Origin: Candidatus Caldatribacterium sp.
GTDB taxonomy: Bacteria; Atribacterota; Atribacteria; Atribacterales; Caldatribacteriaceae
Assembly: GCA_028275365.1 (NCBI GenBank)
Contig: JAPWUU010000008.1
Span: 1 to 41,950, forward strand
Length of the DNA: 41,950 nt
Reading direction: 5' to 3'
Shown here in pieces: positions 1 through 41,950 of this stretch. Made by a program: the position numbers and the translations under genes. The notes below the pieces were generated by a model. That model did no database searches and was not told where the DNA came from. It saw only the letters and a program-made list of their open reading frames with translations. Numbering within the stretch: position 1 is the first letter of the stretch; every line of letters begins with the position of its first letter.

Positions 1-1
1 G

Positions 2-364
2 GTGTTCGACCTTGAGCTTTTTTCCCGGTGGATGGAGGAGGTCCGCCGCTTGAAGCTCCACGAGAAGGTCCACATTCTTGCCGGGATTATCCCGCTCAAG
101 TCACTCCAGGCCCTCCGCTACATGAAGAACGAGGTCCCGGGAATGGTCATCCCGGCCTGGGTTGAGGAACGGATGCGAAACGCCCGGGACCCGAAGGAAG
201 AGGGGGTACGCATTGCCGTTGAAACCATTGCTGCCCTTCGAGCAATTGAGGGAGTGCGGGGTGTCCACATTATGGCGGTAGCCTGGGAGAGTATTGTTCC
301 CGAGATTGTTCGGGCCTCGGGTCTTTTCCCCCGTCCAGGTCAGGGAGGTGGCGAAGGTGTATGA
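2..364 (+). CDS. metF: methylenetetrahydrofolate reductase, C-terminal part (5' truncated by window edge)
   Basis: This is the last ~120 residues of a MetF-family flavoprotein, which reduces 5,10-methylene-THF to 5-methyl-THF in the cytoplasm. The visible part starts in the family motif VFDLELFSRWM and continues with LAGIIPL and a conserved IPAWV stretch, as in the last strands of the MetF TIM barrel. The GTG at position 2 is almost certainly an internal valine, because the family needs roughly 170-190 more residues upstream. The stop (362-364) lies inside the start of the next gene, so the two are translationally coupled. In acetogens such as Moorella, MetF is encoded with MetV, HdrABC and MvhD; the following genes repeat that pattern. 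Any MetV would be upstream and unseen. Family assignment is firm; the electron donor is inferred. Confidence 0.88.
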   Translation: MFDLELFSRWMEEVRRLKLHEKVHILAGIIPLKSLQALRYMKNEVPGMVIPAWVEERMRNARDPKEEGVRIAVETIAALRAIEGVRGVHIMAVAWESIVPEIVRASGLFPRPGQGGGEGV

Positions 365-818
365 TGTGTCCTTCCGGTACGAGGTTGCCCACCGCCCGGG
401 AGGGGAGGGGCTTTTCCTCTGTTTTTCCTGCGGGGTGTGCACGGCAACGTGCCCGGTAGCGGAAGTCGAGGAAGAGTTCAACCCTCGCCGGATCATCCAC
501 CAGGTGCTCCTTGGGGACCGGAGCGTTCTTGCGTCCCGGACCATCTGGATGTGTGCGGCCTGCTTCCGCTGTGTGGCTCACTGCCCGCAGGGGGTGGAGT
601 TCGCTAACGTCCTCCAGGTTCTCCGGGAGATGGCGGTTGAGGAGGGTCATGTGCCTTCAGCGTGGAAGCAAATCATCGAGGACCTCGATTCCCGGACGCA
701 GAGGCTTCGCCGGGATGTCATCGCTTCCCTGTGGGAGAAGAGAGCCTTTACGTTCCAGGAGTACGAGGACCTCTGGAAAGAGCGCCTGGAGGGAGGAAGA
801 CATGGAGAGGGCGCCTGA
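357..818 (+). CDS. hdrC: HdrC-like heterodisulfide reductase iron-sulfur subunit
   Basis: A 153-residue protein with two ferredoxin-type [4Fe-4S] motifs: CFSCGVCTATCP (C22, C25, C28, C32) and CAACFRCVAHCPQG (C66, C69, C72, C76). This is the HdrC layout: two clusters followed by an alpha-helical tail. HdrC passes electrons between HdrA and a partner subunit (HdrB in methanogens). I chose GTG 357 because GGAGG at 344-348 sits 8 nt upstream; GTG 348 is also in frame. The start overlaps the metF stop, and the stop overlaps the start of the HdrA gene, so the three form one operon. No HdrB (CCG-domain) gene occurs in the window, so HdrC may connect HdrA directly to MetF or to an upstream subunit. 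That last point is inference. Confidence 0.85.
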   Translation: MYDVSFRYEVAHRPGGEGLFLCFSCGVCTATCPVAEVEEEFNPRRIIHQVLLGDRSVLASRTIWMCAACFRCVAHCPQGVEFANVLQVLREMAVEEGHVPSAWKQIIEDLDSRTQRLRRDVIASLWEKRAFTFQEYEDLWKERLEGGRHGEGA

Positions 819-3800
819 GCCTTTCGGGGCAGTCCTGGTTGTGGGAGGGGGCATTGGAGGCATTGAAGTTGCCCTTGACCTTGCGGAGGCGGGGTTCTTC
901 GTGTACCTCGTTGAGAAGTCCGCAAGCATCGGGGGACTCATGGCGCGTCTTGATAAAACATTCCCCACGAACGACTGTGCCATGTGCATTCTCTCTCCCA
1001 AGCTCGTCGAATGCGGTCGCCACCTCAACATTGAGGTGCTCACCCTTGCGGAAGTGGTGAGCGTCTCGGGAGAGGCGGGGAACTTCACCGTAACCGTTCG
1101 GGAAAATCCCCGGTACGTGGACGTGGCTTCCTGTACCGGGTGTGGGGACTGTGCGAATGCCTGCCCGGTCAACCTCCCCAACGACTTCGAGGGGGGGTTG
1201 AGCACACGAAAGGCCATCTTCCGCCTCTTTCCTCAGGCATTCCCCGGGGCTTTTCAGATTGAGAAGCGGGGGATGCCCAATTGCCAGGCAGCCTGTCCTC
1301 TTGAGCAGAAAGCGCAGGGGTACATCGCCCTTATCCGGGAGGGGCGCTTTGAAGAGGCCCTCCGGGTCGTCCGGATGGACAACCCCTTCCCGGGAATCTG
1401 TGGCCGGGCCTGCCACCACCCCTGCATGGAGCACTGCCAGCGGGGCATGCTCGATGCGCCGCTCCGTATCCCGTACCTCAAGCGATTTCTTGCCGATTTC
1501 GAGCGCAGTCTTGGCAAAGCGCTCCTTCCGGAAGTCCAGGGAGAACGTTCTGAGAGGATTGCGGTTGTTGGTGCGGGACCGAGTGGCTTGAGCTGTGCGT
1601 ACTTCCTGCGTCTTCTCGGGTACCAGGTAGTGGTCTTTGAAGCGCAAAGCCACCCCGGAGGCATGATGCGTTTCGGCATTCCTCCTTACCGCCTTCCCCG
1701 GGATGTGGTGGAATGGGAAATCCGGGCGTTGCAGGAGCTTGGGGTGGATATTCGCTGCAACACCGCCTGGGGAAGGGATTTCCTCCTCCAGGACCTCTTT
1801 GCCCGGGGGTTTTCTGCGGTATACCTTGCCTGTGGGGCCTGGAAGGGCGCAAGGCTCGGGATTGAAGGGGAGGACCATCCCCAGGTCCTCGACGGCTTGG
1901 CGTACCTCCTTCGCTGTCACCGCTGCGAAGACGTCCCCAGGGCCGAGCGTATTGCCGTGATTGGCGGAGGGAACGTGGCCGTTGACTGTGCCCGGACCGC
2001 CCTCCGTCAGGGGGCAAAAGAAGTCACCGTGTACTACCGCCGTTCCTTCGACGAGATGCCTGCCCGCCCGGAAGAGGTCGAGGAGGCAAAGGAAGAGGGC
2101 GTGGAGTTCGTCTTCTGTGCCGCACCGAAGCGCTTCGTTGAGGTCGACGGGGAACTCCTCCTCGAGATGGCCGGGGTCAGGCTCTGTGCTCCGGACGAGT
2201 CGGGGAGGCGGCGGCCCGAAATCGTCCCGGGGAGCGAATTCACCGTCTCTGCGGACCTCTACATTGTGGCGACAGGTCAGAAGGTGGTCGTTCCCGAAAA
2301 GGAAGGTCTCGAGCTCACCCCCTGGGGGACGGTGAAGGTGGGGGAGAATCTCGCGACCTCCCGTCCTGGGGTGTTCGCCGGAGGGGATCTCGTCCTCGGG
2401 CCGGCGACCCTTGTTGAGGCCATTGCCCACGGAAAGCGGGCTGCGTACGCCATCGATGCGTACCTTCGGGGGGTGCCCTTTGAAGAGCAGCGCCTTTCAC
2501 CTGCTCCGCTTGCCATCCCCTGGGGGGAACGGAAAAACCCTGGAGAACCCCCGAGGAAGCTCGGGGTGCCAGAGCGGGTCACAGGATTTGCTGAGGTGGT
2601 TTCCGGATACACTGAGCAAGAAGCCCGGGATGAGGCGAAGAGGTGTCTCTCCTGTGGTGGGTGTGCGGAGTGCCTGAGGTGTATTGAAGCGTGCAGGAGG
2701 AACGCCATACGCCACAAGGATGAGGTACGCTTGCGGGAGCTCAGGGTGGGGGCCATCGTCTACGCCACTGGGACTGAGGTGTTCGATCCGACGAAGCGCC
2801 TTCGAGAACTCGGGTACCGGAAGTACCCCAACGTCATCACAAGCCTTGACTTTGAGCGAATCCTCAGCGCTTCCGGTCCCACAAAGGGGAAAGTCGTCCG
2901 GCCCTCTGACGGAAAGGTTCCAGGGAAAATCGCCTTCGTGCAGTGTGTGGGCTCCCGGGATCGGGAGCGGGGCGGTTCCTACTGTTCCTCGGTGTGCTGC
3001 ATGTACGCCATCAAAGAAGCGCTTGTTGCCATGGAACACCTCCGGGTAGAGGGAGAAATTTCTTGCTGTGCGCTGCCTCATGAGGGAGGGGGCGTTCCTC
3101 TTGAGGTCACCGTTTTCCTCATCGACATGCGGGCCTTCGGGAAGGATTTCGAGAGGTACTACGAGCGGGCAAAGGCCTCAGGGATCCACTTTGTCCGGGG
3201 ACGGGTGAGCCACATTGCTGCTTCTCAAGATGGCGATCTGGTGGTCTTCTACGTTGACGAAGGCGGGAAAAAACAAAGCGAGACCTTCGACCTTGTGGTG
3301 CTCTCTGTTGGGCTCTGTGTCCCGGACGAAGAGAAAGAGCGCCTTGCCCGTTCCGGTGTGGCCCTTGACGGCGAGGGTTTCCCGTACTTTACCGACTTTG
3401 GGACGCGGGAGGTTCGGCCGGGAATCTTCGTGTGCGGGAGCCTTGCCGGTCCCAAGGACATTCCGGGAACGGTGGTCGAGGCAAGTGCCGTGGCGTCTGA
3501 GGTTGGGTCGTTCCTCGCCCCGTCTCGCTTTCGCCTTGTTCGGGAAAAGACCTATCCCCCGGAGCGGGATGTCGCCGCTTCGCCGCTTCGAATCGGGGTC
3601 TTCGTGTGCCGCTGCGGGATCAACATCGCCGGGGTTGTGGACACAAAAGCGGTGGTGGAGTGGGCACAGAATCTCCCCGGGGTGGTGTTCGCCGAGGAGA
3701 ACCTGTACACCTGTTCTCAGGACACTCAGGAGCGCATCAAGGCGAAGATTCAAGAACTTGGGCTCAACCGGGTTGTGGTGGCTTCCTGCTCTCCACGAAC

Positions 3801-5259
3801 GCACGAGCCCCTCTTCCGGGAGACCCTGAAGGAAGCAGGTCTCAACCCTTACCTTTTCGTGATGGCCAATATCCGTGACCAGTGTTCCTGGGTCCACCAG
3901 GAGGAGAAGGAAGAGGCCACCGAAAAGGCGAAAGACCTCGTGGCCATGGCGGTGGCGAAGGCCGCTCTCCTTGAGCCGCTTGCCCCCATTCCCGTCCCTG
4001 TGGAGAAGGGGGTTCTGGTCATCGGCGGAGGGCTTTCGGGGATGACCGCCGCTTTGGAGGCAGCCCGGCAGGGTATCCCGGTGTACCTCGTGGAACGGGA
4101 AAAGGACCTTGGAGGACAGAGCCCCCCGTACACCGTTGAGGGGGTGGACCTTGGGAAGCTTCGGGAGAAACTCAAGAAGGAGATTGCCGAAAACCCGAGG
4201 ATTACGGTTTTCCTTGAGAGCAGCGTCCTTGAGGTCAACGGCTTTGTGGGGAACTTCGAGAGCGTTGTGCAAAGGCAGGGGACCCTCCACATCGTCAAGC
4301 ATGGGGGCATCATCGTTGCCACGGGTGGCAGGGCGTACCTCCCTCAGGATGGGGCATTCCTCTACGGCAGGGACCCGAGGGTCCTCACCCAGAGGGAACT
4401 TGAAGCCAGTATCCACGCAGGGACCTTCTCGCCCCCGGGGCGGGTGGTCATGATTCAGTGTGTGGGTTCCCGAAACACCGAACATCCCTACTGCAGCCGG
4501 GTGTGCTGTCTCCAGGCGGTGAAAAACGCCCTGCGCCTCAAGGAGATTTCTCCGAGCACGGAAGTCGTGGTGCTCTACAGAGATATGCGGACGTACGGCC
4601 TCTATGAGCGGTACTACACGAAAGCCCGGGAAAAAGGCGTTCTCTTCGTGCGGTTTGGGGATGAGGTGATGCCTGCGGTGGAGGAGGGGAACGAGGAGCT
4701 TCTTGTGCGCTTTGTCGACCCTCTCCTTGGGGAGGACGTCACCCTCTGTGCGGACCTTGTGGTTCTCAGCACAGGCATCGTGCCCCATGAGGATGCCCCG
4801 GCTCTTGCCAGGCTCCTCAAGGTTCCCCTCACTCAGGATGGGTTTTTCCTCGAGGCCCACGTGAAGCTCCGCCCGGTGGACTTTGCAACGGAGGGCATTT
4901 ACGTCTGCGGGCTCGCCCATGGGCCGAAGCTCGCTGAAGAGAGCATCCTTCAGGCAAAGGCTGCGGTCGCCCGCCTCATGACCGTCCTCAGTAAAGACGT
5001 TCTCCTTGCCGAGGCCCAGATTGCCTCGGTGGACGAGAAAAAGTGTGTGGCCTGTGGGGACTGCGAGCGGGTATGCCAGTACCGGGCAATTGCCGTGGAT
5101 TGGGAAAAGGGCGTGGCACGGGTCAATCGGGCCCTGTGCAAAGGATGCGGGCTGTGCAGTGCAACCTGCCGCAGCGGGGCAATCAGAGTGTATGGCTTCA
5201 CACCAGAGGCGATTCTCTCCGAGGTGGAGTACCTCTATGAACTCTCCATGGGAACCTAA
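802..5259 (+). CDS. hdrA: giant HdrA fusion: HdrA half with nested GltD-like domain, plus a second HdrA module and C-terminal 2[4Fe-4S] ferredoxin
   Basis: This 1485-residue FAD/Fe-S protein starts at ATG 802, behind GGAGG. Order of parts: HdrA Rossmann fold (GGGIGG near residue 14) with the CAMCILSPK motif (C59, C62); a [4Fe-4S] motif CTGCGDCANACPV (C111-C121); a GltD-like unit from ~155 to ~600 with N-terminal cysteines (C161, C165 and others to ~207), an FAD site VGAGPSGLS (~254), an NAD(P) site IGGGNVAVD (~386) and AGGD (~525); a Cys-rich CLSCGGCAECLRCIEAC (~615); the rest of the first HdrA (FVQCVGSRD ~712); a second HdrA beginning VFVCRCGINIAGVVD (~933) with its own FAD site (~1072); and two ferredoxin motifs (~1415 and ~1445). 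The GltD unit sits inside HdrA right after FPQAFPG, where HdrA normally carries its inserted ferredoxin. HdrA is the flavin-bifurcating core of Hdr complexes; the presence of two HdrA flavin sites plus GltD is the oddity here. Confidence 0.88.
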   Translation: MERAPEPFGAVLVVGGGIGGIEVALDLAEAGFFVYLVEKSASIGGLMARLDKTFPTNDCAMCILSPKLVECGRHLNIEVLTLAEVVSVSGEAGNFTVTVRENPRYVDVASCTGCGDCANACPVNLPNDFEGGLSTRKAIFRLFPQAFPGAFQIEKRGMPNCQAACPLEQKAQGYIALIREGRFEEALRVVRMDNPFPGICGRACHHPCMEHCQRGMLDAPLRIPYLKRFLADFERSLGKALLPEVQGERSERIAVVGAGPSGLSCAYFLRLLGYQVVVFEAQSHPGGMMRFGIPPYRLPRDVVEWEIRALQELGVDIRCNTAWGRDFLLQDLFARGFSAVYLACGAWKGARLGIEGEDHPQVLDGLAYLLRCHRCEDVPRAERIAVIGGGNVAVDCARTALRQGAKEVTVYYRRSFDEMPARPEEVEEAKEEGVEFVFCAAPKRFVEVDGELLLEMAGVRLCAPDESGRRRPEIVPGSEFTVSADLYIVATGQKVVVPEKEGLELTPWGTVKVGENLATSRPGVFAGGDLVLGPATLVEAIAHGKRAAYAIDAYLRGVPFEEQRLSPAPLAIPWGERKNPGEPPRKLGVPERVTGFAEVVSGYTEQEARDEAKRCLSCGGCAECLRCIEACRRNAIRHKDEVRLRELRVGAIVYATGTEVFDPTKRLRELGYRKYPNVITSLDFERILSASGPTKGKVVRPSDGKVPGKIAFVQCVGSRDRERGGSYCSSVCCMYAIKEALVAMEHLRVEGEISCCALPHEGGGVPLEVTVFLIDMRAFGKDFERYYERAKASGIHFVRGRVSHIAASQDGDLVVFYVDEGGKKQSETFDLVVLSVGLCVPDEEKERLARSGVALDGEGFPYFTDFGTREVRPGIFVCGSLAGPKDIPGTVVEASAVASEVGSFLAPSRFRLVREKTYPPERDVAASPLRIGVFVCRCGINIAGVVDTKAVVEWAQNLPGVVFAEENLYTCSQDTQERIKAKIQELGLNRVVVASCSPRTHEPLFRETLKEAGLNPYLFVMANIRDQCSWVHQEEKEEATEKAKDLVAMAVAKAALLEPLAPIPVPVEKGVLVIGGGLSGMTAALEAARQGIPVYLVEREKDLGGQSPPYTVEGVDLGKLREKLKKEIAENPRITVFLESSVLEVNGFVGNFESVVQRQGTLHIVKHGGIIVATGGRAYLPQDGAFLYGRDPRVLTQRELEASIHAGTFSPPGRVVMIQCVGSRNTEHPYCSRVCCLQAVKNALRLKEISPSTEVVVLYRDMRTYGLYERYYTKAREKGVLFVRFGDEVMPAVEEGNEELLVRFVDPLLGEDVTLCADLVVLSTGIVPHEDAPALARLLKVPLTQDGFFLEAHVKLRPVDFATEGIYVCGLAHGPKLAEESILQAKAAVARLMTVLSKDVLLAEAQIASVDEKKCVACGDCERVCQYRAIAVDWEKGVARVNRALCKGCGLCSATCRSGAIRVYGFTPEAILSEVEYLYELSMGT

Positions 5260-5671
5260 AATTGTGGCCTTTCTCTGTCACTGGTGCAGTTACGCAGGGG
5301 CAGACCTTGCCGGAGTGAGCCGGATTCAGTACCCCCCGAATATCCGGGTTGTTCGGGTACCGTGTTCGGGGAGTGTTGACCCTCTGTACATCCTGAAAGC
5401 CCTCCGGGAGGGGGCCGATGGGGTGCTCGTCTCCGGGTGCCATCCCGGGGACTGCCACTACCTGAGCGGGAACTACTTTGCCCGGAGGAAGTTCCTCGTG
5501 CTCCACAAGCTTCTGGACCTTCTTGGTCTCAGGGACCGGGTGCATTTTTCCTGGGTCTCAGCATCTGAGGGGCAGCGCTTTGCCGATGTGGTCAAAGCGG
5601 TTACTGAGGTAGTGCGAAGCCTTGGTCCAAATCCGCTGCGTGAGGGGGAAAGCACCTGTGACACTCCATGA
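5237..5671 (+). CDS. mvhD: MvhD/FlxD-like [2Fe-2S] electron-transfer subunit
   Basis: A 144-residue protein with the MvhD signature FLCHWCSYAGADLAG (C14, C17) and further conserved cysteines in VPCSGSVDP (C43) and SGCHPGDCHY (C68, C73). MvhD-type proteins carry a [2Fe-2S] cluster and dock onto HdrA. They pass electrons in from a hydrogenase, formate dehydrogenase or an NAD(P)H-oxidising Flx module. ATG 5237 has GGAG at 5226-5229 and overlaps the HdrA stop (5257-5259). The neighbouring Flx-like subunits make FlxD the more precise role, an inference from gene order. Length and motifs fit the family well. Confidence 0.87.
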   Translation: MNSPWEPKIVAFLCHWCSYAGADLAGVSRIQYPPNIRVVRVPCSGSVDPLYILKALREGADGVLVSGCHPGDCHYLSGNYFARRKFLVLHKLLDLLGLRDRVHFSWVSASEGQRFADVVKAVTEVVRSLGPNPLREGESTCDTP

Positions 5672-6581
5672 CGCTGCCCGCAAGCTCCTTGAAGAGCACA
5701 AAGTCCAGGGGGTTCTCGGGTACCGAAAGGGCTCACTCCCCTTCCGCACCCGGCCGTATCTTTTCCGGGACCCCTGTGAGATTGAGGAACTCGTCTTCAA
5801 CCCCTTCTGCGGCCTGAACCTGGCGCGGTACCTTCTCTTCCTTCCGCAGGGCATTGAGCGTGTCGCCATCGTGGCCAAGGGGTGCGATGGCCGGGCCTGT
5901 GTGGCGCTTGTGAGGGAGAACCGGCTGCGCCGGGAAAACCTTCTCATCCTCGGTGTGCCCTGTCCGGGCATGGTGGATACGAGGAAACTCGCCGAATGGG
6001 AGGGCCTCAAAGAACATGAGGTGACCTTAAGAGGCGGGGAAATCGTGATTCGGGGTGTGGCGTACCCCCTTGCATCGTTCCTTGACGCTTCATGCCGGCG
6101 CTGCCGCTACCGCAGTCCCCTGGTGTACGATATCCTCGTCGAGGGTGGTGAGGTGCCGTCACTTCCCCAGGAGGATACCCTGAGAGAGCTCCGGAGTCTC
6201 CCCGAAGAAAAGCGGTGGGAATTCTTCCGGAAGGAACTCTCCCGGTGCATCCGCTGCTATGCCTGCCGCAACGCCTGTCCCATGTGTTACTGCAAGGAGT
6301 GCTTTGCCGAAAGCCACAAACCCTCGTTCCTCCATCCTTCCCCAACGCTCCGGGATAACTTTGTCTTCCACATAGGACGGGCGATGCACCTTGCCGGACG
6401 ATGTGTCGAGTGCGGAGCCTGCGAGCGGGCATGCCCCCTCGGGATACCGATTGCCACGTTGTTCCTTGCCGTTTCCGACACCGTGCGGGAGCACTTTGCC
6501 TTTGAGGCCGGGGTGGATGTCGCAGCCCCGGCACCTTTTGTGACGTACCGGGAGGATGACCCCAATGCGTTTATCCGGTAA
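5658..6581 (+). CDS. FlxC/FdhB-like dicluster iron-sulfur electron-transfer subunit
   Basis: A 307-residue soluble protein. Its N-terminal ~190 residues resemble the F420-hydrogenase/formate dehydrogenase beta-type region (NPFCGLNLARYL, VAKGCDGRACVAL, LGVPCPGM). The C-terminal part has two [4Fe-4S] motifs: C197, C200, C203, C207, followed by extra cysteines C210, C212 and C215, then CVECGACERACP (C249, C252, C255, C259). The run of seven cysteines at 197-215 is richer than a plain ferredoxin motif. The start GTG 5658 has GAGGGGG upstream and overlaps mvhD by 14 nt. In FlxABCD-HdrABC of Desulfovibrio, comparable Fe-S subunits link the NADH-oxidising FlxA to FlxD/HdrA; I infer the same job here. 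Confidence 0.75.
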   Translation: MTLHDAARKLLEEHKVQGVLGYRKGSLPFRTRPYLFRDPCEIEELVFNPFCGLNLARYLLFLPQGIERVAIVAKGCDGRACVALVRENRLRRENLLILGVPCPGMVDTRKLAEWEGLKEHEVTLRGGEIVIRGVAYPLASFLDASCRRCRYRSPLVYDILVEGGEVPSLPQEDTLRELRSLPEEKRWEFFRKELSRCIRCYACRNACPMCYCKECFAESHKPSFLHPSPTLRDNFVFHIGRAMHLAGRCVECGACERACPLGIPIATLFLAVSDTVREHFAFEAGVDVAAPAPFVTYREDDPNAFIR

Positions 6582-7521
6582 CGGTGTGGTAGCCACCCGT
6601 GAGGCTTTCCTTGAGTGGTTGAGTCGTGGGAGGACTTTTGTGACGGAAACGGTGGCCAGGCGTTTTCGCCTTCCCTTTCCCTCCGTTCCCACCCCCAAAG
6701 CCGTTCTCCTTCCCCAGCATGAAGCGCTGTACCGGTTCTTCTGGGCAAGGAGGACGTGGAACGTGCATCCCCTCCCCCCGGAGGGTACACCCATCCTCCT
6801 TCTTGCCGCTCCCTGTGAAGTGAAAGCCGTTACCGATGTTCTTGACGCCGTTTTTCTCGGGAATGCTCCTCAGGACCCGTACTATGCGACGCGACGTAAG
6901 AACCTCATCCTCGGCGCTTTGGGATGCACCTTTTTTGAAGCCACCTGTTTCTGTACAAGAGTCGGGGGGCATCCGCTTTCCCGGGAAGGTGCGGATTTCT
7001 TCGCCCTGCCGCTGTCCTCTGGGGTGTACTTTGAAGGGGAGGGGGTATCGGGACGGCCCCTTGCATCCAGCGAGAAGGAGGAACTCGAAGCGCTTGTGGC
7101 AGACCTTGAGAAGACTGCTCCCCCACCCTTCCCCGAAAAGACCCCGGAGTACCTCTACGAGGCCTTTGGATGTGACATCTGGGAGGATATTGCCTGGGGG
7201 TGCCTGAACTGCGGGGCTTGCACGTTTCTGTGCCCGACGTGCTTTTGCTTTGACCTGGCGCTCGAAGGGAGGCTCCGGGGGGCGATGATCCGGACCTGGG
7301 ATAGCTGCATGTTCCCGAAGTTCACGCTCCACGCTTCTTCCCACAACCCGAGATCCCACCCCATGCAGCGGGTTCGTCAGAGAATCCTCCACAAGTTCTC
7401 CTACCATCCTCTCCGGAAGGGTGTGTTCGGCTGTGTGGGGTGCGGGCGATGTGTGGCGCTGTGTCCGGTCAACTGGGATATTCGGGAAGCGGTCGAGAGG
7501 GTGGTGTCCTGTGCCCTGTGA
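6565..7521 (+). CDS. HydB/FlxB-like 4Fe-4S dicluster subunit (sulfhydrogenase beta family)
   Basis: A 318-residue protein resembling the beta subunit of NAD(P)-linked sulfhydrogenases and FlxB. It has an N-terminal domain with conserved APCEVKAV and CTFFEATCFCTRVGG stretches, and two C-terminal [4Fe-4S] motifs, CLNCGACTFLCPTCFC (C213, C216, C219, C223) and CVGCGRCVALCPVN (C290, C293, C296, C300). Between them lies WDSCMFPKFTLHA, typical of this family. ATG 6565 has GGAGG at 6551-6555 with 9 nt spacing; ATG 6556 is too close to that site. It overlaps the previous gene by 17 nt. In this family the protein partners with the FAD/NAD subunit encoded next and passes electrons to it or from it. No hydrogenase subunit is encoded in the window. 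Confidence 0.8.
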   Translation: MRLSGNGVVATREAFLEWLSRGRTFVTETVARRFRLPFPSVPTPKAVLLPQHEALYRFFWARRTWNVHPLPPEGTPILLLAAPCEVKAVTDVLDAVFLGNAPQDPYYATRRKNLILGALGCTFFEATCFCTRVGGHPLSREGADFFALPLSSGVYFEGEGVSGRPLASSEKEELEALVADLEKTAPPPFPEKTPEYLYEAFGCDIWEDIAWGCLNCGACTFLCPTCFCFDLALEGRLRGAMIRTWDSCMFPKFTLHASSHNPRSHPMQRVRQRILHKFSYHPLRKGVFGCVGCGRCVALCPVNWDIREAVERVVSCAL

Positions 7522-8338
7522 AGGAATATACACGCCGTGCCTTCTCCCCATAGCGGAGATTGTCGAGGAGACCCGGGATATCAAGACCTTCCGGATTCCA
7601 CGTCCCGAGCACTTCGTGTACCGTCCGGGGCAGTTCGCCGAAATTTTCGTGCCCGGAGTGGGAGAGGCACCCTTTTCCATCTCCTCCTCCCCCACCGAGG
7701 GGACTTTCCTTGAGTTCAGCATCAAGCGCATCGGCTCGGTGACCCAGGCGTTACACCGCTTGAACCCCGGGGATACGGTTGGCCTGCGGGGGCCTTACGG
7801 GAACGGGTTCCCGGTTGAGGAACTCCTTGGGAAGCACCTCCTCTTTGTGGGCGGGGGGATTGGCCTTGCGCCCCTGCGTTCCCTCATCAACTACGTCCTC
7901 TCTCCGGAGCACCGCTTGTCTTTCGGGGATGTCTTCATTCTCTACGGTGCCCGCACACCTCAGGACCTTGTCTTCCGGTGGGAGCTCGAGCGCTGGAGAA
8001 AGCGAGAAGACCTTACACTCTGTCTTACGGTCGATGAAGGCAATGCGTCCTGGGAGGGCAGAGTGGGGCTTGTGCCGAACGTCCTCCGGGAGGTTTTCTC
8101 CTTCCCGTGCACTGGCTGGGTGAGTATTGTCTGCGGCCCCCCGATTATGATAAAGTTCACTATCAAAGCGCTCCGGGAGCTTGGCTTTGCACCGGGGGAT
8201 ATCCTCACGACCCTCGAGATGAAGATGAAGTGCGGTCTTGGGAAGTGCGGGCGCTGCAACATCGGCCCGTATTACGTGTGTCAGGACGGACCAGTGTTTT
8301 CGTATGAAACCCTTTTGGAGATGCCAGAGGAGTACTGA
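7511..8338 (+). CDS. FAD/NAD(P)-binding [2Fe-2S] oxidoreductase (HydG/FlxA, PyrK-like)
   Basis: A 275-residue flavoprotein of the ferredoxin-NADP reductase fold. Visible motifs are RPGQFAEIFVPG and APFSISSS (FAD binding), GPYGNGFP, VGGGIGLAPLRSL (NAD(P) binding), a VCGPP motif, and a C-terminal [2Fe-2S] ligand set KCGLGKCGRC...VC (C241, C246, C249, C257). FlxA, the sulfhydrogenase gamma subunit and PyrK share this plan. It is the likely entry point for NADH or NADPH into the upstream Hdr/MetF proteins. GTG 7511 gives a start overlapping the previous gene by 11 nt; longer in-frame versions have no family support. Which nucleotide it uses cannot be read with confidence. Confidence 0.85.
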   Translation: MPCEGIYTPCLLPIAEIVEETRDIKTFRIPRPEHFVYRPGQFAEIFVPGVGEAPFSISSSPTEGTFLEFSIKRIGSVTQALHRLNPGDTVGLRGPYGNGFPVEELLGKHLLFVGGGIGLAPLRSLINYVLSPEHRLSFGDVFILYGARTPQDLVFRWELERWRKREDLTLCLTVDEGNASWEGRVGLVPNVLREVFSFPCTGWVSIVCGPPIMIKFTIKALRELGFAPGDILTTLEMKMKCGLGKCGRCNIGPYYVCQDGPVFSYETLLEMPEEY

Positions 8339-8340
8339 CC

Positions 8341-9678
8341 ATGGAGTACCGGGAAGCTCTGGAGTACCTTTATGGGCTCATCAACTACGAAAAGGCCCGG
8401 GTTCCCTACACGGACTTAAAGCTCGAACGCATGCGGGAGTTTATGGAGCGCCTGGGGAACCCTGAGAAGACCATCCCCACGGTCCTTGTCGCCGGGACAA
8501 AAGGGAAGGGCAGCACTTCTTATATGCTACACCGGCTTTTTGGCGCTTTTGGCCTGCGCTGCGGCCTCTTCTCCAAGCCCCACCTTCTGACCTTCCGGGA
8601 ACGCATCCGCATTGACGACCGGCTCATAAGCCCCAAGGAGCTTGCCCGCCTTGTGGACCGGGTTCGCCCTGTGGTGGAAGCGATGGAGCGGGAATCCCCC
8701 TGGGGACAGCCCACGTACTTTGAGGTTGCCGTGGGTCTGGCGCTTCTCTATTTCCTCGAGAAACAGGTCGATGTGGCCGTGGTGGAGGTTGGCCTTGGAG
8801 GGCGGCTTGATGCCACCAACGTCACCGAACCCCGGGTGACGGTCATCACTCCGGTGAGCTTCGACCATATGGAGGTTTTGGGGAATACTCTCGAGCAAAT
8901 CGCCTGGGAAAAGGCCGGGATTCTCCGAAGCAACGTTCCCCTCGTGCTTGCTCCCCAGAGGGAAGAAGCCCGAAAGGTCATTCTCCAGGAGGCGAAAAGG
9001 AAAGGAGCACCGGTACTTGAGGTGGCAGAGGAGTGCCATGCCGACATCACCTTCCGTGGCCTTCGGGGTTCTCGATTCCGCTTCCACGTTCGGGGGTGGG
9101 GAGAAGGAGAAATCGTGCTTCCTCTTCTTGGGGACCACCAGGTGGAGAACTTCCTCACCGCCCTTCTCGTCGCGAGGCTCTTCGGTCTTCCCTGTGAGGT
9201 TTCCCGTCTCCGGGAGGTTACGGGCACTTTCCGCTGGCCCGGGAGGGTGGATGTGCTCTCTCTTTCACCTCTTTGCGTTTTCGATGTTGCTCACAACCGG
9301 GCATCGTTTGAGGTACTCCTTGCAACCCTCCGGGACTACCTCGACGTCAAGAAGGCCGTGTGCCTTCTGGGGTTCCTTGAAGGGAAAGACTGTGCAGGGA
9401 TTGCCGAGGTGCTCCGGACTTTCCCTGAGTACTGCATCGTCACCGAACCCCTCCACCCCAGGGCTCTGCCGGTGGAGGTAGCGTCGTCCTTCTTCTTGTC
9501 CTCTGGTATTCCCGTAGAGCTCATTCCCGACCCGTACCGGGCCCGGGAAAGGGCGGAAAGCGTGGCGAGAACCCTTGGCCTTCCTCTTCTCGTGGCCGGC
9601 TCGTTCTACCTTGCCCGAGCCTTTAAAGAAATCCTGCGTTTTGAGGAAGTCCTCGAAGAGGAGGTGGAACTGTGCTGA
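8341..9678 (+). CDS. folC: bifunctional folylpolyglutamate/dihydrofolate synthase
   Basis: A 445-residue Mur-ligase-type enzyme that adds glutamates to folates using ATP, which keeps THF cofactors inside the cell and raises enzyme affinity. The P-loop VAGTKGKGST (~residue 51), FSKPHLLTFRERI, the conserved VEVGLGGRLDATN and the acylphosphate/Mg region PVSFDHMEVLG are all present, as is the C-terminal FDVAHNRAS motif. Length is normal. It starts 2 nt after the previous stop behind AGAGGAG, and its stop overlaps the methyltransferase gene. Its place in a methylene-THF reductase operon links it to supply of the polyglutamylated folate used by the one-carbon pathway. Confidence 0.93.
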   Translation: MEYREALEYLYGLINYEKARVPYTDLKLERMREFMERLGNPEKTIPTVLVAGTKGKGSTSYMLHRLFGAFGLRCGLFSKPHLLTFRERIRIDDRLISPKELARLVDRVRPVVEAMERESPWGQPTYFEVAVGLALLYFLEKQVDVAVVEVGLGGRLDATNVTEPRVTVITPVSFDHMEVLGNTLEQIAWEKAGILRSNVPLVLAPQREEARKVILQEAKRKGAPVLEVAEECHADITFRGLRGSRFRFHVRGWGEGEIVLPLLGDHQVENFLTALLVARLFGLPCEVSRLREVTGTFRWPGRVDVLSLSPLCVFDVAHNRASFEVLLATLRDYLDVKKAVCLLGFLEGKDCAGIAEVLRTFPEYCIVTEPLHPRALPVEVASSFFLSSGIPVELIPDPYRARERAESVARTLGLPLLVAGSFYLARAFKEILRFEEVLEEEVELC

Positions 9679-10472
9679 TTGTGGCCGAGCGCATCAATGC
9701 GACCCGGAAACCCATCCGGGAGGCCCTGGAGCGGAAAGATGTGGCGTTTCTCCTTGAGGAGGCGAAAAAGCAAGAAGCAGCAGGTGCCCATTTCCTGGAT
9801 GTGAATGCCGGGACGGAGGCAGAAAAAGAAATTGAGAATCTCCCCTGGCTTGTGGAGCTCCTGCAGGATGCGGTGAGCATTCCGCTTTGCCTTGATACCG
9901 CAAATGATGAGGCTCTTGCTCGGGCTCTCCGGGTATACCGGAAGGGGGAGGTCATGATTAATTCCTTCACCGCTGAGGTCCAGCGGATTGAAGCGGTGCT
10001 CCCCCTTGCTCAAGAACACAAGGCGTATGTGGTGGGGCTGGCCATGGGGGATGGGGGGATTCCAGAGACTGTTGCCGACCGTCTGAAACTCGTGGAGCGC
10101 CTGGTGCGGGCAACCGAGGATTACGGTATTCCCAGAGAGCGGCTCTTCATCGACCCCCTTGTGGTGCCTATCGGGACGGACCAGAGACAGGGCAGGGTGT
10201 TCCTCGAGACTCTGCGAGCCGTCAAGCAGGAGTTTCCTGGGGTACGAACGATTTGCGGGCTGAGTAACATCTCTTTCGGCATGCCCAATCGTCGTCTTTT
10301 GAACCGCACCTTTCTGGCCCTCTGTATCGGGTATGGTCTCGACGCGGCGATTGTCGACCCGCTTGATCAGGAGCTCATGGCTGTGCTCTTTGCCGCTCTT
10401 GCCCTCACCGGACAGGATGAGTTCTGCATGAATTACATCGCAGCCCATCGTTCCGGGAAGTTGTGTTCCTGA
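9672..10472 (+). CDS. acsE: methyltetrahydrofolate:corrinoid methyltransferase family protein (AcsE/MeTr-like)
   Basis: A 266-residue pterin-binding TIM-barrel protein (DHPS-like). The motifs AERINATRKPI, LDVNAGTE, the catalytic-region INSFTAE, VVGLAMGDGGIP, and GLSNISFGMPNRRLLN match the MeTr family, which moves the methyl group of CH3-THF to a corrinoid protein. In acetogens this step feeds the carbonyl branch (acetyl-CoA synthase). The GTG start at 9672 lies inside folC (stop 9676-9678). Coming directly after the MetF-Hdr genes, it would use the methyl-THF they make. MetH-fragment or other methyltransferase roles are possible, because the corrinoid protein partner is not in the window. The gene symbol is by similarity of motifs only. 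Confidence 0.83.
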   Translation: MLIVAERINATRKPIREALERKDVAFLLEEAKKQEAAGAHFLDVNAGTEAEKEIENLPWLVELLQDAVSIPLCLDTANDEALARALRVYRKGEVMINSFTAEVQRIEAVLPLAQEHKAYVVGLAMGDGGIPETVADRLKLVERLVRATEDYGIPRERLFIDPLVVPIGTDQRQGRVFLETLRAVKQEFPGVRTICGLSNISFGMPNRRLLNRTFLALCIGYGLDAAIVDPLDQELMAVLFAALALTGQDEFCMNYIAAHRSGKLCS

Positions 10473-10484
10473 AGTTCTTGCGGT

Positions 10485-11336
10485 ATGATGAATGCGGGTG
10501 AGGGTGTGGTGGGTAGAAGCCTTTCCGGGTTGTTTCTGGGTGTTCTCCTTGTGCTCTTTGCTGGAACCTCGCTGGCCGCGACCGTCCTTGACTATGCCCT
10601 CTGCCGGGGCCTGGACAAGGACGGCCTTCCTCTGGACCGGACCGACAAGTTCAGCACTGAGGACAAGGTGGTCATTTTCTGGGTTTTCCTTGAAGGGGCA
10701 AAAAAGGGGGACGAGTTCCGCTTTGAGTTTCTTCCCCCCGAAGGCCCTCCAGTGGAAAGTTCTCTCGTTCTTGAGGACGATGAAGCATACGTGGGGGTCC
10801 GGGGAGAGCTCCCTCTGGGTTCTCGGACCGTTCCTTCGGGGAAATGGGTTGCCCGATTTTACGCTGCGCAGGACAAGCTCGTTGAGACCTCCTTCACCCT
10901 TGTGGAAAGTAGCATCGTGGAGAGCGCCTCGCGAGAGGAGGCTATCAAGCGGACCGTGTCGCTCCTTCGAGAGTTCGGGTACACTGTGCTCGATGTGGGG
11001 TTCTCAGAAGAGGATAACCAGGCCTATATCCGCATGGAGATGGCAAGCCGCGCTCTCGATCAAGCGCTCTGGAATCAGCTTGGGGTTGGCTTCGACGCTC
11101 TGAAGCGAGTTTTTCCTGAAGCGGCGTGGCTTGTGGTGCAGCTTGTCATGGATAAGGAGTACGTTCTGAGCTTCCAGGTAAAGGCCTACGATTTTGATAT
11201 CTGGCGTCGGGGGTATCTGAGCTCTGACGAGTTCTGGAAGAAGCGGGTGCTCCGGTATGTTTATAATATACGGAGGCACGAAGAAATACAGGATGTCAGG
11301 GGGTTCTATGGCGAGAAGTTCGGCGTGGTCTTTTAG
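10485..11336 (+). CDS. secreted protein of unknown function
   Basis: 283 residues; I do not recognise the family. An N-terminal signal peptide is clear: a basic start (VGRSLSG), a hydrophobic core LFLGVLLVLFAG and a likely cleavage after SLA. Residues ~35-140 look like a beta-rich Ig-like domain (KVVIFWVFLEG, PSGKWVARFYAAQDKLVE), similar in feel to domains that follow a 'gain of force by binding' pattern in extracellular bacterial proteins. The C-terminal half is a mixed alpha/beta region. ATG 10485 or 10488 lacks a good ribosome site; GTG 10506 or 10509 after GGTGAGG would give a tidier signal peptide. It follows the methyltransferase gene by 12 nt and precedes another unrecognised gene, so the two may work together. 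Confidence 0.7.
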   Translation: MMNAGEGVVGRSLSGLFLGVLLVLFAGTSLAATVLDYALCRGLDKDGLPLDRTDKFSTEDKVVIFWVFLEGAKKGDEFRFEFLPPEGPPVESSLVLEDDEAYVGVRGELPLGSRTVPSGKWVARFYAAQDKLVETSFTLVESSIVESASREEAIKRTVSLLREFGYTVLDVGFSEEDNQAYIRMEMASRALDQALWNQLGVGFDALKRVFPEAAWLVVQLVMDKEYVLSFQVKAYDFDIWRRGYLSSDEFWKKRVLRYVYNIRRHEEIQDVRGFYGEKFGVVF

Positions 11337-11349
11337 GGAGTGACCGGGA

Positions 11350-12171
11350 GTGCGGAAAATCTTCGAGAAGTTCACCCCTTCGGATTTCCGCTTCCTTGCT
11401 GAGGTCTTCTGCCGGGGAGGGGAGGAAAAGGCTTTCCTCTCGCTTGTGGAAAAGGACCCCGAAACCCTTGACCGGATTTTGGAGAACGACCTCCTCTTCC
11501 GGCGAGTGGCCCAGGATGAACGCCTCTTCGTGCAGGTCAGCCCGTATCTCTACTTTGAGCTTTTGCTCCGGCAGGCCATCCGGGATATTGAGCGAGAGTC
11601 GTACACTCTTGAGCGCATCGGGTACCGGACGGTGGTTCCCGTATTCGATGGAAAAAAGGTTCTTGAAGTTCTTGCCCGGGACGCTCTGCGGGACTACCTG
11701 GTGGAGCTTCTCGTATCCTTCATCCGTATTAACCACATCACGGTGTACATTCGCCGGGGTCGGGGCATCTACCTGAAGAAGACCCTCTCAGACTTTGACC
11801 TGGACCTCCTTGCCGAGCTCAGCGAGCGGGTGGACGAGCCGTACCGTTTCATCTTCCTCAAACGGGCAGGAGACATCGCGCTCTTTGTGAGCGGCATCTT
11901 CCCCGAGCAGCTTTTCGGAGAGCTCCACGCCTCCTTTGCCAGGCGTGCCTGGCTGCGGGGCTTCCGGGGGAGGGGAGAGGAACTTGAGGAAAAGGGCGCG
12001 GAACTCTACCGGCGGGCCAGCGAAAGCTCCACAGCCCGGGAGTACCAGTTGGACTCGCTCCTCTCTTACATCGCGGAGAACTTCCGCTTTACGAAAAAAC
12101 CCTTGAACGTCATGACCGACCGGTATCTGACTTTCCGCAAGTACGATATCTTCCAGGCCCTGCTCAACTGA
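11350..12171 (+). CDS. unknown cytosolic protein
   Basis: A 273-residue, charged protein with no signal peptide or membrane segment; I do not recognise it. It is rich in Arg, Glu, Leu and Phe and appears mostly helical. The N-terminal part reads like a helical repeat (DFRFLAEVFCRG, LLFRRVAQDERLF), and the C-terminus has a basic-aromatic tail (TDRYLTFRKYDIFQALL). The start is GTG 11350, with GGGAG at 11337-11341. It lies 13 nt after the secreted-protein gene and ends 2 nt before the convergent hydF stop. Conservation of the pair across genomes would be the best clue to function. A possible internal promoter (TATAAT at ~11262) lies in the previous gene. Confidence 0.7.
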   Translation: MRKIFEKFTPSDFRFLAEVFCRGGEEKAFLSLVEKDPETLDRILENDLLFRRVAQDERLFVQVSPYLYFELLLRQAIRDIERESYTLERIGYRTVVPVFDGKKVLEVLARDALRDYLVELLVSFIRINHITVYIRRGRGIYLKKTLSDFDLDLLAELSERVDEPYRFIFLKRAGDIALFVSGIFPEQLFGELHASFARRAWLRGFRGRGEELEEKGAELYRRASESSTAREYQLDSLLSYIAENFRFTKKPLNVMTDRYLTFRKYDIFQALLN

Positions 12172-12173
12172 CG

Positions 12174-13436
12174 CTACAGGTTCCAGCGGCCACCGGACCT
12201 GCGGAAAAGGGTGAGGATTTTCTCTTCTCTCTCCTCCTTTAGGAAAGCCATTTCCGGGAAGACTTCCAAGGCCCGGGGGAAAAGGCCGTGGAGGTAAGCG
12301 ATGAGCACACCGTAGTTCGTGATGGGAACGCGGGCACGGGAGGCCTCGTGGATCCGGAAAAGCATTTCCCTGGGATTGATCATGCATCCCCCACAGTGGA
12401 CGATGAGCTGGTACTCGGCAAGAGATACCGAGACCGTTGGGCCAGCGACGACATCACACTGAAGGTCCGCCCCGGTGTACTGTCTGAGCCAGCGGGGGAT
12501 TTTCACCCGCCCGATGTCATCGGGAAGAGGGTGGTGGGTACAGGCCTCAAGGATGAGTATTCGGTCACCGGGTTTCAACCGTTCCACGGTCTTCACCCCT
12601 TCCACAAAAGTCCTGAGATCCCCCTTGTGGCGGGCAAAGAGGATGGAAAAGCTCGTTATGGGGACGGAGGGAGGAACAGCCCCGGCAACCTTGTGGAACA
12701 CCTGAGAGTCAGTGACTACAAGGCGGGGTGGGGTTTTGAGGCGCTCCAGGGCTTCGGAGAGCTCCCGCTCCTTGACCACGAGGCTCAATGCATCTGCATC
12801 GAGAATCTCCCGGATGGTCTGGACCTGGGGGAGGATGAGCCGTCCTTTGGGGGCTCCAAGGTCGATGGGCACCACAAGGACCACGAGATCCCCCGGACGC
12901 AGGAGGTCCCGGATGAGAGGCTTTTCCTGAACCCCCTGTCGCAGAACTTCAATGAGGGTGGTCTTGAGGTGGGCGATGCCTTCTCCCGTCCTGGCACTTG
13001 TGCGGAACACAGGGATATTGAAGTCCTCAGGAGGATCAAGGGACCCTGGGGTTTCGTCGATTTTGTTCGCCACCCCAAGGACGAGCACATTCCGTTCCCG
13101 GAGGAGTTTCAGGATTTCCCGCTCTAACGCGAAGTCGGTTTTGCCGTCCCACACAAGAAGGGCCACGTCGCAACGGTTGAGGATTTCCAGAGACTTTTTC
13201 TTCCGGAGTTCTCCCAGGAATCCCTCGTCGTCAAGCCCTGCGGTGTCGATGAGGACCACAGGACCAAAGGGGAGGAGTTCAATAGGCTTGAAGACCGGGT
13301 CAGTGGTTGTGCCAGGAATGTCTGAAACGATGGCCACCTCCTGGCCCACCAGGGCATTGATGAGCGAGGACTTCCCCACGTTTCGCCGTCCGAAAATCCC
13401 AATGTGCGGTCTCAGGCTACGGGGTGTTCCCTGCAT
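12174..13436 (-). CDS. hydF: [FeFe]-hydrogenase H-cluster maturation GTPase HydF
   Basis: A 420-residue protein. The N-terminal Ras-like GTPase has the P-loop GRRNVGKSS, the switch motif PGTTTDP, DTAG and NKID. The C-terminal metal-binding region has CTHHPLPDDIGRVKIPRW and HCGGCM, the three-cysteine signature of HydF. HydF is the scaffold on which HydE and HydG build the 2Fe subcluster before transfer to the apo-hydrogenase. I start at ATG 13436, preceded by AAGGAGTG; a longer in-frame version has no ribosome site. It overlaps the end of aspA by 20 nt, giving the operon purH-aspA-hydF. No hydE, hydG or hydrogenase gene occurs in the window, so the host must encode them elsewhere if HydF is functional. 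Confidence 0.93.
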   Translation of the reverse strand: MQGTPRSLRPHIGIFGRRNVGKSSLINALVGQEVAIVSDIPGTTTDPVFKPIELLPFGPVVLIDTAGLDDEGFLGELRKKKSLEILNRCDVALLVWDGKTDFALEREILKLLRERNVLVLGVANKIDETPGSLDPPEDFNIPVFRTSARTGEGIAHLKTTLIEVLRQGVQEKPLIRDLLRPGDLVVLVVPIDLGAPKGRLILPQVQTIREILDADALSLVVKERELSEALERLKTPPRLVVTDSQVFHKVAGAVPPSVPITSFSILFARHKGDLRTFVEGVKTVERLKPGDRILILEACTHHPLPDDIGRVKIPRWLRQYTGADLQCDVVAGPTVSVSLAEYQLIVHCGGCMINPREMLFRIHEASRARVPITNYGVLIAYLHGLFPRALEVFPEMAFLKEEREEKILTLFRRSGGRWNL

Positions 13437-14844
13437 GGTCACTCCTTTTGAGTTTTCCCATTCCCGGTATTCCGGGTTTTTGTAACTCCGTGGGGTCAAG
13501 GATTATTCCGAGTTCCTCTTCGGTGAAAAGCCCCTTCTCAAGAAGAAGCGTCCGAAAGTCCTTGCCGGTTTTCAAGCACTCAAGAACAAGAAGTGAGGTC
13601 TTTTCATGCCCGAGGTAGGGGACCACGCAGGTCGCGAGAACAAAACTTCGCTCGAAGAGTTCCCGGCAACGACCCTCGTCGGCCCTGATGAGAGGAATGT
13701 AGTTTTTCGCAAGCACTGTACAGGCAACCCGGAGTTCTTCGATCATGGTGAGGAGGAAATACGCCACAAAGGGCAGAAGGTGGTTGAGCTCAAGCTGTCC
13801 GCTCGAAGCGGCAAAGCTCAGGGCCACGTCTTTGCCTAGGACGTCGAGGGCAATGCCCTCAACGTACTCACAAAGAACCGGGTTCACCTTCCCCGGCATA
13901 ATGGAGGAACCCTCCTGGAGAGGTGGAAGGACGATTTCTCCGATTCCTGCCCGGGGACCCATGGCAAGAAGCCGCAGGTCGTTCGTGATTTTCCGGAGGT
14001 TCACGGCAAGGGTCCGCAGAAGCCCTGAAACCTCAGAGAAGACGTCAAGGTTCTGGGTGTTCTCGAAGGGGTTCATCGCCCGGGCCACAGGAAGCCCCGT
14101 AATCTCGTTGAGGTAGGTGATGGCGCGGGCGATGTAACGAGGGTGAGCGTTGAGTCCGGTCCCTACGGCTGTCCCCCCAAGATTCACCTCTTTCAGGCGC
14201 TCCTTCACCTTCCACAGGCGCCAGCGGTCCCTGCCGATAGCCTCTGCCCAGGCACCAAACTCCATCCCCAGGGTCACGGGAACGGCGTCCTGGAGCTCGG
14301 TGCGGCCGACCTTGAGGATTCCCGCAAATTCCCTCTCCTTCTTTTGGAGAGCATCCTGAAGGGCCACGATAGCCTTTTCCAGTTCCTCCATCTCCCACAG
14401 AGCGGCAACCCGCAAAGCCGTGGGGAAGACGTCGTTGGTGGACTGGCTGAGATTCACGGTATCGAAGGGATTCACAACATCGTAACGCCCCTTTTCGTAT
14501 CCGAGAATCTCCAGGGCGCGGTTGGCGATGACCTCGTTCACGTTCATGTTCAGGGAGGTTCCCGCTCCGCCCTGGAAAATGGGAACGATGATTTCCTCGT
14601 CCCACCGTCCTGCCATGCCCTCCTCGCAGGCCTTGAGAATGGCCGACGCCACGGGTTCTTCTAAAAGCCCGACCTCGAAATTTGCCCTGGCGCAGGCCCA
14701 CTTCACGGCGAAAAACGCTCGGATGAGCGACCGGGGCACAGGAAGCGAAAGGGGGAAATTCTCCCTTGCCCGCAGAGCATGAATGCCGAAGTACCGGTCT
14801 TCCGGGATTTCCTTTTCCCCCAGGAAATCTTGCTCTCTCCGCAT
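13417..14844 (-). CDS. aspA: aspartate ammonia-lyase (aspartase)
   Basis: A 475-residue member of the fumarase/aspartase superfamily, which converts aspartate to fumarate and ammonia. The signature loop GSSIMPGKVNPV is complete with its catalytic serine, and the substrate-binding stretches QGGAGTSLNMNVNEV, NLSQSTNDVFPTA and GGTAVGTGLN are present. Residues around the carboxylate site fit aspartase rather than class II fumarase (GGAGTS rather than GSGTQ). It starts 8 nt after the purH stop. A degradative or anaplerotic role, linking to AMP and AICAR nucleotide pathways that release fumarate, is possible but not shown. Confidence 0.9.
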   Translation of the reverse strand: MRREQDFLGEKEIPEDRYFGIHALRARENFPLSLPVPRSLIRAFFAVKWACARANFEVGLLEEPVASAILKACEEGMAGRWDEEIIVPIFQGGAGTSLNMNVNEVIANRALEILGYEKGRYDVVNPFDTVNLSQSTNDVFPTALRVAALWEMEELEKAIVALQDALQKKEREFAGILKVGRTELQDAVPVTLGMEFGAWAEAIGRDRWRLWKVKERLKEVNLGGTAVGTGLNAHPRYIARAITYLNEITGLPVARAMNPFENTQNLDVFSEVSGLLRTLAVNLRKITNDLRLLAMGPRAGIGEIVLPPLQEGSSIMPGKVNPVLCEYVEGIALDVLGKDVALSFAASSGQLELNHLLPFVAYFLLTMIEELRVACTVLAKNYIPLIRADEGRCRELFERSFVLATCVVPYLGHEKTSLLVLECLKTGKDFRTLLLEKGLFTEEELGIILDPTELQKPGIPGMGKLKRSDHAGNTP

Positions 14845-14852
14845 GTTCCCTC

Positions 14853-16406
14853 TCAGTGCCGGAAGTGCCGCACTCCGGTGAAGACCATAGGGATGCCCAG
14901 GCGGTTGCAGGCTGTGACGGACTCCTCATCCCGGATGGAGCCCCCGGGCTGGATGATGGCACGGATACCGTGCTTTCCGGCTTCCTCCACAACGTCGGAG
15001 AAGGGGAAGAAGGCATCAGAAGCTAAGACGGCTCCCTGCGCTCTTCCCTGGGCTTTAGCAATGGCTATACGAAGGGCGTCGATCCGGCTCATTTGCCCTG
15101 CACCAATCCCTACAGTCTTTCGGTCTTTCGCCAGGACTATGGCGTTGGACTTGACGTATTTGGCCACGGTGAAGGCGAAGAGCAGGTCCTCGAGGTCGTC
15201 TTCCTTCGGTTTCACCTCGGTAACCACCCGGAGGTTCTCCCGGCTGGCCGTTACGGTGTCGTTCTCCTGGAGGAGGAGTCCTCCGTCGATTTTCTTAAGG
15301 TCCCAGAGAGCTGGAGGGAGAAGGGGTGCAGCGAGGATACGGAGGTTCTTCCGCCGCCGCAAAAGTTCCAGGGCTTCCTCCTCGTAAGCAGGGGCAATGA
15401 AGACCTCAAGGAAGAGGTTGCCAAAGACCTCAACGCTTGCTTTTGTGACCGTCCGGTTCATGGCCACAATCCCGCCAAAGGCCGAGACGGGGTCGGCTTC
15501 AAGGGCAAAGCGGGCTGCCTCGGCAAGATCCTCGTGTACGGCAACACCGCAGGGGTTGTTGTGCTTCACGATGACCACGGCGGGTTCCTGGAATTCCCGG
15601 GCGAGGCTGTAGGCTGCCTGAACGTCGTAGATGTTGTTAAAGGAGAGCTCTTTGCCTTCGGCAAGAACCTCAAGGTGCCTCCAGAATCCCTCCGGGTCAA
15701 GAGAGAGGTCCTCGTAGAGCGCTCCTTTCTGGTGGGGATTTTCACCGTACCGGAGGGATGAGGATTTCCTGAGGTGGATGGCAAGGTACGAAGGGAAGGG
15801 GTCTTCGCTTCGGGTACTCACTCTGCTGAGGTAAGTGGCAATGGTGCTGTCGTACTGCGAGGTTCGCGCAAAGGCTTCAATGGCCCACTGGAGGGATTTC
15901 TCTTCGGGGAAATACCCGTTGTGCTTTTCGAGTTCCGCAAGGAGCTCCGGGTACTGGGAGGGAGAAAAGACGCAGACGACGTGTTGCCAGTTTTTCGCCG
16001 CTGCTCGAAGGAGCGTCACGCCACCAATGTCGATTTCCTCAACGAGGGCCTCGAGGTTTTGCTCTCCTTCCTTCACCTTTTTTTCGAAGGGGTAGAGGTT
16101 ACAGACGACTAGATCAATGGGGTCGATACCGTGGCGTTTCAGGTCTTCCATATCCTCAGGAAGGTTCCGCCGCGCAAGGATTCCCCCCTCAATCCGGGGA
16201 TGGAGCGTCTTCACCCGCCCTCCGAGGATTTCCGGAAAGCCCGTGACCTCCGAAACCTCAAGGACCTCGAGGTGGAGTTCCTTCAAGAATCTCGCTGTTC
16301 CCCCGGTGGCGAAAAGGCGCACCCCCAGGGCGCTGAGGCGCTGTGCGAGTTCCCCAAGGCCTGTTTTGTCGGAAACACTGAGAAGCGCTGTGGTCACCCG
16401 GATCAT
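14853..16406 (-). CDS. purH: bifunctional AICAR formyltransferase/IMP cyclohydrolase
   Basis: A 517-residue enzyme for the last two steps of purine synthesis; it uses 10-formyl-THF to formylate AICAR and then closes the ring to IMP. N-terminal cyclohydrolase motifs (LLSVSDKTGL, LFATGGTARFL, GGRVKTLHPRIEGGIL) and C-terminal transformylase motifs (LRYGENPHQKGALY, VKHNNPCGVA, SAFGGIVAMNR, KYVKSNAIV, GIGAGQMSRIDA) are intact. ATG 16406 has AGGAGGG 7 nt upstream. It heads the minus-strand operon with aspA and hydF and is divergent from the ribokinase gene. Its folate need ties it to the one-carbon genes at the left end. Confidence 0.96.
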   Translation of the reverse strand: MIRVTTALLSVSDKTGLGELAQRLSALGVRLFATGGTARFLKELHLEVLEVSEVTGFPEILGGRVKTLHPRIEGGILARRNLPEDMEDLKRHGIDPIDLVVCNLYPFEKKVKEGEQNLEALVEEIDIGGVTLLRAAAKNWQHVVCVFSPSQYPELLAELEKHNGYFPEEKSLQWAIEAFARTSQYDSTIATYLSRVSTRSEDPFPSYLAIHLRKSSSLRYGENPHQKGALYEDLSLDPEGFWRHLEVLAEGKELSFNNIYDVQAAYSLAREFQEPAVVIVKHNNPCGVAVHEDLAEAARFALEADPVSAFGGIVAMNRTVTKASVEVFGNLFLEVFIAPAYEEEALELLRRRKNLRILAAPLLPPALWDLKKIDGGLLLQENDTVTASRENLRVVTEVKPKEDDLEDLLFAFTVAKYVKSNAIVLAKDRKTVGIGAGQMSRIDALRIAIAKAQGRAQGAVLASDAFFPFSDVVEEAGKHGIRAIIQPGGSIRDEESVTACNRLGIPMVFTGVRHFRH

Positions 16407-16435
16407 GGACAACACCCTCCTGCGTTCTTTTCTCC

Positions 16436-16441
16436 ATTGTA
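16436..16441 (-). promoter_or_regulatory. candidate -10 box for purH
   Basis: TACAAT on the minus strand, 30 nt before the purH start. The -35 region expected at 16459-16464 is TTTTCA-like, a weak match. It overlaps the region where the divergent rbsK promoter needs its own -35. Confidence 0.35.
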
Positions 16442-16473
16442 CCGGAGAGGAGGGGTCTTGAAAAGGACGGCTG

Positions 16474-16482
16474 TGGTACAAT
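16474..16482 (+). promoter_or_regulatory. candidate extended -10 promoter for the ribokinase gene
   Basis: TGG followed by TACAAT, an extended -10 form that recurs in this window. No good -35 hexamer stands 17 nt upstream, which is usual for extended -10 promoters. Transcription would start near 16489, leaving ~39 nt of leader to the GTG at 16528 (or 15 nt to the ATG at 16504). Confidence 0.45.
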
Positions 16483-16503
16483 ACCGGAACGCCTTGTAGT
16501 AGA

Positions 16504-17484
16504 ATGAAAGGAAAGGGAGTGGGGCCTGTGGAGAGAGCAAAAGTCCTCGTCATTGGCAGCCTCAATATGGACATGGTGCTCAGGATTGAACGCATGCCTG
16601 AGGTGGGGGAGAATCTTTTCGTTCGAGAGTTCTCCATGTTCCCAGGAGGCAAGGGGAACAACCAGGCCATTGCCTGTGCCCGCCTGGGAGCACTGGTGAG
16701 CATGATTGGCAAAGTGGGGGATGACGATTTCGGTGCTCGCCTCCTTCTCAATCTCGAGCAGGAGAACGTGGATTACGCCTTTGTGACCAAGCAACCGCTC
16801 ACCCACACGGGGCTGGCTTTCATCTTCATCGACGAGCGAGGGGAGAACCGGATTCTCGTTGCCCCGGGAGCGAACATGAAGCTCTCGGTGCAGGATGTGG
16901 AGAACGCTCTGGAGCTCTTCAAATCCTGCGACTTCCTGCTTTTGCAGCTTGAGGTCCCCCACGAAGTGGTTCGGCGGGCCATTGAGGTTGCCCACCGGTT
17001 CGGCATGATCGTGGTCCTGAACCCTGCTCCGGCTCAGGAGTTCCCCATCGAAATCTTGACGGCCAGTGATATAATGACTCCAAACAAGTACGAAGCGGAA
17101 GTTCTCAGCGGTGTCACCATTACGACCCTCGAGGATGCGGTGCGGGCACTCCGGGTCCTTCGCCGGCGTACTCGGGCCCGCACAGTGATCACCCTGGGGG
17201 ACCAGGGGGCCATCGCCAGCGTGGACGATACGACATGTGTGTACCTCCCTTCCCGGAAAGTCCAGGTTGAGGACACCACCGCTGCAGGCGATGCCTTCAA
17301 TGCCGGGCTTTTGGTGGGCATCGCTCAGAAGAAGGACTGGGTGAGTGCCCTGAAACTGGCCAACACCGCTGGAGCCATTGCCTGCACCAGGGTTGGCGCG
17401 CAAAGTGCTTTGCCTTCCATGCGGGACCTTGAGCGGTTCCTTGAAGAACACGGCGAGGGAGAGGTTGAGTTTCTCAGTGTCTGA
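16504..17484 (+). CDS. rbsK: PfkB-family carbohydrate kinase, ribokinase-like
   Basis: 326 residues from ATG 16504, or 318 from GTG 16528, which has GGGAG in front and gives the normal N-terminus just before VLVIGSLNMDMV. PfkB signature 1 GGKGNNQAIACARLGA and signature 2 DTTAAGDAFNAG (catalytic Asp in the GDAF region) are complete; NPAPAQ and TPNKYEAEVLSG also match ribokinase. The reaction would be ATP-dependent phosphorylation of ribose or a similar sugar. No sugar transporter lies nearby, so the substrate is uncertain. The MgtC-like gene follows after 7 nt. Confidence 0.85.
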   Translation: MKGKGVGPVERAKVLVIGSLNMDMVLRIERMPEVGENLFVREFSMFPGGKGNNQAIACARLGALVSMIGKVGDDDFGARLLLNLEQENVDYAFVTKQPLTHTGLAFIFIDERGENRILVAPGANMKLSVQDVENALELFKSCDFLLLQLEVPHEVVRRAIEVAHRFGMIVVLNPAPAQEFPIEILTASDIMTPNKYEAEVLSGVTITTLEDAVRALRVLRRRTRARTVITLGDQGAIASVDDTTCVYLPSRKVQVEDTTAAGDAFNAGLLVGIAQKKDWVSALKLANTAGAIACTRVGAQSALPSMRDLERFLEEHGEGEVEFLSV

Positions 17485-17491
17485 GGTGTCC

Positions 17492-18142
17492 ATGGGTGAC
17501 ACGGTAACCATTCTCTTGCGCCTTTTTGCTGCCTTTGTGGCGGGAGGCATCATTGGCTGGCAAAGGGAACGGGCAGAGAAGCCCGCAGGTCTCAGGACCC
17601 ACATTCTCGTGTGTCTTGGTTCTGCTCTGATGACCCTGGTTTCTGTCTTCTTTTTCGGGAGGATTGGTTCTGATCCTGCCCGCATCACGGCCCAGATTGT
17701 GAGCGGCATCGGGTTTCTGGGAGCGGGCACCATCTTCCGGTATGGTTCGACCATTGCCGGACTCACCACGGCGGCAAGTCTCTGGGCCACCTGTGGGGTG
17801 GGTATCGCCATGGGAGTGGGGATGTTCACCCTGGGGTTTGCCGGGGTGGGGTTCATCCTTCTTGTCCTCTGGCTTCTTGAGTACTTTGAAGGGCACTTCC
17901 TCAAAACCAAGGGCGGCCTCTCCATCGAGCTTGTGCTCCGCGACGAGCCCGGGGCCTTAGGGAAGGTGGGAACACTCCTTGGCGAACTCGGTGTGAATAT
18001 CGCTGCTGCCAGGGTTCAGAGAGAGGGTGAGGGGAGGGTGCTCTGTTTGCTCTTCACCCATGCTCCCAGAGGCACCGGCGTGGTGGAGATCGCCTCGGCT
18101 CTGCGTGGGCTTTCTGTAGTGGAGAACCTTGAGATCCGGTAG
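17492..18142 (+). CDS. MgtC/SapB-family membrane protein with C-terminal ACT-like domain
   Basis: A 216-residue membrane protein. The first ~140 residues hold four or five hydrophobic segments with MgtC family motifs: GGIIGWQRERAEKPAGLRTH, VSGIGFLGAGTI and LTTAASLW. The C-terminal ~75 residues (LVLRDEPGALGKVGTLLGEL onward) look like an ACT fold, a small ligand-sensing domain. MgtC proteins act in the inner membrane and are tied to Mg2+ starvation and modulation of ATP synthase; the broader SapB family is poorly defined. ATG 17492 is chosen because the membrane domain begins there; TGAGGTG precedes it. It sits 15 nt before hisS. Confidence 0.82.
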   Translation: MGDTVTILLRLFAAFVAGGIIGWQRERAEKPAGLRTHILVCLGSALMTLVSVFFFGRIGSDPARITAQIVSGIGFLGAGTIFRYGSTIAGLTTAASLWATCGVGIAMGVGMFTLGFAGVGFILLVLWLLEYFEGHFLKTKGGLSIELVLRDEPGALGKVGTLLGELGVNIAAARVQREGEGRVLCLLFTHAPRGTGVVEIASALRGLSVVENLEIR

Positions 18143-18157
18143 GGAAGGGATGGGTGT

Positions 18158-19426
18158 ATGGAGATAAAGGCGCCTCGGGGAACACGGGATATTCTCGGCG
18201 AAGAGGTGGTACTCTGGCAGCACCTTGAGGAAGTTGTGCGCCGGAATGCCCATCTTTTCGGATACGAGGAAATCCGAACCCCTGTTTTCGAGCATACGGA
18301 ACTCTTCACCCGTGGGGTGGGAGAGGAAACCGACATCGTGCAGAAGGAGATGTATACCTTCACCGATAAAGGGGGAAGGAGCATCACCCTTCGGCCAGAA
18401 GGGACGGCTCCTGTAGTGCGGGCATACCTTGAACACGGGTTCTTCGTCCGGGATCCCCGCGTCCGGTGGTACTACCTCGGCCCCATGTTCCGGTATGAGC
18501 GTCCCCAGGCAGGGCGCATGCGCCAGTTCCATCAGTTCGGTTTTGAAGCTTTAGGGTTCCAGGACCCGGCCTGTGATGCCGAAATCATCCTCCTTGCCTG
18601 GACGATTTACCGGGAACTCGGTCTTTCTGACCTTTCTCTTGAGCTCAACAGCATCGGCTGTTCCCTCTGCAAGCCCCACTACGTGCAGCGGCTTCGGGAG
18701 TACCTGGAGAGCCGCAAGGACGTACTCTGTGAGAACTGCAAAAGGCGTCTTGTGGAAAATCCGCTCCGAGTACTTGATTGCAAGAACGAAACGTGCCAGA
18801 TGGTGTTCCGCGAGGCATCTTTTCCGAACATTCAGGACTTCCTCTGCGCTGAGTGCCGCAGGCATGAAGAGCGACTCTTTTCCCTCCTCAAGCGCCTTGG
18901 TATCCCCTTTGTGGTCAACCCCCGTCTGGTCCGGGGCCTTGATTACTACACCCGTACGGTGTTTGAGGTTAAGGTCCGCGCCTTAGGGGCTCAGGATGCC
19001 ATTGGCGGTGGAGGGAGGTACGATGGCCTGGCACGGGTTCTTGGAGGTCCTGAGGTTCCGGGGGTCGGATTTGCGGCAGGCATGGAGCGCATTGTCCTCC
19101 TCCTTGAACGGAGCGGTTTTCCCCGGAAGGATACCTTTCGAGTGTACCTCGCCCCTCAGGATGAAGAGGGAGAGAAAGACCTCCTCGCGCTAAGCCAGGT
19201 TCTCCATGAAGCGGGTATCCCCTTCTGTCTTGACTTTGCCAGCAAAAGCCTCAGGTACCACCTGAAACGGGCGCAGAAAATGGGCGTGCGCTTTGTGGTC
19301 ATTGCCGGGGAAGAGGAACGGAAAAACGAAGGCTTTTCCCTCAAAGACCTTGTTTCGGGGGAGCAGATGCTCCTTTCCCGAGAAGAACTCCTTGGGCGAC
19401 TGCGAAAGGAGCGGAAGGCATGCTGA
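18158..19426 (+). CDS. hisS: histidyl-tRNA synthetase
   Basis: A 422-residue class II synthetase. Motif 1 region ([20 protein letters not shown]), motif 2 ([18 protein letters not shown]), the histidine-binding [13 protein letters not shown] and motif 3 (GFAAGMERI) are present, followed by an HGTP anticodon-binding domain (~residues 325-415). The insertion domain carries cysteine pairs (CSLCKPH, CENCK, DCKNETC, CAEC) that could hold zinc, as in several bacterial HisRS. The start ATG 18158 follows GGGAAGGGATGGG. It overlaps aspS by 7 nt; a hisS-aspS pair is a common arrangement in Gram-positive-like lineages. Confidence 0.97.
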
Positions 19427-21174
19427 GGACCCATACCTGTGGTGAGCTTCGCAAAACCGATGTAGGGAAGGAAGTTACCCTTGCAGGCTGGGTGCACCGG
19501 ATTCGGGACCATGGGGGCATCATTTTCCTGGATCTCCGGGATCGCTTCGGCATCACCCAGGTCGTGGTGAGTTCGGAGAACACAAAAGCCTATGAGGTTG
19601 CCGTGTCTGTCCGTCCTGAATACGTGGTGCAGGTGAGGGGTGTTGTCAGGGAGCGGCCTGAGGGTCTCACCAATCCCCGTCTGGCTACCGGAGACATTGA
19701 GGTCCATGCGCTGACGTTTGCGGTGCTCTCGCCTTCCGAGCTCCCACCCTTTGAGATTGAGGGGAGGAAGGAAGTTGACGAATCCCTCCGTCTCCGGTAC
19801 AGATACCTGGATCTTCGGCGGTCCAAAATGCAGGAAAACCTCATGCTGCGCCATAAAGTGGCGCAGAGCATCCGCCGGTTCCTTACCGAGCGTGGTTTTG
19901 TTGAGATCGAAACTCCTTTCCTCACGAAGAGCACACCTGAGGGTGCCCGGGATTTCCTTGTGCCCAGCCGCTTGAATCCCGGCTCCTTCTACGCCCTGCC
20001 CCAGTCGCCCCAGCTCTTCAAGCAACTCCTCATGGTGGCTGGCTTTGACCGGTACTTTCAGATTGTCCGGTGTTTCCGCGACGAGGACCTCCGGGCCGAC
20101 CGGCAACCCGAGTTCACCCAGGTGGACATCGAGATGTCCTTTGTGGACCGGGAGGATGTGCTGCGGCTTGTGGAAGAACTCATGCAGCACGTTTTTGCCG
20201 AGGTGCTTGAGGTGACCCTGGAGATTCCCTTCCTGCGCCTGACGTATGAGGAAGCCCTGAGAAAGTACGGCACGGACAAGCCGGACCTTCGTTTCTCTCT
20301 CACTATCGACGACCTCACACCGCTTTTCCTTGAGGAAGGAGAAGGCGTGCTTTCCCCCGGGGAAAAAGGCCGCATTGTCTTCCGGGGACTTTTCGTGCCC
20401 CAGGACCATTCCCTCTCCCGGAAAAAGCTCGACCTCTTTGCAGCGGAGGCAAGGGAAAGGCACCTTGCCCTTTCCTGGGTTCGAAGGGCCCAGGAGGACT
20501 TCTCCTCTCCCCTCAAAGGGAAGGTTCCCGAAACGCTCTTCCAGCGCCTTGTGGCGAGATACCCCTTTGGTGAGGGTTCGGTGCTCCTTGTGTCCTGGGG
20601 GGAGGAAGAGGCTCTCCAGGAGTTTCTGGGGAATCTTCGGGTGCAACTTGGGAAAGAGATGCCCGAGAAAGAGCGTTTCGCCTTTGTGTGGGTTGTGGAC
20701 TTTCCCCTTCTTGAGTGGAGCGAGGAGGAGAAGCGCTGGGTTTCAGTTCACCACCCCTTCACGGCTCCCTTTGACGAGGATATTCCCCTTCTTGACGAGC
20801 ATCCAGAGCGCGTTCGGGCAAAGGCTTACGACCTCGTCCTCAACGGGTACGAGGTTGGTGGAGGCAGTATCCGGATTCACCGGAGGGACCTTCAGGAGAA
20901 AATCTTCTCCCGCCTCAGCCTGACGGAGCGGGAAATCCGGGAGAAATTCGGTTTCTTTGTGGAGGCGCTGCAGTTTGGCTGTCCTCCCCATGGGGGCATC
21001 GCTTTGGGTTTCGACCGGCTGGTGATGCTCCTTTGCGGTGAGGGTTCCATTCGGGAAGTCATCGCCTTTCCCAAAACGCAAAAGGGTGTGTGCCTGCTCA
21101 CCGGTGCTCCGTCTCCGGTGGAGAAGGAGCAGCTCGACATCCTTGGCATTGCCCTCAAGGAGGAAAAGCGGTAG
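19420..21174 (+). CDS. aspS: aspartyl-tRNA synthetase, residues of the non-discriminating type
   Basis: A 584-residue bacterial-type AspRS with an N-terminal OB-fold anticodon domain (~1-105), class II catalytic core (motif 2 [18 protein letters not shown]) interrupted by the bacterial GAD insertion (~290-400), and motif 3 [13 protein letters not shown]. Two positions in the anticodon domain are His31 (RDHGG) and Gly82 (RPEGLT). In known bacterial enzymes, this pair marks non-discriminating AspRS, which also charges tRNA-Asn with Asp; discriminating enzymes carry Leu and Lys there. If so, the host needs GatCAB to convert Asp-tRNA-Asn to Asn-tRNA-Asn. No gat or asnS gene lies in the window. 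Enzyme identity is firm; the specificity call is a motif-based prediction. Confidence 0.96.
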
Positions 21175-21176
21175 TC

Positions 21177-21199
21177 GGGGCGTTCGACCCCCCAGTTTT
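21177..21199 (+). terminator. weak candidate terminator after aspS
   Basis: A GGGG-7 nt-CCCC hairpin followed by AGTTTT, directly after the aspS stop. The stem is short and the T-run is only four long, so the call is tentative. It would separate the hisS-aspS transcript from the promoter at 21219. Confidence 0.3.
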
Positions 21200-21218
21200 C
21201 CAGGCTTTCTGAGCGTCA

Positions 21219-21247
21219 TTGCAAAAGGCGAGGGCTTGTGCTATTAT
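21219..21247 (+). promoter_or_regulatory. strong sigma70-type promoter upstream of the rod RNA and rpsA
   Basis: TTGCAA (21219-21224), a 17 nt spacer, then TATTAT (21242-21247) with an upstream TG making an extended -10. Predicted start is near 21253-21255, just before the first paired base of the rod-like RNA at 21265. Confidence 0.7.
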
Positions 21248-21252
21248 CTTGG

Positions 21253-21425
21253 CAGAAGTCGGTTTGTGACCCTGCTTTGCGCGTGATGTCAAATGAGGCT
21301 TTGACCCAACACCCTTGTCCAGGGAGCCTGGACTCCGGAAGAGCTGTGGTTCTTCCGGGAGGGCACCCACCTTTTGGAGGACGAGGATCAAAGCGGTTGA
21401 CACACGGCAAAAGCGGGGTCACACT
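21253..21425 (+). ncRNA. long rod-folding structured RNA between aspS and rpsA (6S-like RNA or S1 leader)
   Basis: Hand folding gives one imperfect rod. P1 pairs 21265-21278 with 21410-21423 (14 bp, one G-U). P2 pairs 21282-21292 with 21397-21406, with a single bulged A. P3 pairs 21298-21304 with 21388-21394. P4 pairs 21313-21320 with 21379-21386. The end stem pairs 21322-21328 with 21362-21368, and 21333-21342 with 21351-21361, around an 8 nt loop. Unpaired stretches (ATGAG/GG and CCCAACAC/A) lie either side of short P3; if P3 opens, they form one large central bubble. A ~170 nt rod with a central bubble, its own promoter and a place after aspS is what a 6S RNA looks like; from memory, the B. 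subtilis 6S gene bsrA also lies next to aspS. No terminator separates it from rpsA, so a cis-acting S1 leader is the main alternative. Confidence 0.55.
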
Positions 21426-21441
21426 GTGAGGAAGGAGTGTG
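21420..21441 (+). promoter_or_regulatory. candidate SD-sequestering hairpin at the rpsA start
   Basis: CACACT (21420-21425) can pair with AGTGTG (21436-21441), closing a loop that contains GTGAGGAAGG, the upstream part of the rpsA ribosome site. Its 5' arm uses bases 21420-21423 that also close P1 of the rod RNA, so the two folds exclude each other. Confidence 0.35.
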
Positions 21442-21447
21442 TTGGGT

Positions 21448-23385
21448 GTGGAAAACGAGAAAGCAATGGAGCTGCTCCACGAAAACCTCGAACAAATCCG
21501 CATGGTGCGACCCGGAGACCTCATCAAGGGAAAGGTCATTAAAAAGGGCGACGAAGGCTACTTTGTGAACATCAATTATAAAGCCGAGGGCATTCTCCCT
21601 CTCCGGGAACGGGCTCAGGGGAGAGAAGGTGAGGTGGAGCACGATCTCAAAGAGGGAGAGGAAATCTGGGTCATGGTGACCCGCATCGACGATCAGGGGT
21701 ATGTATGGCTTTCACGGGAGCAGGCCCGTTACCAGGGTGCCTGGATTGACATAGAGGAGAGCAAGGACCAGGGGAAGGTCCTCACGGCGAAGGTCAAGCG
21801 AAAGGTCAAGGGTGGGCTCATTGTGGATGTTGGGGTAAACGCTTTCCTTCCCGCTTCCTGTGTTGACGTCGTTCCCCGGAATCTCGACGAGCTCATCGAC
21901 CAGTCGATTCAGGTGAAGGTCATCGAGGCCGACCGCAAGACCCGTAACGTCATTGTCTCTCGCCGGGCGGTGATTGAAGAGGAACTCGCCCGTCGCCGCC
22001 AGGAGACCATCGCCTCACTTGAAGTCGGTCAGATTCGAAAGGGCGTTGTGAAGAACATCACCAATTTCGGTGTCTTTGTGGACCTCGGAGGCATTGACGG
22101 GCTTTTACATATCTCCGAGGTCTCCTGGGGCAAAGTCGGCAAACTCGAGGACCTCTTCAAAAAGGGTGACGAAATCGAGGTCAAGGTCATTGCCTGGGAT
22201 CCGGAGAAAGAGGAAATCAGCCTCAGCCTGAAACGCCTCACCCCTGATCCGTGGGAGCGCTTCGTCCAGGAAGTGAAGGTTGGCGACGTCGTCAAGGGGA
22301 AGGTTGTTTCCCTGAAGGAGTTCGGGGTGTTTGTGGAGATTGAGGAAGGCGTGGAGGGGCTCATCCACATTTCAGACCTCTCCTGGGGGTATGTGAAGCA
22401 TCCCCGGGAAGTGGTGAAGGTCGGCGATATTGTGGAGGCCAAGGTTCTCGAAATTGACCCTGAGCGGCGTCGCATTTCCCTCGGTCTCAAGCAGATTTTC
22501 CCTGACCCCTGGGAGAACATCGAGGAGAAGTATCCTGTGGGAAGCACCGTCCGTGTCCGGGTGAACAAGGTGAGCACCAGGGGAGCGCTGGTTGAGGTGG
22601 AGGAGGGTGTTGAGGGTCGTATCCCCCTTGAGGAGCTCTCCTGGAAGCGGGTTACCCGGGTGAACGACGTGGTGCGGCGGAACCAGCTTGTGGAAGCCAA
22701 GGTTCTCGCCATTGATCGGGAAAGCCGGCAACTCACCCTGAGCCTGCGGGCACTCCGTCCTAATCCCTGGGAAGAGGCGCAGGCGAGGTGGCAGGTTGGG
22801 GACATCGTCGAGGGGAAGATTCAGCGCCTCATGAACTTCGGTGCCTTTGTGGAGCTTGCCCCTGAGATTGAAGCCCTGCTTCCCCTTTCTGAAATTGCCT
22901 GGGAACCGGTGAAGCACCCCAGTCAGGTCTTCAAGAAAGGGCAGACGGTTTCGCTGAAGATTATCGAGTTCAAACCGGAAGAGCAGCGCATTGTGGTGAG
23001 CCGCAAGGCACTCCTCCCGGATCCCTGGGAAATCATCAAAACCCGGTATCCTCTGGGGAGCGTCCACGAGGGGAAGGTTGTCCGACTGGTGGATTTTGGT
23101 GCCTTCGTGGAGCTTGAGGAGGGCTGGGATGGTCTCGTGCACATCTCGGAAATCGCTGAAGAGCGTATCAGTTCTCCCCAGGAGGTTCTCAAAGAGGGTG
23201 ATGTCGTCAAGGTCAAGGTCATCAAGCTCGACGATGCCGAGCGGAAGATTGGCTTAAGTATCAAGCAGGCGCTGCGGGAAGAAGAGGAGAAAGCCCGCAA
23301 AGAACAGACTCAAGAAGGAAAAATCACCCTTGGGGACGTCATTGGGGAGAAACTGGCGACCATTCTGAACAACCTGAAAAAATGA
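21448..23385 (+). CDS. rpsA: 30S ribosomal protein S1 homologue with seven S1 repeats
   Basis: A 645-residue protein composed almost wholly of S1 RNA-binding OB folds. I count seven: near residues 17-92, 102-172, 187-265, 273-350, 358-435, 443-520 and 528-605. Repeats 3, 4 and 7 have the best-kept motif (GVFVDLGGIDGLLHISE, GVFVEIEEGVEGLIHISD, GAFVELEEGWDGLVHISE); repeats 1 and 2 are diverged, as in the ribosome-binding domains of E. coli S1. E. coli S1 has six repeats and many Gram-positive homologues four. S1 helps recruit and unfold mRNA on the 30S subunit. GTG 21448 has AAGGAG 10 nt upstream; GTG 21439 and TTG 21442 are too close to that site. The stop overlaps the next start as ATGA. Confidence 0.92.
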   Translation: MENEKAMELLHENLEQIRMVRPGDLIKGKVIKKGDEGYFVNINYKAEGILPLRERAQGREGEVEHDLKEGEEIWVMVTRIDDQGYVWLSREQARYQGAWIDIEESKDQGKVLTAKVKRKVKGGLIVDVGVNAFLPASCVDVVPRNLDELIDQSIQVKVIEADRKTRNVIVSRRAVIEEELARRRQETIASLEVGQIRKGVVKNITNFGVFVDLGGIDGLLHISEVSWGKVGKLEDLFKKGDEIEVKVIAWDPEKEEISLSLKRLTPDPWERFVQEVKVGDVVKGKVVSLKEFGVFVEIEEGVEGLIHISDLSWGYVKHPREVVKVGDIVEAKVLEIDPERRRISLGLKQIFPDPWENIEEKYPVGSTVRVRVNKVSTRGALVEVEEGVEGRIPLEELSWKRVTRVNDVVRRNQLVEAKVLAIDRESRQLTLSLRALRPNPWEEAQARWQVGDIVEGKIQRLMNFGAFVELAPEIEALLPLSEIAWEPVKHPSQVFKKGQTVSLKIIEFKPEEQRIVVSRKALLPDPWEIIKTRYPLGSVHEGKVVRLVDFGAFVELEEGWDGLVHISEIAEERISSPQEVLKEGDVVKVKVIKLDDAERKIGLSIKQALREEEEKARKEQTQEGKITLGDVIGEKLATILNNLKK

Positions 23386-24374
23386 ACGTCCCGTTGGAAA
23401 AACTGGCTCTGTCTGCCCTTGCCTGCACCATCATCGAAGAAATCCGGGAAGTGGCTTCGTGCTTTCGACAAACCGTTGTGGCCTTTTCGGGAGGGATGGA
23501 CAGCACCGTTACGCTTTTTTTGGCCTGCGAGGCTCTGGGGCGGAGGAACGTCGTTTCCTGCACCGTTGACTGGGGGCCGTATCTTCCCCGGAAGGCCCGT
23601 GAAAACATTCGCTTCCTCGTGGAGCACTTCGGGGTGGAGCACATCATGCTCCCCGGCCAGAGTGTGCTTGAAGAGGTGGCAAAGGGTGGTCCCTCCTGTA
23701 ACCTCTGCACAAAAAGGGCGAAACTCGCCCGCATTCGGGAGTATTTCGGGGAGGGTACGCTCATTCTTGGTGGGGCCAACAAAAGCGACAGCTGGGGTAA
23801 CCGGGGGGTGAAGTTCCTCAGGGGGACGTTTTCGCCGCTTTTTGACCTGGGGAAGGAAGCGATTGCCGCTTTAGCGGCGTTCCTTGGTATCCCCATCCGC
23901 CGGATCGGAGAACACGCCGTCCGGGAAGGCTGTTTCCTCAAACACCTCTTGAAACCCCTGGCCTCTCCCTCCTTTCATGGTCAGGCGGTGGTGGAGGCCA
24001 ACGAACGCCTTCTTGGGGTGCTCGATGAGGCAGGGTATGCGAGAGACCTTGCCAACGTCGCCGTCGTGGGCCCCTTGCGGGAGAACATCGCCCTGGTGAA
24101 TGTGTCTCCTCTGCCTGGAGAGCCTCTGAGGACCAGGATTCTTGAGGGCCTTTCGGCCCTTCCTTCCCTTTCCCGGGTGGTCCTTGTGGATGGACCCCTG
24201 CGGCTTGTGGTCCGGGCCAATCCCGGCATTTACCACAACGAGCTCTCCCGATTCTGGCTTGTACGGGGGAGGATACAGCCGGAATTCGCCTTCCCCGTAG
24301 AGTGTGTTTTCCTCCCCTCAACCAACAGGCGGTTGCGAACCTTTCACGTTGTGGACGTCGTAAAGGAGCGATGA
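23382..24374 (+). CDS. PP-loop ATP-pyrophosphatase family protein (LarE/ExsB-like)
   Basis: A 330-residue protein. The PP-loop SGGMDST (~residue 36) marks an N-type ATP pyrophosphatase that activates a substrate by adenylation. It is followed by GPSCNLCTKRAKL (~residue 104), a Cys-x2-Cys in the place where LarE-type proteins have RCYxCK. GGANKSD is the expected second nucleotide-binding motif. The C-terminal ~100 residues (VGPLRENIALVNVS onward) recall the tail of GMP synthetase-like or tRNA-modifying members but I cannot name it. Possible roles are sulfur insertion into a cofactor or tRNA thiolation. Start and stop overlap rpsA and alaS by ATGA, so it is co-translated with translation genes, which mildly favours a tRNA-related job. 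Confidence 0.75.
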   Translation: MNVPLEKLALSALACTIIEEIREVASCFRQTVVAFSGGMDSTVTLFLACEALGRRNVVSCTVDWGPYLPRKARENIRFLVEHFGVEHIMLPGQSVLEEVAKGGPSCNLCTKRAKLARIREYFGEGTLILGGANKSDSWGNRGVKFLRGTFSPLFDLGKEAIAALAAFLGIPIRRIGEHAVREGCFLKHLLKPLASPSFHGQAVVEANERLLGVLDEAGYARDLANVAVVGPLRENIALVNVSPLPGEPLRTRILEGLSALPSLSRVVLVDGPLRLVVRANPGIYHNELSRFWLVRGRIQPEFAFPVECVFLPSTNRRLRTFHVVDVVKER

Positions 24375-27004
24375 CCGTGTACTCAAGCAGGGACATCCGG
24401 AATCTCTTCCTCGCCTTTTTCAGGAACCGGGGTCATGAGGTTCTGCCCAGTGCTTCGCTTGTCCCTCAAGACCCGACACTCCTTCTCACCATCGCCGGCA
24501 TGGTGCCTTTTAAGCCCATCTTCCTCGGCCAGGTGAAGCCGAGCTTCCGGCGGGTGTGCACGGTCCAGAAGTGTGTCCGGGTGAGCGACCTTGAGAAGGT
24601 CGGCTACACCCCGAGGCACCACACCTTCTTCGAGATGCTCGGGAACTTTTCCTTTGGCGACTACTTCAAGAAAGAGGCCTGTCAGTGGGCCTGGGAATTC
24701 CTCACGGAGGAACTCCGCCTTCCGGTAGAGCGCCTTTCGGTTTCGGTGCACGAAAAGGATGAGGAGGCCTTTCGCATCTGGAGGGATGTTGTTGGGCTTC
24801 CGGAAGAGAAAATCGTTTATCTCGGAGACGAGGATAACTTCTGGGCTTCGGGACCGGTGGGGCCCTGCGGGTACTGTTCGGAGATTTACTACGACACCGG
24901 AAAAGAGCGAGGTTGCGGGAGGGAAGATTGCCGCCCGGGGTGCGACTGCGACCGGTTCCTCGAGGTCTGGAATCTCGTCTTCATGGAGTTCGACCGCCAG
25001 TCCGACGGGACTTTGCGGGAGCTCCCGAGCAAGAACATCGATACCGGTATGGGCCTTGAGCGCGTGAGCGCCGTGGTGCAAAATGTGGAATCCAACTTCG
25101 AGACAGACCTTTTCCTTCCCCTTATCCGGTCGCTTGAGGGATTGAGTGGAGTTCCTTATGAGAAGGAAAAACCTGCCTTCCGCCTCATTGCCGACCACTC
25201 CCGCGCGGTGGCCTTCCTCATTGCCGATGGGGTGTACCCGGCCAATGAGGGGCGGGGATACGTTCTGCGGCGGCTCATCCGTCGAGCCCACCGTTTTGGG
25301 AAAAAGCTTGGACTTGCGAAGCCTTTCCTGTATGAACTTGCCTTTCGGGTTGTAGAGCTCATGGGCGATGTGTATCCGGAGCTCCGGAGAAATGAAACGA
25401 CCATTGCCCAGGTCGTATTCCAGGAAGAGAAGCGCTTTGAGGATACCCTTGCCCTTGGATTTGCCCGCCTTGAAGAACTCCTTGAAGAAGCCAGGACAAA
25501 GAACACAAGAACGATCCCGGGCAGGGAAATCTTCAAGCTCTACGATACCTATGGCCTGCCCCTTGACTTTACCCAGGAGGTGCTGAGAGAAGAGGGGTTT
25601 TCCTTCTCTCAGGAAGAGTTTGAGGAAGAGATGGAGCGTCAGAGAGCCCGTGCCCGGAAAGCCCAGGAGGAAAAACTCTCTGGCCTCAAGGGGCAGAAAA
25701 AGGAAGAAGAGCTCTTTTCCGGCTTTTGCTCTACCTTCGTAGGGTATGACCGTCTTTCTGCAGAGAGCGTGCTCCTTGCCCTCTCTGATGGCAATGAGCT
25801 CATCCCTGAGGCTTCCCAGGGCGAAGAGGTGCTCTTTGTGCTTGATGTTACTCCTTTCTATGCGGAGAAGGGCGGGCAGGAGTGGGATACTGGGTGGTTT
25901 GTGACACCCTCGGGAATGGTGGAGGTCCTCCAGGTTAGTGGTCCCTCGACAACCCTTTCCGTGCACCGGGGGATCGTCCGGGAGGGGAAGCTCAGGGCAG
26001 GGGAACGGGGGAAGGCACTCGTCAACGAGAAACGTCGTCGGGGTCTTGAAATCCATCACACGGTCACACACCTTCTCCACCGGGCTCTGCGGGAGGTTCT
26101 TGGGGAGCAGGTGAAGCAGGCAGGGTCCTTTGTGGGGGAGGAGAGCCTTCGTTTCGACTTCACCCATTTTGCTCCTCTGAGTGACGAGGAGCTTGAAGCA
26201 GTGGAGAGAAGGGTCAATGAGAAAATCGCCGAGGACCTCCCGGTGTACGTGAGTTTCAGTTCCCTTGAGGAAGCCCAGAAACACGGCGTGGTGGCCCTCT
26301 TTGGGGAGAAATACGAGTTTCCGGTACGGATTGTCCGGGTGGGGGACTACACGGCGGAGCTCTGCGGAGGGACGCACCTCAGAAGAACGAGTGAAGCTCT
26401 GGCGTTTGTGATTCTCTCAGAGTCAAGTATTGGTGCTGGTATCCGGCGAATTGAGGCTGTCGCAGGGTGGAGAGCGCTTGAGGTGCTCCGTGCTTCCCGG
26501 AAGGTCTTGCAGGGGGTGCGGGAACTCCTTAATGTCGAGGAAGCTCACCTTCTGAGGACGCTTGAGGAACTCCTCGAAGCAAACAGGAATCTCCGGAAAC
26601 TCCTTGCCCGGGAAAGGAAAGAGCGTATCCTCCGGGAGCTCCAGGAAAGGCTTGAGGAGATGCCCCAGGGATCACTGGTCTTTGCCTACCTTTTTGAGGA
26701 TGGCCTGGACCTTGAGCTTTTGCGGGAGGTTGCCGATGTCCTGCGCGGTGCACTCTCCCGGGGTGCCATCGCCCTGGGGACGGCCGAGGGGGAGAAGGTG
26801 AGGGGTATCATCGCTGGAGTGGGGCTTGGGGGAGGAACGAATCTCGGAGCGTTTCTGCGGGAAGTCTCCCGGACTATTGGAGGAGGTGGAGGAGGAAAAC
26901 CCCACTTCGCCCAGTTTGGGGGAATTCCGAAATCCCGCTGGGGCGAGTTTCTGAAGTGTCTTGAAGAGTTCCTGAAAGCCCATGAAACGGGTCATGGCCC
27001 TTGA
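24371..27004 (+). CDS. alaS: alanyl-tRNA synthetase
   Basis: An 877-residue enzyme of the usual bacterial length. The class II core contains the N-terminal TIAGMVPFKPIFLG, FFEMLGNFSFGDYFK and WASGPVGPCGYCSEIYYD. It is followed by the helical tRNA domain, the editing domain with zinc ligands (HHTVTHLLH and CGGTHLRRT) that clears Ser- and Gly-tRNA-Ala, and the C-Ala domain with the glycine-rich GGGGGGKPHFAQFGG. An insertion CGREDCRPGCDCDR in the core adds a cysteine cluster. AAAGGAG at 24362-24367 fits GTG 24377 slightly better than ATG 24371, so the first two residues are uncertain. The 3' end overlaps ruvX by 23 nt. Confidence 0.97.
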   Translation: MTVYSSRDIRNLFLAFFRNRGHEVLPSASLVPQDPTLLLTIAGMVPFKPIFLGQVKPSFRRVCTVQKCVRVSDLEKVGYTPRHHTFFEMLGNFSFGDYFKKEACQWAWEFLTEELRLPVERLSVSVHEKDEEAFRIWRDVVGLPEEKIVYLGDEDNFWASGPVGPCGYCSEIYYDTGKERGCGREDCRPGCDCDRFLEVWNLVFMEFDRQSDGTLRELPSKNIDTGMGLERVSAVVQNVESNFETDLFLPLIRSLEGLSGVPYEKEKPAFRLIADHSRAVAFLIADGVYPANEGRGYVLRRLIRRAHRFGKKLGLAKPFLYELAFRVVELMGDVYPELRRNETTIAQVVFQEEKRFEDTLALGFARLEELLEEARTKNTRTIPGREIFKLYDTYGLPLDFTQEVLREEGFSFSQEEFEEEMERQRARARKAQEEKLSGLKGQKKEEELFSGFCSTFVGYDRLSAESVLLALSDGNELIPEASQGEEVLFVLDVTPFYAEKGGQEWDTGWFVTPSGMVEVLQVSGPSTTLSVHRGIVREGKLRAGERGKALVNEKRRRGLEIHHTVTHLLHRALREVLGEQVKQAGSFVGEESLRFDFTHFAPLSDEELEAVERRVNEKIAEDLPVYVSFSSLEEAQKHGVVALFGEKYEFPVRIVRVGDYTAELCGGTHLRRTSEALAFVILSESSIGAGIRRIEAVAGWRALEVLRASRKVLQGVRELLNVEEAHLLRTLEELLEANRNLRKLLARERKERILRELQERLEEMPQGSLVFAYLFEDGLDLELLREVADVLRGALSRGAIALGTAEGEKVRGIIAGVGLGGGTNLGAFLREVSRTIGGGGGGKPHFAQFGGIPKSRWGEFLKCLEEFLKAHETGHGP

Positions 27005-27392
27005 TGTGGGGGAAAAGCGCATTGGCATTGCCATGAACTGGGGGACAGGGCTCGCCTTCCCCTATCAGATTCTCCCCCGAAAGGGGAAAGACGACGTTGC
27101 CCGTATCCTTGCCCTTGCCCGGGAATGCCGTATCGACACCATCGTCCTTGGTCTTCCCATCCGCACCGACGGCACAAAGGGAAAAGAGGCTGAAGCTTTA
27201 GAGGAGTTTGCCGCAGAGCTCCGGCGGTACTTCCCTGGGGAAGTGGTTCTTGTTGATGAGCGTTTCTCTACGAAAGAAGCCGAACGATGCCTCCTCGACC
27301 TTGATACGAGCCGGGCAAAGAGGAAACGCCTCGTTGATAAGATTGCCGCCTGCCTCATCCTCGAGATGTACCTTGCGAGGGAGAGGGTATGA
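26982..27392 (+). CDS. ruvX: YqgF/RuvX-family Holliday junction resolvase-like nuclease
   Basis: A 136-residue RNase H-fold protein with the family motifs ALDVGEKRIGIA (catalytic Asp), IVLGLPIRTDGTKG and VDERFSTKEAE, and a late catalytic acid in LVDKIAACLIL. YqgF proteins process the 5' end of pre-16S rRNA and can cut branched DNA. It overlaps alaS by 23 nt and mltG by 4 nt (ATGA); the alaS-ruvX-mltG order is found in many Gram-positive and deep-branching bacteria. Confidence 0.92.
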   Translation: MKRVMALDVGEKRIGIAMNWGTGLAFPYQILPRKGKDDVARILALARECRIDTIVLGLPIRTDGTKGKEAEALEEFAAELRRYFPGEVVLVDERFSTKEAERCLLDLDTSRAKRKRLVDKIAACLILEMYLARERV

Positions 27393-28354
27393 AGTCCTGG
27401 GTTGTTATGCTTATGGCTTTGGTACTCCTTGGGTGGGTGTTCGTGGATTTTGCCTTTTTCTTCGACCACTCCCTTGGGGTACCAAAGGACGTTGTCATCC
27501 CGAAGGGTATGTCGCTTTCTGGTGTCGCTCATCTTCTTGAAAAGGAGGGCATCACCTCGTCCTTTCGTTTTCTGGTCTTCGCCCTGCTTTCCCGAAAGAC
27601 TACTCCCATCGCCGGGCAGTACCGCCTGTGGCCGGGTATGCCGGTGGCTTCGATTGTGCGTCTCCTCTCCCAGGGTCCGCCGCGGGTCCGGGTGACCTTT
27701 CCTGAGGGCTTCACCGCAGAGCAGATGGCCGAGGTCCTCGAGCACTTCGGGGTGTGCAGGAAAGAGGAGTACCTTGCTTTTGTGGCACATCCTGAGCATT
27801 TCGCCCGACCCTGGCTTTTTGGGGCAAAGAGCCTTGAGGGTTTCCTCTTCCCCGACACCTACTTCCTCCAGGTTCCCACACCTCCTTCTGAGGTCATCGC
27901 CCTGCAGCTTGACCGTTTTGAGGAGCTCGTTCTTCCCCTTTTTTCCGGGAAGGAGGCCTTGCTCCATGAGAGCATTGTCCTTGCTTCCATTGTGGAGAAG
28001 GAGGCGCGTCTCCGGGAGGAAAAGCCCCTTGTGGCCTCGGTCTTCCTGAACCGTCTGCAGAAGAACATGCGCCTGCAGTCCTGCGCAACGGTGGTGTACG
28101 CCCTCAAAAAGGAAAAGGGCGTGAGTGTCACATCGCTTCGGGAAAGGGACCTCGTCTTCCCATCGCCCTTCAACACCTACCTCCATGAGGGGCTTCCGCC
28201 CCATGCCATCTGCAACCCTGGTCTTGATGCTATCCGGGCGGTCCTTGAACCGGCGCAGACGGACTACCTCTACTTTGTCCTCCAGGAGGACGGAAAACAC
28301 GCCTTTGCCCGGACGTATGAGGAACACCTGAAGAATAAACGAGGTGCCCCGTGA
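27389..28354 (+). CDS. mltG: endolytic murein transglycosylase MltG
   Basis: A 321-residue YceG-like protein with one N-terminal membrane helix (residues ~4-27), a LysM-like region (VVIPKGMSLSGVAHLL) and the catalytic domain with LEGFLFPDTYF, the catalytic-Glu motif ASIVEKEA, and SPFNTYLHEGLPPHAICNPG. MltG cuts nascent glycan strands and sets their length at the membrane. Its presence shows the organism makes peptidoglycan. It starts on ATG within the ruvX stop, and its own stop overlaps the GTG of yqeG. Confidence 0.95.
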   Translation: MKSWVVMLMALVLLGWVFVDFAFFFDHSLGVPKDVVIPKGMSLSGVAHLLEKEGITSSFRFLVFALLSRKTTPIAGQYRLWPGMPVASIVRLLSQGPPRVRVTFPEGFTAEQMAEVLEHFGVCRKEEYLAFVAHPEHFARPWLFGAKSLEGFLFPDTYFLQVPTPPSEVIALQLDRFEELVLPLFSGKEALLHESIVLASIVEKEARLREEKPLVASVFLNRLQKNMRLQSCATVVYALKKEKGVSVTSLRERDLVFPSPFNTYLHEGLPPHAICNPGLDAIRAVLEPAQTDYLYFVLQEDGKHAFARTYEEHLKNKRGAP

Positions 28355-28857
28355 GGAGTCTCTGGCGGTGGTTTTTCCCCAGGCTCTTCGTGAACGACCT
28401 CTGGGAAATTGACCTTGAGAAACTCAAGGGCCTGGGTATTCGCGGGCTCATCGTGGACCTCGACAATACTCTCGTGGCCTGGAATGCCTATGACCTTGAG
28501 GAGCGCGTCTTCCAGTGGGTGGAAAGGGCGAAATCCCAGGGGTTTGCCATCTGCATCGTGTCCAATGCCCTTGAAAAGCGGGTGGCCTATTTCTCGAGAC
28601 TCCTTGCCATTCCTGGGATTTCAAAAGCTCAGAAACCCCGCCGGGGAGCCTTCCGGGCGGCACTGCAGGAACTCGGCCTTTCCCGGAGCGAAGTCGCTGT
28701 CATCGGGGACCAGGTATTTACAGATGTTTTCGGGGGAAACCGCCTGGGGCTCTACACTATCCTCGTTCGGCCGATTTCCCGGCATGAGTTTGTTACGACG
28801 CGCCTTGGAAGAGTCGTCGAGCGGTGGATTCTCCGGAGGTTCACCCCCCATGATTAG
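28351..28857 (+). CDS. yqeG: YqeG-family HAD-IIIA phosphatase
   Basis: A 168-residue HAD-superfamily protein. Motif I DLDNTLVAWN carries both catalytic aspartates; motif II is IVSNA, and motif IV is IGDQVFTDVFGGN. This is the layout of YqeG, thought to be a phosphatidylglycerolphosphate phosphatase-like or nucleotide phosphatase; its substrate is not settled. It begins at GTG 28351 inside the mltG stop. The gene commonly lies next to aroE in Gram-positive bacteria, and aroE follows here with an 8 nt overlap. Confidence 0.9.
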   Translation: MRSLWRWFFPRLFVNDLWEIDLEKLKGLGIRGLIVDLDNTLVAWNAYDLEERVFQWVERAKSQGFAICIVSNALEKRVAYFSRLLAIPGISKAQKPRRGAFRAALQELGLSRSEVAVIGDQVFTDVFGGNRLGLYTILVRPISRHEFVTTRLGRVVERWILRRFTPHD

Positions 28858-29704
28858 CGCCTCGACGAAGCTCCTTGCCCTCATCGGACATCCTGTGGCC
28901 CATTCCCTGTCCCCTGTGTTCCAGAATGCCGCGCTGCAATATCTTCGCCTTCCTTTCGTGTACCTTGCCTTTGATATCCCGGAAGACCGGCTTGAGGAGG
29001 CCGTCCGGGCCTTCCGGGTTCTCGGGGTTTTGGGCTTCAACGTCACCGTTCCCCACAAGGAGGCCATCTGTCCCCTCCTTGATGCCCTTGAGGGGGAGGC
29101 GAAGCTTCTCCACTCGGTGAACACTGTGGTGGCGCGGGACGGGAAATTCCTGGGCTACAACACCGACGTCTACGGTTTTGCAAAGAGCCTCGAAGAAGAA
29201 AACGTTGAGGTTCAGGGAAAGACCTTTCTGCTTTTCGGGGCAGGGGGAACGGCCCGTTCCGTCCTTTTCGTCCTTGCCAGGAAAGGTGTCGGAAAAGTCC
29301 TCATCACCAACCGCACGAAAAGCCGGGCCGAAGCTTTGGCCTGCTGGGGAAAGAAAACCCTTGGGCTTTTCTGTGAAGTCCTTGAGTGGATGGGGGACCG
29401 GAGTCTTTGCGAGGATGCCGTCCCGAGATTGCGGTCTGTGAGTGGTATAATACATGCGACCGCTCTTGGGCTTTCCGGAGAGATGCCTCCGGTTCCCTGG
29501 GAGTTTCTCCCATCTCTTGAGGTGGTCTGTGACGTGGTGTACCACAGGGAGGGGACGCCTCTTGTGCAGGAGGCGAGAAAGCGGGGCCTCAAAGGCTTTG
29601 ACGGCAAGCGCATGCTCCTCCACCAGGGAGCCCAGAGTTTCTTCCTCTTCACGGGGGTTCCAGCTCCCCTCTCGGTCATGGAGGAGGCGCTTTCTGGGGG
29701 GTGA
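28850..29704 (+). CDS. aroE: shikimate dehydrogenase
   Basis: A 284-residue NADP-dependent enzyme for the fourth step of aromatic amino acid and chorismate synthesis. The shikimate site IGHPVAHSLSPVFQNAAL, the catalytic Lys in NVTVPHKEAI, GYNTDVYGF, the Rossmann motif FGAGGTARSV and the NADP motif ITNRTKSRAE are present, as is the C-terminal GAQSFFLFTG. ATG 28850 has GGAGG at 28834-28838. The 3' end overlaps the leading GTG of pilB. A TGGTATAAT sequence at 29443-29451 lies inside the gene and may be chance. Confidence 0.94.
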   Translation: MISASTKLLALIGHPVAHSLSPVFQNAALQYLRLPFVYLAFDIPEDRLEEAVRAFRVLGVLGFNVTVPHKEAICPLLDALEGEAKLLHSVNTVVARDGKFLGYNTDVYGFAKSLEEENVEVQGKTFLLFGAGGTARSVLFVLARKGVGKVLITNRTKSRAEALACWGKKTLGLFCEVLEWMGDRSLCEDAVPRLRSVSGIIHATALGLSGEMPPVPWEFLPSLEVVCDVVYHREGTPLVQEARKRGLKGFDGKRMLLHQGAQSFFLFTGVPAPLSVMEEALSGG

Positions 29705-29706
29705 GT

Positions 29707-31413
29707 ATGGAGGACCGCGCCTTTCGCCCCAGAAGACTTGGAGAGATTCTCTTGGCAAAGTACAGGATTACCCCGGAGCAGCTTGAGAGCGCGCTTGAAG
29801 AGCAGAAAAAAACCGGGGAGAAGCTTGGGGAAATCCTCCAGAAGATGGGCCTTGTGGAGAGCAAGGAAGTGTACGGGGCCCTGGCAGAGCAACTGGGCGT
29901 CCCCTACGTGGACCTCGACAGCTACGTCATCGACCCCCGGGTGGTGACCCTCCTTCCTGAGAAATTCTGCCGCCAGTACCAGCTTGTCCCCATCGGGGAG
30001 GAGAAGAACGCCCTGATTCTCGCCATGGCTAACCCCGTTGACGTTGTGGCCATTGACCGGGTGCGGCTCATGACGAAAAAAGAAGTGAAACCGGTGATGG
30101 CCTCTCCCCAGGACATCGAAAAGGTCCTCAACGCCTACTATGGCATAGGGGAGTCGGTGGAGGAACTCATCCGGGAGGCGGAAACCAGAGAGGGCCTGGT
30201 CCTTCCTGAAGAGGAGGAAGAGCTCAAAATTGACCAGCTCAAGGCCCTGGGGGAAGAGGCCCCCATCATCCGGGTGGTCAACATGCTCATTCTCCAGGCC
30301 ATTCGCTCTGGGGCAAGCGACATCCACATCGAACCCCAGGAGGACCAGGTGCGCATCCGCTTCCGGATTGACGGCATTCTCCACGACATCACCTCCACCT
30401 CCATTCAGGTGCATCCGGCGCTTGTCTCCCGCATCAAGATTCTCTCCCGGATGAACATCGCCGAGCGCCGTCTCCCCCAGGACGGCCGCTTCCAGGTAAC
30501 CGTCGACAACCGGACTGTGGATTTCCGGGTTTCGTCCCTTCCCACCATTTTCGGCGAGAAAATCGTCATGCGGATTCTCGATAAATCCACGCTTCTCCTT
30601 GACCTTGACCGTCTGGGGTTTGAGGAAGAGGACCTCGAGAAGTTCTACCGCCTCATCCAGCACCCCTACGGGATGATTCTCCTCACCGGCCCGACAGGAA
30701 GCGGCAAAACCACGACGCTCTATTCCGCCCTCAACTTCATTAATAAACCCGACCTCAACATCATCACCATCGAGGACCCGGTGGAGTACCGCCTGCCGGG
30801 TATCAACCAGGTCCAGGTCCGTCCCAAAATCGGCCTCACCTTCGCCAGCGCCCTCCGGGCCATCATGCGCCAGGACCCCGACGTCATCATGGTGGGGGAA
30901 ATCCGGGACTACGAAACGGCGGAAATCGCCATCCACGCTGCTTTGACCGGGCACCTCGTCTTCTCCACCCTCCACACGAACACCGCTGCAGGGGCCCTGG
31001 TGCGGCTCCAGGAGATGGGGATTCCCTCCTACCTCATTGCCTCGGCCCTCGTTGGGGTTGTGGCCCAGCGCCTGGTGCGGAAAATCTGCGAGCGTTGCAA
31101 GGTGGCATTTGAGGTTCGGGGGCCCATTGCCCGGGAACTCACCGGAGGGAAGGAGGACCATCTTGTCCTTTTCCGGGGGAAGGGGTGTCCGGAGTGCAAC
31201 AAGACGGGGTACCGGGGGCGGATTGCCGTGAGCGAGGTCCTCGTCATGGACGATGACCTCCGGGCGCTGGTGCTCCGGAATGCCACAGAGAGAGAAATCA
31301 CCGAAAAAGCCTGTGAAAAGGGGATGAGGACGCTTCGGGAGAACGCCATCCGTAAAGTCCTGCGGGGCGTGACGACGCTTGAAGAGATGTACCGGGTCAC
31401 GGCGAGGGTGTGA
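29707..31413 (+). CDS. pilB: type IV pilus assembly ATPase (PilB/GspE family)
   Basis: A 568-residue extension ATPase that powers pilin polymerisation. The N-terminal T2SSE_N/MshEN domain (~1-160) is of the kind that binds c-di-GMP in some members. The C-terminal ATPase has Walker A GPTGSGKTTTLYSAL (~331), the Asp box, Walker B IMVGEIRD, the His box TGHLVFSTLHTN and a zinc tetracysteine (CERC...CPEC) typical of PilB rather than PilT. ATG 29707 has a run of G six bases in front; GTG 29701 overlapping aroE is an alternative. pilT follows after 64 nt. Confidence 0.94.
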   Translation: MEDRAFRPRRLGEILLAKYRITPEQLESALEEQKKTGEKLGEILQKMGLVESKEVYGALAEQLGVPYVDLDSYVIDPRVVTLLPEKFCRQYQLVPIGEEKNALILAMANPVDVVAIDRVRLMTKKEVKPVMASPQDIEKVLNAYYGIGESVEELIREAETREGLVLPEEEEELKIDQLKALGEEAPIIRVVNMLILQAIRSGASDIHIEPQEDQVRIRFRIDGILHDITSTSIQVHPALVSRIKILSRMNIAERRLPQDGRFQVTVDNRTVDFRVSSLPTIFGEKIVMRILDKSTLLLDLDRLGFEEEDLEKFYRLIQHPYGMILLTGPTGSGKTTTLYSALNFINKPDLNIITIEDPVEYRLPGINQVQVRPKIGLTFASALRAIMRQDPDVIMVGEIRDYETAEIAIHAALTGHLVFSTLHTNTAAGALVRLQEMGIPSYLIASALVGVVAQRLVRKICERCKVAFEVRGPIARELTGGKEDHLVLFRGKGCPECNKTGYRGRIAVSEVLVMDDDLRALVLRNATEREITEKACEKGMRTLRENAIRKVLRGVTTLEEMYRVTARV

Positions 31414-31477
31414 GGGACGGAGCAGGGGCTAAAGTTGCGGAACCTTCTGCCGATATTCCTGTATGAGGGGAGGAACT

Positions 31478-32545
31478 ATGGCCTGGGATATTTTTGAGCT
31501 TCTTCGGGAAACGGTGAACCGGAATGCCTCGGACCTCCACCTCACCGTGGGGATTCCCCCAACCCTTCGCATCCACGGGTCCCTCATCCCCCTTGAGGGT
31601 CCATCCTTAAAACCCCAGGACACGGAGCTTTTTGCCCGGACGCTTGCGGGAGAAAAGCGGTGGGCGGAGTTCTTGCAGAACCTCGAGCTTGATTTCTCGG
31701 TGGGCATTCCGGACCTTGGCCGCTTCCGGGTGAACGTCTATCGCCAGCGGGGGTCCTGTGGTCTTGCCATCCGGGCGCTGAGCTACCGCATCCCCACGAT
31801 GGACGAGCTGCACCTTCCCAAGGACGCCTTAGAGCGCCTTGCTTCTCTTCCCCGGGGGCTTGTGCTTGTGACCGGTCCCACAGGAAGCGGCAAGTCCACG
31901 ACCTTAGCCTCCATGATTGAGTACATCAACACCACCCGTTCCTGCCACATCGTGACTATTGAAGACCCCATCGAGTACCTCCACACCCACAAGAAGAGCA
32001 TCATCAACCAGCGGGAAGTGGGGACCGACACCCCCTCCTTTGAGAGCGCCCTCATCCACGCCCTGCGGGAAGACCCCGATGTGATTCTCGTTGGGGAGAT
32101 GCGCAGCCTCGAGACCATCGCCATTGCCCTCCAGGCGGCCGAAACGGGACACCTCGTTCTTGCCACCCTCCACACCAACAACGCCCCCCAGACCGTCGAC
32201 CGGATCGTCGACGTTTTCCCTCCACACCAGCAGACCCAGGTCCGGGTGCAGCTTGCCGGATGCATCCAGGGCATCGTCGCCCAGCAGCTCCTCCCCCGCG
32301 CTGACGGGAAAGGGAGGATTCCTGCGGTGGAGGTGATGATAGCGAACACCGCCATCCGCAACCTCATCCGGGAAGGCAAAAGCCACCAGCTCTATACCAT
32401 CATGCAGGCTTCATTTGGGGAGGGGATGGTCACCATGGACCGGGCCCTCTTTGAGCTCTACAAGAAGGGTTTTGTCACCTGGGAGGAGGCCTACTCCCGG
32501 GCCATCGACCAGAAGGAATTCGCGACCTGGAGGAATCGATTCTGA
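31478..32545 (+). CDS. pilT: twitching motility retraction ATPase PilT
   Basis: A 355-residue hexameric ATPase that disassembles pili. It has Walker A TGPTGSGKSTT (~132), Walker B VILVGEMRSLETI, the retraction-type AIRNLIREGKSHQ motif in the C-terminus, and lacks the zinc cysteines of PilB. ATG 31478 is preceded by GAGGGGAGG; an earlier in-frame ATG at 31463 has no ribosome site. The stop overlaps the pilC start by one base. PilT next to PilB predicts a retractable pilus, used for motility, adhesion or DNA uptake. Confidence 0.95.
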   Translation: MAWDIFELLRETVNRNASDLHLTVGIPPTLRIHGSLIPLEGPSLKPQDTELFARTLAGEKRWAEFLQNLELDFSVGIPDLGRFRVNVYRQRGSCGLAIRALSYRIPTMDELHLPKDALERLASLPRGLVLVTGPTGSGKSTTLASMIEYINTTRSCHIVTIEDPIEYLHTHKKSIINQREVGTDTPSFESALIHALREDPDVILVGEMRSLETIAIALQAAETGHLVLATLHTNNAPQTVDRIVDVFPPHQQTQVRVQLAGCIQGIVAQQLLPRADGKGRIPAVEVMIANTAIRNLIREGKSHQLYTIMQASFGEGMVTMDRALFELYKKGFVTWEEAYSRAIDQKEFATWRNRF

Positions 32546-33792
32546 TGCCGACCTATGTGTACAAGGCCCGAGACAGAAACGGTGGCGTCTTTTCGGGAAG
32601 AGTGGAGGCTCCGGGGATCCGGGAGGCAGTTTTGAACCTCAAGGAGCGGGGGCTTTTCGTGACCTCCATTGAGGAGGAGAAGCCCTTGGGGGCAACGACG
32701 AAGAAGGAACCCTCCCGTTCCCTTTTCGAGACGAAGCGAGTGAAGCTCCAGGAGATGGCCGCCTTCGTGCGGGGGCTTTCGGTGATGCTTGAGGCTGGAG
32801 TTCCGCTCCTTTCGGCTCTGGGGAGCCTTTCCCGCCAGACGGAGAATCCCTATTTCTCTAAGGTTATTGCTGGGGTGGCAAGCCTTGTGGAGCGGGGGTT
32901 CTCCCTCTCCCGGGCCCTTGCCGAATACCCCAGGGTCTTCAACCGGGTGATCCTCGGCATGGTCCAGTCCGGAGAGGCGGGAGGGAACCTCGACTGGACT
33001 CTGGGACGGCTTGCAGATTACCTCGAGTGGGAGAAAGACCTGCGGGACAAAATCCAGTCGGCCCTGTACTACCCCATTATTCTCGTTGTGGCCATGATTG
33101 CAGCCTCCTTCTTCCTCGTGTACTTCGTCTTCCCCCAGTTTCTGCTTCTTTTTGAGGGCTTCAACATCGCCCTGCCCTTGCCCACGCAAATCATGCTCTC
33201 CCTCATCCGTTTTGTGAACGCCAACTGGTACCTCATCTACGGGGGACTTCTCGGCGGGGTGCTTCTCTTTCTCCTCTACGTGAATTCCCCGAAGGGCCGG
33301 AGGTTCTGGGACGAGCGGCGGCACCGCCTGCCCCTCTTCGGGCAGCTCTTCCGCAAACTCATCCTCTCCCGCTTTGCCTGGGTGTTCAACTCCCTTGTCC
33401 GGAGTGGCATGCCCGTCGTCCAGGCCCTGGAGATTACGGGGAACGCCGTGGGGGATACGTACCTCAAGGAGATTCTCGAAAAAGTCGCCGAGGACATCCG
33501 CCGGGGCAGAAACCTCACCCAGAGCCTCTCTGAGCACCCCTTCTTCCCGCCCTTTGTGCTCCAGATGGTGAGTGTAGGGGAGGAGTCGGGGAACCTGGAG
33601 CTCACCCTCTCCAAGGTCACCGAGCTCTACGATAAGGAAATCGCCATCTTCGTGGGGAGGCTTTCCGCAACCATTGAACCCATCCTCACCCTCCTGATCG
33701 GCGCCGGGGTCTTCTTCGTGGCTTTGGCGTTCTTCCTGCCCATTTTCGAGATGGCCTCCCAGGGGATGGCCGCTGCGGGAGGGGGGATGTAA
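32545..33792 (+). CDS. pilC: type IV pilus inner-membrane platform protein PilC
   Basis: A 415-residue GspF-family protein with two T2SSF repeats (~75-195 and ~275-400) and three long hydrophobic segments (~175-197, ~222-244, ~383-405). Family motifs MLEAGVPLLSALGSL, SGEAGGNLDWTL and, in the second repeat, SGMPVVQALEITG and GEESGNLELTL are clear. PilC couples the ATPases to pilin insertion in the inner membrane. It is one base into the pilT stop and precedes the pilin gene by 72 nt. Confidence 0.95.
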   Translation: MPTYVYKARDRNGGVFSGRVEAPGIREAVLNLKERGLFVTSIEEEKPLGATTKKEPSRSLFETKRVKLQEMAAFVRGLSVMLEAGVPLLSALGSLSRQTENPYFSKVIAGVASLVERGFSLSRALAEYPRVFNRVILGMVQSGEAGGNLDWTLGRLADYLEWEKDLRDKIQSALYYPIILVVAMIAASFFLVYFVFPQFLLLFEGFNIALPLPTQIMLSLIRFVNANWYLIYGGLLGGVLLFLLYVNSPKGRRFWDERRHRLPLFGQLFRKLILSRFAWVFNSLVRSGMPVVQALEITGNAVGDTYLKEILEKVAEDIRRGRNLTQSLSEHPFFPPFVLQMVSVGEESGNLELTLSKVTELYDKEIAIFVGRLSATIEPILTLLIGAGVFFVALAFFLPIFEMASQGMAAAGGGM

Positions 33793-33820
33793 AGGGAAAC
33801 GAAGACGGATTTTTTGGCAT

Positions 33821-33826
33821 TATAAT
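33821..33826 (+). promoter_or_regulatory. candidate -10 box for the pilin gene
   Basis: A perfect TATAAT, 38 nt upstream of the pilin ATG, after the pilC stop. No good -35 or TG extension is visible. A separate promoter would let the major pilin be made in excess over the assembly proteins. Confidence 0.4.
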
Positions 33827-33864
33827 TTATCTGGAAAAGGCGAATTCCTGAGGAGGTGAACGTG

Positions 33865-34401
33865 ATGCACGCAAGAAAGCGGAGAAAAGAGGAAGGATTC
33901 ACGCTGGTTGAGCTCATCGTGGTGGTGGCGATTTTAGGGTTCCTCCTCTCCATCGCTATTCCGAGGTACCTCACCGCCCGAACCACAGCGGCCCAGTCAG
34001 CCACCAAGGCCAACCTCCACCAGCTGGCCAGCGCCATGGAGCTCTACATGACGGAGCATCCGGGGGTGGGGGATACGTATCCTCCTGAGAGTAGCGATGA
34101 AGAGGATGATGTTATTGACTGGCTTTCGGCCTACATCCCCAAGGCGCCGGTGCCACCAGGAGGAAATCCCAATGATGCCAATACTCGCTACCGATACGCC
34201 CAGCTCGATGGTGGTGGCTCCTACGCCATCTGGGACCCCAACCCGTATGGTGGTAAGGTCTTTGCCGCCGGCCCTGGAGGGGCGATTGGAGAGGCGGAAG
34301 TCGGCAGCGACGGCGTTGATGCAGCCATAAAGGAAGCCGTGTCCAATGCGACAGGGATAACGAATCCGGATCTGAGTAACTTTGTACCTCTCAAATGGTA
34401 A
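33865..34401 (+). CDS. type IV pilin (prepilin with class III signal)
   Basis: 178 residues. The class III leader MHARKRRKEEG is cut after Gly11, leaving mature FTLVELIVVVAILGFLLSIAIP with the conserved Glu5 and the helix that packs the pilus core. The globular part is short, with an acidic ESSDEEDD stretch, YRYAQLDGGGSYAIWDPNP as seen in pseudopilin-like (GspG-type) folds, and no cysteine pair, so no disulfide-bonded D-region. AGGAGGTGA precedes ATG 33865. A strong terminator follows the gene, in keeping with high separate expression. Whether it is the major pilin or a minor pilin/pseudopilin is not certain. Confidence 0.92.
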   Translation: MHARKRRKEEGFTLVELIVVVAILGFLLSIAIPRYLTARTTAAQSATKANLHQLASAMELYMTEHPGVGDTYPPESSDEEDDVIDWLSAYIPKAPVPPGGNPNDANTRYRYAQLDGGGSYAIWDPNPYGGKVFAAGPGGAIGEAEVGSDGVDAAIKEAVSNATGITNPDLSNFVPLKW

Positions 34402-34407
34402 TTTCTC

Positions 34408-34438
34408 CCCCGGCGCTTGAAAGCGCCGGGGCTGTTTT
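34408..34438 (+). terminator. rho-independent terminator after the pilin gene
   Basis: A perfect stem CCCCGGCGC/GCGCCGGGG with loop TTGAAA, followed by CTGTTTT. It lies 6 nt after the pilin stop and would end the pilin transcript before the peptidase gene. Confidence 0.85.
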
Positions 34439-34439
34439 G

Positions 34440-34790
34440 CCCCGGGTTTTCCACGCAGAGAGCGGCCCGTGTTCCTGCCATCTCTTTCTTGTGTTTACCG
34501 TTTCTGTACCACTGACCATGGGTCTTTGGACTCAGGAGGTGAGCACCCTCCTCCAAACCTCAGAAGTTTACCGGTCCCAAAGCTCACCCCGTGAGTTTCA
34601 CCATGGGTTCTGGGCATAAACTGTGACATCACCCTGCGGGATTCAGGTCAGGTATCTGGCAGAGCTTCAGGGTTTCCTGGATGTACGCAGAGGGCTGGCT
34701 ACCCAGGGTTGGTGCCGGAGGAAAATCTTCCCCTGGAAGGCCCTGGCAATCCGTGGTATATTCAAGAAAGTCCCTAAAAGCACAGGAGGG
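34440..34790 (+). other. 350 nt intergenic stretch with no recognised gene
   Basis: No reading frame here resembles a known protein. Two short near-repeats, ACCATGGGTC (near 34517) and ACCATGGGTT (near 34601), and a GGAGG/CCTCC hairpin near 34535-34555 are visible. The stretch may be an untranslated leader for the peptidase gene, or degraded sequence. Confidence 0.4.
34754..34762 (+). promoter_or_regulatory. candidate extended -10 promoter for the prepilin peptidase
   Basis: TGG followed by TATATT, about 34 nt upstream of the ATG at 34796, with no clear -35. It repeats the extended -10 form found at several other genes in this window. Confidence 0.4.
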
Positions 34791-34795
34791 ATTCC

Positions 34796-35254
34796 ATGGT
34801 ATTGCTCTTTCTTCCTTTTCTCGCTGTCCTCCTCATCATCGCCTTCGTTGACCTGCGGAGCTTCCGCATCCCCGACCCTCTGGTTGTTGTGCTTTTCGGG
34901 CTTGGGGCACTGAAGATGGTCCTTGAAGGGAGTTACGCGTCCTCCCTCTCCGGGTTCCTTGCCCTTTTTGGGTTTTTCTTTCTCCTCCACCTCCTCTTCC
35001 CCAAAGGCATGGGCTTTGGGGACGTGAAGCTTGCTGGGAGCATTGGGCTTTTTTTGGGATTCCGGCTTGGTGTTCTTTCCGCCTTTCTGGCCTTCATTTC
35101 TGGGGGCCTTGTGGGGGTGGTGCTTGTGGTTTTGCGCAGGAAAACCCTCAAAGACCCCCTGCCTTTCGGCCCTTTTTTAGCCCTGGGGGCTTTGCTCGGC
35201 CTCTTTTTCGGTGAGCGGATACTTTCCTGGTACTTCGGGATGTTTTTCCCGTGA
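34796..35254 (+). CDS. A24-family prepilin peptidase, short form lacking the methyltransferase domain
   Basis: A 152-residue polytopic membrane protein with five or six hydrophobic segments. The two catalytic aspartates are in VDLRSFRIPD (residue ~19) and GFGDVKLAG (~78), the aspartyl-protease signature of PilD/TadV enzymes. The usual bacterial PilD has ~100 more residues, with an N-terminal cytoplasmic domain that methylates the mature pilin; that region is absent here, so this form resembles archaeal or TadV/CpaA peptidases. Gene position after pilBTC and the pilin gene predicts that it cuts the pilin next door. GGAGGG lies before the ATG. Confidence 0.88.
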   Translation: MVLLFLPFLAVLLIIAFVDLRSFRIPDPLVVVLFGLGALKMVLEGSYASSLSGFLALFGFFFLLHLLFPKGMGFGDVKLAGSIGLFLGFRLGVLSAFLAFISGGLVGVVLVVLRRKTLKDPLPFGPFLALGALLGLFFGERILSWYFGMFFP

Positions 35255-35824
35255 CTTTCTCCTTCCCTTTCAAGAGAAGAATGGGGATGCAGGGGTTATC
35301 CCCAGCCCCAGTATCCTATAGGCGCCTCCCTCTCCAGGGGACTTGAGCCCGGGACGAGCCCCTTGCCTCGAAATGATTGGTGGAGCCTTCAAAAGGAGTG
35401 GGCTTTCCCGGCGTCCTTATAGGGTTCCTTGCGTCTTCCAGAAACCTCGAAGTACTCCCCCCGGGATTCTCCTCGCTATGCTCCAGGGGTTTTCTTCTGC
35501 TACCGGAAGACCTTCCGCCGCAGAGCCTCCCTGCCGTAAGGACTGGCCGTCTGGTGGTATTTGCGCCTTTCGCAGGAGGCTACAGGACCCCGGAGTGACC
35601 CAGGTGATGCGATTACCCGTTCTTTTTGCCTTTCCGGGAATTCTTTTCTCTCTGTCTTTCGTGGGAGACGTTCCTTCCCCGAGAGGAACCGCGATTGTTC
35701 CCATCGCGATGGGCCAGCCTCTGGTTTTCCCTGTCCTTGCAAGCCTTTTCTCAAGACCCTGGACTTTTTCTGCCACTGGGGCTCTCTCCCAGTCCTTGCG
35801 GTCTCTTGTGCTCTTTCCCTGAAG
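35255..35824 (+). other. 570 nt non-coding stretch before the repeat region
   Basis: No reading frame here has the feel of a real protein, and none has a ribosome site. A GGGGAT/ATCCCC hairpin (35282-35302) follows the peptidase gene but has no T-run. Base use shifts to pyrimidine-rich runs toward the right, leading into the repeats. Confidence 0.5.
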
Positions 35825-36060
35825 CCTTTCTCCGTCACCGCAAACCCCTGTGCCACCGCGAGCGCTTTGCCGTCACCACGAGCCCCTTTTCTGGCACTCG
35901 AGAATCCCTTTGTTGGCCACTGCGAGGGATTTCTTTTCCGTCACCGCGGGTCTTTTTTCTGCCAGTGCAAGCCTTTTTCCTGTCACTGCAAGCCCCTTTT
36001 TTCTCACTGCGGAGGGCTTTCGAGTTTGTCACCGCGAGGAAGTTTTTGGTTTATCACTGT
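35825..36060 (+). repeat. array of degenerate ~22 nt repeats, consensus like TCACTGCAAGCCCCTTTTCCTG
   Basis: About ten diverged units of 20-25 nt, each with a YCACYGCGAG-like core followed by a pyrimidine tract, for example around 35837, 35858, 35874, 35919, 35940, 35965, 35986 and 36029. The core equals the outer tip (CACTGCGAG) of the REP-like palindromes that follow. Units are not exact, the spacing varies, and no coding frame survives. Confidence 0.65.
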
Positions 36061-36315
36061 GAGAAGCAAAGCAACGAACCAGCCCCGTAGTTGAGACTGC
36101 TTCGGAGACGAAGTGACGACCTCGCAGTGACAAATAAAGGGTCGCCGCGAGGAACTTTTTGTCTTGTCACTGCAAGGGGCTTTTTGTCTTGTCACTGTGA
36201 GGAGTGTAGCGACGAAGCAGTCTCGTATTTCCATTCCGTCAGTGCAAGCTCCTTTCCTTGCCATTGCGCCCCTTTTCTCCGCCACTGCGAGTTCTTCTCT
36301 CTGTCACTGAAGCGC

Positions 36316-36417
36316 AGCGAAGCAGTCTCGTATTTCCACAGTATTCCCCCAGGGTGAAAGAGGAAGAGATTGCTTCGCAAACGTAAAAACGAGCTCGCAA
36401 TGACTGCCCAAAAGGCG
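36316..36417 (+). repeat. 102 bp exact direct repeat, copy 1
   Basis: Identical by eye to 36487-36588 over 102 bases, with a 171 nt offset. It spans the tip, the CAGGGTGAAAGAGGAAGAG centre and the right arm GATTGCTTCGC...CTCGCAATGAC of a composite REP element. Confidence 0.85.
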
Positions 36418-36486
36418 AAAAGCGAGACTGCTTCGGAAACGAGAAGACAACCTCGCAGGGACACAAAAAGGGGTCACTGCGAGCGA

Positions 36487-36588
36487 AGCGAAGCAGTCTC
36501 GTATTTCCACAGTATTCCCCCAGGGTGAAAGAGGAAGAGATTGCTTCGCAAACGTAAAAACGAGCTCGCAATGACTGCCCAAAAGGCG
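36487..36588 (+). repeat. 102 bp exact direct repeat, copy 2
   Basis: Second copy of the 102 bp unit at 36316-36417. Perfect identity against the diverged surroundings points to recent duplication or gene conversion. Confidence 0.85.
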
Positions 36589-36769
36589 GAAAGGAGAGAC
36601 TGCTTCGGAAGCGAAAAAAACGACCTCGCAGTGACAAATAAAGGGGCCGTTGCAAGCGAAGCGAAGCAATCCGACGGTATTCTTCGTCGTTGCGAGCAAA
36701 GCGAAGCGAAGCGAAGCAAAGCAATCTCCCCAACCCTGTCCAGGGTTTCGCCGCAGTACCTCGAGAATC

Positions 36770-37000
36770 CTACCGCAAAAGGCGAAGGAAATCTTCCACT
36801 TCAAGGCCAGCCTGCTTGAGGATGTGCGCCAGAGTGCTCCTTTTCACCGGTCTGTGTGCAGGGACGATGACCCTCAGCGTCTTCTCGTCCATCGTTTTCT
36901 CCATGCGGATGTGGCTCCCTCTCTGGCGAACCACAACCCAGCCGTCTCTCTGCAGGGCGGCGACAATGGCCGTGTAGGGGAGAGAAGGAACTTTCGTCAA
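36770..37000 (-). CDS. hicA: HicA-family mRNA interferase toxin
   Basis: A 76-residue dsRBD-like protein with the HicA motifs DGWVVVRQRGSHIRM (catalytic His in GSH), VPAHRPVKRSTLAHILKQAGL and a C-terminal EVEDFLRLL. HicA cuts mRNA and tmRNA when not held by HicB. The start is TTG 37000, which overlaps the hicB stop by two bases, so toxin translation depends on antitoxin translation. Antitoxin-first order (hicB-hicA) is less common than hicA-hicB. The gene ends at the edge of the left REP cluster. Confidence 0.9.
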   Translation of the reverse strand: MTKVPSLPYTAIVAALQRDGWVVVRQRGSHIRMEKTMDEKTLRVIVPAHRPVKRSTLAHILKQAGLEVEDFLRLLR

Positions 37001-37200
37001 ATGTCAATCTCCTGGATGACCAGACCCCGTTCCTTCAGGCCTTCCTCTTCAAGGGGTTCAAGGTACAGGGCAATGGCCTCTCGAATGTTGGCCAAGGCTT
37101 CTTCAATCGTTTCACCCTCGCTGATACACCCTGGAAGCGAGGGGACGTAGACGGTGTATCCCCCGTCTTCGGAGGGCTCAAGGACGACCTTAAGGCGCAT
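36997..37200 (-). CDS. hicB: HicB-family antitoxin (UPF0150-type)
   Basis: A 67-residue protein with the partial RNase H fold typical of short HicB: VVLEPSEDGGYTVYVPSLPG, CISEGETIEEALANIREAI and a C-terminal acidic tail. It binds HicA and masks its active site. There is no C-terminal DNA-binding (HTH or RHH) domain, so autoregulation would need the complex or another factor. ATG 37200 has AAAGAGGTG 6 nt upstream; GTG 37209 is in frame but lies inside that site. An extended -10 promoter sits at 37221-37229. Confidence 0.9.
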   Translation of the reverse strand: MRLKVVLEPSEDGGYTVYVPSLPGCISEGETIEEALANIREAIALYLEPLEEEGLKERGLVIQEIDI

Positions 37201-37220
37201 GGATGTCACCTCTTTGTTCC

Positions 37221-37261
37221 ATTATACCATGAAGGCGGGGCTTAACCCCCCTTGGGGTAAG
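37221..37261 (-). promoter_or_regulatory. hicBA promoter with extended -10 and an adjacent imperfect palindrome
   Basis: On the minus strand TGG-TATAAT occupies 37229-37221, about 21 nt before the hicB start. Just upstream, 37241-37261 reads CTTAACCCC-cct-TGGGGTAAG, an imperfect palindrome placed over the -35 area, where an operator would act. Confidence 0.55.
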
Positions 37262-37359
37262 GTTCTATCGCTCAGGAGGATGGCGCTCGCCGTTGCTCTT
37301 GCCACCGCTGGGGCCTTGAGAGAAACGTAGAGCGCGAGAGGACAAAGTTCCCGGGGCAG

Positions 37360-37900
37360 TATGGCGATGGTTCTTTGCCGTTGCGAGCACGGTGAAGCAG
37401 TCTCGTATTTCCGCACAGTGAGGGGAAAGGAGAGACTGCTTCGGAAACGACACTACGACCTCACAGTGACACTTTTTGTGGACCATTGCAAGCTCCCTTC
37501 CCTGTCGCCGCGTTGCAAGCTCTTTCTCTGCAAACTCCCTTCCCTGTCCCGTGAGTTCTTTTCTCCGCCACTGCGTCCCCTTTCTCCGCTACTGCAAGCT
37601 CCTTTTCCTATCACCGTATATTTGCGGGTTCCCTTCCCTGCCACCTCGAGTTCTTTCCCCTGTCACTGCGAGCTCCTTTCCCTGTCACTGCGAGCGAAGC
37701 GAAGCAGTCCGGCGGCATTTTTCGCCGTTGCGAGCGAAGCGAAGCAATCTGAGATTGCTTCGCCAGACGAACAAACGAGGCTCGCAATGACCGGGGAAAG
37801 GGCGAAAAAACAGGCTCGTAATGACCAAGAAAGGGGCGAAAAGACAGGATCGCAATGACCAAGAAAAGGGCGAAAAAGCAAGGCTCACGATGACCCCTGA
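37360..37900 (+). repeat. second cluster of REP-like elements and degenerate short repeats
   Basis: A REP-like element at ~37378-37472 (GTTGCGAGCACGGTGAAGCAGTCTCG ... GAGACTGCTTCGGAAACGA ... CCTCACAGTGACA) is followed by an array of ~22 nt units (37480-37690) with the core CACTGCGAGCTCC-pyrimidine tract. A composite element at 37690-37790 follows, and then units in the reverse orientation (37785-37900: GCAATGACC, ~27 nt apart). The cores match those of the left cluster. HicBA lies between the two clusters. Confidence 0.7.
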
Positions 37901-38124
37901 GAGGTGAGACTGCTTTGGGGGGACGAAACGACGACCTTGTAGGGGCAAGGAACGGAATGGTGAGCCGGTATTTTGGGTGCAAAGTCAAGCCCCCAGAGAA
38001 CAGCATTGCCCTGGAGAAAGAACCAGGGCCTCACCGTGGTGGAGAACCCTGTGGTGGGGCGTCGTTTCGAATCCGCTGCAGCGCCCTGTTTCACGCCGGG
38101 AGTGACGGTTCCGACGCATTCAGG

Positions 38125-38153
38125 GTGACACTCTGGTGTGCTTCTGGTAGAAT
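38125..38153 (+). promoter_or_regulatory. promoter of the WD40 gene
   Basis: GTGACA (38125-38130), 17 nt spacer, TAGAAT (38148-38153) with TGG directly upstream (38145-38147). Start is expected near 38160, leaving a leader of about 24 nt with GAGGAGGGG before the ATG at 38184. Confidence 0.7.
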
Positions 38154-38183
38154 GAGCCAAACACATCGTGAGGAGGGGAGAAT

Positions 38184-39140
38184 ATGGTGTCCCGAAGGGG
38201 CGGCACGGTTCTACTGCTTTTTCTGCTCTTCGTGACTGCAACCGGTGGGGCCAGCGCAAAAACACCGGTCTCTCAGGTCGATGTGGGGTGCGTTAAGGGG
38301 CTTGGCTTTACCTCAGAAGGCGAGCTTGCGGTGGGTGTGGTGCTCGGCGTGCGCTTCTTTGAGGTTCCTACCTTCAGGGAGGTACGTTCCATCCGGGCGC
38401 AGACCGGTTTCGTGAACTGCATGGCCCTTTCTCCCGATGGAGCGCTTCTTGCCCTGGGGTCGGAGAAGAACGTGGAGCTCTGGAACGTGGCAACGGGGGA
38501 GCTCCTTCGAGTGCTCAGGGGACACACAAACTGGGTGCGGTCCGTGACCTTTGCCCCCGATGGAGCATTTCTGGCCTCGGGTTCTGACGATACTACGGTG
38601 CGACTCTGGGAAGTGGCAACGGGGAATCTCATAAGAACCCTTGAAGGCCACAGTAACTGGGTGGTAGCTCTGGACTTTACCCCCGATGGGAAGTTTCTCC
38701 TTTCCGGCAGCCTCGATAACACAGCGGTGCTCTGGGACTGGGCGCAAGGGAACCCGGTGTTTGTCTTCTCTAACGATGCCGGAGTAACGGCGGTAGCCTT
38801 TGCACCGGATGGAGAGCATTTTGCGGTAGGACTTGATGACGGGTCGCTGTGGCTCTGGGAGACCAGAGTTGCAGGTTCCCGCAGGGTTCTTAAAAGTCAC
38901 CGTGACTGGGTGACGTCAATAGCCTTTTCTCCTGATGGAGCAGCCCTTGCCTCAGGCTCACGGGATGGCCAGGCGCAGCTGCAGGCACTTCAGGGGGAAG
39001 GAGTGGTGAGTCTCTCCGACCATTCCGGAACGGTCACAGCGGTGTGCTTCTCCCCCGGCGGGGAATTCCTGGCCTCCGGTGCCGAGGATGGCACGGTGCT
39101 CCTGTATAGTATTCCCGACAGGGGCTGGCTGAAGCCTTAG
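38184..39140 (+). CDS. secreted or lipoprotein-like WD40 repeat protein
   Basis: A 318-residue beta-propeller. An N-terminal signal peptide (MVSRRGG, then the hydrophobic LLLFLLFVTATG, cut after ASA) sends it across the membrane. About six or seven WD40 blades follow, best seen as FAPDGAFLASGSDDTTVRLW, FTPDGKFLLSGSLDNTAVLW and FSPDGAALASGSRDG; each ends with the LW or similar pair, and several carry GHTNWV or GHSNWV turns. Propellers of this type are scaffolds for protein binding; no catalytic residues are expected. It has its own promoter, follows the REP region, and is convergent with the flavodoxin remnant. Exported WD40 proteins without a fused kinase are unusual in bacteria, but not rare. 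Confidence 0.85.
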   Translation: MVSRRGGTVLLLFLLFVTATGGASAKTPVSQVDVGCVKGLGFTSEGELAVGVVLGVRFFEVPTFREVRSIRAQTGFVNCMALSPDGALLALGSEKNVELWNVATGELLRVLRGHTNWVRSVTFAPDGAFLASGSDDTTVRLWEVATGNLIRTLEGHSNWVVALDFTPDGKFLLSGSLDNTAVLWDWAQGNPVFVFSNDAGVTAVAFAPDGEHFAVGLDDGSLWLWETRVAGSRRVLKSHRDWVTSIAFSPDGAALASGSRDGQAQLQALQGEGVVSLSDHSGTVTAVCFSPGGEFLASGAEDGTVLLYSIPDRGWLKP

Positions 39141-39668
39141 AGGATTCCTTGTAGAGTTTCGGCAGAAGGTGCTCGTTGCCTTTTGGGTACTCTTCTACGG
39201 TGTGTTGACGGTGATCCGGGCCTTGAGCGTGAAGAATCCTCAAAAAGCTCAGAGACCCCGCACAGGCTGTGGGTAAAGGGCAGTGAAAGCTCTGGGTGGA
39301 GCATGGACGGTTCTCTTCCCCCGGGGGAGGGTACATTCGAGATTGGGGCCGAAGAAAGCACAAAGCCGGTCCAGGAAGAGCTTGGTTTGCGCAGTCAGGT
39401 AACCCACGGATGGGTGAGCCAAGGGCAAAGCCGTCGGCCCTTTTCAGGACCTCGTAAAGAAGGGTCATGTCGTCCTCCTGGCGGCACCTTGCGTGTTCTT
39501 TGCAGGAGTTGCAGGCCTGGTACCCGTGAATGGTGAGCTCGTTGAGGTAAGAGATTGCCGTTTCTGCTCCCTGCGAGGCTGCGCCTTCGAGGACTTTCTG
39601 CACCAGGATTCCTGTGTTACCACCCCGCCTTGGGCTTCCCACAAAGCCTGCAATGAGTGTGTCTTCAA
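39140..39668 (-). pseudogene. decayed flavodoxin/NADPH-dependent FMN reductase family gene
   Basis: Frame 1 from ~39648 reads GFVGSPRRGGNTGILVQK, then ELTIHGYQACNSCKEHARC and DGFALGSPI, a clear FMN reductase-like start (phosphate-binding SPRRGGNT). Near 39400-39412 one base is out of phase: the next frame gives GYLTAQTKLFLDRLCAFFGP and LPRGKRTV, which continues the family. After ~39303 the match is lost and a stop follows. At the 5' end ACACAC in place of ACAC would explain the missing start codon: with two bases fewer, TTG AAG ACA CTC ATT restores an N-terminus MKTLIAG. The gene is therefore probably dead, unless read errors caused the frameshifts. Confidence 0.65.
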
Positions 39669-39881
39669 CCTCCTGGAATTTTTAGTGATTTTCCCTGAAA
39701 CGGCAAACTTCACGGAGAATGCCAGAAACCAGGAAGGAGTATACCTCCTTTGCCCCTTCTTTGAAGAGCTTGCAGGGTGGAATCGCGATGCATGCTTTCC
39801 CAAATCGGATAGTCTGGGTGCGTCCTGGGGAACGCATCCAGCATACGGGCGAGAACAATGAAGAGGGCTGGAGGAGAACCA
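39669..39881 (+). other. intergenic stretch before uxaC
   Basis: No gene recognised. An inverted repeat AAGGAGTATACCTCCTT (39735-39751) is a near-perfect 17 nt palindrome and could be a regulator site or part of a hairpin. The uxaC promoter is at its right end. Confidence 0.4.
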
Positions 39882-39890
39882 TGGTAGAAT
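39882..39890 (+). promoter_or_regulatory. candidate extended -10 promoter for uxaC
   Basis: TGG followed by TAGAAT, the same nine bases as upstream of the WD40 gene. No -35 match is seen. Transcription would start near 39897, 14 nt before the ribosome site AGGAGG at 39911. Confidence 0.5.
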
Positions 39891-39926
39891 GTCCTCCAGA
39901 AAGTCCTGAAAGGAGGTCTCGCTCCT

Positions 39927-41378
39927 TTGGCTGATAGGGATTTCCTGGGACCAGAGTGGTTGCTTACCACGAAAGAGGCCGTGTGGCTTTACCACGAGGT
40001 TGCTTTGCCTTTTCGGAAGACTTGTGGCATTGTCGATGTCCACACCCATCTGAGCCTCCAGCAGATTTGTGAGAACCGGTCTTTGATGAACATCTGGAAA
40101 GCAGAGGTGGTGGATGAGCGCTACGGGAATCGTGACCACTACCTGCTGCAGCTTGCAGCAAAATTCCCGCCTTTCTCCTATGACCTGGCCTACGACCCTT
40201 CTCTCTCCGATTGTGAAAAGTGGATGGCCCTGGGGAGGGTCTTTCCCTATCTTGAGGGGAACCATGTGCACCAGTGGTTGCACCTTGACCTCAAGAGGGT
40301 CTTTGGCCTTGAGGAGTGTCTTGGTCCGGATACGGCAGAGCATATCTTCAGGGTAACGGAAGAAGCCCTGCAGCGGGAGGAGATGCGTCCACAGGAACTC
40401 CTTCGGCGAATGGGTGGCAGGCTCTTTTGCACCACCGACGACCCTGCCGATGACCTTGTGCACCACAGAATGGCGAAGGAGATGATTCCCGATATAATCT
40501 TTCTCCCCACTTTTCGTCCCGATGCGTACTGCAACATTTTCGACAAGAGGTGGAGGGAGAACGTTGAGCGACTCTGTGCACTCACCGGTGAGGATACCAC
40601 CCTCCGGGGTCTTGTGGAGGCCCTGCGCAAACGCCACGCGTATTTTGCCTCTCTGGGGGCCCGCGCAAGTGACCATGGGCTTCTTGAACCCTTTGGGCTT
40701 GAGGTGGAAGAAAAGAGGGCGGAGGAAATCTTCATCCGGGCATACGAGAAAGGTGAACACTTTGCTCCTCGTTCTCCGGAGGTACGGGATTTCATCTCCT
40801 TCATGATGCACCGCTTCTGCGAAATGAACCGGGAACATCGCATGGTGACTCAGATCCACTATGGAGTGCTCAGGAACGCCAATGATTCCCTCTATGCCCG
40901 GTGGGGGAGTGATACTGGAGGCGATGTGACGCTTGATGGTGTCCGGGTTGCGGAAAACCTCCGACCCCTCCTTTCCCGATTTTTCAGTGGGAAAAGCAAG
41001 GACGAGTCTCACCTGGTGCTCTACGCCATGAGCCACGAGTGTCTCCACGTGAACATCGCTTTGGAGCGGGCTTTTCCCGGGGTGCACACGGGTTTCCCCT
41101 GGTGGTTCAACGACGCTCCTCACCTCATTGAACAAGCCCTCCTGGAAGTGGCGAATTCCTCGCTTCTTGCCTCCATGGGAGGACCGGTGGCCGATGGGCG
41201 AAAGATTCTCTCAGAAGGAAGCAGATTCGAGGTCTTTGACCGGATGATTTGCCGGGTGGTGGGGAAACTCCTCGCTGAGGGCCAGATTTCCCGCCGGGGT
41301 GCTGCGTTCCTCGTGGAATCCCTCATGCACCGCAACTCGGTCCGGATTTTTGGCCTGGAAGAGATGCTTGCACAGTAA
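39927..41378 (+). CDS. uxaC: glucuronate isomerase
   Basis: A 483-residue amidohydrolase-fold enzyme that converts glucuronate to fructuronate and galacturonate to tagaturonate at the start of hexuronate breakdown. Motifs fit the family: FLGPEWLLTTKEAVWLYHE, CGIVDVHTHL, GRLFCTTDDPADDLVHH, FLPTFRPDAYCNI, TQIHYGVLRNAN and GFPWWFNDAPHLIEQ. The start is TTG 39927, 10 nt after AGGAGG. Other pathway genes (uxuA, uxuB, kdgK, kdgA, a transporter) are not in the window; the single gene stands alone here. Confidence 0.94.
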   Translation: MADRDFLGPEWLLTTKEAVWLYHEVALPFRKTCGIVDVHTHLSLQQICENRSLMNIWKAEVVDERYGNRDHYLLQLAAKFPPFSYDLAYDPSLSDCEKWMALGRVFPYLEGNHVHQWLHLDLKRVFGLEECLGPDTAEHIFRVTEEALQREEMRPQELLRRMGGRLFCTTDDPADDLVHHRMAKEMIPDIIFLPTFRPDAYCNIFDKRWRENVERLCALTGEDTTLRGLVEALRKRHAYFASLGARASDHGLLEPFGLEVEEKRAEEIFIRAYEKGEHFAPRSPEVRDFISFMMHRFCEMNREHRMVTQIHYGVLRNANDSLYARWGSDTGGDVTLDGVRVAENLRPLLSRFFSGKSKDESHLVLYAMSHECLHVNIALERAFPGVHTGFPWWFNDAPHLIEQALLEVANSSLLASMGGPVADGRKILSEGSRFEVFDRMICRVVGKLLAEGQISRRGAAFLVESLMHRNSVRIFGLEEMLAQ

Positions 41379-41428
41379 GAGGGCCAGGGAATCACCCCTT
41401 GACGTTTTGCCAGGGCAGTGGAGGGACA

Positions 41429-41536
41429 AATGCTCAGCTTTTTCGCATCACCATGGGCACCCAGAGCAAGCTCATCGCCGGGCTCAAAGAGATGAGCACG
41501 GAGAAGCTTCGGGACCTCTTCAAGGGGGTCTTCTGA
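41429..41536 (+). pseudogene. short C-terminal gene remnant of unknown identity
   Basis: An open frame of ~35 residues ends at TGA 41534-41536; it reads NAQLFRITMGTQSKLIAGLK, then EMSTEKLRDLFKGVF. Its last ~25 residues look like the tail of a real protein, but no start with a ribosome site and no upstream coding signal are seen; earlier frames are closed. It lies between uxaC and tRNA-Lys. It may be left over from a deleted gene; I do not recognise the family. Confidence 0.25.
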
Positions 41537-41617
41537 TGGCGTTGTTGTCAAATTGTTGTCAAAAGGATGTTTCCCTCGAGGTAGCGGTTGCCAGAAGGCC
41601 TGATTTCAGAGAGTTTC

Positions 41618-41694
41618 TGGTAGGCCGTGCAGGACTTGAACCTGCAACCCACTGATTAAGAGTCAGTTGCTCTGCCAAATTGAGCTAACGGCCC
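41618..41694 (-). tRNA. tRNA-Lys (anticodon CTT)
   Basis: 77 nt with an encoded CCA. Acceptor GGGCCGT/ACGGCCT (G1-U72 wobble), D arm GCTC/GAGC, anticodon stem ACTGA/TCAGT with loop CTCTTAA, giving CTT (reads AAG), and T arm GCAGG/CCTGC with loop TTCAAGT. All arms pair. Confidence 0.95.
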
Positions 41695-41708
41695 ACCAGG
41701 CAAGGTAG

Positions 41709-41737
41709 AATATACTATGAGGAATACGAAGTGTCAA
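41709..41737 (-). promoter_or_regulatory. promoter of tRNA-Lys
   Basis: On the minus strand TTGACA (41737-41732), exactly 17 nt, then TATATT (41714-41709). It points at the tRNA 5' end, 15 nt away. Confidence 0.8.
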
Positions 41738-41778
41738 GGGGTTTTCGAAAAGCCCGGTGGAAATCCCCAGCTCTTTTC

Positions 41779-41787
41779 TGGTATAAT
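41779..41787 (+). promoter_or_regulatory. promoter of the TPP riboswitch leader (extended -10)
   Basis: TGG followed by a perfect TATAAT; no good -35. The transcript would begin near 41794, about 13 nt before the riboswitch. Confidence 0.6.
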
Positions 41788-41806
41788 GCTCTCAAAGTGC
41801 ATACGG

Positions 41807-41900
41807 AACCGGGGGAGCTCCAGAACGCGGGGCTGAGAGGAGAGCGCAAGCTCTCGACCCTTTGAACCTGATCTGGGTAATGCCAGCGGAGGGAGTTGGT
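41807..41900 (+). promoter_or_regulatory. TPP riboswitch (THI element)
   Basis: The conserved thi-box core is complete: GGGGCTGAGAGG, a P3 stem-loop GAGAGCGCAAGCTCTC, then ACCCTTTGAACCTGATCTGG, GTAATGCCAGCG and GGAGGGA. It senses thiamine pyrophosphate. A terminator follows directly, so TPP binding is predicted to stop transcription of a thiamine synthesis or transport gene to the right of the window. Confidence 0.95.
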
Positions 41901-41909
41901 GAGTTTTGG

Positions 41910-41941
41910 GCCACTTGCCGACCTGGCAAGTGGCTTTTTTT
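41910..41941 (+). terminator. rho-independent terminator of the TPP riboswitch
   Basis: Perfect 10 bp stem GCCACTTGCC/GGCAAGTGGC with a 5 nt loop, followed by seven Ts. It lies 9 nt after the riboswitch core and is the expected off-switch. Confidence 0.92.
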
Positions 41942-41950
41942 ATCCCAGGC

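Follow-up and report, generated by a model that had tools for sequence, protein, structure and literature searches.

A B. subtilis-type 6S RNA gene between aspS and rpsA in a Candidatus Caldatribacterium species

By mimicking an open promoter, 6S RNA, a well-known small RNA, shuts down the main RNA polymerase. Two described systems are closest to the locus considered here. In Bacillus subtilis, the measured pRNA of 6S-1 is 5'-GUUCGGUCAAAACU, also written 5'-GUUCGGUCAAAACUA (PMC12005410), and 6S-1 is released when P2 opens and a central-bubble collapse helix forms (PMC8876501). According to Suzuma et al. 2002, as cited in PMC12005410, aspS is a neighbor of the B. subtilis 6S gene. In Proteobacteria, 6S is known from the ssrS-ygfA operon (PMC2848244, PMC7641849). 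Atribacterota is a thermophilic bacterial phylum that has received little study, although isolates have been described (PMC7736352, PMC11227167). No paper on 6S RNA in Atribacterota was found in the open-access literature, a search outside whose reach most subscription papers lie.

For the window, i.e., the whole 41,950-nt stretch of DNA analyzed here, the initial annotation had placed a rod-shaped RNA of about 170 nt behind a promoter between aspS and the S1 gene, and had proposed it as a 6S candidate with an aspS neighbor paralleling that of B. subtilis. The placement agreed with the NCBIfam assignments on both sides, namely aspS (aspartyl-tRNA synthetase) at 19420-21174 (+; NF001750, 810.6 bits, cut-off 443) and rpsA (ribosomal protein S1) at 21439-23385 (+; NF005208, 724.3 bits, cut-off 368), the latter with alternative start codons TTG at 21442 or GTG at 21448. 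The parallel with B. subtilis also holds, as far as the 2002 report is represented in the citing paper. The closest S1 relatives were those of Candidatus Caldatribacterium californiense and C. saccharofermentans (99 and 97% identical), and the neighbors around the 6S locus were hisS, aspS, rpsA, an ATP-pyrophosphatase-like protein gene and alaS. The ATP-pyrophosphatase-like protein (23382-24374, +), located between rpsA and alaS, gave weak matches to NAD synthase, LarE and QueC, all under the NCBIfam cut-offs. Additionally, a tRNA-Lys (CTT; 41618-41694, -) and a TPP riboswitch aptamer (41801-41911, +; 66.7 bits) were observed near the end of the window.

The initial annotation had suggested a covariance-model scan and a search for compensatory changes in relatives as checks, and a score for another family as a ground for rejection. 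The Rfam covariance model RF00013 (6S/SsrS) matched the plus strand at 21266-21423 with 73.7 bits (E 7.8e-13), well above the gathering score of 46.4 bits, and the match ran end to end over model positions 1-187 of 187. No rival Rfam family was found in this region up to E = 1, so that a riboswitch or other RNA family was rejected as an identification, and a genome search for a second 6S copy, likewise rejected, returned no other match. With these results the 6S proposal was confirmed. With a probability of roughly 95%, we consider 21266-21423 to be a genuine 6S RNA gene (ssrS), the only one in this Caldatribacterium species, and expect it to form a 6S-rpsA unit as set out below. It extends a known RNA family and does not constitute a novel type of RNA; automated annotation based on Rfam would presumably include it.

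Folded computationally, 21219-21425 reached a minimum free energy of -102.9 kcal/mol, compared with a mean of -70.7 for shuffled sequences (z = -6.9); none of 200 shuffles folded as well. The closing helix (5' strand 21265-21278, 3' strand 21410-21423) does comprise the 14 bp initially described; the pairing, which had been called exact, is nearly so, consisting of 13 Watson-Crick pairs and one U-G pair (21273-21415). An alignment of 19 loci from the window's order contained 47 consensus pairs with 98.7% of cells paired, compared with 35-46% when the structure was slid out of register. Two-sided changes were present in 18 of the 47 pairs (91 cells), values reached by none of 500 shuffles, and the compensatory changes looked for in relatives were thus found. 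They affected 6 of the 12 consensus pairs of the closing helix and 7 of the 10 in the apical stem-loop (21335-21358; 10 bp with a 4-nt loop), so that across these loci the rod of closing stem, central bubble and apical stem is maintained by compensatory changes. The P2 helix (21298-21307 with 21385-21394) was 100% paired and nearly invariant, and with no two-sided changes among the 19 loci it has no covariation support of its own; this near-invariance is expected if P2 doubles as the pRNA template. A 63-aa plus-strand and a 107-aa minus-strand open reading frame do exist mechanically here, and the region could in principle be read as a small protein gene or as a chance fold. The curated-model match, the shuffle z-score and the strong two-sided covariation refute this reading, whose probability we regard as practically nil.

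A promoter precedes the rod, as had been claimed. It consists of a -35 element TTGCAA (21219-21224, +), a 17-nt spacer and a -10 element TATTAT with an extended TG (21242-21247, +), which together agree with 9 of 12 consensus bases, and it was conserved in every aligned relative of the window's order as TTGNAA/TTTGAAA...TATTAT. The 500-nt region contained two promoter-like sites, where 0.1 were expected; the second is on the minus strand. From the position of the -10 element, transcription is predicted to start at about 21253-21256. A transcript from near 21254 to about 21425 would measure approximately 172 nt, in line with the initial size estimate; the Rfam core spans 158 nt. No terminator-like site was present on the plus strand between 6S and rpsA in the scanned region; across the window's order, the rod was likewise followed by no terminator-like site and by no T-run longer than three. 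The distance from 6S to the rpsA Shine-Dalgarno sequence GGAAGGAG (21430-21437, +), which was invariant in the order alignment, was 6-24 nt across the order and 6 nt in the window. The 6S-rpsA junction thus combines a promoter of its own with the lack of a terminator before the next gene, the features of a dicistronic unit of the ssrS-ygfA type. Because the Shine-Dalgarno sequence follows so closely and no terminator intervenes, a dicistronic 6S-rpsA transcript that undergoes processing is expected.

The central bubble was informative about the probable mode of action. On its 5' strand, the motif TTTGANCCAAC occurred in all 41 copies found by Rfam and marks the predicted pRNA template (21297-21310, +), with synthesis expected to start opposite C21310. 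Read from this position, the template predicts a pRNA of 5'-GUUGGGUCAAAGCC. Compared with the measured B. subtilis 6S-1 pRNA, a strict reading gives agreement over the first 11 positions with a single exception; by ungapped count 12 of the first 14 nt agree, the mismatches lying at positions 4 and 12 and in the final base, at which the two RNAs diverge. A central-bubble collapse helix was also predicted, between 21313-21320 (5' strand) and 21379-21386 (3' strand), with 95.8% of cells paired and two pairs showing two-sided changes in the window's order. Its computed pairing probability rose from 0.41-0.44 in the free RNA to 0.98-0.99 when the 14-nt template was masked; since masking itself imposes the opening of P2, this calculation informs only on which helix replaces P2. 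The modeling therefore predicts that, once the pRNA occupies the template, a conserved helix resembling the B. subtilis central-bubble collapse helix would form.

Altogether, these features are consistent with the following mechanism. A transcript initiated near 21254 at the housekeeping-type promoter would fold into the 6S rod, bind RNA polymerase carrying the primary sigma factor as a mimic of an open promoter, and inhibit it during nucleotide shortage. Once nucleotides return, transcription by the polymerase along the 5' bubble strand, starting from C21310, would yield the pRNA; this would open P2, allow 21313-21320 to pair with 21379-21386 and release the 6S RNA, as in B. subtilis 6S-1. 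As no terminator precedes rpsA, the primary transcript would be dicistronic, and the mature 6S RNA would probably be cut out of it in the manner of E. coli 6S from ssrS-ygfA.

Searches across the phylum identified 6S RNA in 44 of 50 genomes, 41 by Rfam and a further three with a model derived from loci of the window's order; true absence from the latter three was rejected because the order-built model recovered their copies. In G020, the most complete of the genomes lacking a match, just 50 nt separate the start of the S1 gene from a contig end, so that a 6S gene would be cut off. The remaining five (G018, G021, G033, G043 and G044) are assembled incompletely, at 60-81%. The model built from the order alone also detected the 6S RNA of the sister classes, at E-values of 5e-15 to 6e-9. 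The same model, a narrow one, detected no 6S RNA next to the 72 S1 genes searched from other phyla. B. subtilis-type 6S RNA can now be placed throughout the phylum Atribacterota (OP9). In sister-class families f6 and f7 (loci L002-L020, L023 and L026), the RNA was 221-236 nt long owing to a branched apical arm with extra hairpins and a junction containing strongly conserved stretches. One of these branched RNAs (L009, 1501-1736) matched RF00013 with 81.6 bits, and no description of such an arm was found in the open-access literature.

The flanking genes provided additional information about the history of the locus. aspS lay upstream of 6S in 33 of 41 loci of the phylum. In the sister classes (families f5-f7), the 6S RNA was followed by T-rich sequence and then, directly 3', by ygfA, which encodes 5-formyltetrahydrofolate cyclo-ligase (TIGR02727 at ~165 bits); the two were adjacent on the same strand in all 20 sister-class genomes in which both were found. 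None of the 25 genomes from the window's order gave a PF01812 match indicating ygfA. Neither this ygfA link nor the terminator-free continuation into rpsA featured in the initial annotation. These flanks support orthology of the RNAs. The occurrence of aspS and ygfA on either side of 6S within one phylum joins two neighborhoods previously known one from Bacillus and the other from Proteobacteria, and suggests that the order aspS-6S-ygfA is old. The simplest history would be an ancestral order aspS-6S-ygfA-S1 from which ygfA was lost in the lineage of the window.

The direct 6S-rpsA junction is the less ordinary feature of the locus, and it bears on whether the rod might act mainly in cis as an rpsA leader, e.g., as an S1 autoregulation element, and not as a free small RNA. 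Each of the 19 loci aligned from the order has the rod immediately before rpsA, at the short and terminator-free distance described above, and in genus g4 (G019), where aspS is on another contig, rpsA is still attached to the rod. However, the sister classes carry the same RNA ahead of ygfA, with T-rich sequence in between; a pRNA template, which would be irrelevant to a leader, is retained in 41 of 41 copies; the full 6S model is matched end to end; and the Shine-Dalgarno sequence is unpaired in most predicted folds. We consider a purely leader role very unlikely. A functional 6S RNA that, through its maturation or its binding to polymerase, also determines the amount of S1 would fit the persistence of the arrangement across a whole order that lacks ygfA, and in several relatives the closing helix could be lengthened by sequence beside the Shine-Dalgarno sequence (e.g., GGGTTT/AAACCC). 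This extension is absent from the window's own genus, however, which has a gap of just 6 nt, and E. coli 6S-ygfA shows that co-transcription by itself requires no cis control; such a double role also seems unlikely. In its strongest form, this idea would have 6S now serve as a fixed leader at the 5' end of the S1 mRNA in the window's order, with one transcript and its cutting setting both polymerase trapping and S1 synthesis, a proposal to which we would give only small odds. The preferred reading remains a free 6S RNA processed from a 6S-rpsA transcript, and the fusion means that a link of S1 supply to polymerase control can be put to the test. As a separate observation, the extension (GGGTTT/AAACCC or CGGTT/AACCG in L114-L119, L121, L113 and L030) crosses a conserved TTYGTGATA-like bulge and reaches the rpsA Shine-Dalgarno sequence; given its absence from the window's genus, it was left out of the 6S structure.

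Only two points are mildly novel, namely the S1 leader arrangement and the branched 6S RNA of the sister classes. Relative to Rfam RF00013, the match is full-length, and the Caldatribacterium RNA falls short of the 187-position model by about 30 nt, chiefly in the apical arm. With E. coli ssrS-ygfA it shares the dicistronic layout, and 6S would be expected to be processed out of a longer transcript in Caldatribacterium too; the sister classes of Atribacterota even have ygfA downstream, whereas the window's order lacks ygfA and has rpsA in its place. The central bubble, in contrast to that of E. coli 6S, is of the B. subtilis type. B. subtilis 6S-1 (bsrA, aspS-yrvM) is longer (~190 nt against a core of 158 nt), is followed by yrvM instead of rpsA and is accompanied by 6S-2, whereas Caldatribacterium has one copy, for which no terminator of its own was seen. 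The two nevertheless have in common aspS upstream and the predicted pRNA match (12/14 nt by ungapped count; the first 11 at all but one), and a collapse helix on pRNA synthesis like that of 6S-1 is predicted for the Caldatribacterium RNA (PMC12005410, PMC8876501).
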